Source of the DNA: Saprospiraceae bacterium
GTDB lineage: Bacteria; Bacteroidota; Bacteroidia; Chitinophagales; Saprospiraceae
NCBI GenBank assembly: GCA_016787345.1
Contig: JAEUUU010000131.1
Location: 1 to 45,650 of the forward strand
Reading direction: 5' to 3'
DNA: 45,650 nt
Numbering within the stretch: position 1 is the stretch's first letter; every line of letters starts with the position of its first letter. The notes beneath the pieces were generated by a model. It searched no databases, had not been told where the DNA came from, and was given only the letters and a program-made list of their open reading frames with translations. Shown in pieces: positions 1 through 45,650 of the stretch. The position numbers and the translations under genes were made by a program.

Positions 1-620
1 GCCCGATCTGGTAGTGCGGGTTGGGGGTGTTGGCATAAGCGGCTTCTGAGAGGAAGTGTTCGGCGTTGTTGGCATTGTAGAAATCCTGGGTTTTCAGGAT
101 GTTGCCGCATTCGTCGCGGGTGAACACCCTTTTGTCGTTGCTGCCCTCAAACCAGGTTTTGGCGAGGAAACCGTTGGCATCCCATTCGTAAAAATGGGTG
201 TTCGTCCAGCCGGCAGGGTTTCCGGCGGCATCGTAGGAAGTTCTTACCGTTTTTTCCAATAGCCCGTTGTTGTAAAAATACTGCGTCACGCTTTGCAGCA
301 GTTGTGGCTGCGCGTAGGCGTAGCTGCGAAGCTGGTTCACCTTGCCGTCGGGCGAATACACGACGGCGTGGGCGGTTTGGTGCTCCATGATGCTGTCTAC
401 ACGGCCCTGGTCGTCGAAGAAATACTCGGTCATTCTGATGTCGGGAGAGAAGTTGGTGCCCGGGTAAGTCTGCGTGGCAACGGTTTTTTTCAGGCGTTTG
501 GAAAAAGGCGGGTAATTGCAGGCATTCAGCAAGGGGTCGCCGTGGGCGGGCTGCGTGTCGTTGCAGGCGGAAGAAAACGACAGCAGTGCCAGGAACAGGT
601 AGAAAACGAATTTTTGCATA
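1..620 (-). CDS. Lipoprotein with YD/RHS-like repeats, 3' end beyond window
   Basis: The - strand frame is open from the ATG at 618-620 to the window edge (206 codons seen, no stop). The N-terminus MQKFVFYLFLALLSFSSAC is a lipoprotein signal with lipobox S-S-A-C, so the mature protein should start at Cys19 and be membrane-anchored. After it come short beta-strand units of the YD/RHS type: YFFDDQGRVDSI, YSPDGKVNQLRSY, YFYNNGLLEKTV, SYDAAGNPAGW, YEWDANGFLAKTW. Such units are found in Bacteroidota lipoproteins of unknown role. An exact TAnnTTTG box lies 23 bp upstream. The C-terminus is not visible, so the family cannot be settled. The overlapping long frame at 147-644 is out of phase and lacks the signal peptide. 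Confidence 0.8.
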
Positions 621-642
621 GTCAAACAGGTTTAATAGAAAC

Positions 643-650
643 AAATGTAA
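643..650 (-). promoter_or_regulatory. Bacteroidota-type -7 box for the left-edge lipoprotein
   Basis: On the - strand this reads TACATTTG, an exact match to the Bacteroidota -7 consensus TAnnTTTG, 23 bp before the lipoprotein ATG. I see no clear -33 TTTG at the usual distance. Confidence 0.5.
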
Positions 651-773
651 CGAAGACGGATCAATATTACCGGTCCGTTTTCAACGCTGATCCCCGAATT
701 CCCCACGCTCTTCCCATTTTTGTTGTTTCCGACGACGCCAGCCGGGCATACTTGTCGCAGTAAATCAAACAAC

Positions 774-2087
774 ATGACAAGTAAAACGGTAATTTCCATC
801 GCCCTTATTCTGCTCTGCGCCATGCCGCTGGCGGCGCAGTACAACTGGCAACTGCTGGCGCAGTCGCCGCAAAATGGCCAAAAACAAGACGATGTCTTTT
901 TCCTGAACCCCAACCTGGGATGGAGCGTCAACGGCTCCGGCCGTATTTACAAAACAACCGACGGCGGCGCCACCTGGACCAAACTGATCGAGCAACCCGG
1001 TACTTATTTCCGTTGCATCGGCTTTATCGATTCGCTGCATGGATTTGCCGGCAACATCGGAACCGGCTATTTTCCCAATGTCAGCGACAATACCCCGCTA
1101 TACCGGACAATCGACGGGGGCGCCAACTGGCAAGCCGTGACCACTATCGCGGGGCCACAACCGACTGGTCTGTGCGCCATTCAGGTGGTCACGCCGCAGG
1201 TACTGGTGGCGGGCGGCAGGGTAGGCGGCCCGGCGCATTTTCTCAAAAGCACCGACGGCGGCGCCAGCTGGACGAGCCAATCACTGGCGCCTCAACTGGC
1301 CATGCTCACCGATTTGTATTTTTCGAGCCCCGATACAGGTTTTGCCTTCGGCGGCACCAACGCGAACGTTCAGCTGTCGCGTTGCAAAATCCTGCGCACC
1401 ACCGATGGCGGCCAAAACTGGACCCCGGTGTATGAGTCCAACCGACCTTTTGAACTGATTTGGAAAGCGCATTTCCCCTCCGCCGCAACCGGCTATGCCA
1501 CCGTGCTGAGCTACGCCCCCAATACCCTCGAACGCTTCGTCGCGAAGACAACCGACGGCGGCCTGAGTTGGACCGAGCTTCCGCTGGTCGACAACGGTGC
1601 CAAGGCATTCGGCATCGGTTTTTTGAACGACAACACCGGCTGGATAGGTTGTGATAACTCCATCTACGAAACAACCGACGGGGGCCTGAGCTGGACGCCG
1701 AAAAATATCGGCCAGTACGTCAATAAAATCAGGGTAATGCCCGAAGCCGTGTATGGTATTGGCGTGCGGATTTATAAAATGGTCCCGCAGCTGAGTACAA
1801 CGATAACGGCGGAGCAAGCCGAACCGCGTCTCAACGCCTGGCCAAATCCTGCTTACGACAGCGTCAATGTTTCATTTTACCTCGAAAAACCCGGAAAAAT
1901 AACCCTCCAGATATTCGACCCGCAAGGCCGTCTGCTGTACAAAACAACGGAACAGTCCTATCCGGCCGGGAAAAACAGCGAGGTATTGTCCACCGGAACG
2001 ATGCCCTCGGGTATGTATCTGCTGGTTATCAGCAACGGACGGCAAACCCTGGGACAAACAAAATTGTTAGTGCAACAAAAACCGTGA
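774..2087 (+). CDS. Secreted Asp-box (BNR/YCF48-like) beta-propeller protein with T9SS type A sorting domain
   Basis: 437 residues from ATG 774. An in-frame TTG at 720 would place 18 residues before a good signal peptide (MTSKTVISIALILLCAMPLAAQ), so 774 is preferred. The body holds at least six Asp-box motifs of the form [ST]-[TI]-DGG-x-x-W (TTDGGATW, TIDGGANW, STDGGASW, TTDGGQNW, TTDGGLSW twice), one per propeller blade, as in YCF48/BNR proteins. The last 80 or so residues, starting LNAWPNPAYDSVNVSF and including FDPQGRLLYK and MPSGMYLLVIS, form a T9SS type A C-terminal sorting domain, so the protein should be exported by T9SS and held at the cell surface or released. The next gene starts 4 bp after the stop, which suggests an operon with the protease and the LytS/LytTR pair. 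The ligand is unknown. Confidence 0.92.
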   Translation: MTSKTVISIALILLCAMPLAAQYNWQLLAQSPQNGQKQDDVFFLNPNLGWSVNGSGRIYKTTDGGATWTKLIEQPGTYFRCIGFIDSLHGFAGNIGTGYFPNVSDNTPLYRTIDGGANWQAVTTIAGPQPTGLCAIQVVTPQVLVAGGRVGGPAHFLKSTDGGASWTSQSLAPQLAMLTDLYFSSPDTGFAFGGTNANVQLSRCKILRTTDGGQNWTPVYESNRPFELIWKAHFPSAATGYATVLSYAPNTLERFVAKTTDGGLSWTELPLVDNGAKAFGIGFLNDNTGWIGCDNSIYETTDGGLSWTPKNIGQYVNKIRVMPEAVYGIGVRIYKMVPQLSTTITAEQAEPRLNAWPNPAYDSVNVSFYLEKPGKITLQIFDPQGRLLYKTTEQSYPAGKNSEVLSTGTMPSGMYLLVISNGRQTLGQTKLLVQQKP

Positions 2088-2091
2088 TCCG

Positions 2092-3243
2092 ATGAACCGA
2101 AAAAACACACCGGCCTGGCTGAAAATCGTCTTTTTTCTGGCGCTCACCGCGCTGGGAGCAGCCGCCGGCTATTTCGGCGTCAGCTGGGTGAAAACCTGGC
2201 TGCCCCTCAAATCGTTCGCGCCGCAAAGCGGGTTCGAAAAAGCGGCGATATTTGTCCTGTTGGCTTTCTCCATCTGGTTCTCGATCGCCGTGCACGAACT
2301 CGGGCATTTGCTGGCCGGGCTTGCGCAGGGATTCCGGATGACGCTCTATGTGGCGGGCTTTTTGGGCGCCCGCGGAACCCGTCAGGGCGTCCGGTTTTTC
2401 TTCAACCGAAACTATCAGCTGATGGGCGGCCTGGCAGCCACTTATCCCGAATACCTGGAAAGCGGTCCGGCGCTCCGGCGCAAATTCGCCCTGATCGTGG
2501 GCGCCGGCCCTTTTGCCAGCTTGCTGTTGTGCGCAATCGGAATGGGGTTGTTGCTGTGGCTGACACACAATAGTGCCGGCGCACCGACGCTGGCCATCCG
2601 GATGGCGGTGCCGTTGGCCTTGTTTACGGCCACGATGTCCGGTATGATTTTTCTGGCCACCATGATCCCCAGCCGTTCCGGCGGATTTATGTCCGACGGC
2701 GCCCGGATGATTTCCCTTTTGGGTAGTCGTGAGAAAGCCGAATACGAGGAAGCCACTTTGTCGGTCATGGCCTTGCAGGGCGCGGGAAAACTGCCCTCGG
2801 AATACCCGCCTCATCTGCTCGAACGTTTGCGCAGCCGGCCTGCCGACAGCTTGCTGGGGCTCAATGGGCACTTTCTTTCGTTTGTGTATCACCTCGACCG
2901 GGAAGAACCCGAAGCCGCACTTCCATTGGCGCATGAGATCGAAAACAATATTAGCGCCGTTCCGGCGCCGTTCCGGTCGTATTATTTGAAAGACGTGGTA
3001 TTTTTTCACGCTTTTTTGAATAACGACCCGGAAACGGCGCGCCGGATTTGGGCCGGTATCGAACAGCAGGCTGCCAAAGAGCCGGATGCCGGTTATTGCA
3101 GGGTGAAGGCCGCATTGGCTGTCGCCGAACAAGAGTCGGAAGCGGCCCGCGAATGGGTGCAAAAAGGTGTAGAGCTGCTCGACGAACTGCCGTTCGAAGG
3201 GCAGCGGAAATTTGAAGAAAAATGGCTGCAAAGATTAGTCTGA
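2092..3243 (+). CDS. M50-type (site-2-protease-like) membrane metallopeptidase
   Basis: 383 residues. Hydrophobic segments lie near 11-30 and 52-70. The second contains the zinc motif HELGH (His68, Glu69, His72) inside the membrane, as in M50 proteases. A later segment has IPSRSGGFMSDG with Asp202, fitting the third zinc ligand region of M50 enzymes (N/S-x-x-P...DG). Further membrane segments occur near 133-158 and 170-192. Residues 210-383 form a soluble, Glu/Ala/Leu-rich helical tail that looks repeat-like (TPR-like, inference). Members cleave transmembrane substrates; no substrate can be named. The gene starts 4 bp after the propeller gene and its 3' end overlaps the kinase gene by 22 bp, so translational coupling with the LytS kinase is likely. 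A regulated-proteolysis link to that signalling pair is plausible but not shown. Confidence 0.85.
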   Translation: MNRKNTPAWLKIVFFLALTALGAAAGYFGVSWVKTWLPLKSFAPQSGFEKAAIFVLLAFSIWFSIAVHELGHLLAGLAQGFRMTLYVAGFLGARGTRQGVRFFFNRNYQLMGGLAATYPEYLESGPALRRKFALIVGAGPFASLLLCAIGMGLLLWLTHNSAGAPTLAIRMAVPLALFTATMSGMIFLATMIPSRSGGFMSDGARMISLLGSREKAEYEEATLSVMALQGAGKLPSEYPPHLLERLRSRPADSLLGLNGHFLSFVYHLDREEPEAALPLAHEIENNISAVPAPFRSYYLKDVVFFHAFLNNDPETARRIWAGIEQQAAKEPDAGYCRVKAALAVAEQESEAAREWVQKGVELLDELPFEGQRKFEEKWLQRLV

Positions 3244-4310
3244 TACCCGGTTTACTGCAAAAAGCGCTCACCGTAAGCAAAAACAGGGCTTACTGGGCCT
3301 GTCAGCTGTTCGGCTGGGGCACTTTCGTGGTGTACGAAATTGTCAACCAGATCGGGCTGAACATGTTCAGCTGGCCCGGCGCCTTGCTCATGGTGGCCGC
3401 CGCGGTTTTGGGTATTGCAATCACTCATTTGTACCGGTACGCAATACAGCGCTGGCGGGTGCTCGAGATGCCGTTTGTACGGATGTCGCTACTGGCCCTG
3501 CTGGCTGTCTTTGCGATGTCATTTGTATTGTTTCTGGCCCTGAGTTTCGTGACCGTGGCCTACACCGGAGAATTGAGCAACCTGTCGTTCGAATCGCGAT
3601 ATGTGTTCATGTCGGTCCTCAACTGGTCGCGTTACCTGTTTGTCTGGGTCTTGATTTATCATCTCTATGGACTCATGGAACGGGTGAACCGCGGCACTAT
3701 CGAGCGGCTTTCTTATGAAAACCAGCTCAAAAACGTGGAATTGCAAAACCTGAAAGCGCAGATCAATCCGCATTTTCTTTTTAATGCGCTCAACAGCGTC
3801 AAAGCCTTGACCCACAGCGATCCCAAACGCGCCGGCGATGCCGTGATGATGTTGTCCGATCTGCTGCGGTATTCGCTGAATTACGAAAAACAAACCCTGG
3901 TGCCCCTTTCCGACGAATTGGCGGTGACCCGCGATTACCTGGCTCTGGAAAAAATCCGCTTCAACCACCGGCTCGAATATAACATTGAAATTGAAGCAGC
4001 CGCGGAGCGATTGCTGGTTCCCCCGATCTTGTTGGTCACTTTGGCCGAAAACGCGATCAAACACGGCATTGCAACAGCCGTCGAGGGCGGTTGGGTCCGT
4101 ATCGTCGCCCGGGTGGAAGAAGAGCAGCTCCGGTTGCAGGTATCAAATACCGGTTTTTTTGCCCCCCAACCCGGCCGCGAGGGCATTGGTTTGGCTAATA
4201 TCAGCCGGCGGCTCGATATGCTTTATAGCGGAAAAGCCGGTTTTACCATTCAAAACAATCCCGACGACAGATCGGTGGCGGCAACTGTAACCATTCCTAC
4301 GGCTCAATAA
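3222..4310 (+). CDS. LytS/YehU-family sensor histidine kinase
   Basis: 362 residues from ATG 3222, which lies inside the end of the upstream gene (22-bp overlap) after a purine-rich GAAGAAAA stretch. Four hydrophobic segments (about 22-46, 51-74, 86-114, 127-150) form a membrane sensor without a large extracytoplasmic domain. Next comes the His_kinase (PF06580) signature LKAQINPHFLFNALNSVKAL with the phospho-acceptor His184. The ATPase part has PPILLVTLAENAIKHG (N box) and GIGLANISRRLDMLY (G box). This is the usual Bacteroidota LytS-type kinase. The partner is almost certainly the LytTR regulator that starts 2 bp after the stop. The signal sensed is unknown; co-transcription with an M50 protease and a T9SS-exported propeller suggests an envelope signal (inference). 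Confidence 0.93.
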   Translation: MAAKISLIPGLLQKALTVSKNRAYWACQLFGWGTFVVYEIVNQIGLNMFSWPGALLMVAAAVLGIAITHLYRYAIQRWRVLEMPFVRMSLLALLAVFAMSFVLFLALSFVTVAYTGELSNLSFESRYVFMSVLNWSRYLFVWVLIYHLYGLMERVNRGTIERLSYENQLKNVELQNLKAQINPHFLFNALNSVKALTHSDPKRAGDAVMMLSDLLRYSLNYEKQTLVPLSDELAVTRDYLALEKIRFNHRLEYNIEIEAAAERLLVPPILLVTLAENAIKHGIATAVEGGWVRIVARVEEEQLRLQVSNTGFFAPQPGREGIGLANISRRLDMLYSGKAGFTIQNNPDDRSVAATVTIPTAQ

Positions 4311-4312
4311 AT

Positions 4313-5050
4313 ATGGAAATCCGAACGCTGCTGATTGACGACGAAGACCTTGCCCGCCAGGAAATGCGCTATTTGCTGGCGGCTTTTCCCGACGTTCGAG
4401 TGCTCGACGAAGCCACCAATGCAGCCGATGCATTGGCAAAAATCAATCGATACCGGCCTGATTTGATCTTTCTCGACATCAACATGCCGGGCCGAAGCGG
4501 ATTTGAACTGTTGTCGGATCTCGATGAAAGCCCCCAGGTAGTTTTTGTCACGGCTTACGACGAATATGCCGTGCGCGCTTTTGAAACCAACGCGCTGGAT
4601 TATCTGCTCAAACCCGTCAGGCCGGAAAGGCTCGAAAAGACGATCGCCACCGTGCGCGCCAATTTGACCAGACCCGCCGAACCGGAAGCAGCGGCAGGAA
4701 GTTCAAATTATCAGTTGCGCCCCGACAGCCTGGTGTTTATCAAAGACGGTGAAAAGTGTTATTTCGTGCGACTGTCCGACATCTTTCTTTTTGAAAGCGA
4801 AGACAATTACGTGCGGGTTTATTTTGGTTCTGAAAAGCCGATGCATCGGAAAAGCCTGAACCTGCTGCTGGAAAAACTTCCGCCCGATCTGTTTTTCCGC
4901 GCCAATCGCTCGCAAATCATCAACCTGTCGTACATCACCGGTATTGAGCCGTTTTTCAACGGCGCCCTGCGCGTGACGCTTCGGGGTGGCATGCGGGTCG
5001 AAATTTCCGTCCGGCGGGCCGGGGAGTTCCGCGAGCGGCTCAGTTTGTAG
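4313..5050 (+). CDS. LytTR-family response regulator
   Basis: 245 residues. The receiver domain (1-120) has acidic residues in LLIDDEDLAR, phospho-acceptor Asp55 in LIFLDINMPG, the Thr of VFVTAYDEYA and the Lys of YLLKPVRPE. The DNA-binding LytTR domain spans about 140-245: FIKDGEKCYFVRLSDIFLFE, SEDNYVRVYF, FFRANRSQIINLSYI and a final RVEISVRRAGEFRERL. It is the cognate regulator of the kinase immediately upstream (2-bp gap). The gene ends 5 bp from the convergent S41 peptidase stop and I see no hairpin between them. Confidence 0.94.
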   Translation: MEIRTLLIDDEDLARQEMRYLLAAFPDVRVLDEATNAADALAKINRYRPDLIFLDINMPGRSGFELLSDLDESPQVVFVTAYDEYAVRAFETNALDYLLKPVRPERLEKTIATVRANLTRPAEPEAAAGSSNYQLRPDSLVFIKDGEKCYFVRLSDIFLFESEDNYVRVYFGSEKPMHRKSLNLLLEKLPPDLFFRANRSQIINLSYITGIEPFFNGALRVTLRGGMRVEISVRRAGEFRERLSL

Positions 5051-5055
5051 ATTTT

Positions 5056-6474
5056 TTATTGCCGGTGCAGATACTGCCGCGCCCATTCCACCCAGTCGCC
5101 GTCGGCCTCCGTCAGCCGGATGGTCGGCGGGATGCCGACATTGTCGACCGGCCTGCCGGCCGCCACGCGGTTGGAGCGGGAGGTAGGGTAGCCGATGGTA
5201 AAGCGCGGGTCGGGGAGGTCGAGGAAATGCAGGTTGCCATAATCGAGCACGCCGCCGGTATTCTGTCCGATGAGGGTGGTTCTTTTGCTTTGCTGGGCGA
5301 ACAGGACGAATTGCTCGCAACTGCTGCCGCAACCGCCGTCGATCAGCACGGCTACCCGGAGCGGGTATTTTTTGGGGTGTTTGACGCGCTCGGTATACGT
5401 GCCGGTTTTGCCGACGAAACGACCCTGATGGCGGCGCATTTTTCGCGCCATGTATTTGCCGTACATCCGCCAGGTCCAGGGAAAGTCCTTGTTTTTACCC
5501 ATCAGGGCAAATTTTTCGGCATTGTCGCGGGTTGCCCAAAACTGCATTCGGTCGCCGCTGACCTTTTGGGTGTACAGATAGGGTTTGAGGGGATAATAGG
5601 TGATATCGCTGCCGCCGCCGTTGCCGCGCACGTCGATGATCAGGTTGGGGGTGCGGGCCAGTAACGTACGGTTGGCGTTTACCAGGCTGTCGAGCTGGCG
5701 GCGCACCGATTCGTTCATGGTGGGCACGGTGAGCAAAACGGTTGAGGAATCGAGTTGCCGCAGGGTAAAGATTTGTTTTGGGCTGGCTGCCGGTAGTTTT
5801 CCGCTGCCGGGATATACCCGTTGCCAGTTGGAAAATCCTTTAAAAATCAGTTGGTCGCCGCTGAGGCTTGCCTCCAGTTCTTTCAGGCTGTGATCGCGCA
5901 TGTAGAAGCGGCCGGAGTAGGCTTCGCCGTTTTTTTTGAGGTCGAACTTGACCTGTCCGGGCGTCCAGTACACACTATCGGCGCGCAGCACAACGGCGGC
6001 CATCTCGCGGCCCGGGGCGGGGTAGGGGAGCAGGGCCACGCGGTAGTTGCCGCCCTGCATTTCCCAAATGCCTTCGGCCGGGTCGCCGCCGGGCTCGTCG
6101 ATCCGCGCACGGGCAGTTGTTTCATCGAGGGCAATTTTTTCCCAACCGGCAAAGCGGGCGCGCACTGCCGCGGGATCTTCTTTGGGCAGATTGTAACTGA
6201 GCTGAACGTGGCGGTCTTTGAAAAAAAGGGTCCATTCGTGGAGCAAACGCGCACAGGTGGTGTCCGATTGGGTCGCCGAAGCCAGTTGGCGGTATCGAGT
6301 GGTGTGCGCATCAAAATCGGTCTGGGTGCCGGGGTTGACCTTGTCTTTGTACCCCGCGTAATTGGCCGCAATTTTTTGGGTCAGAAATTCGAACTGCTCG
6401 CCGCAGTTGCAGCTTTGGGCATTGACTTCAATTTGGATAAAAACAAAGAACAATAAAAACGGCAGGTAGCGCAT
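5056..6474 (-). CDS. Secreted S41-family (C-terminal-processing-like) serine peptidase
   Basis: 472 residues with signal peptide MRYLPFLLFFVFIQIEVNAQ, so export across the inner membrane is expected. The C-terminal half carries the S41 core: LIIDVRGNGGG (about 278-288) and VAVLIDGGCGSSCEQFVLFA (about 374-393), where Ser384 or Ser385 is the likely nucleophile, then TTLIGQNTGG. Lys398 in QQSKRTTLIG sits where a catalytic Lys might be expected, but this needs alignment. The N-terminal half (21-240) is a long domain that does not look like a PDZ. Cys22, Cys24, Cys382 and Cys386 could form disulfides around the active site. This resembles the stand-alone S41 peptidases common in Bacteroidota. The gene is convergent with the LytTR gene and 81 bp from an inverted repeat on its 5' side. 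Confidence 0.9.
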   Translation of the reverse strand: MRYLPFLLFFVFIQIEVNAQSCNCGEQFEFLTQKIAANYAGYKDKVNPGTQTDFDAHTTRYRQLASATQSDTTCARLLHEWTLFFKDRHVQLSYNLPKEDPAAVRARFAGWEKIALDETTARARIDEPGGDPAEGIWEMQGGNYRVALLPYPAPGREMAAVVLRADSVYWTPGQVKFDLKKNGEAYSGRFYMRDHSLKELEASLSGDQLIFKGFSNWQRVYPGSGKLPAASPKQIFTLRQLDSSTVLLTVPTMNESVRRQLDSLVNANRTLLARTPNLIIDVRGNGGGSDITYYPLKPYLYTQKVSGDRMQFWATRDNAEKFALMGKNKDFPWTWRMYGKYMARKMRRHQGRFVGKTGTYTERVKHPKKYPLRVAVLIDGGCGSSCEQFVLFAQQSKRTTLIGQNTGGVLDYGNLHFLDLPDPRFTIGYPTSRSNRVAAGRPVDNVGIPPTIRLTEADGDWVEWARQYLHRQ

Positions 6475-6555
6475 AACAGGAAGGATGTTTTGGTCACATA
6501 AGACAAGTTCAAGTACCCAAAAGTGGCATGAACACCTGAATTATTTTTGGTTTTT

Positions 6556-6692
6556 GAGGATGCGAGGATGCGAGGATTTGACAAAAGGGTAACTGCCGCT
6601 CTCAGGGGGCATGAACATTTGAGAGCAGAAATTCCCCTTTTGTCAAATCCTCGCATCCTCGCATCCTCGCATCCTCGCATCCTCGCATCCTC
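6556..6692. repeat. Inverted repeat IR1: GAGGATGC tandem arms around a conserved core
   Basis: The left arm (6556-6604) has three 8-bp words, GAGGATGC, GAGGATGC, GAGGATTT, then GACAAAAGGGTAACTGC-CGCTCTCA. The right arm (6619-6692) is the reverse complement of the same core followed by six GCATCCTC-type words. The arms therefore differ in word number (3 against 6), as expected from slippage, and only 14 nt separate them. The core AAAAGGG-TAA-TCTGCTCTC recurs at 16400 and 36485. A transcript through it would form a very long hairpin. Confidence 0.9.
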
Positions 6693-6730
6693 AAAAAAGA
6701 CAAGGGAGACCTCCCGTTGGAAGCCTCCCC
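6693..6730 (-). terminator. Rho-independent terminator of the type A adhesin gene
   Basis: Read on the - strand, a GGGGAGGCTTCC / GGGAGGTCTCCC hairpin (6704-6730) is followed by TTGTCTTTTTT. It lies 29 bp after the adhesin stop codon and directly next to IR1. Confidence 0.7.
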
Positions 6731-6758
6731 GTCAAGATGAAGCATTAAGCCTCCTACC

Positions 6759-9700
6759 TCATTTTATTTTTATCAGTGTTTTCGTACTCAGCGACCCGCT
6801 TTCGCCGAGCAGACGCAGCTGCATCATACCGGCGGGCAGGTCCGACAGATCGATCGTGAATTGCTCCGTACCCTGCGCGATCCGTTCGTTCCGGATCAGG
6901 CGACCGCTTGCATCGTACAGGAACATGCCGACCTGTTCGGGCAAGGCTTGGGTAAAGCGCAGGACGGTTTGGTCGCTGGCCGGATTGGGCGCCAGCACCC
7001 AGCCGGCCAAAAAGTCCGGTTCGGCAGCGTCGGAAATATTGTTGATGATCACGATGGAAGGCCCGGAGAGCGAGCAACCGTTGGCGTCGGTCAGGATGAG
7101 CTGGTAGGTGCCGACGTGGAGGCCAGTGAGGTCTTCCGTGCTGGCAAACGGCGCTCCATTGCGCAGCCAGTTGAAGGTGTAGGCCGGCGTGCCGCCGCTC
7201 ACGGTCACCGAGATGGCGCCAATACCCTGGTCGTTGATGTCCTGATCGACGTCGTCGATGCCGATGTTCAGGGCATCCGGGGCATCGAGGATAAACGAGA
7301 ACTCGGCGGAGCATCCGGTGATATCGGTGATGGTTGCCGAATAATCGCCCGCGCACAGTGCGGTGAGCGACGGCGTGCTGTTGCCATTGCTCCATTGAAT
7401 CGCGAACGGCGCCCCTGGTCCATTGATATTCAGGGAAATAGAGCCATTGCAAAGGCCGGCACACGTAGGCTCGCTCACATTCGTGGATACGATGAACGAC
7501 TCATCCACCTGAACCGTAAAATGGCAGGTGCCTGTATTGCCCGAAGGGTCTGTTGCCGTGAACTCGATGGTGGTTGCGCCCAGCGGGAAATCGGAACCCG
7601 AAGGCAAGCCGGCGCTCAGCACCGGTGCGCCGGTATCGCAGTTGTCCAGCACGATCGGCAGGCTGTACTCGACCGTGGCATTGCACAGGCCGACTACGAG
7701 ATCGTCGGGACAGATCAGGGTAGGCGCGATATTGTCGACAATCGTGAGCACAACGCTTTGCTGGGCGCTGTTACCGCTGTTGTCGGTGGCGGAGAGGGTG
7801 ATGACGTGTTCGCCCAGTCCGGAGCAATCGAAGTCTGTTTCGCTGAGGGTCCAGTTGATCGCATCACAGTTGTCGGAGCTCCCGTTGTCGAAGTCGGCGG
7901 CGGAAACCTGAACGGTGCCGTCGGCTCCGAGTGCCACCGTTGCATTCTGGAGGAGCAGCACCGGCGCCTGGTCATCGGCAGATTCGATTACAAAACTCAA
8001 CACTTGCGAGCAGCCCTGGCCGTCGGTTATGGTCGCCGCGTAGTCGCCGGGGCACAATCCGCTCAAATCAGCGGTATTGGCGCCGGTATTCCATTCGATT
8101 CCGTAAGGCAATGCACCGCCGCTGATATCGAGACTGATACTGCCATCGCAGCTCAGGCCGCAGGCTGCAGGCGCCGATTGTGTCGCCACGGCCAGCGGCG
8201 GCGATACGGTGACCGTGAAACTGCAGGCGCCTGAATTGCCGGCAGCGTCGGTGTAGGTGAAAGATTGAACCGTTTCACCGGTCGGGAACACCGAGCCGGA
8301 AGACAAACCGCTTTGTTGTACGAGTTGGCTGGGCACGACAGCGCAGTTGTCGGTAACCACCGGTTGCGCGAATTGCACCGTCGGTTGGCAGGCGCCGGTG
8401 GCGATATTGGCCGGGCAGTTCAGCGTCGGGGCGGTATTATCCACGATGGTCACGATGGCGGTCCCGGTGGCGGAATTACCGTTGACGTCGGTTGCCGTCA
8501 GGGTGACGACGTGTTCGCCCAGTTCGCTGCAACCGAAGCTTGACGGGCTTACTGTGAGGCTGGCCAGGTCGCATTCGCCGTCGGCGGTGCCCGAATCGAA
8601 CAGATCTGCGCTGAACGCTGCGATACCATTGGCATTGAGCGCTACGGAGGCATTGTTCAACAGCAGCAAAGGCGCCGTTTCGTCGGTTGCCGTGATGCTT
8701 TCACTGAAAACATCGGTGCAACCGTTGGCATCGGTAGTGGTCAGCGAGTAGACATTCGGACCCAAATTGTTAAGGCTGTTCGATGTGCCGCCGTTGGACC
8801 AGGCATAAGTATACGGACTGTTGCCGCCGCTTACCGCTACGCTCAGGGCGCCGCTCAGGTCATTGGCGCACAGTACATTTTGCTGGCTCAAGAGGGTGGT
8901 TGTCAGAATCTGGGGCGAGCCGATTTGGGCGGATACAAATACCTGGCAGCCGGCGGCGTCGCTTACCGTAAGGCTGTATGCGCCGGCAGCAAGGTTTTGG
9001 ATACTCTGCGTCGTTGCGCCGTTGCTCCATGCGTAGCTGATCGCTCCGCTGGCGCCGCCGACATTGGCCGTGGCAGAGCCGTTGATATTGCCGAAGCAAC
9101 TAACAGGGGTGGTCAGTACTAATGCCGACAAGGCACAAGTCGATTCATTGATATTGGCGATGCCTGTGGCGGTGCAACCGTTTGCATCCGTGGCGGTAAA
9201 CGTGTAGGCGCCCGGTGCAAGGTTGGATATCGAGGCCGTGGTGGCATTGGTGCTCCAGAGGTAGTTGTACGGCATGGTACCGCCAAGCACGCTTGCCGTA
9301 GCAGTGCCGTTGTTGGCATCGGGCAAAGTTTCGGGAGTTGCCGCGATACTGACGCTCAAGGCAGTCGGCTCCCCGATCGTTACCGAGGCAATGGCCGAAC
9401 AGGCTGCCTGATCGGTTACCGTGACGGCGTACACCCCTGCGCTGAGGTTGGAAGCCGCGGCCGTTTGGGCGCCGCTGGACCAGTTGTAGAAATACACCAG
9501 GGTGCCGCCACCCGCCTGTACCGTGGCCGAGCCGTCGCTGCCGCCGTTGCAGCTGGCAGGCTGGCTTTGAGAAATGACAGCCGTCACAGCCGAGGGCAAA
9601 CTCACCTCAACTTCATCGGTCGCCGTGCAGCCGTTGGCGGTGTTGGTCACGAGAAGCGTGTAAGTGCCGGCAGCATCCACCCTGGGCATTAATGAATTTT

Positions 9701-12700
9701 GGCCAATGACGATGTTACCATCGAGCGTTGTCCAGCTGTACGTAATCTGGGGGCCGGTGGAAGAACCGATGCCGTTCAGGGTCAGGAAACCGGTCTGGCA
9801 GCTCAATGGCTGGTCGGCGCCGGCATAGGCCGTGGGCGGAATGGCATTCGACTCGACAAAGGTGAGCGTCGTATTGGTACAGCCGTTTACCGGGTGGGTT
9901 ACCGTAACGGAATAGATGCCGGGCTGGGAAACCGCCGGATTTTGCAGGTTGGAGCTAAACCCGTCGGGGCCCGACCAGGAGAACCCGGCGCCGGTCGGCG
10001 TTGCCGTGGCATTGAGCGTGACGGTCGTTTGCAAACAGGTCAGCGTACCTGCCGGCGGAGCACTGACGGTAGGCGGGGTAATATTCTGCGAAACGAGCGC
10101 CGATACGGAGTTGGTGCAGCCGTTGGCCGGGTTGGTGGCGACCAGCGAATAGGTGCCGGGCTGGCTGACCAGTGGATTCTGTGCCGTGGAGCTGAATCCG
10201 CCGGGTCCGATCCAAAGGAAAGTCGCATTAGCTGGCGTCGCGCTGGTCATGATGGCGATTTCCGGCTGGCTGCAGGTCAGAACGCCTGCCGAAGCGGTCA
10301 GGGTCGGGGGCATGGTATTTTCCTGCACGACTGCCGTGGCCGTCCCGGTGCAACCATTTACGGGGTGCTGAACGGTCAAAGTGTAGGCGCCTGGGTTGCT
10401 GACAACGGGGTTTTGCTCGCTGGATACGAACCCGTTGGGGCCAACCCAGCTGAAACTCGAACCCGGCACGGAAGAATTGCCGTTCAGCGGTACGCTCACG
10501 CTCACACAGGTAATCGAGCCAAAAGCCGTCGCCGTGGCGAGCGGGAGCGTCAGGTCGGCTTCCACCACCGTGGTGTCGTAGGCTGTACAACCGTTGGAAA
10601 GATCGGTGAGCGCGAGATAATATTCACCCGGCTCATCCACTTCGGGGGTAGCCGTATTTGCTCCGGAAATAATGTTGCCCTCGTTGGTCGACCAGGCAAA
10701 TTGCAAGGACCCGCTGCCGGAAGAAGCCGAACCGTCGAGTGAAACCGTGGGCGCGGCGCAGGTTAGCAAACCGTTGGGGCCGGCGAGGGCCTGCGGTGCG
10801 GTGGTGTTGAGAGCAACGATTACATTGGAGGTGTTAGCGCAATTGCTGAGCGTATCGATAATGGTGAGCGTATAGGTTCCTACAGCATCTACCAGAGGAT
10901 TCAAGGTGCTGTCGCCGCTCACGATGTTGCCGTCGGCAGTGGTCCAAAAGTAAATCGCATCGGGTCCCGCATTGGAAACGGAACCTTCCAGGGTTACTTC
11001 GGTGATGGAACAAGTCAGGCTTTTGTCCGGGCCCGCCTGCGCAACCGGCGCAGTGCTCACCACGGTGACCGATGCCGAGGCGGTACAGCCACTGGGCAGG
11101 TAAGTGACCGACAAGGTATACAGACCCGGTTCGGTTACAACCGGATTCAGATCGGAAGACGCAAATCCGTCGGGGCCGTCCCACGCGTATTCAACATCAT
11201 CGGTCGGGTCTACGCTGCCCGACAGCGTTATTTCGGTCAAATCGCAGGACAGGGTGTCGCTGACGCTCGCTTCGGCAAGCGGCTGGGTCGTTTCGATACC
11301 GACCACGGTTTCATCGGTGGCGGTGCAGCCGTTTTCGAGGTTAAAAACCGTCAAAACATAAGTCCCGGCGGCATCTACAAGAGGCGAAAGTGTGCTGTCT
11401 CCTGAAAGAATCTGCCCATCGGCAGTCGACCAGGCGTAGGCAAATTCATCGCCCTGGGTCGATCCGCTGCCGTCGAGTTCGAGCGAAAGCGTCGTGCAGG
11501 TGATCAATTGATCGCCACCGGCATCGGCGACCGGCAAGGCGAAGTCGCCTTCGACTACCACCGTATCGACGACAAAGCAGCCGTTGTCGATATTGGTGAC
11601 GGTGAGGAAATATTCGCCGGCCACGTTCACTTCCGGGCTTTGTTCAAATGATTCAAAGTCGCCGGGCCCCGACCAGTAAAAGCCGCTGGCTACGGCAGTA
11701 TCTACTTCCACACCGATGAGGAGCTCGGTTTGGCTGCAATCCAGCGTTCCCCCGAAGGTGTAAAGGATGGCCGGCAAGCTGGTATCTGCCGTAATCAGGG
11801 CGGTGGTGTTGACGAAACACCCCGTCAGCGTATCGGTAACGCTCAGGATATACGATCCCGGGTCGCCGATTTTCGGCGCGGGCAGATTGGAACTGAATCC
11901 GCCGGGGCCTTGCCAGATAATCTGGGTGTTGAGCGTATCATATTGCGCCGTGAGCGTCAGGGAGTCCTGAAGGCAGTTAAGCGTATCGGCGCTGGCCAGT
12001 GCCGAGGGTGGGGTGTTGAGGCCGGTCACCACGATGGTATCGCTGGCCATGCACCCGTTTTCCGTATTTTGAATGGTCAGCACAAAGGTGCCGGTGTGGT
12101 CGAATACGGCATTCAGCGACGAAGCGCCGCTAATCAGGTGCCCACCGTTGATGGCGAGCCATTGGTATGTATAACCGGGGCCGGTTGAACCGTCGCCGAA
12201 AAGAGTATCGACCGTATTGGTGCACGACACGGTGATGTCGTCGCCCAGGTCGACGAAAGGCGGAACGGAGTCCACGCTGACCGCGGCTTCCGCTTCGGCC
12301 GTGCAGCCTGTGAGGGTGTTGGTGACGAGTAAATGATACAAGCCGCCGCTGCCCACGTAAATAACCACAGAATCGGGGTTCGACAGGATTTGGCCGTTGG
12401 CCGTCGTCCAGGCATAACTGATATCGGGGCCGCTCGTCGACGCTTCGCCGCTCAGTGCGACAACAGCATTGGCGCAATTGATCAGGGCGTCGGCGGTAGC
12501 CGCTTGCGGGTATTCAGTTGTCAGCGTGACGTCGAGCGTTGCGCTGCAGCCATTCAGGTCGGTCACGGTCACGTTGTAGGTTCCTTCTCCGACTCCGGTC
12601 AATTCAGGGGTGGTATCGCCCGTATTCCAGATAAATTCATAGTCCGGCGTGCCGCCCTCGGCGCTCACGGCGATGAAGCCCGGATTGCCCAGGCAGTCGG

Positions 12701-13064
12701 GCGGAGTGGCGATGTCGGCAGTGACGACGATAAGTTCAGGGCCTTCCACTTCGATACCGTTGAGCGAGCTGGTTTCGCCGTTGGCATCGGTGACGGTGCA
12801 GCTGTACACGCCTGCTGCGATACCCGTCAGGTCTTCGTTGGTATCGCCATTGCTCCACAGAACGGTGTAGGGAAGTTCAGCTTGTTTGACGGTGATAAAA
12901 ATTGCGCCGTCGGTGCTGCCGGAGCAGCTGGCGGGCTGGATGTCGTCGATCAGGATTTCAGGTACAAAATTCGGTTGGGATGAGGATGGATGAATGGGTG
13001 AGCGGGAGAGGTCGGTTTGGCTGATCCCGGAGATCAGCAATAGGGAATAAAACCAAAGGATCAT
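6759..13064 (-). CDS. Giant multidomain surface adhesin (SprB, Ig/PKD-like and HYR-like repeats) with T9SS type A sorting domain
   Basis: 2101 residues from ATG 13062-13064; an in-frame TTG two codons earlier is possible, and a TAA at 13098-13100 closes the frame. The N-terminal hydrophobic stretch MILWFYSLLLISGIS is a short signal sequence lacking the usual positive charge. Order of domains: two SprB-type repeats (PASCSGSTDGAI..., VLWSNGDT); twelve Ig/PKD-like repeats of about 85-95 residues, each with an early LTC/ITC cysteine and a late NGCTA cysteine and of two sorts (W-TTADGQILSG... and W-GPDGF-S...NP); four SprB repeats; two HYR-like modules (NTAPTLNCPANIA, TDNC) alternating with further SprB units; and a type A sorting domain (VLAPNPASDQTVLRF... 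to LIKIK). The paired cysteines suggest one disulfide per Ig module. It should be exported by T9SS to the cell surface and act in adhesion or matrix formation. Upstream lies an array of TTTAA half-sites. Confidence 0.93.
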   Translation of the reverse strand: MILWFYSLLLISGISQTDLSRSPIHPSSSQPNFVPEILIDDIQPASCSGSTDGAIFITVKQAELPYTVLWSNGDTNEDLTGIAAGVYSCTVTDANGETSSLNGIEVEGPELIVVTADIATPPDCLGNPGFIAVSAEGGTPDYEFIWNTGDTTPELTGVGEGTYNVTVTDLNGCSATLDVTLTTEYPQAATADALINCANAVVALSGEASTSGPDISYAWTTANGQILSNPDSVVIYVGSGGLYHLLVTNTLTGCTAEAEAAVSVDSVPPFVDLGDDITVSCTNTVDTLFGDGSTGPGYTYQWLAINGGHLISGASSLNAVFDHTGTFVLTIQNTENGCMASDTIVVTGLNTPPSALASADTLNCLQDSLTLTAQYDTLNTQIIWQGPGGFSSNLPAPKIGDPGSYILSVTDTLTGCFVNTTALITADTSLPAILYTFGGTLDCSQTELLIGVEVDTAVASGFYWSGPGDFESFEQSPEVNVAGEYFLTVTNIDNGCFVVDTVVVEGDFALPVADAGGDQLITCTTLSLELDGSGSTQGDEFAYAWSTADGQILSGDSTLSPLVDAAGTYVLTVFNLENGCTATDETVVGIETTQPLAEASVSDTLSCDLTEITLSGSVDPTDDVEYAWDGPDGFASSDLNPVVTEPGLYTLSVTYLPSGCTASASVTVVSTAPVAQAGPDKSLTCSITEVTLEGSVSNAGPDAIYFWTTADGNIVSGDSTLNPLVDAVGTYTLTIIDTLSNCANTSNVIVALNTTAPQALAGPNGLLTCAAPTVSLDGSASSGSGSLQFAWSTNEGNIISGANTATPEVDEPGEYYLALTDLSNGCTAYDTTVVEADLTLPLATATAFGSITCVSVSVPLNGNSSVPGSSFSWVGPNGFVSSEQNPVVSNPGAYTLTVQHPVNGCTGTATAVVQENTMPPTLTASAGVLTCSQPEIAIMTSATPANATFLWIGPGGFSSTAQNPLVSQPGTYSLVATNPANGCTNSVSALVSQNITPPTVSAPPAGTLTCLQTTVTLNATATPTGAGFSWSGPDGFSSNLQNPAVSQPGIYSVTVTHPVNGCTNTTLTFVESNAIPPTAYAGADQPLSCQTGFLTLNGIGSSTGPQITYSWTTLDGNIVIGQNSLMPRVDAAGTYTLLVTNTANGCTATDEVEVSLPSAVTAVISQSQPASCNGGSDGSATVQAGGGTLVYFYNWSSGAQTAAASNLSAGVYAVTVTDQAACSAIASVTIGEPTALSVSIAATPETLPDANNGTATASVLGGTMPYNYLWSTNATTASISNLAPGAYTFTATDANGCTATGIANINESTCALSALVLTTPVSCFGNINGSATANVGGASGAISYAWSNGATTQSIQNLAAGAYSLTVSDAAGCQVFVSAQIGSPQILTTTLLSQQNVLCANDLSGALSVAVSGGNSPYTYAWSNGGTSNSLNNLGPNVYSLTTTDANGCTDVFSESITATDETAPLLLLNNASVALNANGIAAFSADLFDSGTADGECDLASLTVSPSSFGCSELGEHVVTLTATDVNGNSATGTAIVTIVDNTAPTLNCPANIATGACQPTVQFAQPVVTDNCAVVPSQLVQQSGLSSGSVFPTGETVQSFTYTDAAGNSGACSFTVTVSPPLAVATQSAPAACGLSCDGSISLDISGGALPYGIEWNTGANTADLSGLCPGDYAATITDGQGCSQVLSFVIESADDQAPVLLLQNATVALGADGTVQVSAADFDNGSSDNCDAINWTLSETDFDCSGLGEHVITLSATDNSGNSAQQSVVLTIVDNIAPTLICPDDLVVGLCNATVEYSLPIVLDNCDTGAPVLSAGLPSGSDFPLGATTIEFTATDPSGNTGTCHFTVQVDESFIVSTNVSEPTCAGLCNGSISLNINGPGAPFAIQWSNGNSTPSLTALCAGDYSATITDITGCSAEFSFILDAPDALNIGIDDVDQDINDQGIGAISVTVSGGTPAYTFNWLRNGAPFASTEDLTGLHVGTYQLILTDANGCSLSGPSIVIINNISDAAEPDFLAGWVLAPNPASDQTVLRFTQALPEQVGMFLYDASGRLIRNERIAQGTEQFTIDLSDLPAGMMQLRLLGESGSLSTKTLIKIK

Positions 13065-13158
13065 GGGCAATCGAGTTTTTGTGTGCGTTCCGGCGGATTA
13101 ATCCGGGCGCACTTTTGAACATGGGAAAATTGGATTGAAATGCGGAAAAATTGCGGCG

Positions 13159-13216
13159 CAAAGGTTCTTTCAGCCGATTTAAAGCCTAATTAAACAGGGG
13201 TTAAAATCCTATTAAA
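13159..13216 (-). promoter_or_regulatory. Adhesin promoter with four TTTAA half-sites at exactly 11-bp spacing
   Basis: On the + strand TTAAA occurs at 13179, 13190, 13201 and 13212, so on the - strand there are four TTTAA direct repeats with an exact 11-bp period. That is one helical turn and the spacing of OmpR/PhoB-type half-sites (5 bp plus 6-bp spacer). A near-consensus -7 box (AACCTTTG on the - strand, 13159-13166) lies 13 bp downstream of the last repeat, so the array would overlap the -33 region, the position used for activation. The adhesin ATG is about 95 bp further on. The array begins 8 bp from the stop codon of the coiled-coil gene. Confidence 0.7.
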
Positions 13217-13223
13217 GACAGTT

Positions 13224-14150
13224 TTACATAAGCCGGAAACTGGATACGCCGAGCAGACCTTTATCACAGTAAATGGCGGCGACGTAGCTGCCTTTTTTGA
13301 GTTTTTCGTCGAGTTTGTAGGAAAACGACAGGCGCTGGGTGGGGCCGAGGGCTACGGCTTTTGCTTGTTGTGCGACGATCTGAACGGCTCCCGAAGGGGC
13401 ATCCACAGTGGCCTTGATCGGGTTGGCGGAAGCGATGGGGGCGCCGCGGTCGTCGGCGATCACGAGGTAGAGTTTTTGCGGGCCCTGGAAGGCTTCGGGC
13501 ACGTCGGCGAGGTCGAAGCTGACGGTCAGGTTGCGCACTTTGCGTGCTTTGGTCGTCAGTTTTTCGCCCCGGCGCTCTACTTCCACCCGGAAAGCGGAGG
13601 CTTTGAATTTGGCGGAATGGGTTTTGCGGATCTGGTCTTCCAGTTTTTGGCTGAGCTCGCTCACCTGCTGGCCGAGCTCGGTGTTCTGACCGCGCAGTTG
13701 TTCGTTTTCGCCTGCCAGCCGTTCATTCTCGGCTTTGAGTTGTTCGTTCTCCGTGCGCAACAAAGTGACGACAGTCTCCAGTTCTGTTTTGGCTTGTTGC
13801 AAAGCGGCCACCTGCGCCCGGAGTTCCTTGATGTCGCGGGTGTTTTTTTTGCGCAATTGCTCCAGTTGGCTCAATTTCTCCACCACAATATGTTCAGATC
13901 GGGCCACTGCGCCTTGCAGGGAGTCGTTTTCCAGGCGAACGAAATTGTAAGCGGCGTTCAGGCTGTCCAGCTGACGGTCGAGTTGTTCCTTTTCAGCCAT
14001 CAAAGATTCGATTCGCTGGCCCTGGCCGGTGTTTTCTTCGGCGAGGTTGCGGTATTTCGACCAAAACCAGCAGGTGGAAAAGGAACTCAGCAAGAAGAGT
14101 GCGGAGGCAATGATTGCCCAGGTTCGGATTGTTTTTGTGTTCTCTGTCAT
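13224..14150 (-). CDS. Membrane-anchored coiled-coil protein, function unknown
   Basis: 308 residues. A short basic N-terminus is followed by one membrane segment (about 10-30, TWAIIASALFLLSSFSTCWF). Residues 35 to about 185 form a long coiled coil, rich in Leu/Glu/Gln heptads such as ELETVVTLLRTENEQLKAENERL and AGENEQLRGQ. The last 110 residues are a beta-rich domain (NLTVSFDLADVPE, KLYLVIADDRGAPI, SFSYKLDEKLKKGSYVAAIY). I do not recognise a named family; similar anchored coiled-coil proteins occur in Bacteroidota beside surface-protein genes. The most likely topology puts the coiled coil and beta domain in the periplasm. It lies between the two-component system (106-bp gap) and the adhesin, and both its own and the adhesin's upstream DNA carry TTTAA arrays, so it may be controlled with the adhesin. 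A scaffold or length-spanning envelope role is only a guess. Confidence 0.85.
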   Translation of the reverse strand: MTENTKTIRTWAIIASALFLLSSFSTCWFWSKYRNLAEENTGQGQRIESLMAEKEQLDRQLDSLNAAYNFVRLENDSLQGAVARSEHIVVEKLSQLEQLRKKNTRDIKELRAQVAALQQAKTELETVVTLLRTENEQLKAENERLAGENEQLRGQNTELGQQVSELSQKLEDQIRKTHSAKFKASAFRVEVERRGEKLTTKARKVRNLTVSFDLADVPEAFQGPQKLYLVIADDRGAPIASANPIKATVDAPSGAVQIVAQQAKAVALGPTQRLSFSYKLDEKLKKGSYVAAIYCDKGLLGVSSFRLM

Positions 14151-14208
14151 AGGAAATCGATTTTGATTTCCGCGACTTGAAAAATCCGTGCCTGAATTTT
14201 GAGCTTTA

Positions 14209-14255
14209 TTAAGCAGGGTTAAAAGCCGGATTAAAATCCGATTAAACCTTTTAAA
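14209..14255 (-). promoter_or_regulatory. TTTAA half-site array upstream of the coiled-coil gene
   Basis: On the + strand TTAA(A/G) occurs at 14209, 14219, 14231, 14242 and 14251, spacings of 10, 12, 11 and 9 bp. It is a looser version of the exact 11-bp array at 13179-13216. It starts directly after the kinase stop codon and ends 59 bp before the coiled-coil ATG. Between array and ATG is a 7-bp inverted repeat GGAAATC/GATTTCC (14153-14172). I found no exact -7 box here. Confidence 0.55.
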
Positions 14256-14256
14256 A

Positions 14257-15636
14257 TCAATGCATCACGGGTAGTGTGACGATGAAATTGCTGCCGCCGC
14301 CGGCCCTGGGTTCGTAGCGAAGGGCGCCTTGATGGAGTTGAATGATACGCTTGCAAAGCGACAACCCGATCCCGTGTCCGCGTGTAATGCCGGAAGCATT
14401 GCTGCCCCGGAAAAAGGAATTAAAGATTTGTATTTCCTCTCCTGCCGGAACGCCCATACCGCGATCGGAAAAATGTATTTCCACTTGCTGTTCGGGAAAG
14501 GAAAAACCGACCATTACTTGATGGTCGCTGGAAAATTTGCAGGCATTGTCGAGCAAATTGAGAAACGTGGTTTTGAGCAGTTGTTCGTTTCCATACACCA
14601 CCATCGCTTCTTCCTCTTCGGGCAATTCGCGGTATTCAATTTGAAACTGGTACTCCGGCTGGGCTCTCGCCAGTTCGTCTTTGGCGGCATAAAGCACCTC
14701 GTCGATCCGGAGCGGCCCGAAAGGCAATTTGGAGCGCTGTATGCCCGATTGGGCCAATACGAGGAGGCCATTGGTCAGCTCCACCAGCGTGCGGGCGTCG
14801 TCGAACACCGACTTCATTACACGCTGATATTCTTCCACCGTGCGCGTTTTGTCGAGCGTGACCTGGAGTTGGCTGGTAATGGCGGCCAGCGGGGTGCGCA
14901 ATTCGTGCGAGGCGTTGGATACAAATTGCTGCTGGATCTCGAAAGCCGTTTCCAGTCGTTTGAGCATTTGGTTGAAATTGATGGCCAATTGGGCGATCTC
15001 GTCGCGTTCGTTGCCTTCATTGACCCGTTTGTCGAGGTTGCCGGCGGTGATTTCAGAGATCTGCGCATTGATGCGGACGAGCGGTTCCAGCATCTGACCG
15101 GCAAAAAAACGCCCGGCCAGGATAATCAGGCCGATGCCCAAAAACAGCCCCGTGAGCAATACGTTCCGCAGGTTGTCGAGTTTGCTGCGGCCGTACCGGT
15201 CGAACGCCGAAGAAATGACGACGACCTGATTCTCTTCGTCCTGTTCCGGAAATACGAGCCCGACGACCTCAAGTTGATCGCGGGTTGTTCTCACAACGTT
15301 TTCCCGACGGATTTTTTCGAGAAAATCATGGGTGTACGGGATTTCCAGATCGTCGAGACTGCTGTACAGCAGGGAATCTTTTTGATCAAAAATGAGGACT
15401 TTTTCTTCGTAAAGGGCAAAAATCGAGTTCTGATCGATGATACGCATCATTTTCAGATCCACCTCCTGCACCTTTACCAACAGGCGGGCCGACGTGATTG
15501 CGCGGCTTTCCAAACGGGTGAAAAACTCCTCTCTACGGTACTCTTCCGAGCGCAGGTACACTGCCGTGGAGAACAACACCAGGATGGTGCCGACAATAAG
15601 CGAGAACCGGAGGGTGAGTTTTGCCCTGATATTCAT
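14257..15636 (-). CDS. HAMP-containing sensor histidine kinase (OmpR-system partner)
   Basis: 459 residues. First membrane segment about 10-28; extracytoplasmic sensor region about 29-158; second membrane segment about 160-178 (LTGLFLGIGLIILAG); HAMP linker about 178-235 (FAGQMLEPLVRINAQISEIT); HisKA with phospho-acceptor His244 in NASHELRTPLAAI; HATPase_c with N box NLLDNACKFS, G1 box FSDRGMGVP, F box IFNSFFRG and G2 box HGIGLSLCKRI. The order matches CusS/ArlS-type kinases. It starts 9 bp after the regulator stop, so the two form one operon. The stimulus is unknown; the downstream adhesin locus suggests it controls surface behaviour (inference). Confidence 0.94.
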   Translation of the reverse strand: MNIRAKLTLRFSLIVGTILVLFSTAVYLRSEEYRREEFFTRLESRAITSARLLVKVQEVDLKMMRIIDQNSIFALYEEKVLIFDQKDSLLYSSLDDLEIPYTHDFLEKIRRENVVRTTRDQLEVVGLVFPEQDEENQVVVISSAFDRYGRSKLDNLRNVLLTGLFLGIGLIILAGRFFAGQMLEPLVRINAQISEITAGNLDKRVNEGNERDEIAQLAINFNQMLKRLETAFEIQQQFVSNASHELRTPLAAITSQLQVTLDKTRTVEEYQRVMKSVFDDARTLVELTNGLLVLAQSGIQRSKLPFGPLRIDEVLYAAKDELARAQPEYQFQIEYRELPEEEEAMVVYGNEQLLKTTFLNLLDNACKFSSDHQVMVGFSFPEQQVEIHFSDRGMGVPAGEEIQIFNSFFRGSNASGITRGHGIGLSLCKRIIQLHQGALRYEPRAGGGSNFIVTLPVMH

Positions 15637-15645
15637 GAGTTGCCG

Positions 15646-16329
15646 TCACTGGGGTTTGAGGAAGTACCCGACGCCTTGTTTGGTCTGAATCAGCTTCGGT
15701 TCAAAATTGCGGTCGATCTTTTTCCGCAAAAAGTTGATGTAAACGTCGACCACGTTGGTACCGGTATCGAAATTGACGTCCCACACTTTTTCCGTGATTT
15801 CGGCCCGGGTGACTACCCGGCCGTTGCTGCGCACCAGAAACTCCAGCAGCGCGTATTCTTTTGCCGTCAGAACGATAGGCATACCCTGGCGGCTGACTGT
15901 TTGAGATGCGGTATTCAATTCCAGATCGGCTACCCGCAAAATCAAGCCTTCATTCATTTCCTTGCCGCCGCCGCCGCGTTTGAGGAACACCCGGATACGG
16001 GCCAGCAGTTCGCGGAAATCGAAGGGCTTCACCATATAGTCGTCGGCCCCGGCATCAAAACCCGAGATTTTTTCATCCACCGTTCCGCGCGCCGTCACCA
16101 TGATGATCGGGACTTCCGTGTTCGTTGATCGGATACTCCGGCACACCTCGTACCCGTTGACAAACGGCAGATTGATGTCGAGCAGAATCAGGTCGTAAGC
16201 CTTCTGACTGGCCATGTGACGCCCCACGGCGCCGTCGGGCGCCAGGTCGACCTCAAAGCCATTCTCCTCCAGTCCCTTCTGTAAAGAGGTGGCTACCTTG
16301 GGCTCGTCTTCGATAAATAAGATCGACAT
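15646..16329 (-). CDS. OmpR/PhoB-family response regulator
   Basis: 227 residues. The receiver domain (1-118) has Glu7-Asp8-Glu9, phospho-acceptor Asp51 in LILLDINLPF, Thr in IIMVTARG and Lys in DYMVKPFDF. The C-terminal winged helix (about 130-227) includes LTAKEYALLEFLVRSNGRVV, RAEITEKVW and VDVYINFLRKKID, ending TKQGVGYFLKP. Proteins of this family bind tandem half-sites about 11 bp apart as head-to-tail dimers, which is what lies upstream of the adhesin and, less regularly, of the coiled-coil gene. It is the first gene of the pair with the kinase. Its 5' side carries inverted repeat IR2 only 14 bp from the ATG, so its promoter must lie inside or beyond that repeat. Confidence 0.95.
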   Translation of the reverse strand: MSILFIEDEPKVATSLQKGLEENGFEVDLAPDGAVGRHMASQKAYDLILLDINLPFVNGYEVCRSIRSTNTEVPIIMVTARGTVDEKISGFDAGADDYMVKPFDFRELLARIRVFLKRGGGGKEMNEGLILRVADLELNTASQTVSRQGMPIVLTAKEYALLEFLVRSNGRVVTRAEITEKVWDVNFDTGTNVVDVYINFLRKKIDRNFEPKLIQTKQGVGYFLKPQ

Positions 16330-16343
16330 TTTTTTGCAGGTGT

Positions 16344-16866
16344 TGGGTTTTAGGGGTGTTAGGTTTTAGGGGTGTTAGGTTTTAGGGGTTGGGTTTTGGG
16401 TAAAAGGTGTTTTTCTGCTCTCGGGGCGTGTGGTGGGCAGGAATTAATTACACAACATTTTGCCGCGATGCGGCGCACATTCCCCTTCGAAATCGCCGGG
16501 GCTACATACATTTTGCCGCGATGCGGCAGTTGGGTCAACTCACTATCGATGAAACAGGATCAATCAGATTCGCAATTAGGGAGTGCCGCATCGCGGCAAA
16601 ACGTATGTAGCTATCGATGAAACAGGATCAATCAGATTCGCAATTAGGCAGTGCCGCATCGCGGCAAAACGTATGTAGCAACACGTGAAACCCGGCGTCA
16701 GTCAGGTTGTTGGATAAAAGGTGTATTGCCGACCCCCAGGCGATGGCTTATTCGAACCAAGCACCCTCCCGAGAGCAGAAACACCCCTTTTACCCAAAAC
16801 CCAACCCCTAAAACCTAACACCCAACCCCCTTTTACCCAAAACCCAACTCCTAAAACCCAACTCCT
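16344..16866. repeat. Inverted repeat IR2: same core as IR1/IR3 with different tandem outer arms and a nested payload
   Basis: The left arm (16344-16425) has tandem GGTTTTAGGGGTGTTA-type words then TAAAAGGTGTTTTTCTGCTC-TCGGGG. The right arm (16768-16866) is the reverse complement core (CCCGAGAGCAGAAACACCCC) plus CCTAAAACCTAACACCCAAC-type words, with the segment CCCCTTTTACCCAAAACCCAA present twice. The core matches IR1 and IR3 although the outer words differ. The element fills the whole gap between the regulator ATG (16329) and the M16 peptidase stop (16868). Confidence 0.88.
16501..16679. repeat. Nested palindromic repeat with a 68-bp tandem duplication inside IR2
   Basis: The 17-mer TTTTGCCGCGATGCGGC occurs at 16458-16474 and 16511-16527 and inverted at 16585-16601 and 16653-16669. 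A longer 28-bp inverted repeat pairs 16501-16528 with 16584-16611 and 16652-16679 (one mismatch). The stretch 16543-16610 is duplicated with period 68 bp and one G/C difference. It resembles a REP-type palindromic unit. No coding sequence is seen. Confidence 0.88.
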
Positions 16867-16867
16867 A

Positions 16868-19621
16868 TCAAGGTTTTGCCGCTTTTTTGAAATCCCCGGC
16901 TTTTACCGAAATGATTTTGGAGTAGTCGAGGTGTTTTTTCATGGCGGCGTTGACCTGTTCGAGGGTCAGGTTCTCGACGTTCTGCTCGAAGTTTTTATCC
17001 CAGTTCATATCCCGTCCGTAGAACAGGTAACTGCTGAGCGTACCGGCGAGCGAGGCGTCGGAGGTGCGGTTCACTTTGCGCGATTTGAGCCAGCCGGATT
17101 TTGCGGAAGCGAGCTCTTCGGCGGTAAAGCCCTCGTTGGTGACGCGTTCGATCTCTTCGCGGAAAGCCGTTTCGAGTTTGCCGAGGTTTTCCGGGTTGTA
17201 GATCATGAAGGCGTTGAACGATGCGTTTTTATCGAGCGGGCTGGCGGAGAAGCTGCCGCGCACGGTGTAACTCAGGCCGTCTTTCTGGCGGATGCGGGTG
17301 GCCAGTCGGGAGTTGAGAAAACCGCCGCCGATGATGTAGCCGCCGATGGCCACGGCCGGGTATTCCGGGTCGTCGTTGCGCATGGCGAAGTTGTAGCCGG
17401 CCACGTAGCTGGCATTGGCTTTGTCGGGCGTTTCGATGCTTTTGCTTTGGGTGGTTGCGGCCACGTACGGGTCGTCGAGGCGCACGTATTTGGCCGGGCT
17501 TTTCCAGTTGCCGAAGGCTTCGTTCATGGCTTTTTCAGCTTCTTTATTGTCGAAATCGCCCACGATGGCGCCGGTGGAGAATTCGTTGCCGCCGTAGAAG
17601 GATTTGTAAAAGTCGCGCACCTGCTCGATGGTCAGTGCCTGCGTAGCGGCGATTTCCTCTTCGATGGTCATGGTATAGCGCGGGTCGTCTTTGGCGCGGC
17701 CCGGATCGGTGAGGCGCGCGTATTCTACGTTGGCGAGGGTGTTCGGGTCGTTTTTCTGCTCTTCGAGCGCCGCGAGTTGCTCGGTTTTGAGTTTGTCGAA
17801 TTCGGCCGGGTCGAAAGCGGGTTTGCGCAGCATTTCGCCCACCAGACGGATGGTTGCCGGCAGGTGTTCGCGGTCGGTTTCGATGCTGATGGTGAGGCTG
17901 CCGGCGCCGCCGAAGAACGAAACGCGGGCTTTAAGCCGGTCGAGTTCTTCCTTGATCTGCTGGCGGTTCATGGTCGTGGTACCCTTATCGAGCATGGCTG
18001 GTACGTAGCCGGCGGCGGTGGCTTTTCCGCGCAGCGATTCGGGCGTGCCGAAGCGGAAGGTAAAGCTGGCGTTGACGGCGTCGCCGCGGTTCTCCTTGGA
18101 GAGCAGGGCGTATTTCATGCCGTTGGGCAGTTTGCTGCGCAGGGTGCGTTTTTCGATGTTTTCGGGGTTGGGGTCGAAGTCTTCGCCCTGGGCGATCGGC
18201 GGTTTGCCCTTGTAGTCTTTGAGCAGGGCGGCGATATCCGGCACGTCGGGCACGTCGGCGCGGTTGGGATTGGCTTCCGGGTAAAAGAAACCCTCGGTGC
18301 GGTTGTCGGCTTTCACGTAGCGCAGATACACGCGGTTGACGTCTTCGGCAGTCACTTTTTCCAGGTTGTCGCGGTACAGGAAGATGAGGCGCCAGTCGCC
18401 GTAGCCGATGTAGTTGGACAGGTTGAGGCCCACGCGGTCGGAGCTTTTGAAAAACATTTCCCAGTTTTTCAGCATGCGGGTTTTGGCCTTTTCAACCTCT
18501 TCGGCAGTGGGCGGGTTCTTTTTCAGGTCTTCCAGGCCGGCCAGCAGGGTGTTTTGCACTTCTTCGATCGACTGGTCTTTGCGGGCGTCGGCAAAGAAGG
18601 CGAGAATGCCCCCTTCGGCGAACCCGGAGGCGTTGCCGCTCACGCTGACGGCTTTTTTCGTATCGACCAGCGATTTGTACAGGCGGCCCGAGGGCTCGTC
18701 GGTCAGGATGCTCGCCAGTACGGCCAGCGGGGCGTAGTCGGGGTGCGAACCGGCGGGGGTGCGGAACATGCAGGCGTACACCTGCACTTCGCCGGTGCGG
18801 CGCAGCGTCACGACGCGACCGCCGTCCTGGATGGGTTCGCGGGTGTAGGTCGGGATGATCTGGCGTTCGGGTTTGGGGATTTTGCCGAAGTATTCGACCA
18901 CGAGGTCGAGCGTTTTTTGCTCGTCGATTTTACCGGCCACGACCAGTACGGCGTTGTCGGGCTGGTAGTAGTTGTGGTAGAATGCCTGCAGGCGTTCGAT
19001 GGGCGCCTGTTCGATGTCCGATTTTTCGCCGATGGTGGAGTGGCCGTAGTTGTGCCACTGGAACACGGCGGCCAGCATGCGCTTGTACAGCACGGAGCCC
19101 GGGTCGTTTTCGCCGCGCTCGTATTCGTTGCGCACCACGGTCATTTCGCTTTCCAGGTCTTTTTTGGCGATGTAGGAATTGACCATGCGGTCGCTTTCGA
19201 GGTCGAGGGCCCAGCGCAGGTTTTCCTCGGTGGCGTCGAAGGTTTCGAAGTAGTTGGTGCGGTCGAAGGAGGTGGTGCCGTTGGGGCGGGCGCCGTGTTC
19301 CGACAGTTCCTGCGGGATGTTGGGGTGTTTGGGCGTGCCTTTGAACACCAGGTGTTCGAGCAGGTGGGCCATGCCGGTTTCGCCGTAGCCTTCGTGGCGC
19401 GAGCCGACTTTATAAGTCACGTTGACCGTGATAATGGGCTTGGAAGCATCGGGAAACAACAATACGCGCAGGCCGTTGGGCAAGGCGTACTCGGTGATGC
19501 CCTCCACCGAAGTGATCTTCTGGACGCCCGGCGGAAGGCGCAGTTCTTTTTGGGCAAACAGCGGGGCGAGGCCTGTCAGTAAAAGGCTCGCCACGATAAA
19601 CAGGCGATACATCAATTTCAT
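16868..19621 (-). CDS. M16-family zinc metallopeptidase (two-domain, insulinase-like), exported
   Basis: 917 residues from ATG 19619-19621. The frame stays open 48 codons further upstream, but signal peptide MKLMYRLFIVASLLLTGLAPLFAQ begins here. The zinc motif HLLEH (His86, Glu89, His90) is the inverted HxxEH of M16, and Glu166 in TVVRNEYERG is the expected third ligand 76 residues later. The second half, from about 490 (LPNGMKYALLSKENRG), repeats the fold without HxxEH, as in M16B/M16C proteins where the second domain is inactive and closes the chamber. It includes the M16_C-like segment RIRQKDGLSYTVRGSFSA. It probably degrades peptides in the periplasm or outer envelope. It lies alone between IR2, which touches its stop codon, and another repeat upstream. 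Confidence 0.95.
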   Translation of the reverse strand: MKLMYRLFIVASLLLTGLAPLFAQKELRLPPGVQKITSVEGITEYALPNGLRVLLFPDASKPIITVNVTYKVGSRHEGYGETGMAHLLEHLVFKGTPKHPNIPQELSEHGARPNGTTSFDRTNYFETFDATEENLRWALDLESDRMVNSYIAKKDLESEMTVVRNEYERGENDPGSVLYKRMLAAVFQWHNYGHSTIGEKSDIEQAPIERLQAFYHNYYQPDNAVLVVAGKIDEQKTLDLVVEYFGKIPKPERQIIPTYTREPIQDGGRVVTLRRTGEVQVYACMFRTPAGSHPDYAPLAVLASILTDEPSGRLYKSLVDTKKAVSVSGNASGFAEGGILAFFADARKDQSIEEVQNTLLAGLEDLKKNPPTAEEVEKAKTRMLKNWEMFFKSSDRVGLNLSNYIGYGDWRLIFLYRDNLEKVTAEDVNRVYLRYVKADNRTEGFFYPEANPNRADVPDVPDIAALLKDYKGKPPIAQGEDFDPNPENIEKRTLRSKLPNGMKYALLSKENRGDAVNASFTFRFGTPESLRGKATAAGYVPAMLDKGTTTMNRQQIKEELDRLKARVSFFGGAGSLTISIETDREHLPATIRLVGEMLRKPAFDPAEFDKLKTEQLAALEEQKNDPNTLANVEYARLTDPGRAKDDPRYTMTIEEEIAATQALTIEQVRDFYKSFYGGNEFSTGAIVGDFDNKEAEKAMNEAFGNWKSPAKYVRLDDPYVAATTQSKSIETPDKANASYVAGYNFAMRNDDPEYPAVAIGGYIIGGGFLNSRLATRIRQKDGLSYTVRGSFSASPLDKNASFNAFMIYNPENLGKLETAFREEIERVTNEGFTAEELASAKSGWLKSRKVNRTSDASLAGTLSSYLFYGRDMNWDKNFEQNVENLTLEQVNAAMKKHLDYSKIISVKAGDFKKAAKP

Positions 19622-19840
19622 GGTGAAAATTGTGGTTGGTGAATGGAAGTCCGTTGAAAAACGAACGGACAAATGAAAGGCGAGTTTCGGGAAAATTCGC
19701 GGAAAAGTGACCGGAGAACGTGTGAAAGGGTGGTTTGGCTGCTGGGAATGGCTTGCATTTGACAAAAAAACTCGGCAATAACGCTCTTGCTTCTATTTTT
19801 ACCCCTGTCAAACCAATCCCATCTTCCCTATGGATGAAAA

Positions 19841-19931
19841 GATTGCCTTATGCCCCGCCCCGTCAGGGGCGCAACGTCGGTAAAACGCACAACAGATGTT
19901 AAGTCCCTGACGGAGCGGCGGGCAAGGCAAC
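19841..19931. repeat. Imperfect inverted repeat, CCGTCAGGGRC type
   Basis: The left arm (19841-19875, TTGCCTTATGCCCCGCCCCG then TCAGGGGC) is matched by the reverse complement of 19903-19931 (TTGCCTTGCCCGCCGCTCCG then TCAGGGAC), around a 27-nt centre. It sits in the 366-bp gap between the M16 peptidase start and the deacetylase stop. I see nothing else in the gap apart from a 7/8 -7 box match (TTCATTTG on the - strand at 19670-19677) that may serve the peptidase. It may be a remnant of a small non-autonomous element. Confidence 0.65.
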
Positions 19932-19987
19932 GAATGTACAAACCCGGCGGCCATGAAAAAATAAGGTATTGCAACTACCTGGCCGGA

Positions 19988-20602
19988 TCACACCCCAATC
20001 CCCTCAAACCGCCACCCCCGCTCCTTAAAATATTCCATCACCCTCGGCAGCACGTAGCGCAGGCGCGGCTCGGCTTTCAGGCTGTCGTGAAAGACCACGA
20101 TGGAGCCGGGCTCCACGTTGTCGAGCACGTTGCGCAGGCAATCTTCGGGGCTGAGCGAGGTGTCGAAATCGCCGCTCAACACATCCCACATCACGATGCG
20201 GTAGCGCCGTTCGAGGTAGGCGCGCTGCCGGGGCAGGAGGCGGCCGTAGGGCGGGCGGAACAGGGGACTGTGCACGACCTCGGCGCACTGCCGGATGTCG
20301 CGGTAATAGGTGCGGTCGGCGGTTTGCCAGCCGTTGAGGTGGTGAAACGTGTGGTTGCCCGTGCTGTGGCCCTCGTCGAGCAGGCGCTGATAGATGGCCG
20401 CGTGTTTGCGCACATTGTCGCCCACACAGAAAAAAGTGGCTTTGGCCTGGTACTGCGCCAGTAAATCGAGCACCCAGGGCGTGACCTCGGGTATGGGACC
20501 GTCGTCGAAAGTGAGGTGTACGACCGGTTCCTCGCTGGGCAAGCGCCACATGAAAGCGGGCCGAAGGGCCTGAATAATTTTGGGTGTTTTTACCAAATAC
20601 AT
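19988..20602 (-). CDS. NodB-type polysaccharide deacetylase
   Basis: 204 residues. The NodB motifs are all present: motif 1 TFDDGP (Asp33 catalytic base, Asp34 metal ligand), motif 2 HSTGNHTFHH (His84 and His88 metal ligands), motif 3 RPPYG (116-120), motif 4 WDVLSGDFD, motif 5 IVVFHDS with the catalytic His. There is no signal peptide or membrane segment beyond a weak N-terminal stretch, so the enzyme may be cytoplasmic or exported by another route. Likely substrates are N-acetyl sugars of peptidoglycan or an exopolysaccharide; the sequence does not tell which. It is divergent from gltX across a 248-bp gap. Confidence 0.93.
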   Translation of the reverse strand: MYLVKTPKIIQALRPAFMWRLPSEEPVVHLTFDDGPIPEVTPWVLDLLAQYQAKATFFCVGDNVRKHAAIYQRLLDEGHSTGNHTFHHLNGWQTADRTYYRDIRQCAEVVHSPLFRPPYGRLLPRQRAYLERRYRIVMWDVLSGDFDTSLSPEDCLRNVLDNVEPGSIVVFHDSLKAEPRLRYVLPRVMEYFKERGWRFEGIGV

Positions 20603-20658
20603 GGATTTGTGCCGCTTGGACTACCGGATGAGGGGAGGAATTTGCCGGGGAAAACTGC

Positions 20659-20666
20659 TACTTTTG
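20659..20666 (+). promoter_or_regulatory. Bacteroidota -7 box, candidate gltX promoter
   Basis: TACTTTTG is an exact TAnnTTTG match, with TTTG at 20641-20644 upstream (14-bp spacing, shorter than usual). Transcription from here would give a leader of about 180 nt before gltX that includes the hairpin at 20780-20814. Confidence 0.4.
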
Positions 20667-20779
20667 CCCGAAAGTTAAGATTTGTGACATTAATTTTACG
20701 TCCGGACGCCGGATTGGCCGCCTGAATAAGCCGTTTTCGCGCCCTGACGGTCTGTTTTTGACCATAAATTATCAAATAA

Positions 20780-20814
20780 CGACCGATGAGGTTTGAATAA
20801 AACTTCATCGGTCG
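20780..20814 (+). promoter_or_regulatory. Strong hairpin in the gltX leader
   Basis: CGACCGATGA (20780-20789) pairs with TCATCGGTCG (20805-20814), extended inward by a G-T pair and GTTT/AAAC to about 15 bp with a 5-nt loop. It is followed by CTTTATCC rather than a clean T run, so it could be a weak terminator, an attenuator or an mRNA-stabilising structure. A smaller GGTC/GACC hairpin lies about 25 nt before it. Confidence 0.5.
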
Positions 20815-20850
20815 CTTTATCCTTAACCTGTTGTTTTTTCTGGCCTGTAC

Positions 20851-22380
20851 ATGAGCGTCCGCGTCCGTTTTGCCCCTTCGCCTACCGGCGCGCTCCACAT
20901 CGGTGGGGTGCGTACGGCGCTTTACAACTACCTGTTTGCCCGCAAACACGGCGGCACGTTTATCCTGCGCATCGAAGATACCGACCAGGGCCGCTACGTG
21001 CCCGGCGCCGAAGACTACATCATCGAATCGCTGCAATGGCTGGGCCTCACACCCGACGAAGGCCAGGGCTTCGGCGGCGGCCCCGACGGCCCCTACCGCC
21101 AGAGCGACCGAAAGCCCATGTACCGCCAGTACGCCGAACAACTCGTGCAGCGCGGCCATGCTTACTACGCTTTCGATACGCCCGAGGCGCTGGAAGCAAG
21201 GCGCAACGCAGAAGAGAATTTTACCTGCAATTTCCGTACCCGCCTCAGCCTCGACAACAGCCTGACCCAACCTGCCGATGAAGTGCAGCGCCGCCTCGAC
21301 GCCGGTCTCCCTTACGTCATCCGCCTGAAAGTGGAACCGGGACGCGACATCCCGGTGCACGACCTGATCCGGGGCGAAGTGGTGTTTCAGAGCGACGAAC
21401 TCGACGACAAAGTGCTGCTCAAGGCCGACGGCATGCCGACCTACCACCTGGCCAATATCGTCGACGACCACCTCATGCGCATCACACACGTGATCCGGGG
21501 CGAAGAATGGCTGCCCAGCACGGCGCACCACGTGTTGCTGTACGAAGGTTTCGGCTGGCAGGATACCATGCCAAAATTCGCCCACCTGCCCCTCATTCTC
21601 AAGCCCGTGGGCAACGGCAAACTCAGCAAACGCGACGGCGCCAAATTCGGCATGCCCGTGTTCCCGCTGTCGTGGAAAGGCGAAACACCCGAAGACAGTT
21701 TTACCGGCTTCCGTGAAACGGGCTTTTTGCCCGCCGCCGCCCTCAACTTTCTGGCCCTGCTCGGCTGGCACCCCGGCGGCGATCAGGAAATGTTCCGCCT
21801 CGACGAACTGGTGCAGGCGTTCAGCATCGAACACATCGGTAAAAGCGGGGCGCGTTTCGACTTTGAAAAAGCCAAATGGTTCAACCAAAAATACATCCAG
21901 GCCAGCGGCAACGCCGAACTGGCCCGCCTGATCCGACCCTATGCCGAGGCCAAAGGCTACAGGACCGACGAGGCTTATCTCAGTCAGGCCGCGGCACTGA
22001 TGAAAGAACGGGTCACTTTCCTGCCCGACTTTACCGAACAGGGCGCTTACCTGTTCGAGCCGGTGCGGGATTATGATTTTGAAACCATTCAGAAAAAGTG
22101 GAATCCTGCACAACAGCCTGTTTTTGAGTCGCTTGTCGCCACCATCGAACAAACGGACGACTTCGCCGCGCCCGCGCTCGAAGAACGGGTGAAGCAATTT
22201 ATCCAGGAACAGCATCTTAAACCGGGCGACGTACTGCCTTTGCTGCGCCTGGCCCTCGCCGGCACCATGAAAGGACCGGCGGTGTTCGACATGGCGGCTT
22301 TATTGGGTAAAACCGAAACGGTCAACCGCCTGCGGACGGCCATCGAGGTGTTCAACCAGGCAGTCGTATCGGCAGGGTAG
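20851..22380 (+). CDS. gltX: Glutamyl-tRNA synthetase
   Basis: 509 residues, normal length for bacterial GltX. It ligates glutamate to tRNA(Glu) in the cytoplasm. The class I signature RFAPSPTGALHIGGVRTALY carries the HIGH-type motif as HIGG, usual for this enzyme. The zinc-region segment in many GltX proteins is not obvious here. The KMSKS-type loop is KLSKRDG (about 269-275). The C-terminal anticodon-binding helical part runs from about 330 to the end. The gene is probably transcribed alone or with the small downstream ORF 53 bp away. Whether it is a discriminating or non-discriminating GluRS cannot be decided from motifs alone. Confidence 0.97.
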   Translation: MSVRVRFAPSPTGALHIGGVRTALYNYLFARKHGGTFILRIEDTDQGRYVPGAEDYIIESLQWLGLTPDEGQGFGGGPDGPYRQSDRKPMYRQYAEQLVQRGHAYYAFDTPEALEARRNAEENFTCNFRTRLSLDNSLTQPADEVQRRLDAGLPYVIRLKVEPGRDIPVHDLIRGEVVFQSDELDDKVLLKADGMPTYHLANIVDDHLMRITHVIRGEEWLPSTAHHVLLYEGFGWQDTMPKFAHLPLILKPVGNGKLSKRDGAKFGMPVFPLSWKGETPEDSFTGFRETGFLPAAALNFLALLGWHPGGDQEMFRLDELVQAFSIEHIGKSGARFDFEKAKWFNQKYIQASGNAELARLIRPYAEAKGYRTDEAYLSQAAALMKERVTFLPDFTEQGAYLFEPVRDYDFETIQKKWNPAQQPVFESLVATIEQTDDFAAPALEERVKQFIQEQHLKPGDVLPLLRLALAGTMKGPAVFDMAALLGKTETVNRLRTAIEVFNQAVVSAG

Positions 22381-22404
22381 GGCATAGAGGCTCGTTTGCT
22401 TCGT

Positions 22405-22426
22405 ATCCTCGCATCCTCAAATCCTC
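22405..22426. repeat. Single arm of the GAGGATGC repeat family
   Basis: ATCCTCGCATCCTCAAATCC plus TC matches the outer end of the right arm of IR3 (36654-36675). No opposite arm or core is visible, so this is a half element or remnant. It lies between gltX and the small basic protein gene, ending 7 bp before that gene's ATG. Confidence 0.7.
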
Positions 22427-22433
22427 ATCGACA

Positions 22434-22631
22434 ATGGCTAAAAAAGCGAAAACAAAAACAAAAACACCGGCAAACGCCGACAAGGCAAAGCCCAAAGTAC
22501 ACGGCGACATCAAGGACATGGACATCCGGATCAATGAGTTCGGAGAGATTGTCCGCGATTACAAAGTGGATGAAATCAATGCCTTTTTGAATGAGAAGGT
22601 AAAAGATAAAAAACTGAGCGGCGACGAATAA
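22434..22631 (+). CDS. Small basic-then-acidic protein, function unknown
   Basis: 65 residues. A Lys/Ala/Thr-rich disordered head (1-22) is followed by a folded-looking tail with the pattern DIKDMDIRINEFGEIVRDYK, then DEINAFLNEKVKDKKL and an acidic end. The tail begins with an amphipathic strand and ends in a predicted helix. I do not recognise a named family. Codon use is like its neighbours, it has an ATG, and no overlapping better frame exists, so it is probably real. It is 53 bp after gltX, with the single repeat arm just before its start, and 96 bp before the type B adhesin. A nucleic-acid-binding role would fit the Lys-rich head but is unproven. Confidence 0.65.
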   Translation: MAKKAKTKTKTPANADKAKPKVHGDIKDMDIRINEFGEIVRDYKVDEINAFLNEKVKDKKLSGDE

Positions 22632-22727
22632 AGGCGCAGCTCTGCCCGAAAACACTGATATTTAATCCTTTAACCATGAACATCGCGTTGCAGTTTCCCG
22701 GCTGCGTCGCATTTGACCTCCATCAGT

Positions 22728-25700
22728 ATGAAAAACCGGTTACGCATCCCCCCACGGGCGCTACCCGTATTGCTGGCCTTGGTGATCTCCACCTTTGCTT
22801 ACAACCTGTCTGCCCAGCAATCGGCTTTCACTTTTTCGTATCCGGGGCCCAGTATGATCGGGGTAGGGCCTAATTGCAGCGTTACGCTGGCCGGCAGCGT
22901 GGGTACGCCAATTGTCAACTCCACCGTGGGCGCCACGATTACCCAATCCGAATTCGATCCGGATATGTCCGGTTTTCAGTTTACCGACGAATGGACGCCG
23001 GGCGTGACCCTCATCGTATGGTGGAAGGTGGGCGACAACCAGGGCAACATGGCGAATTTCAGCTTTACCGTAACGATCAAAGACCTGACGCCGCCGGAAT
23101 TCGACCTGACGGGCATGAGCAATCCATTCGTGGTCAATTCCATTACCCAGGTGCCGCCGGCGCCTGATCTGCCGGTGAGCGACAACTGCACGTTTTCCCA
23201 GAATTTGATAAAAACATTTACCCAAACCACGCCGCCGGCTATTTGCCAGGGCGGTTCGTTTACCCGTACCTGGACGGCTACCGACGAAGTGGGCAACCTG
23301 GCGGTTTTTACCCAAAACATCATTGTTTATAAAGATACCCTGCCTCCCCAGGTGCTTGTGGTGCCACAAAACGGCTCGGCGCCCTGTTCGCAATTGCCCG
23401 GCGCCTACAATACTTGGCTGAATGCCCAGATGTCGGCGTTCTTTGCCACTGATGCCACCGGGCCTGTTGTGTATAGCAACACAGCACCGAATCCGTATCC
23501 TGCCGGTTGTATCCAGCCGTTGACCATCACCTTTCGGGCAACCGACCAATGCAACCTCCATACGACACAAACCGTCGTGTTTAACAGCGCCGACAACCAG
23601 GCGCCGGTGATTGTGCAGGATGCGCAGGACCGGGTAGTGGCCTGTTCCCCGCCCGATAACAATCACCTCGATCAACTGGCCGACTGGATACACGACAAGG
23701 CGGGTATTATCGCCGTCGATTCCTGTCCGGGCCCGCTGACTTATACCATGCAGGTAAACGGTCAGGCGCGCGACTCCGCCGGAGTGGTCAATGACTTTTT
23801 GGCTTCGTTTGCCAATGGCTGCGGATTTCAATTTCTGGGCAGCCAGACCTACGCCCAGGTGAGAGGTTACGTGCGGGTCGACTGGTTTGTGGCCGATGCC
23901 TGCGGACCGCCCACTTTTGCCGGTCAGGGCGTTTTCGGCGCCATCGATACCGTGCCGCCGCAAATCATCGGGCCGGCAGTGACCGACGAACAATGCGGCA
24001 ACAGCAACGTGCTTGCCCTGCAATCCTGGGTCGAAAACTACGGCAACGCGACCCTCGACGATGATTGTTCGACACCTTCGTGGGAGGCCGACTTTACCTG
24101 GATCACCGACAATGGCCAGACGGGCGCCGGGACCATCGGCGTGGGCCCATACCCACAACCGCCCGCGCATGATTGCAACTGGTGGGTCGATGTGACGTTC
24201 AAAGCCTCCGACGACTGTGGAAACGACACCACCCGCGTGTTGCGATTCCGGATCATCGACAACCTGCCGCCGCTCATTTCGGGTGTGCCGCCGACTGATA
24301 CCGTTTATTGCCCCGCCGCGCTTCCCGCACTTTTTCCCGGTACAGCCATCGACAATTGCGACCTGAACCCCACTGTAGTGCGTACGGTGGCTTATCAGGA
24401 TACCGTTTGCGCGGGCAACTACACCGCTTTGGTGACCTGGACGGCCACCGACGATTGCGGCAATTCCGCTGCTTTTACGCAGCAAATTTTTGTTCAGGAC
24501 ACGGTTCGCCCGGTATTTACCCTGGTCCCCCCGGCCGACACATTCCCTTGCTACAATCCGGCCTTGCCACCTTTGCCGCAAATCGGGGTAGACCTGATCG
24601 CAACGGACCCCTGCGGCCAGATCGATACCCTGTTTATCACAGAAACTTCGACGCAGAACCCGGATCCGGGCGTCTGCGCACATTTCACCTATACCGTCAC
24701 GCGCACCTTCACCGCTTACGACCAATGCGGCAACAGCGCCACCGCCAGCCAGTCATTTTTGATCATCGACAACCAGCCGCCGGGTTTTACGGGTTTTACC
24801 GACACGGTGCTGGTGTGTGAAATACAACCCTTGACGCCCCCGCCCGCGGCTTCCGATTTGTGCAGCGGCGTGTTGGGTTCGCCCGAGTTGTTCGATCAGA
24901 TTTTCACCGGCGGCTCCTGCGCCGACTCCTACACGCTGACGTATATCTGGCGGGTATCGGACGTATGCGGGAATACGGTTTTTTTTGAACAAAACCTCAA
25001 TATTCAGGATACGGTAAAGCCGACTTTGAACGGCGTGCCCGCGCCGGTTTTTGTCGAATGCGACGCGATTCCCGCTCCGCCCGACAATCTGGTGGCCAGC
25101 GATAATTGCGATGAAGCTCCCGAAATTACATTTCTGGAAACCGAACTTCGCGATCCGAATCCGGCCAATTGCGCGCACTGGACCAACTACATGATTCGCC
25201 GCGAATGGACCGTGACCGACAACTGCGGCAACAGCCGGGTGTACACCCAAAATATCAGCGTGCAGGACAATACCGGTCCGGTAATCGTGCCGCAGGATTC
25301 GGTCGCGCGGCCCAACGAACCCGGCTTGTGCGGCGCCACGGTCTCGGTGCCTACACCGCTGGCTTTGTACGACCGTTGTACTTCGATCGACAGTACGATA
25401 TTACTCCAGTCGACCGTCACCCTGAAAAACACCTCCGGCTTGCCGCTCAACAGCAGTCCGGTCGATACGGTCGTTTTTTCCTGGCCCTCGCCCAACCTTC
25501 CGCCCAATATGCCGGTCGTGGGTTCCGCCACCCTGACTATTCAACTGGAATCGGTCGACGCCGAGTCGGCCGGGGAGTTTTTTACCATTTTGGGAGAAGA
25601 CAATTATCCGCTGGGCACGACCATGCCTACGGATGCCCAATGCGGCAATGGCACAACGACCATCACCATTTCCGAAGATTTGTTGAACAACTGGCTTACC

Positions 25701-28700
25701 GACGGCACGCTCACCCTCAAACTGGCGCCCTTTGGTACCGGCGCCACGGCGATCAACCTGGTGTGCGGGGGCGGTAAAGCGAAGGCGCAATTGGGCTACG
25801 TCATGGCGGTGCAGCAAATTCCGCCCGTAGTCAGTTTCAGCGTCAATGGCGGTCCGCAACAACCTTATCCGCCGGCAACGGGTTTTTTCCTGCCGGTGGG
25901 TCTGCATACGATAACGTATTATGCCCAGGACTGCGCCGGCAACCAAAGCAGCGCCTCCACCACGCTCGAAGTGGAGGACCTCGATCCGCCGGCCATCGTG
26001 GCGCCGGCCGCGCAAACTGCGTACGTCAGCAGCGGCAATTGTTCAGCCAATGTCACCCTGCCTTTTCCAGGTTTATCGGACAATTGCGGTTTTTCCGGCG
26101 ATATCGAGCGGGTATCCGATCAGGTTTTGGTGCAATTTGAACAAGATCCGAATGCCGGCTGGATTCCCCAAACCACAACATTGACCATTAATTCGCTGAT
26201 TCCGAATGCCGTGACGGGCGGTGTTTTGAAAATTCGCCATCGCGGCGACAACAGCCAATCGGGTGAGTTTTTTGAAATTTTTGATGAAAACAACGTTTCC
26301 CTGATCCCGGCTACCAATTACGGTACGCCCGCCGGAGAATGTTCAGCGTTTAACGAAACCACCCTGAATGTGTCGGCTGCCCAGATTAACAGCTGGGCCG
26401 CCAACCAATCGGCTTCATTTATTCTGGTTCCCAACAACGACGCCGGCAGTTACACGGATTTTATCAATAATTGCGCCCCGCTCAACGCCTCGAATTTCGA
26501 TGGCATCAGCGCCCTGGAAGCGAGCCTCAGTTACAACTTCGCCGTGGTAAATTATGAAATACTCAACAGCGGAAACCTTCAGGTGGCAGCGGGCCAGCTG
26601 ACCGGCGCCAATACCCAGGTGAGTCTGCAACCCGGTGTGTACACGGTTATTTATTCCGTTGTGGATGCCGGTGGAACGCCCAATTCGGCGCAGTTTACCC
26701 TGACCGTCAGGGATACCATCGATCCGGTGGCGGCCTGTACGCCGACGACTATTTTTACCAACCCTTCCGGCGCTGTCAATTATACGCTGCAACCCTCCGA
26801 GATCAACAACGGCAGCACGGACAACTGCCCCGGTAATCTCAGTTACTCCGTTGCGCCCTCCAGTTTTAATTGCAATCAGGTGGGTACGCCCGTTTTCGTC
26901 ACCTTGACCGTCACAGATGCGTCAATGAACGTATCGACCTGCACGACGCAGGTGAATGTGCAAACCATGAGTTTTCAGCCGACGACATCCGGCAACGTCT
27001 GCGAGGGCGGTATGGTATCGCTGTTTGCCAATCCGCCCGGCCCGCCCAATATTGTGTACACTTATCTCTGGAAAAAGCCCAACGGCTCGAACTGGACGAC
27101 GATGGCAAATCCCACCATTACGAACGCCACTTTGGCTGATGAGGGGGTTTATACGGTCATTATCACCGGCCCCACGCTGTGTACCGCGGTGGGTTATGTG
27201 AATGTCGACCTGATCAACCTGCCGGGTACGCCCACTGTGACAACACCCTTGCAGTCGGTCTGCGAAGGTCAAAACGTGACGCTCAGCACTTCGGTTTATC
27301 CGGGTTCCAATGTTACGTACCAGTGGTATGAAGTGACGCCGAACGGCAATGTACTTTTGTCTACCACGACGCTGGCTTCTTACACGGTGGTGCAACCTTC
27401 GGTGGGCAATCACCAGTATGTGATGCAGGTTTTTGCCAACAATTGTTCGTCGAACTTCTCTACACCGCTGGCCGTCACAGTCAATGCCCGGCCGGTAGCC
27501 AGTGTTTCACAGGCGGCCATTTCCATTTGTCAGGGCCAGCCGCTCAGCTTGGGCACTCCGGTGCAAGGGGTTACCTATGCCTGGACGGGGCCGGCCAATT
27601 TTACCAGCAATCAACAGTTTCCGTTGGTGACTTCGAGCGCCGATATGATTCACGAAGGAACTTATTCGCTGGTGGTCACACAGTTTGGCTGCTCCTCGCT
27701 TCCGGCGACAGTGTCGGTCGATATACGGGAAAAGCCGGCTACGCCGCAATTATCGGGCGCTTCGGCCATTTGTACCGGCGGTACGGTGACCCTGACGGCC
27801 ATCCCGACCATGGGACAATTCCAGTGGATAGCGCCTGATGGCGACACGGTTTTTACGGGTATTAATCAGCTGATATTGTCGAATGTGATGCCGGCCGATT
27901 CCGGCGCCTGGCGGGTGCGTATTGTTCAAAACGGTTGCGTCTCGGATGCTTCGGCGCCGATTTTGGTACAGGTTCAAAATTACCCCCAGGTGACGGCCAG
28001 CCAGGCTGCGCCGCTTTGTCAGGGCCAGCCATTGCCTTTGCAGGCCACTTCAGACAATTTGAATGTCACATACAGTTGGGTGGGCCCCGACGGTTTTACA
28101 GCCGGCAATATTCCCAACCCGGTCGATCCGACGCCGGCTTCCGGTACGTACACGGTCACGGCCACGACCTCATTCGGCTGTTCCGCATCTTCGAGCGTAG
28201 CCGTCACGGTGGTGACGCCCCCCACGGTGGTGGTGACCAATACTGCTCCATTGTGCGCCGACGGTACGATGAATGCGCAGTTGCAATCGATCGTTTTTTC
28301 GCCGAATACGCCGTTGTTCTATTCCTGGACGGGCGGCCCGGGCGGTACGTTCTCTTCTTCCGACCCCAATCCGGTTATTCCGGCGGTTTCGGAGGCCAAT
28401 AACGGATCGTACATGCTTGTGGTGACCGATAATTTTGGCTGTAAATCAGTGCCGGCTACCACGGTGATCGACGTAGAAAATGCGCCTATGGTGCCCATTC
28501 TGGCGCCCGTCGGTGCAGTTTGTGAAGGCGGAACGATCATTCTGACCATTACGAATCCGAGCAGTTTGCCGGGAATCAGTTATATCTGGCAAACGCCCAA
28601 TGGCACCTCCACGGTGACCAGCCAGCCATCCCTGGTGTTCCAGAATGCGACGATGCAGAACAACGGCACCTATTCCGTTTATGCGACCACTTCCACTTGC

Positions 28701-30602
28701 GCTTCGGCCCCTTCTGCGTCGGTCAACGTAATCGTCAATGAATTGCCCGATGCACCGCTTATCACCACGCTGAACGCCACGCCCTGCGAGGGCGATAGTT
28801 TGTGGCTCATCGGTCCGGCCGGTTTCGACGGTTATCAGTGGACGGGCCCCAATGGCCTGACGGCTACCATACCCAGCCCGGTTTTTCCCGGCGTCGACAG
28901 TATGATGCACACCGGTCTGTACCGCTTGCGTGTGATGGACAACAACTGTTTTTCGCCGTACAGCGAACCCCTTGAAATCGTGGTGCGCAAACGACCCAAA
29001 CAGCCCGTTGCCCTGGCTGCGGAGGCGGTTTGTCTGGATCAGCCCGATGTACTGCAACTGCAAATTACAGTCGCTTCGGCGGAGCCCGGCGCGCAATTCA
29101 CCTGGTACGACGCCGGCAGCCAGCAAGCCCTGGCGCCGCCGACTTTTTCCCATTCTGTTCAGATCACCGATTTATCGGGTTTCAGTGCCGGAACGCATAC
29201 GATCTATGTGGTGGCTACCGAAAACGGCTGTTCTTCCACCTCAACGCCGATTACTGTCAATTTCGATGAAGCGCCCGGCAACACCGCTTTTGCCGGCGAC
29301 AGCATTGCAGCTTGTAACAATCAGCCGATTTTTCTGAATGCTACGCCGCCCTTCCCGGGCATAGGCCAGTGGTCGCAAATCGCCGGCCTGCCTGTCACCA
29401 TCGCCAATCCGGCAGCCAACAACTCCCAGATTATCGGCGGCGTGGCCGGGGTGCATTATCAGTTTGTCTGGACCCTCTCCGCCGGCGCTTGTAAAAATTA
29501 CAGCAGCGATACCGTATCCCTCACCATTACCCAACCCGAACAAGCCCAGGTACTGGCGGCGTTTATCGACACCTGTTTTTCTACCTGCGCCGAATTGCAC
29601 GCCGTGCAGGGGCAAAACGTCAGCGGTTACTGGTGGCAGGAACCCAATCAGGCCGACCTCGGTTCGGTGATCCTTGATCCCACCAATCCGCACACCACGG
29701 TCTGTGGCCTTCAGGCCGGCGCTACCTGGATATTTTTCTGGACCCTCGACAACGGCGCCTGCGGCCTGTCGCAGGCCAAGGTGGAGGTGCGCACTATCGG
29801 AAGCGAAGCTTATGCGGGGCTTGATCGAAGTTTTTGCAGCAACGACTCCTGTTTTGTGCTGCAAGCCGCCGATATCGGCGAATTTGAAACCGGGGCCTGG
29901 ACCAGCCCGAACAACCCGGGCATCACGTTCTCCAGTCCAAACCTGGAAACAACCGTGGCTTGCGGCCTCCAGGTTGGCGACAACCTGTTTGTCTGGACGA
30001 CCAATGGCGGTTTCTGTGGCGACCGCTCGACCGATTCCGTCATCGTGCATTATGAAATGACGCCCACCACGCTGCCCGATACGATCACGGTACCCTTCGG
30101 AACGACCTTGCCTCTCAATATTCTCGACAACGACAATTTGCCCGATCAATACCGTCTGGAAGTCGTGATCTGGCCCCAGCAAGGAAGTTTTGATCAAAAT
30201 ACCCTGTTTTATCAACCCGACCTGGATTTTGCCGGAGCGGATAAACTGCATTACAGGATTTGCAACCTCAGTTGCGTGGGCGAAGGCGCGTGTAGTGGCG
30301 AAACGGTCGTCATCCTGAACATCGAAGAAGCCAAAGGCTGCGGAATACCCACCCTGATCACGCCCAACGGCGACGACTACAACGACGAATTTTTTATCCC
30401 TTGCCTCAAGGATTTCCCCGACCATGAAGTCACGATCTTCAACGTATGGGGTGATGAGGTTTTCCATGCGCAACCTTATGACAACCAGTGGCAGGGCACG
30501 TACAACGGCGAACCCTTACCGGCCGGCACCTACTACTTTGTCGTGCGGTTCAATAACGAACCAGACGGTATAAAAACCGGCTTTTTAATCATTCAACGCT
30601 AA
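22728..30602 (+). CDS. Giant T9SS type B surface adhesin (HYR-like and Ig-like repeats, gliding-motility-type C-terminal domain)
   Basis: 2624 residues from ATG 22728 (a TTG five codons earlier is less likely). Signal peptide MKNRLRIPPRALPVLLALVI... ends near AYNLSAQ. Residues 75 to about 860 hold HYR-like modules built on the pattern D-x-x-PP...SDNC...TW-x-ATD-x-CGN...F-TQ-x-I-x-VQD. From about 860 to 1330 come two copies of a beta-rich unit with ESAGEFFTI / QSGEFFEIFDENN and a following ITISEDLLNNWL-type segment. From about 1400 to 2100 are Ig-like domains (VCEGG..V.L...YTYLWKKPNG..., DEGVYTVIITG). Near 2440-2530 is a cadherin/Big-like unit (LPLNILDNDNLPD). The end, ITPNGDDYNDEFFIPCL to GIKTGFLIIQR, is the CHU_C/T9SS type B sorting domain. 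Type B cargo is known to need a PorP/SprF-like partner, and one follows after 6 bp. Confidence 0.94.
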   Translation: MKNRLRIPPRALPVLLALVISTFAYNLSAQQSAFTFSYPGPSMIGVGPNCSVTLAGSVGTPIVNSTVGATITQSEFDPDMSGFQFTDEWTPGVTLIVWWKVGDNQGNMANFSFTVTIKDLTPPEFDLTGMSNPFVVNSITQVPPAPDLPVSDNCTFSQNLIKTFTQTTPPAICQGGSFTRTWTATDEVGNLAVFTQNIIVYKDTLPPQVLVVPQNGSAPCSQLPGAYNTWLNAQMSAFFATDATGPVVYSNTAPNPYPAGCIQPLTITFRATDQCNLHTTQTVVFNSADNQAPVIVQDAQDRVVACSPPDNNHLDQLADWIHDKAGIIAVDSCPGPLTYTMQVNGQARDSAGVVNDFLASFANGCGFQFLGSQTYAQVRGYVRVDWFVADACGPPTFAGQGVFGAIDTVPPQIIGPAVTDEQCGNSNVLALQSWVENYGNATLDDDCSTPSWEADFTWITDNGQTGAGTIGVGPYPQPPAHDCNWWVDVTFKASDDCGNDTTRVLRFRIIDNLPPLISGVPPTDTVYCPAALPALFPGTAIDNCDLNPTVVRTVAYQDTVCAGNYTALVTWTATDDCGNSAAFTQQIFVQDTVRPVFTLVPPADTFPCYNPALPPLPQIGVDLIATDPCGQIDTLFITETSTQNPDPGVCAHFTYTVTRTFTAYDQCGNSATASQSFLIIDNQPPGFTGFTDTVLVCEIQPLTPPPAASDLCSGVLGSPELFDQIFTGGSCADSYTLTYIWRVSDVCGNTVFFEQNLNIQDTVKPTLNGVPAPVFVECDAIPAPPDNLVASDNCDEAPEITFLETELRDPNPANCAHWTNYMIRREWTVTDNCGNSRVYTQNISVQDNTGPVIVPQDSVARPNEPGLCGATVSVPTPLALYDRCTSIDSTILLQSTVTLKNTSGLPLNSSPVDTVVFSWPSPNLPPNMPVVGSATLTIQLESVDAESAGEFFTILGEDNYPLGTTMPTDAQCGNGTTTITISEDLLNNWLTDGTLTLKLAPFGTGATAINLVCGGGKAKAQLGYVMAVQQIPPVVSFSVNGGPQQPYPPATGFFLPVGLHTITYYAQDCAGNQSSASTTLEVEDLDPPAIVAPAAQTAYVSSGNCSANVTLPFPGLSDNCGFSGDIERVSDQVLVQFEQDPNAGWIPQTTTLTINSLIPNAVTGGVLKIRHRGDNSQSGEFFEIFDENNVSLIPATNYGTPAGECSAFNETTLNVSAAQINSWAANQSASFILVPNNDAGSYTDFINNCAPLNASNFDGISALEASLSYNFAVVNYEILNSGNLQVAAGQLTGANTQVSLQPGVYTVIYSVVDAGGTPNSAQFTLTVRDTIDPVAACTPTTIFTNPSGAVNYTLQPSEINNGSTDNCPGNLSYSVAPSSFNCNQVGTPVFVTLTVTDASMNVSTCTTQVNVQTMSFQPTTSGNVCEGGMVSLFANPPGPPNIVYTYLWKKPNGSNWTTMANPTITNATLADEGVYTVIITGPTLCTAVGYVNVDLINLPGTPTVTTPLQSVCEGQNVTLSTSVYPGSNVTYQWYEVTPNGNVLLSTTTLASYTVVQPSVGNHQYVMQVFANNCSSNFSTPLAVTVNARPVASVSQAAISICQGQPLSLGTPVQGVTYAWTGPANFTSNQQFPLVTSSADMIHEGTYSLVVTQFGCSSLPATVSVDIREKPATPQLSGASAICTGGTVTLTAIPTMGQFQWIAPDGDTVFTGINQLILSNVMPADSGAWRVRIVQNGCVSDASAPILVQVQNYPQVTASQAAPLCQGQPLPLQATSDNLNVTYSWVGPDGFTAGNIPNPVDPTPASGTYTVTATTSFGCSASSSVAVTVVTPPTVVVTNTAPLCADGTMNAQLQSIVFSPNTPLFYSWTGGPGGTFSSSDPNPVIPAVSEANNGSYMLVVTDNFGCKSVPATTVIDVENAPMVPILAPVGAVCEGGTIILTITNPSSLPGISYIWQTPNGTSTVTSQPSLVFQNATMQNNGTYSVYATTSTCASAPSASVNVIVNELPDAPLITTLNATPCEGDSLWLIGPAGFDGYQWTGPNGLTATIPSPVFPGVDSMMHTGLYRLRVMDNNCFSPYSEPLEIVVRKRPKQPVALAAEAVCLDQPDVLQLQITVASAEPGAQFTWYDAGSQQALAPPTFSHSVQITDLSGFSAGTHTIYVVATENGCSSTSTPITVNFDEAPGNTAFAGDSIAACNNQPIFLNATPPFPGIGQWSQIAGLPVTIANPAANNSQIIGGVAGVHYQFVWTLSAGACKNYSSDTVSLTITQPEQAQVLAAFIDTCFSTCAELHAVQGQNVSGYWWQEPNQADLGSVILDPTNPHTTVCGLQAGATWIFFWTLDNGACGLSQAKVEVRTIGSEAYAGLDRSFCSNDSCFVLQAADIGEFETGAWTSPNNPGITFSSPNLETTVACGLQVGDNLFVWTTNGGFCGDRSTDSVIVHYEMTPTTLPDTITVPFGTTLPLNILDNDNLPDQYRLEVVIWPQQGSFDQNTLFYQPDLDFAGADKLHYRICNLSCVGEGACSGETVVILNIEEAKGCGIPTLITPNGDDYNDEFFIPCLKDFPDHEVTIFNVWGDEVFHAQPYDNQWQGTYNGEPLPAGTYYFVVRFNNEPDGIKTGFLIIQR

Positions 30603-30608
30603 CCCTGT

Positions 30609-31568
30609 ATGTCATTGAAAATGAAAAGACTCTGTCTGGTTTTTTATGCCTTCGGGCTGCTGGGCGTGCCGCTGTTTGCCCAACAGGAGCTGCAATACAC
30701 GCAGTTTATGTTCAATAAAATGGCATACAATCCGGGCTATGCCGGAAGTTTCGAGTCGCCCACCCTGATCGCTGTTTACCGCCAGCAATGGATGGGCATC
30801 GAAGGCGCGCCCAACGTACAAGCGATTTCCTACAACCAGCCTTTGCTCAACAACCGCGTCGGGGTGGGGGGCAACCTGGTACGCGCCAGTTTCGGCATCA
30901 CCCGCACCATGACTTTCGACGTCGCCTATTGTTACCGTGTTCCGATGCGGCGCGGTTACCTGGGTATCGGTTTGCAGGCCAGTTTGCGGCATTTGTACCA
31001 GGACTGGACCGATGACCGGCTCATTACTTCCCGCCCCGACGACCCCGCCGTACCACTGGAGCCCAAAACCAAACTGGTGCCCAATTTCGGCTTCGGTCTT
31101 TTTTACACCGGTCCGCACTGGTTTGCCGGCATCGCCGCCCCGCGCCTGGTGAGCAACAATATCGATTTTGCCGAAAACGGCGGCGTGTTGTCGCGGGAGG
31201 CCCAGCACATCAACGGCATGGTCGGCGTGGCATTCAACGTGGCCGATGATATTGAATTCACGCCGCAGGTTTTGATCAAATATGTTTCCAATGCCCCGGT
31301 GGATGCCGATGTGAATATGAGCATTATGGTCAAACGCAAATTTTACGGCGGCCTGACCTATCGCACCGGCGGCGAATCCAACGGCGCCGGTGAAAGCATC
31401 GACGCGCTGGCCGGTATGCAAGTGACCGAAAACCTGTTTTTCTGTCTATCCTATGATATCGGGCTCACCCAGCTGCGCAAATTCAACAACGGCTCCATCG
31501 AAGCCACGGCGCGCTGGTGGTTCAATCCGCCCGAAGGTGAAGAAATAATCAACCCCCGCAACTGGTAG
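30609..31568 (+). CDS. PorP/SprF-family outer-membrane protein
   Basis: 319 residues with signal peptide ending near VPLFAQQ. The start is typical of the family: QELQYTQFMFNKMAYNPGYA, then YRQQWMGIEGAPNVQAISYN. The rest is alternating beta strands ending in an aromatic-rich strand (IEATARWWFNPPEG). Members are outer-membrane beta-barrels. In Flavobacterium, SprF is needed to secrete or anchor the type B cargo SprB, and SprF-like genes lie beside their own cargo genes. Here it starts 6 bp after a type B adhesin, so it is most likely the dedicated surface partner of that adhesin. ATG 30621 (MKRLC) is an alternative start. Confidence 0.94.
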   Translation: MSLKMKRLCLVFYAFGLLGVPLFAQQELQYTQFMFNKMAYNPGYAGSFESPTLIAVYRQQWMGIEGAPNVQAISYNQPLLNNRVGVGGNLVRASFGITRTMTFDVAYCYRVPMRRGYLGIGLQASLRHLYQDWTDDRLITSRPDDPAVPLEPKTKLVPNFGFGLFYTGPHWFAGIAAPRLVSNNIDFAENGGVLSREAQHINGMVGVAFNVADDIEFTPQVLIKYVSNAPVDADVNMSIMVKRKFYGGLTYRTGGESNGAGESIDALAGMQVTENLFFCLSYDIGLTQLRKFNNGSIEATARWWFNPPEGEEIINPRNW

Positions 31569-31626
31569 GGTAAAATTTTCCCCGCCACACTTCGTTTTTC
31601 AGGGGTACCAAAATCATGTTTGACCA

Positions 31627-32541
31627 ATGACTTTCAAATTAATCTGTCTCCCCCTTCTCGTACTCGGCCTCAGCCTGACGCCGCTGGCCGCCCAACAATC
31701 GTCAAAAAGCAAATCCAAAGACCGTTTTCGCGAAAAAACGGAGATCGGCAACCTGCGCGTGTACAGCGCCAACGCCATCAATACCGAAGGCTCCGATAAC
31801 TGCCCGGTATTTTTTCAAAATGGAATCGTGTACACCCCCGGCCTGGCCATGCAAATGCCCTTGCAGTACTCGATGCTCGATGCGAGCGGATTGCCCTCCG
31901 CGCCGTTTCGCTTCGATGTAAAAGTCAATTTCCCGCTCTCGCTGCAGGCGGCCAGTTTCAGCCGCGACGGGCAAACCGCCTTTTTCACCTGTGCGGTCAT
32001 GCCGCAATCGGCCACCGATTTCAGCGGTATGAAATACCGGATTTACACTGCCCAACGCGCCGCCAAAGGCTGGTCCGAACTGGTCGAACTGCCGATCAAC
32101 GGCGACGGGTTTTCCTGTCTTCACGCCAGCCTGTCGGCCGACAGCCGCACCCTGTACTTCGCCTCCGACCGCCCCGGCGGCTATGGCGGTATGGACATCT
32201 GGAAAGCCGAATTGGGCGCCGACGGCGCCTGGGGCGAACCTGTCAATCTGGGCAACGCGGTCAATACGGACAAAAACGAAGACTTCCCCTTTATTTCGCA
32301 GGAAAACGTGCTTTATTTCTCCTCCAACGGCCGGCCGACTACCAGCGGCGGGTACGATATTTTTTCCTTCGACCCCACTTCGCCCGCACCCGCGGTCGTC
32401 AACCTCGGCGAACCCTTCAATACCCGCGACGATGACTTCGGTTTTGTCCTCTCCGACGACGGGACGTATGGCTTTTTCGTGAGCAACCGCCCCGGCGGTA
32501 TGGGGATGACCGATATTTATTCCTTTTCCATTGCCAAATAA
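31627..32541 (+). CDS. Exported PD40 (WD40-like) beta-propeller protein without OmpA domain
   Basis: 304 residues with signal peptide MTFKLICLPLLVLGLSLTPLAAQ. It has PD40/WD40-like blades: TLYFASDRPGGYGGMDIWK, VLYFSSNGRPTTSGGYDIF and YGFFVSNRPGGMGMTDIYSF. It aligns over its whole length with the first 320 residues of the next gene (shared KDR-R...IN...GSD...F-x-GIV, LSADSRTLYFASDRPGGYGG and NLGEPFNTRDDD), so the two are tandem paralogues, but this one stops where the sibling goes on to carboxypeptidase-regulatory-like and OmpA domains. It is therefore expected to be periplasmic and not peptidoglycan-bound. It lies third in the type B adhesin operon, 58 bp after the SprF-like gene and 15 bp before the OmpA gene. 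Confidence 0.88.
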   Translation: MTFKLICLPLLVLGLSLTPLAAQQSSKSKSKDRFREKTEIGNLRVYSANAINTEGSDNCPVFFQNGIVYTPGLAMQMPLQYSMLDASGLPSAPFRFDVKVNFPLSLQAASFSRDGQTAFFTCAVMPQSATDFSGMKYRIYTAQRAAKGWSELVELPINGDGFSCLHASLSADSRTLYFASDRPGGYGGMDIWKAELGADGAWGEPVNLGNAVNTDKNEDFPFISQENVLYFSSNGRPTTSGGYDIFSFDPTSPAPAVVNLGEPFNTRDDDFGFVLSDDGTYGFFVSNRPGGMGMTDIYSFSIAK

Positions 32542-32556
32542 ATGGCCTGAATTTCC

Positions 32557-34593
32557 ATGAGTCTACGTCTAATCCGTTTTTTATTGTTCGCCGCAGGTTT
32601 TTGGGCCTGGGTTGTGCCCCTGGCCGCCCAATTGCCCACAGGAAGCGCAAAAGATCGTTATCGAAAGAATACAGGTGTCGTCAGGGTGCGCAATGTGCGC
32701 GAGATCAACAGTTCCGGCACCGACTACAGTCCCGCTTTTTACAAAGACGGGATTGTATTTGTGTCGGCCCGCCAGAAAAGCGGCGCTTATGACAGTAAAA
32801 CCAAGGAAACGTTTTTCGAACTCTACTATTCGGCGTTCGATGTGACCGAGGAGCGCTGGCCGACACCGCCCACCAAGTTTTCACTGGAAGTGAACTCTTC
32901 GCTGCACGAGGGCCCCGTCTGCTTCGACCGTTCTTTCAAACACATGTTTTTTACCCGCAACAACAGCAAAAAAGGGGTGCAAAAAGCCGATGCTGCCGGC
33001 AAAGTGCGTTTGAAAATTTTTGAAGCGAAAAAAGGCATGATCGACTGGGAAGATCTGCGCGAACTGCCCTTCAACAGTGACAGCTTCTCCTGCATGCACC
33101 CCAGCCTGTCGGCCGATGGCCGCGTGTTGTACTTCGCTTCCGACCGGCCCGGCGGCTACGGCGGCGCCGATATCTGGAAAGTGACGCGCAGCGCCGACGG
33201 ACGCAGTTGGGGCAAACCGGAAAACCTGGGCCCCGACGTTAATACTTCTGCCAGCGAGGTATTCCCCTTTATTCACGTCTCGGGTACCTTGTTTTTTGCC
33301 TCCAACGGCCACAACACCCTCGGCGGGCTCGACCTTTTCTTTTACGAAAAAGATGAAAAAGGCGAATACGTGGTCACCAACCTCGGCGAACCTTTCAATT
33401 CGCCAGCCGACGATCTGGGGCTGATCCTCGAAGACGACGGTTTGCGCGGCTTTTTTACCAGTAGCCGCGACAAGGGCTTCGGGAAAGACGATATCTACGC
33501 CTTTACCATTGAAAAAGGGATCGAAGGGGTGGAAAAACCGCAGGCTTTGCCTGCCAAAATCCTGGTCGTGGACGCGAGAACCGGCCAACCCCTGCAAAAT
33601 GCCGAAATCCGCATCCTGAAACCCGCGGAAGACGGCTTTGTGAGCAATGAGGAGAATTTTTACGACATCACACTCGAACCGATTCAGGACCGCCCCAACG
33701 CCGTCAGTTTGCAATTGATCCGCAAAAATGCCGTCGATCTGGGCGACCCAGACCTGTACAGCAATGGCGCAGGCGAGGCTTCGGCCGAGTTTTACCGCTA
33801 CCGCAGTTATTTCCTGCTCGTGAGTATGCCGGGCTACCAAACAGCCGAACGGCTCGTGACGCCGGAAACCGACGAAATGGGCACCCTCCGTTTTGCCCTG
33901 CGCGATGCGCCCGTGTGCAACCGCGCCGGCGGTATCGTGTTGTCCGACCAGTTGGGCGTGCGACTGCCGAGCGTTACGCTTCGTTTTGTGCACCAGAACT
34001 CGGGCCGCATGGAGATCGTGCGCACCAACCTCAACGGCGAATTCGACCTTTGTCTCCCGTTGGAAGGCGATTATCTCGTGCAGGTGGAGCGCGAAGGGTA
34101 CAAGCCCGAAAGCCGCTCCGTTCGTATCGAAACCAACCAGCGCTCCTACCAGGAAATCCGCTTACGCCCCACCGAGGTCAGTGCCGGCGTCGATTCCAAA
34201 ATTGCGCTGGGTGCGCCGCTGCGCGAAGGCTCGGTCATTCTGCTCGACAAGATCAATTACGAACAGGGACAGGCTTCGCTCAACCAGAGCGCTATCCGCT
34301 ACCTCGATGCCTTGTACGATCTGATGCAGCGCTATCCGACCATGGAGGTCGATCTGGTGGTGCATACCGATACCCGCGGCAATGCCGAAACTAACCTGGA
34401 CCTTTCCCGCGAACGCGGTAAAAATGCCAAGACCTACCTTGTTTACAAGGGTATATCGGAAAAACGCATCAATGTGATCGGAAAAGGCGGTTCGGAACCG
34501 CGCAACCGTTGCAAGCCGGGCGTGCCCTGCACTGAAGAAGAACACCGCGAAAATATCCGGATGGAGATCAAGGTGCGCAAGATCGGCGCCTGA
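32557..34593 (+). CDS. PD40 propeller / CarboxypepD_reg-like / OmpA-family protein
   Basis: 678 residues with signal peptide ending near VVPLAAQ. Domains in order: PD40 propeller (about 40-325; VLYFASDRPGGYGGADIWK, TLFFASNGHNTLGGLDLF); CarboxypepD_reg-like beta units (about 333-540; ILVVDARTGQPLQNAEIRI, then IVLSDQLGVRLPSVTLRF and LEGDYLVQVEREGYKPE); OmpA C-terminal domain (about 565-675; INYEQGQASLNQSAIRYLDA, VDLVVHTDTRGNAETNLDLS, RERGKNAKTYLV). The OmpA part has the Asp and Arg (D...LSxxR) used to bind the diaminopimelate of peptidoglycan. The plan resembles P. gingivalis PorE, a T9SS-associated peptidoglycan-binding protein, but lacks a TPR region. It may tie the adhesin/SprF assembly to the cell wall (inference from the operon). 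Confidence 0.93.
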   Translation: MSLRLIRFLLFAAGFWAWVVPLAAQLPTGSAKDRYRKNTGVVRVRNVREINSSGTDYSPAFYKDGIVFVSARQKSGAYDSKTKETFFELYYSAFDVTEERWPTPPTKFSLEVNSSLHEGPVCFDRSFKHMFFTRNNSKKGVQKADAAGKVRLKIFEAKKGMIDWEDLRELPFNSDSFSCMHPSLSADGRVLYFASDRPGGYGGADIWKVTRSADGRSWGKPENLGPDVNTSASEVFPFIHVSGTLFFASNGHNTLGGLDLFFYEKDEKGEYVVTNLGEPFNSPADDLGLILEDDGLRGFFTSSRDKGFGKDDIYAFTIEKGIEGVEKPQALPAKILVVDARTGQPLQNAEIRILKPAEDGFVSNEENFYDITLEPIQDRPNAVSLQLIRKNAVDLGDPDLYSNGAGEASAEFYRYRSYFLLVSMPGYQTAERLVTPETDEMGTLRFALRDAPVCNRAGGIVLSDQLGVRLPSVTLRFVHQNSGRMEIVRTNLNGEFDLCLPLEGDYLVQVEREGYKPESRSVRIETNQRSYQEIRLRPTEVSAGVDSKIALGAPLREGSVILLDKINYEQGQASLNQSAIRYLDALYDLMQRYPTMEVDLVVHTDTRGNAETNLDLSRERGKNAKTYLVYKGISEKRINVIGKGGSEPRNRCKPGVPCTEEEHRENIRMEIKVRKIGA

Positions 34594-34603
34594 ACAGGCT
34601 TGT

Positions 34604-35527
34604 TTACATGGTCGACCAGTTGTGTTTGTGCCCGTTCAGAAATTCGCGCACGGCCATGCGGCGTTTGCCTTCGAGTTGCAGTTCGGTGATCAGCATGTAT
34701 CCATCCTGCGTACTGACGGCGAGATAAGACTTTCCGTCGGAGAAAAACCGGCCGGCTTCCAGCCCGCCGGTTTTTTGTTGGGTCGACTTTTCGGCGCGCA
34801 GGATTTTGAAGGTTTTGCCGTCGAGCAGCGTCCAGGCGCCGGGAAAAGGGCTCAGACCGCGGATAAAATTGTGTACTTCGGCGGTGGGGCGGTCAAAATT
34901 GATCCGGCAGGTTTCGGTAAAAATTTTGGGGGCGTGCGAGGCTTCGGTCTCCTGTTGCGGCAGGGGGCGGGTTTCGCCGCGTTCGAGTGCCTGTACGGTT
35001 TTCAGCACCAGTTGAGCGCCGATATGCATCATGCGTTCGTACAACTCGCCTGCAGTTTCATTTTCGCCGATGGTTATTTTTTCCTGAAAAAGCACGTCGC
35101 CCGTGTCGATCTCGTGTTGCAACAGGAAGGTTGTGACCCCGGTTTCCGTTTCGCCGTTGATGACGGCCCAGTTGATCGGCGCGGCGCCCCGGTATTTGGG
35201 TAAAAGCGAGCCGTGCAGATTGAGTGTGCCCATCGGCGGCATGGCCCACACGGCCTCCGGCAGCATCCGGAACGCGACGACGACCTGCAAATCCGCTTCT
35301 AGCCCCTTTAATTGAGCCAAAAAGTCCGGGTTTTTGAGTTTTTCGGGTTGAAGAACGGTCAAACCCTGGGCTACCGCGTATTTTTTTACGGCCGACTCCA
35401 GCATACCCAGGCGGCCGCCGGGCTTATCGGGGGCCGTAATGACGGCGGGTATTTCATAGCCGTTTTGTACCAATATATCGAGCGAAGGCACGGCAAAATC
35501 GGGCGTGCCCATAAAAACAATACGCAT
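34604..35527 (-). CDS. fmt: Methionyl-tRNA formyltransferase
   Basis: 307 residues from ATG 35525-35527; the frame is open 25 codons further but MRIVFMGTPDFAVPSL is the classic start of Fmt. It transfers a formyl group from 10-formyl-THF to Met-tRNA(fMet). The active-site segment is LNLHGSLLPKYRGAAPINWA (SLLPxYRG motif with the catalytic Asn/His of the family just before). HEIDTGDVLFQEKI follows and the C-terminal tRNA-contacting domain starts near 205 (ETCRINFDRPTAEVHN). Length and motifs are normal. It is convergent with the OmpA gene (10-bp gap) and divergent from the hydrolase gene. Confidence 0.97.
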   Translation of the reverse strand: MRIVFMGTPDFAVPSLDILVQNGYEIPAVITAPDKPGGRLGMLESAVKKYAVAQGLTVLQPEKLKNPDFLAQLKGLEADLQVVVAFRMLPEAVWAMPPMGTLNLHGSLLPKYRGAAPINWAVINGETETGVTTFLLQHEIDTGDVLFQEKITIGENETAGELYERMMHIGAQLVLKTVQALERGETRPLPQQETEASHAPKIFTETCRINFDRPTAEVHNFIRGLSPFPGAWTLLDGKTFKILRAEKSTQQKTGGLEAGRFFSDGKSYLAVSTQDGYMLITELQLEGKRRMAVREFLNGHKHNWSTM

Positions 35528-35641
35528 GGCGGACAGTGTCGTTGCGGGTAAAAGGAGGGCAAATGTCCGGATTTTTTGCCGCCTCTGGGAAATCAGGATC
35601 AAACAACCCTAATTTGGCCGCTGAATTCAAACCGGAATGCT

Positions 35642-36466
35642 ATGCAGGAACTCAGTTGGCAAAATGCCGAAGGACTGACCATTTTTGGCGCGCACTGGCC
35701 CGTGGAACACCCGCGCGCCGTCATTGCGCTCGTACACGGTCAGGGCGAACACATCGCGCGTTACGACCACCTCGCCCGCTGGTTCAACGCCCGCCGGATC
35801 GCCGTACTGGGCTTCGATCACCAGGGGCACGGCCGCAGTGCCGGCAAACGCGGTCATGCCAGGCATATCGATGCCTATCTCGACGACATCGGCCAGATGT
35901 TCGACCGGGTGAAACAAACTTATCCGGGCGTGCCGGTTTTCCTCTACGGACATTCGATGGGCGGCAACCTGACCCTCAATTACGTGCTGCGCCGCCAACC
36001 GCAGGGTTTGGCCGGGCATATCGTGACCGGCCCCTTCATCCGCCTGGCGTTCGAAGCGCCCATGGCCAAAATGGTCGCGGCCAAACTGCTGCGCCGCTTT
36101 ATGCCTACCCTGACTTTGCCCACCGGACTGGCCGCGCATTTTTTGTCGCACGACCCGGCAGTCGTCAGCGCCTATAAAAACGACCCGCTGGTACACGACC
36201 AGCTCAGCGCCGCTGCCGGACTGGCCCTCATCGAGGGCGGATTGTGGCTCGATAAATTTGAAGGTAAATACCCCGTTCCTTTGCTCCTCCAGCACGGCGC
36301 TTCCGACAAAATTACCTCCGCGCCGGCAACCCGGGCCTTTTCAGAACGCGTCAGTGGTGATGTTTCCTATACCGAATGGCCCGAGCTTTATCACGAAATT
36401 CACAATGAAACAGAACAGGAAAAGGTGTTTGAATTGACTTTGGAGTGGATGAATTTGAGGATTTGA
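35642..36466 (+). CDS. Alpha/beta hydrolase, monoacylglycerol-lipase / S33-like (Hydrolase_4)
   Basis: 274 residues from ATG 35642; an upstream in-frame ATG at 35576 adds 22 poorly conserved residues. The oxyanion region is VIALVHGQGEHIARY, the cap start GFDHQGHGRSAGKRGH. The nucleophile elbow is LYGHSMGGNL (Ser105), the Asp is Asp222 in LLQHGASDKIT, and the His is His251 or His254 in LYHEIHNE. Likely reactions are hydrolysis of monoacylglycerol, lysophospholipid or other small esters in the cytoplasm. The final codons MNLRI-stop (36452-36466) lie within the first words of inverted repeat IR3, so the repeat provides the end of this gene. Confidence 0.92.
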   Translation: MQELSWQNAEGLTIFGAHWPVEHPRAVIALVHGQGEHIARYDHLARWFNARRIAVLGFDHQGHGRSAGKRGHARHIDAYLDDIGQMFDRVKQTYPGVPVFLYGHSMGGNLTLNYVLRRQPQGLAGHIVTGPFIRLAFEAPMAKMVAAKLLRRFMPTLTLPTGLAAHFLSHDPAVVSAYKNDPLVHDQLSAAAGLALIEGGLWLDKFEGKYPVPLLLQHGASDKITSAPATRAFSERVSGDVSYTEWPELYHEIHNETEQEKVFELTLEWMNLRI

Positions 36467-36675
36467 GGATGCGAGGATTTGACTAAAAGGGTAATTTCTG
36501 CTCCCGGATGGGTTTGGGCAAATGGGTTGCTGCTGCCCACGTGACTCTTTATGGCCGTATCAGAGAGAGGATACACCTCCTTTTTATCACCAATTCACCA
36601 ATTCACCGAATAACCAAAAATCAACTGGGAGCAGGAATTACCCTTTTAGTCAAATCCTCGCATCCTCAAATCCTC
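36457..36675. repeat. Inverted repeat IR3: near-perfect 50-bp arms, overlaps the hydrolase stop codon
   Basis: The left arm (36457-36506) is GAGGATTT, GAGGATGC, GAGGATTT, then GACTAAAAGGGTAATTTCTG-CTCCCGG. The right arm (36625-36675) is its reverse complement with about two mismatches. The core matches IR1 and IR2. The 118-bp centre carries another tandem word, CACCAATT (36587-36607), of the same style, as if one element sits inside another. The left arm begins inside the hydrolase coding end and the right arm stops 8 bp before the mltG stop codon. Confidence 0.92.
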
Positions 36676-36683
36676 ACCTCCAA

Positions 36684-37793
36684 TCACAACCCCCGATGCT
36701 GCCGGATATACGCCTGGAATTTGTCGGCGTTCACTTTGTGAGCGGCCAGGGTGACGGCAAATGCGTGGGTGCCCGATTCGTCGGGTTTGGCGCAGAAGTA
36801 GATATAGTCGTGTTTTTGCGGGTTCAGCACTGCATCGATGCTGGGGATGGAGGCCATGCTAATGGGCCCGGGAGGCAAACCTTTGTACATATAGGTATTG
36901 TACGGCGAGTCGTAGCTGGTATGCCAGTCGGTTACACGACGCGTAGCGAAGTCGCGCGTGGCGAACACGCAGGTCGGGTCGGCCTGCAGGCGCATATCGA
37001 TGCGCAGGCGGTTGAGGTACACACCGGCGATGGTCGGTTTTTCGCTGTTGACGTTGGTTTCGCGTTCGACGATGGAGGCCAGAATATAGGCTTGCGTCGG
37101 GGTAAGGTTTTGGGCTTTTGCTTTGGTCAGGCGGTCATTTTTACTCCAGAAAGCCTCGTGCTCCTTCAGCATACGTCTGACGAAGCCTTTGGCGTCGGTA
37201 TTCCAGTACATTTCGTATGTATTGGGAATAAAAGCCGCCATCAGGGTTTCCTGCTTGTAGCCGATTTCGTTGAGGAAAGCCGGATCGTTGAACGTACGGA
37301 TCAGGCTCATCGAATCGGCTTCGATAAAGCGGGACACTTTTCCGGCCACTTCTTCGAGCAGGCGTTCGTTGTTGAGCACGACCTTGACGGGCGCTTGTTC
37401 GCCGTTGCGGAGATGCTGGATAAGCTGGCGATTGGTCCAGCCCGGCTGTACTTCGAAGCGACCGGCGCGCATCTTGTCTTTTTTATAATTCATTTGTTCG
37501 GCGAGCCAGCGGAAATCGGCCTCGTCGGTGATAAACCGGCCTTGTTTAAGGATGCGCACCACGTCTTCAAAGGAAGAGCCGGTGGGGATGTGCACAAAAC
37601 GGTTTTCCAGCGTTTCGGGCACGTGGGTAAAATACATGGCTTTGATCGGGCGCCAGAAAAATGCGGAGCCCAGCAGCGCGATCGCGCCCAGCAGCAGGGC
37701 GATTTTACCGGGTGTAAAGAGGGAGAGTTTTCGTTGAGTCATCGCCGTTGCGCGGGTGTAGTCGTTGTAGTTAAATGTTGATTGTTGCTCCAT
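36684..37793 (-). CDS. mltG: Endolytic murein transglycosylase MltG (YceG-like)
   Basis: 369 residues; ATG 37742 (MTQRKLSLF) is an alternative start. One membrane segment (about 30-47) anchors it in the inner membrane with the enzyme in the periplasm. A LysM-like region follows (VHIPTGSSFEDVVRILKQGR), then the YceG domain with catalytic Glu243 in ILASIVERETNV and the conserved VYLNRLRIDMRLQADPT and YNTYMYKGLPPGPISMASI. MltG cleaves nascent glycan strands and sets their length. It carries a TAATTTTG -7 box 29 bp upstream of the ATG. Confidence 0.96.
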   Translation of the reverse strand: MEQQSTFNYNDYTRATAMTQRKLSLFTPGKIALLLGAIALLGSAFFWRPIKAMYFTHVPETLENRFVHIPTGSSFEDVVRILKQGRFITDEADFRWLAEQMNYKKDKMRAGRFEVQPGWTNRQLIQHLRNGEQAPVKVVLNNERLLEEVAGKVSRFIEADSMSLIRTFNDPAFLNEIGYKQETLMAAFIPNTYEMYWNTDAKGFVRRMLKEHEAFWSKNDRLTKAKAQNLTPTQAYILASIVERETNVNSEKPTIAGVYLNRLRIDMRLQADPTCVFATRDFATRRVTDWHTSYDSPYNTYMYKGLPPGPISMASIPSIDAVLNPQKHDYIYFCAKPDESGTHAFAVTLAAHKVNADKFQAYIRQHRGL

Positions 37794-37821
37794 AGGGGGA
37801 TGATTAAATTGGTTTCGGGCG

Positions 37822-37829
37822 CAAAATTA
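37822..37829 (-). promoter_or_regulatory. Bacteroidota -7 box, mltG promoter
   Basis: The - strand reads TAATTTTG, an exact TAnnTTTG match, 29 bp before the mltG ATG. No convincing -33 element is seen. Confidence 0.45.
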
Positions 37830-37903
37830 GGGCACTCTCCGGGCTGAGAGAAACCGGAAAGGCAAAGAAAAACGTCGTGTACAGGCTTAAATTTTACAGT
37901 AGT

Positions 37904-38722
37904 CTAGTACTGTTCGGCATCGCTGGGAAAATTGCGCGCTTTTACGTCGGCGATGTAACGTTTGGTGGCGTCTTCGATGGCGTCGAACAACTCGAGGTAA
38001 CGCCGCAGAAAACGCGGTTTAAACTCCTTGGTGATGCCCAGCATATCGTGCGTTACGAGCACTTGTCCGTCGGCGTGTTGCCCGGCGCCGATGCCGATCG
38101 TCGGGATTTCGATACTTTCGGAAACGTCTTTGGCCAGTTGTGCGGGTATTTTTTCGAGCACCAGGGCAAAACAGCCCAGTTGGTCGAGCAGGCGGGCATC
38201 GTGACGCAGTTTTTCGGCTTCCGCTTCTTCTTTGGCCCGCACGGTATAGGTGCCGAATTTGTAGATGCTTTGGGGCGTGAGGCCCAGGTGCCCCATTACC
38301 GGGATACCGGCGTGCAGAATGCGGCGGATGGATTCCTCCACTTCCGAACCGCCTTCGAGTTTGACGGCGTGCGCGCCCGATTCCTTCATAATGCGGATGG
38401 CGCTCGACAGGGCGATTTCCGAATTGGACTGATAGCTGCCAAAGGGCAGATCGACCACCACCATCGCCCGGTTGACGGCCCGGACGACCGACTGTGCATG
38501 GTAGATCATCTGATCGAGCGTGATGGGCAGCGTGGTTTCGTGGCCGGCCATGACGTTGGAGGCCGAGTCGCCTACCAACAGGATATCGATACCGGCTTCG
38601 TCGAGTATCCGGGCCATGGAAAAGTCGTAGGCCGTGAGCATGGCGATCTTTTCGCCGCGATTTTTCATGGCCTGGATCACGTGGGTGGTCACGCGTTTGA
38701 TCTCTCCGGTAGTAGCAGACAT
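37904..38722 (-). CDS. panB: 3-methyl-2-oxobutanoate (ketopantoate) hydroxymethyltransferase
   Basis: 272 residues from ATG 38720-38722 (four more residues if 38734 is used). It makes ketopantoate from alpha-ketoisovalerate and 5,10-methylene-THF, the first committed step of pantothenate and CoA synthesis. Family motifs: [29 protein letters not shown] with the metal-binding Asp, [29 protein letters not shown] and [18 protein letters not shown] with the catalytic Glu/Gly loop nearby. Length is normal. The - strand small-RNA terminator (38779-38805) ends just upstream, so panB must have its own promoter; TACCTTTC at 38759-38766 is a 7/8 -7 match. Confidence 0.97.
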
Positions 38723-38778
38723 GATTCGGAACAAATGGGTTGTGTACGGAATACGGCCGAAAGGTAGGTCCTAAAAAT

Positions 38779-38805
38779 AAAAAAACCGCGCCTCGTTCGG
38801 CGCGG
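38779..38805 (-). terminator. Rho-independent terminator of the downstream small-RNA unit
   Basis: On the - strand, ACCGCGCC-GAACGA-GGCGCGGT followed by TTTTTTT. It stands 57 bp upstream of the panB ATG and terminates no protein gene. Confidence 0.8.
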
Positions 38806-38907
38806 TCGTAAAACAACAAATTATAATCCCATGAACATTTCGAGTGAAGGTGTTCCGCCTTGGCAGAACGGCGTTTTTTGGAGAAATCAGAGGTAAAACG
38901 GGTTATT
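38779..38907 (-). ncRNA. Candidate small RNA, downstream copy of a tandem pair
   Basis: Read on the - strand: a 7/8 -7 box AAACTTTG (38914-38921), a hairpin GTTCTGCC/GGCGGAAC (38852-38869), the motif ATGTTCATGGGATTATA (38822-38838), a 16-nt spacer, then a GC-rich hairpin CCGCGCC/GGCGCGG (38786-38805) with a run of seven T. The upstream copy has the same order of parts and the same motif and spacer length, with otherwise unrelated sequence. The motif could also be read as a 5-residue peptide MFMGL followed by TAA. The ends are inferred. Confidence 0.5.
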
Positions 38908-38959
38908 CAAGCACAAAGTTTTACCCAAACAAGCCTTAACAAATCATTCGTCAATCCTG

Positions 38960-39074
38960 AAAAAATGTTGGCAAGTCACCCCACTTTCGGTGAGGCGACT
39001 TGCCCTCTCACCTGAATTTGTATAATCCCATGAACATATCTCTTCGGCGATAATTCTTTAATCACCGCCTTTTC
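38960..39074 (-). ncRNA. Candidate small RNA, upstream copy of a tandem pair
   Basis: Read on the - strand: TTG (39109-39111) and -7 box CACTTTTG (39081-39088) separated by 20 bp; a GGTGAT/ATCGCC hairpin (39046-39066); the motif ATGTTCATGGGATTATA (39021-39037); a 16-nt spacer; a hairpin of about 16 bp with a GAAA loop (38970-39004); then AACATTTTTT. The motif and spacer length equal those of the downstream copy. Read as a peptide it would be MFMGLYKFR-stop (39008-39037). Confidence 0.5.
38966..39004 (-). terminator. Strong terminator hairpin of the upstream small-RNA unit
   Basis: GGCAAGTCGCCTCACC-GAAA then GTGGGGTGACTTGCC on the - strand: about 16 bp with two G-U pairs and a GAAA loop, then AACATTTTTT. 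Confidence 0.8.
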
Positions 39075-39089
39075 ACGATACAAAAGTGC

Positions 39090-39332
39090 AGTGGACTTGA
39101 TCGCCTACCAATAACATTTTTTGCCGGTTGTGAATTTTATTCTATGAGGTTTTTAAACAAAATTATTTGTCTATAAAATTGACAATCAATTATTTGTGCT
39201 CTGAAAAAACAAAGGTTTTTCGAGGGTATTTGTGAAAAATAAAACATTTTTTAGGCGCTTTTGAGCATAAATATTTTTTTAAAAACAGGGAAAATACCGA
39301 AGCGGGGTAGGGGGAAAACCTGAGTAGTAAAA
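39090..39332. other. AT-rich non-coding stretch
   Basis: No frame here looks coding. The stretch is far richer in A and T than the rest of the window, with many A and T runs (for example around 39140-39280). It lies between the lipoprotein terminator and the small-RNA pair and may hold regulatory or protein-binding DNA; I see no clear motif beyond the promoter of the upstream small-RNA unit. Confidence 0.6.
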
Positions 39333-39378
39333 ATAAAGAGCCCCGGCAGCGAGGCGAGGTCGTCTCATTGCCGGGGCT
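39331..39378 (-). terminator. Rho-independent terminator of the lipoprotein gene
   Basis: On the - strand, AGCCCCGGCA (39369-39378) pairs with TGCCGGGGCT (39339-39348), followed by CTTTATTTTT. It is 23 bp after the lipoprotein stop. Confidence 0.8.
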
Positions 39379-39400
39379 ATCGAAGCGTGCTTTGGCGCTA

Positions 39401-40456
39401 TTAGTTTTTAAAATTCAGCAGACCGACCGTCGGGTGGGTTGTCATCGAGTCGACGGTTTGGGTGGAGAAGCGGCAGCCGGTCAGGATTTGTTCGTTTTTA
39501 CCGGTCAGCAGGCCCAAGCCTTCGGAGATATTGGTATAGGTGGGTAGTACCTCGGCGCCGGTGATACCTTCGTTGGCATTGGCGGTGATCAGGTAGTTTT
39601 CAATTTCGCCGCCACCGCCTTCGAGCACCAGATCGATGCCTTCGAAGTAGCGGTAGCATCCGCCGCAGCTTTGGTCGGCGGGTTCGATATTGGCGGCGAG
39701 GAACTGGTAGAACTGGTTGGCCGAGATTTTGACCGAGCCGCGGTAACCAAATGGGCCGCCCGAGCCGCTGGCGTTGCGTTTTTGGTTGGTGAACACGGTC
39801 CAGGGGATTGTTTTACGGCTGATAAACTGGCCGCCGGGCGTTTGTTCGCGGTATTGCACCAGCATGGTCATGTTGAAGTACACGGCGTTTTGGTCGCAGC
39901 TCCACTCGAACGTGGTGGGCGCGCCGGGGCCGAAGGCAAGCCGGGGCGGAATTTCGATCTGGCTGGGCTTGTTGAAACGGAAGGCGCCGGGCAGGGTGGT
40001 TTCGGCCGTGATGTCGGGCTTGCCGTCGGCGCGCACCACTACCATGCGGTATTTTTCGCCTTCCTTCAGTTGTTGGTCGGCGTTGGCCGGTTTGTATTTG
40101 TAGAGCCAGTTGGGCTGGTTGGCAAAAAAACCGGAGTCGCGCACGAAACCTTCGAGGTTGCCGTCGACGCGGGACATCTGGTAGCGCTCGCCGGTGCTGA
40201 CGCGTTCGAGGAAAACGCTGATGGCGTTGGTGGGATAGTACAGCGAGTCGGCGATCTGGGCGATTTCTTCGGCACTTTTTTCAGGGTCGAGGAATGCTTT
40301 TTCAATCCGCAGGTAATGGGCGGTGTCTTTGGGCGACAGGATGCCGTAGCACACCGGAATTTCTTTCCAGGGGGCGGCTACTTCAAAATCATTGGAGCAG
40401 GCGGCCCAGAACAGCGCCGCGAGGGGAATCAGAAAAAACAACTTTTTCATGCGCAT
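39401..40456 (-). CDS. Lipoprotein of unknown function (DUF4249-like layout)
   Basis: 351 residues from ATG 40456 (MRMKK); ATG 40450 is equally possible, and codons further upstream are unlikely because they precede the signal peptide. MKKLFFLIPLAALFWAAC is a lipoprotein signal with lipobox W-A-A-C. The first 120 residues, with PVCYGILSPKDTAHYLRIEK and AISVFLERVSTGERYQM, resemble the Bacteroidota outer-membrane lipoproteins grouped near DUF4249, often found by TonB-dependent receptor genes, though none is here. A later CGGCYRYFEG segment holds a close cysteine pair. A -7 box TACTTTTG lies 31 bp upstream and a strong terminator follows, so it is monocistronic. The family assignment is tentative. 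Confidence 0.8.
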   Translation of the reverse strand: MRMKKLFFLIPLAALFWAACSNDFEVAAPWKEIPVCYGILSPKDTAHYLRIEKAFLDPEKSAEEIAQIADSLYYPTNAISVFLERVSTGERYQMSRVDGNLEGFVRDSGFFANQPNWLYKYKPANADQQLKEGEKYRMVVVRADGKPDITAETTLPGAFRFNKPSQIEIPPRLAFGPGAPTTFEWSCDQNAVYFNMTMLVQYREQTPGGQFISRKTIPWTVFTNQKRNASGSGGPFGYRGSVKISANQFYQFLAANIEPADQSCGGCYRYFEGIDLVLEGGGGEIENYLITANANEGITGAEVLPTYTNISEGLGLLTGKNEQILTGCRFSTQTVDSMTTHPTVGLLNFKN

Positions 40457-40486
40457 CAAATTCAAAGTAAGTGGGTCAAAGCCGCG

Positions 40487-40494
40487 CAAAAGTA
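40487..40494 (-). promoter_or_regulatory. Bacteroidota -7 box of the lipoprotein gene
   Basis: The - strand reads TACTTTTG, an exact TAnnTTTG, 31 bp before the ATG at 40456. Confidence 0.55.
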
Positions 40495-40606
40495 GGGCTT
40501 TGTTGGGGAGTGAGGAGAAAAAGACTTGCCAGAAGGAGACGAAAAGAGGGATTTTGTTGGGAGGGAGGATGCGTATGGTAATTGTATTCATCTCTTCTGT
40601 TTTCAA

Positions 40607-40650
40607 CAAAAAAGCCGTTTCATCCCGCACAAAGAGATGAAACGGCTTTT
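40607..40650 (-). terminator. Terminator of the atpDC operon
   Basis: AAGCCGTTTCATC (40612-40624) pairs perfectly with GATGAAACGGCTT (40636-40648), 13 bp with an 11-nt loop. On the - strand it ends in TTTTTTG; on the + strand it ends in TTTT. It lies 23 bp after the atpC stop. Confidence 0.85.
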
Positions 40651-40672
40651 ACTCCGGTTTTGGATAGAGGAA

Positions 40673-40921
40673 TTACCCCTTTACACCCGAAATCAGCAAC
40701 GATACGTCGTTGTTCAGCATTTCCACGAATCCGCCTTCCACGGAGAGCGTCATGGTTTGCCCGTTGTCTTTGACGATGGTGACATCGCCTTTGCCCAGCG
40801 AGGAAACGATAGGGGCGTGGTTTTCGAGCAACTGGAAATAACCCAAGCTGCCCGGCACCTTGACCGATTTGACGGCGCCCGAAAAGATTTCGGATTCGGG
40901 AGAAAGTATGGTCAGATTCAT
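40673..40921 (-). CDS. atpC: F-type ATP synthase epsilon subunit, short form
   Basis: 82 residues. The beta-sandwich domain is complete: MNLTILSPESEIFSGAVKSV, LLENHAPIVSSLGKGDV, SVEGGFVEMLNNDVSLLI. The helical C-terminal domain of about 50 residues found in E. coli epsilon is absent, as is common in Bacteroidota. This removes the hairpin that inhibits ATP hydrolysis in other bacteria, so any brake on reverse rotation must come from elsewhere (inference). It is the second gene of an atpDC pair, 122 bp after atpD, with an inverted repeat filling the gap. Confidence 0.95.
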   Translation of the reverse strand: MNLTILSPESEIFSGAVKSVKVPGSLGYFQLLENHAPIVSSLGKGDVTIVKDNGQTMTLSVEGGFVEMLNNDVSLLISGVKG

Positions 40922-40930
40922 AATTCTGCT

Positions 40931-42582
<1,652 letters not shown>

Positions 42583-42641
42583 TCAAAACGGCGGGCTGCT
42601 TTATTTTTATTTTGCAAGGCGGCCCTCCTTCAAAAATCGCG

Positions 42642-42649
42642 CAAAAGTA
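42642..42649 (-). promoter_or_regulatory. Bacteroidota -7 box of atpDC
   Basis: The - strand reads TACTTTTG, an exact TAnnTTTG, 81 bp before the atpD ATG. The -33 region is not clear. Confidence 0.55.
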
Positions 42650-43120
42650 AGGACAATCCTCAGATTACACTGGATATAGGTAGGATTTTTTCGGGTGCCA
42701 AATGAAATTTTACAAAAAAATGGGGTCTCGCGCTTTTGCCTCTTTTTTCGTTGGGCGAGCCCTTGTTTCACATTTTTTCCTTCGGAATATTTGGCCGAGG
42801 GCGCTATCCTGCAAAAAAAGATGTTGAACGACATGTTAAAATCATTTGCCCGGCAGCTAAAAATGGCGTTGAGTACAGACTTTTGTTCCTCCAAATGCGG
42901 GTGAAATGCCCCGTCTAAGGAATTTTTCAATTGTTTTTCGCGGCTTGCAAAATAAAGTTTGTCGATTATCGTTTGATCAATTCGCTATCCGAACCGATTT
43001 TTCGGCATCTTATCAAGCCGTACTACGCTTCAAACCTTCCCCTGCGTGACCTGATGTGAGTTTCTGACACGTTTTTAATCGCTACGACACGGTTTTCAAT
43101 CTCTAAAGCAAATTTCCTAC
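42650..43120. other. Divergent intergenic region between atpD and the LysM transglycosylase
   Basis: About 470 bp without a convincing gene. A 107-codon - strand frame at 42607-42930 has low-complexity, Cys/Phe/Lys-rich translation and runs through the atpD promoter, so it is not accepted. Runs of T and A are common near 42690-42800. I see no strong hairpin. Confidence 0.55.
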
Positions 43121-44617
43121 ATGCAGCCGAACACCCTGATGAAGGGCTTTACAGCCCTGTTCTTTGTTTTTGCTTACGCCTGCCTGACCCCTATATTCGC
43201 ACAAGACGCCGACCTTCCTGCCCCTGCCGACACTTCCAATTTTGGTTTGGTAGCCAAAGGCGGCTCCTACGCCGCTCCGCTCACCGATGAAGAACTCCGC
43301 CGCCGCCTGGGCCAGTTGAACAGTTGTGTGTCGCTTCGTCCCACTGGTGTGGTCAAAGGTTATATCCGCACCTATTCCGAGGTAAAAAGTGAAAAAACGC
43401 AGGTAATGCTGGGCAAACGCCTCACCTATTTCCCTCTTTTTGAAGAAAAACTCCGCGAACACGGTCTGCCCACCGACCTCAAATACCTGGCAGTCGTCGA
43501 ATCGGCCCTCAATCCGAAAGCGGTATCGCGCGTGGGGGCCACGGGCCTCTGGCAGTTTATGCCCTACACCGGCAACGATTACGGCCTGTATACCAACAGC
43601 GCCGTGGAAGACCGCAGCAATCCGGTCAAAAGTACCGATGCTGCTGCCCGCTACCTCAAAGCGCTTTACAAACAATACAATGACTGGGCCCTCGCCCTAG
43701 CCGCTTATAACAGCGGCCCGTCTCGCGTCAATTCGGCCATCAAACGCGCACACAGCCGCGATTTCTGGCAAATCCAGCGCTACCTGCCCGAAGAAACCCG
43801 CAATTACGTGCCGGCTTTCATCGCTGCTACCTACATCTGCAATTTTTACGCCCTCCACGATCTGGAACCCTCGATGCCGGCTTTCGACGAGCAGATGACC
43901 GATTACATCCTCGTGTACGAAGGCATCTCTTTCCGCGATATCTCCGATGCCACGGGTGTCGACTACAATACGATCAAAAATCTCAACCCCGGCTTCCGCC
44001 GCGATTACGTGCCGCCGAGTACGACCGGCCATTACGTGGTACTGCCCCGCCGGGTAATGATTCCCTTCGTGCGCTACCTGAACAGCCTGGGCGGCCACAA
44101 CTATTCTTTTGACAACCAATACTATGTAGAGCCGCTTCACCTGGGCGACGGCCGCTACTGGCAAAAAATCGTGACCGTTGCGCAGGCCGACAACGTCGAC
44201 AACCTGGCCAAGAAGCACGGATGCCACCCCGAACACCTCAAAGCCTGGAACAAAATCACCGACAACAACGTCAAAGCCGGTCAGAAACTCACCATCTGGT
44301 ACCCGGTTTACGTGCAAAAGCACGACAATGTGCGGATCGAAGCCCCCTCCGACGACAAACCCAAAAAGAAAACCGACCCGGCCGCTCCGGCTGCCAAACC
44401 AGCTCCGGGAGGAAAACCATCCGCCAGTCCGCCACCGGCCGCCAAACCCGCCCCGCCCCGCGCGCCGGAGTTCCAGTGGCATATCGTACAGCGCAATGAA
44501 TCGCTCGACGATATCGCCCGCAAATACGATGTAACACCGGAGAGTATCCGCAAAATGAATGGCGTGGCCGATTCGGCAATTAAAGTGGGGACACGACTGA
44601 AAATCAAACAACTTTGA
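43121..44617 (+). CDS. Membrane/periplasmic lytic murein transglycosylase (MltD-like) with three LysM domains
   Basis: 498 residues with signal peptide ending near TPIFAQD (ATG 43139 also possible). Family 1 SLT domain at about 105-225: LKYLAVVESALNPKAVSRVG with catalytic Glu127, ATGLWQFMPYTG, LALAAYNSGPSRV and NYVPAFIAA. Three LysM peptidoglycan-binding units follow: about 267-315 (YEGISFRDISDATGVDYNTI), about 345-400 (QADNVDNLAKKHGCHPEHLK) and the C-terminus about 450-498 (VQRNESLDDIARKYDVTPES). A Pro/Ala/Lys-rich linker (about 408-445) precedes the last one. It cleaves glycan strands with formation of 1,6-anhydro ends in the periplasm. It resembles MltD of E. coli but has one more LysM. 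Confidence 0.95.
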   Translation: MQPNTLMKGFTALFFVFAYACLTPIFAQDADLPAPADTSNFGLVAKGGSYAAPLTDEELRRRLGQLNSCVSLRPTGVVKGYIRTYSEVKSEKTQVMLGKRLTYFPLFEEKLREHGLPTDLKYLAVVESALNPKAVSRVGATGLWQFMPYTGNDYGLYTNSAVEDRSNPVKSTDAAARYLKALYKQYNDWALALAAYNSGPSRVNSAIKRAHSRDFWQIQRYLPEETRNYVPAFIAATYICNFYALHDLEPSMPAFDEQMTDYILVYEGISFRDISDATGVDYNTIKNLNPGFRRDYVPPSTTGHYVVLPRRVMIPFVRYLNSLGGHNYSFDNQYYVEPLHLGDGRYWQKIVTVAQADNVDNLAKKHGCHPEHLKAWNKITDNNVKAGQKLTIWYPVYVQKHDNVRIEAPSDDKPKKKTDPAAPAAKPAPGGKPSASPPPAAKPAPPRAPEFQWHIVQRNESLDDIARKYDVTPESIRKMNGVADSAIKVGTRLKIKQL

Positions 44618-44626
44618 GCTGATACA

Positions 44627-44707
44627 TTCGCCGGCAGTTTCCGGCGAAATATGCCGCAAGGGCGCAGAAAACCCGCAAAATCCAATGCGCGGGTCTTTTG
44701 CGCCCTT
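44627..44707 (+). terminator. Two consecutive hairpins after the lytic transglycosylase gene
   Basis: TTCGCCGG/CCGGCGAA (44627-44648), then a long stem with outer AAGGGCGCA / TGCGCCCTT (44658-44707) and inner CCCGC/GCGGG, followed by GTTCTTTTC. They probably terminate the transglycosylase transcript; the second may also lie in the leader of the next gene. Confidence 0.65.
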
Positions 44708-44845
44708 GTTCTTTTCACCGGTAACAATAAAAACTGGAGAAAAGCGCCTTCATTCGCCCTGGAACCCCTTCTTTTTTTACCCGGAACTGCGACCTTTGCC
44801 TTTCTTCCTTTCAACTTTTCAATCCAAACCAAAACCGACTTTTGT

Positions 44846-45619
44846 ATGACGCGCGCACTCCTGATCGAAGACGAGCCCGAAAGCCTCCGCAACCTCCTCA
44901 ATCTGATCGAAAAATATTGCCCCGACGTCGACGTGGTCGCCACCGGTGAATCCAATGCCGACCTCCTGCGCCTCGTAGGCGACGACCGCGACGGCGCTTT
45001 CGACGTGGCGTTTCTCGATATCAACCTGCCCGATGGCCTGGTGTTTCAGGGTCTTCAGCAATTGGAGGACATCCCTTTCGACATCATATTCGTCACGGCG
45101 TACGACGATTATGCCCTCACGGCCTTCGACTTCTCCGCGATCGACTACGTGCTCAAACCCATCGACCCGGAAGACCTGCGCCGCGCCGTAAGCCGTATCC
45201 GCCTGGGCCGCAAAAGCCCCAGCACCAAGCAGCGCCTCGAAGTACTGCAACAAAATTATGCCCCCAACAGCCCCAATGCTTTTGAAAAAATCGGCATTTC
45301 CGGACTCGATGGGGTGCATTTCGTGCGCCTCAGCGAGATCATCCGCCTCGAAGCCGAAGACAATTACACCCACTTCTGGCTCAGCTCCGGCGAACGAATT
45401 ACCGCCAGCAAAACAATCAAGGCTTTTGAAGATACCCTGCTCCGCCTCAACTTCGTACGGGTGCACAAAAAGCACATTGTCAATATGAACTACATGAAAA
45501 CCTACATCAAAGGCGAAGGCGGTTACCTCATTCTCGAAACCGGGGAAACCATCGAAGTCAGCCGCCGTAAAAAATCCAACCTGATCGAAAGCGTCCGGCG
45601 TATGTACGGCGAAGTGTAG
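44846..45619 (+). CDS. LytTR-family response regulator without adjacent kinase
   Basis: 257 residues from ATG 44846 (MTRALLIEDEPESL). The open frame continues upstream to 44651 but that part crosses the terminator hairpins and does not look like protein. Receiver domain 1-125 with phospho-acceptor Asp58 in VAFLDINLPDG, the Thr of IIFVTAYDDYA and Lys of YVLKPIDPE. LytTR DNA-binding domain about 155-257 (VHFVRLSEIIRLEAEDNYTH, RVHKKHIVNMNYM, ETIEVSRRKKSNL). No LytS-type kinase is within the window; the next gene to the right is not visible, so its partner may lie beyond 45650. Confidence 0.94.
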   Translation: MTRALLIEDEPESLRNLLNLIEKYCPDVDVVATGESNADLLRLVGDDRDGAFDVAFLDINLPDGLVFQGLQQLEDIPFDIIFVTAYDDYALTAFDFSAIDYVLKPIDPEDLRRAVSRIRLGRKSPSTKQRLEVLQQNYAPNSPNAFEKIGISGLDGVHFVRLSEIIRLEAEDNYTHFWLSSGERITASKTIKAFEDTLLRLNFVRVHKKHIVNMNYMKTYIKGEGGYLILETGETIEVSRRKKSNLIESVRRMYGEV

Positions 45620-45650
45620 TTTAATGTGCTAATTTTTTAATGTGCTAATG
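45620..45650. repeat. Start of a further tandem-word repeat at the window edge
   Basis: The word TAATGTGCTAA occurs at 45622 and 45638 (16-bp period). It begins directly after the LytTR stop codon and runs off the window. Its layout matches the outer arm of the inverted-repeat elements described above. Confidence 0.6.

Follow-up and report, generated by a model that had tools for sequence, protein, structure and literature searches.

A conserved tandem RNA module in the Saprospiraceae, apparently an undescribed small-RNA family

Results

Organization of the array

The window, i.e. the whole stretch of 45,650 nucleotides that was analyzed (contig JAEUUU010000131.1 of assembly GCA_016787345.1, from a Saprospiraceae bacterium), carries two exact copies of the 17-mer ATGTTCATGGGATTATA on its - strand, at positions 39021-39037 and 38822-38838. 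No further copies with ≤3 mismatches were found in the window, and none of 100 shuffled windows contained two such matches. The array is flanked by panB (37904-38734, ketopantoate hydroxymethyltransferase) and by a gene at 39401-40630 with a weak match to DUF4249 below the cut-off. Because a separate terminator-like hairpin, read from the sequence at approximately 39375-39330, lies between the latter gene and the array, the array does not look like the 3' end of this gene. Elsewhere in the window, two very large open frames of 2103 and 2629 amino acids (6759-13070 and 22713-30602) appear by eye to be of the repeated secreted-protein type.

Each copy of the 17-mer is placed between a 5' hairpin and a strong 3' hairpin on the - strand, as a preliminary description of this DNA had stated. 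In module 1, the 5' hairpin (39046-39069, from folding and the hairpin script) is formed by GGCGGTGATT/AATTATCGCC with the loop AAAG. The 17-mer (39021-39037), a possible seed defined by motif search and family conservation, is followed by a 3' hairpin with a 15-bp stem in the fold (38970-39004). The six T of the T-run (38960-38965) begin 4 nt past this stem, for which reason the terminator may be leaky. In module 2, the 5' hairpin (38852-38869, from the hairpin script) consists of GTTCTGC/GCGGAAC with the loop CAAG, and the 17-mer, a possible seed on the same two grounds, occupies 38822-38838. The G+C stem of the 3' terminator hairpin (38786-38805) is directly followed by seven T (38779-38785), which close the array. 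The claim of a terminator with a T-run in each unit holds with reservation for module 1. The terminator hairpin of module 2 was found by folding, by the hairpin script, and by profile R2, which has no row from the window and matched positions 38778-38826 with an E value of 5e-5; no R2 match to module 1 was obtained at E 1 or better. Read from the sequence, 16 nt separate the motif from the G+C stem of its 3' hairpin in either unit, in agreement with the earlier statement, and the hairpin script, which adds two pairs to the stem of unit 2, gives 14 nt there. Apart from the motif and the architecture the two units are unlike, also as described before.

A full conserved promoter was found only at unit 1. 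It comprises the box TTCACAA (39128-39134, - strand) and the -7 region GCACTTTTGTATCGTGA (39073-39089, - strand), in which TTTGTATCGTGA begins at 39084, 50 bp from TTCACAA; the window thus fits the 50-bp TTCACAA-TTTG spacing described below. Transcription probably starts just downstream of the -7 region. At unit 2 the -7-like box is weak by eye and the upstream box is absent, which qualifies the earlier description of a -7-like box at each unit.

Array layout and promoter in relatives

For the comparison, 141 arrays were retained after removal of single chance matches (L006, L012, L044-L054, L064, L102, L109, and L127), duplicates (L001, L004, L007-L009, L055, and L056), and repeats; the set includes four viral loci (L057-L060) and the loci from L141 on. 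One copy was present in 43 arrays, two in 61, three in 26, four in 10, and six in 1, i.e. 98 of the 141 arrays are tandem (2-6 copies), with a median copy spacing of 161 nt. Some of the copies with 2-3 mismatches are probably spurious (e.g. the third place in L023 and L024). Among the 106 arrays with full flanks, 31 of which are single-copy, at least seven T in eight positions followed 84 of 106 last copies and 23 of 119 inner copies. T-runs thus mark last rather than inner copies, and a single terminator appears to close most arrays. The window pair, described before as two separate units, does consist of two modules and is better read as one transcription unit, since inner copies in relatives rarely have a strong T-run. 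Within an array, modules are mostly dissimilar beyond the core, in line with the earlier exclusion of a recent duplication; in some arrays (e.g. L033) they are nearly identical.

At 37 of 134 first units a TTCACAA-like box is followed by TTTG at a distance of exactly 50 bp, compared with 5 of 145 inner copies; the other 97 first copies did not fit this simple pattern. The 50-bp spacing was counted 38 times and every other spacing between 35 and 65 bp 0-4 times. In 1.59 Mb of genome G031 no peak at 50 bp was observed, and the pattern is therefore not a general promoter type there. The promoter box may represent a dedicated control site.

The upstream gene was co-oriented in 98 and opposed in 29 of the 127 arrays with a called upstream gene, and in the hosts most first copies were located >100 nt past the upstream stop codon. 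Downstream genes differed in kind and strand. A gene for a di-haem cytochrome c peroxidase (CCP_MauG) was present near 30 of the 141 arrays (e.g. L024:2-1135), often as the co-oriented neighbor on the upstream side; in 27 of its occurrences it lay directly upstream of the array. As other arrays have other neighbors, no link between peroxidase and array is claimed. The small lipoproteins encoded before the peroxidase gene presumably resemble MbnP; the lipoprotein fragment tested gave no Pfam match.

Conservation of the hairpins and the motif

Of 243 units, 94% had a 3' hairpin that scored beyond the 95th percentile of shuffles, and by this stricter score 28% had such a 5' hairpin. A test with fixed geometry gave a clearer result for the 5' hairpin: one of at least 5 bp ending 10-18 nt before the motif was found in 102 of the 243 units versus 16 in shuffles. 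The distance between this hairpin and the motif peaks at 13-17 nt, and AAAG and AAAAG are frequent loops.

The 3' stem covaries. This was determined on a second alignment, in which 37 last copies were lined up by their 3' stem. Double changes occurred in 8 of 8 pairs (shuffled mean 5.5; 8 reached in 12 of 500 shuffles) and in 56 cells versus 19.1 in shuffles, and the covariation score was reached by none of 500 shuffles. Shifting the pairing partner lowered this score from 0.60 to 0.07-0.23. Paired cells amounted to 89.9% versus 74.8% in shuffles, a share inflated by the choice of rows with a good 3' hairpin. On the first module alignment RNAalifold gave no pairs because hairpin lengths differ; model R1, which includes both window modules, is sequence only. 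With 223 units the portion of the RNAalifold output listed showed only part of the 3' stem and a small hairpin within the motif with AUGG in the loop. The latter was rejected, as by eye it is lost in 3'-end variants such as GGGATTACG.

The nearly invariant stretch is GGAUAUGUUCAUGGGAUUAUAAUUUGUU, with UUCAUGGGAU as its best kept part. In copies with 2-3 mismatches most variation falls at the 3' end of the 17-mer, and TTCATGGGAT is best kept. Conservation extends into flanks that were not selected by the search, with GGAT before the 17-mer (69-88%) and ATTTGTT after it (62-85%) in 62 units.

No Rfam 15 family reached its gathering cut-off in the window, consistent with the earlier statement that no named RNA family has this layout. 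Between 38700 and 39400 there were 11 matches, all sub-threshold and none of them FopS, which the Rfam set may not include. The motif sequence was not found in the open-licence literature, where no sRNA families of this group were among the matches listed; the main text of two ncRNA surveys did not mention the group.

Folding of the motif

Unit 1 folded far better than its shuffles (z -7.1), none of 200 being as good; the effect was smaller for unit 2, with a z of -1.95 and 10 of 200 as good. The motif lies between hairpins by architecture and had been described as unpaired. Thermodynamic folding gave this claim no support: some of the motif is base-paired in the minimum-energy fold of either window unit, and the mean unpaired probability of the core was 0.20 for unit 1 and 0.55 for unit 2. 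Over 245 modules it was 0.42 for the core and 0.47 for the 17-mer, versus 0.45 for the 17-mer with its letters shuffled in place; the 17-mer was more open than its own control in 146 of the 245. Folded in isolation, the motif has almost no structure (-0.7 kcal/mol). A clearly open motif is thus not what these folding models predict.

Distribution in genomes and viral contigs

The source genome carries the motif at three places with 5 copies, namely the window pair, a pair in contig C87, and a single copy in contig C76. A sixth copy with 3 mismatches follows approximately 350 nt on in C87, and a match in C140 looks like coding sequence. The preliminary description had named a lack of other copies in related genomes as a refuting result, and such a lack is clearly contradicted. 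The 17-mer was found with ≤1 mismatch in 171 of 199 Saprospiraceae genomes, compared with 4 of 199 for a reversed-pattern control. In 10 of the 28 negative genomes a sequence profile gave some match with an E value of at most 0.1. Three of these have clear modules (G178, G069, and G162, with ATGTTCATGGGATTACT, ATGTTCATGGGATTAAG, and AAGTTCATGGGATTATG), the match in G128 is doubtful (E 8e-5, four mismatches), and the remaining ones look like chance. A clear module is thus present in 174 of 199 genomes; the 25 without one include the doubtful G128.

In a sample of the phylum, the 17-mer matched in 5 of 6 genomes of the family and in 11 of 290 from outside it. All 11 matches outside the family were single copies and ten had one mismatch; the only exact one (L054) is by eye without a module, and six or seven chance matches were estimated for these genomes. 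A profile search of an order sample listed 12 of 13 family genomes as positive and none of 106 others (87 of these as a total only). Outside the family, phylum and order matches are near chance. In the named genome collection, 4 of the 80 titles among the matches listed clearly belong to other groups (Elizabethkingia, Chloroflexi, Peregrinibacteria, and Oscillospiraceae), each with a single copy. Saprospiraceae or Saprospirales make up most of the other titles listed, and the remainder include Lewinella, Phaeodactylibacter, Chitinophagales, and unspecified Bacteroidetes. An array is present in Phaeodactylibacter luteus (L084), a cultured relative.

Nineteen IMG/VR stretches contain the 17-mer, thirteen of which look like coding sequence by eye. 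In six viral contigs (L057, L058, L059, L060, L195, and L202) the motif is followed by a hairpin, each time as a single module; one of them, L058, has by eye the look of bacterial or prophage DNA. PHROGs identifies L060 as a tail operon (tail sheath, tape measure, and baseplate hub), and its motif lies 7 nt past the stop of a gene labeled both "major head protein" and "tail protein." In L202, where a terminase is present, the motif lies 8 nt past a stop and precedes a hairpin and a T-run, and in L057 it is located 11-15 nt past a stop codon, followed by a hairpin. L057 also encodes a viral protein (L057:291-722) with a long GYGDGD repeat tail that ends just before the motif. We infer that phages carrying the module infect Saprospiraceae. 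Among named phages, 39 of 50,697 records matched at E values up to 10, none of them over 80% of the query.

Pairing with translation starts and candidate helper proteins

Complementarity of the motif to start regions was compared with full shuffles and with shuffles keeping UUCAU, 60 of each. For 1143 predicted genes of G031, the top 3, 5, and 10 duplexes were matched by 0, 0, and 0 full shuffles and by 0, 1, and 3 UUCAU-keeping shuffles; for the single best duplex the counts were 0 and 3. The signal, which concerns few genes with predicted starts in one genome, fades with the top 20 (3 and 7 of 60) and the top 50 (9 and 16 of 60). In G057, a genome without a motif match and with a control set of half as many genes (574), 17-34 of 60 controls were as good for the top 1, 3, 5, and 10. 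In a mixed sample of 734 genes, which overlaps in part with G031, 1 of 60 controls was as good for the top 1, and 3 of 60 were as good for the top 5 and the top 10. Complementary start regions are thus mildly enriched in G031 and not in the motif-free G057.

The best duplex in G031 has 18 contiguous pairs over the start codon of L244:290 (-23.5 kcal/mol), the product of which contains a cohesin domain and a weak match to a sorting domain. Two other top candidates of G031 were rejected after comparison of orthologues, in which pairing was not kept. These were a HAD-like protein (29 regions, 31 of 100 controls as good) and a 610-aa protein that we take to be a 2-oxoacid oxidoreductase (27 regions, 19 of 100). 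In 0.95 Mb of loci, 45 complements to 11 nt of the motif were found, above all 20 shuffles (4-33). By eye they are largely degenerate array copies and repeats; three are near a possible ATG start, one of these inside the peroxidase gene.

Because rRNA was found in none of seven G genomes, E. coli 16S, 23S, and 5S rRNA and tRNA-Glu were used as stand-ins. No duplex stood out, with 20, 31, 3, and 4 of 40 shuffles as good, respectively, and pairing with rRNA was rejected on these stand-ins. The motif shares the 9-mer ATGGGATTA with E. coli 16S, for which approximately 0.2 occurrences are expected by estimate.

Hfq and CsrA were each found in none of ten genomes tested. An RRM_1 protein was found in eight of the ten, with G000 and G127 as exceptions; it occurs in G057 and G006, which are motif-free.

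Discussion

Judged from sequence, the modules form a real, family-wide, and apparently undescribed small-RNA family with an unusual tandem layout. Its kind, the multicopy sRNA, is known; the layout and the lineage are new to us. LhrC1-5 of Listeria are likewise multicopy sRNAs of one family, in another phylum and with a sequence other than that of the Saprospiraceae RNA. Sequence and comparison show the modules, their conservation, the covarying 3' stem, the promoter spacing, the array layout, and the phage copies; antisense action at start codons is plausible.

Our tentative preference is for a Saprospiraceae family of trans-acting sRNAs in which an extended seed would pair over translation starts. 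A promoter with its own upstream box would transcribe between one and four modules per array (six in a single instance). Each module consists of a 5' hairpin whose loop is often A-rich, a short linker of A and T, the nearly invariant stretch, and a 3' hairpin; the last hairpin of an array usually acts as the terminator. As an extended seed, the invariant stretch could pair through UUCAU with AUGAA and through its 3' part with A/U-rich leaders, and such pairing over the start region would block ribosome loading. Tandem copies may give dose or several seeds per molecule. As no recognizable Hfq was found in the ten genomes, any helper protein would have to be a different one, and the RRM_1 class is the first candidate. 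Besides conservation and covariation, the start-region enrichment in G031 and the precedent of GibS and FopS in Bacteroides speak for this reading. Against it stand the folding of the motif, the loss of pairing in orthologues of two top candidates, the fading of the G031 signal beyond the top 10, and the distribution of RRM_1, which occurs in motif-free genomes. Of the small RNA with a fixed seed proposed in the preliminary description, what is supported is a conserved RNA in which two hairpins enclose a fixed motif, the motif being a putative seed.

The arrays can also be described more broadly as a family-wide RNA regulator with invariant sites of 10-17 nt, two to six per transcript, a dedicated upstream box, and single phage-captured copies, acting as a multi-seed antisense sRNA or as a decoy for an RNA-binding protein in genomes without recognizable Hfq or CsrA. 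We consider this possible and put it forward with some reserve.

An invariant core of the length of the 17-mer also fits a protein-binding site. In CsrB and RsmZ several motif copies lie between hairpins in one RNA, and the Saprospiraceae RNA may similarly titrate or scaffold a protein, with the core as putative binding site and the modules multiplying the sites; with their single site, phages would then capture that protein or make use of it. We regard this as the less probable explanation, to be weighed seriously all the same. Several identical sites per array with few inner T-runs, a core that is invariant including synonymous sites, and single copies in phage contigs are in its favor, as are folding that does not favor an open seed and a search in which no conserved mRNA target was found (two candidates tested in orthologues). 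Against it, no candidate protein was found, nearly a third of the full-flank arrays have one copy, and complementary start regions are mildly enriched in G031. The Saprospiraceae motif is much longer than that of CsrB/RsmZ, and the absence of CsrA from the ten genomes, a further point against titration, means that the RNA is not CsrB itself.

It is improbable that the motif and hairpin form a 3'-end or processing element, recognized by a nuclease or a protecting protein that sets or guards RNA 3' ends. The positions shortly after stop codons in L060, L202, and L057 would suit such an element, whereas many host arrays are preceded by a promoter box, most host first copies are remote from the upstream stop, and the motif is repeated.

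Leader peptides (MFMGL, MFMGLYKFR, and longer) with attenuators, the second proposal of the preliminary description, are very improbable. The frame AUG UUC AUG GGA UUA UAA is open in most units, and the frame from the inner ATG stops after three codons in 208 of 276. However, the other 68 frames end elsewhere (one codon earlier in 3, later in 65), and none of the 62 copies with 1-3 mismatches has a change at the third position of UUC or GGA. Up to six tandem copies and the diversity of the downstream genes in kind and strand also argue against translation of the motif. Equally remote is a DNA element for recombination or protein binding, which would suit a strict tandem motif at several loci and in phage contigs but not its fixed orientation relative to promoter box and terminator, the covarying stem, the peaked spacing to the 5' hairpin, or the lack, by eye, of a recombinase in the 22 neighbor clusters listed.

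Under the preferred reading, the Saprospiraceae RNA has its closest counterparts in two sRNA systems of Bacteroides. The FopS family of Bacteroides thetaiotaomicron has 14 members (9 intergenic, 4 antisense, and 1 in a 3'-UTR) with a single-stranded 5' stretch. They act through a long single-stranded seed at start codons, repress SusC-like mRNAs, are bound by the RRM-1 protein RbpB, and have also been reported in a phage (PMC11697453). The two families come from one phylum, are multicopy, combine a conserved motif with a terminator hairpin, and occur in phages; they would share start-codon repression, here a proposed mode. In contrast to FopS, the modules described here are in tandem and often have a 5' hairpin, as both window modules do; the RNA is confined to Saprospiraceae in the samples searched, and its targets are putative. 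GibS pairs at start codons via a long single-stranded seed, in vitro without a protein co-factor, and is a single gene with two seeds, R1 and R2 (PMC7366714). An extended seed at translation starts would be common to both, whereas the one gene with two seeds of GibS is a different architecture. Hfq-dependent sRNAs differ in that Hfq was found in none of the ten genomes tested here.

sRNA networks in bacteria without Hfq are an open question, and to our knowledge there is little such sRNA work in Bacteroidota outside Bacteroides. The frozen core, its own promoter box, and the phage copies provide a concrete handle, with one sequence to probe and one core to mutate, and the natural genomes with (174 of 199) and without (25 of 199) the module allow comparison.

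Variant inner modules were observed in L097, L068, L113, L167, L168, L170, and L125. In these an insert splits GGGATTACG or GGGATTATG from a later GATTACAATTTG-like stretch, and they give the impression of a motif whose 3' half has shifted downstream. In L020, L021, L023, L024, L030, and L032 a recurring GATTGAGTTT...ATATA element precedes the second module. In some loci it is complementary to the motif-adjacent ACTCA, which suggests a longer-range helix.
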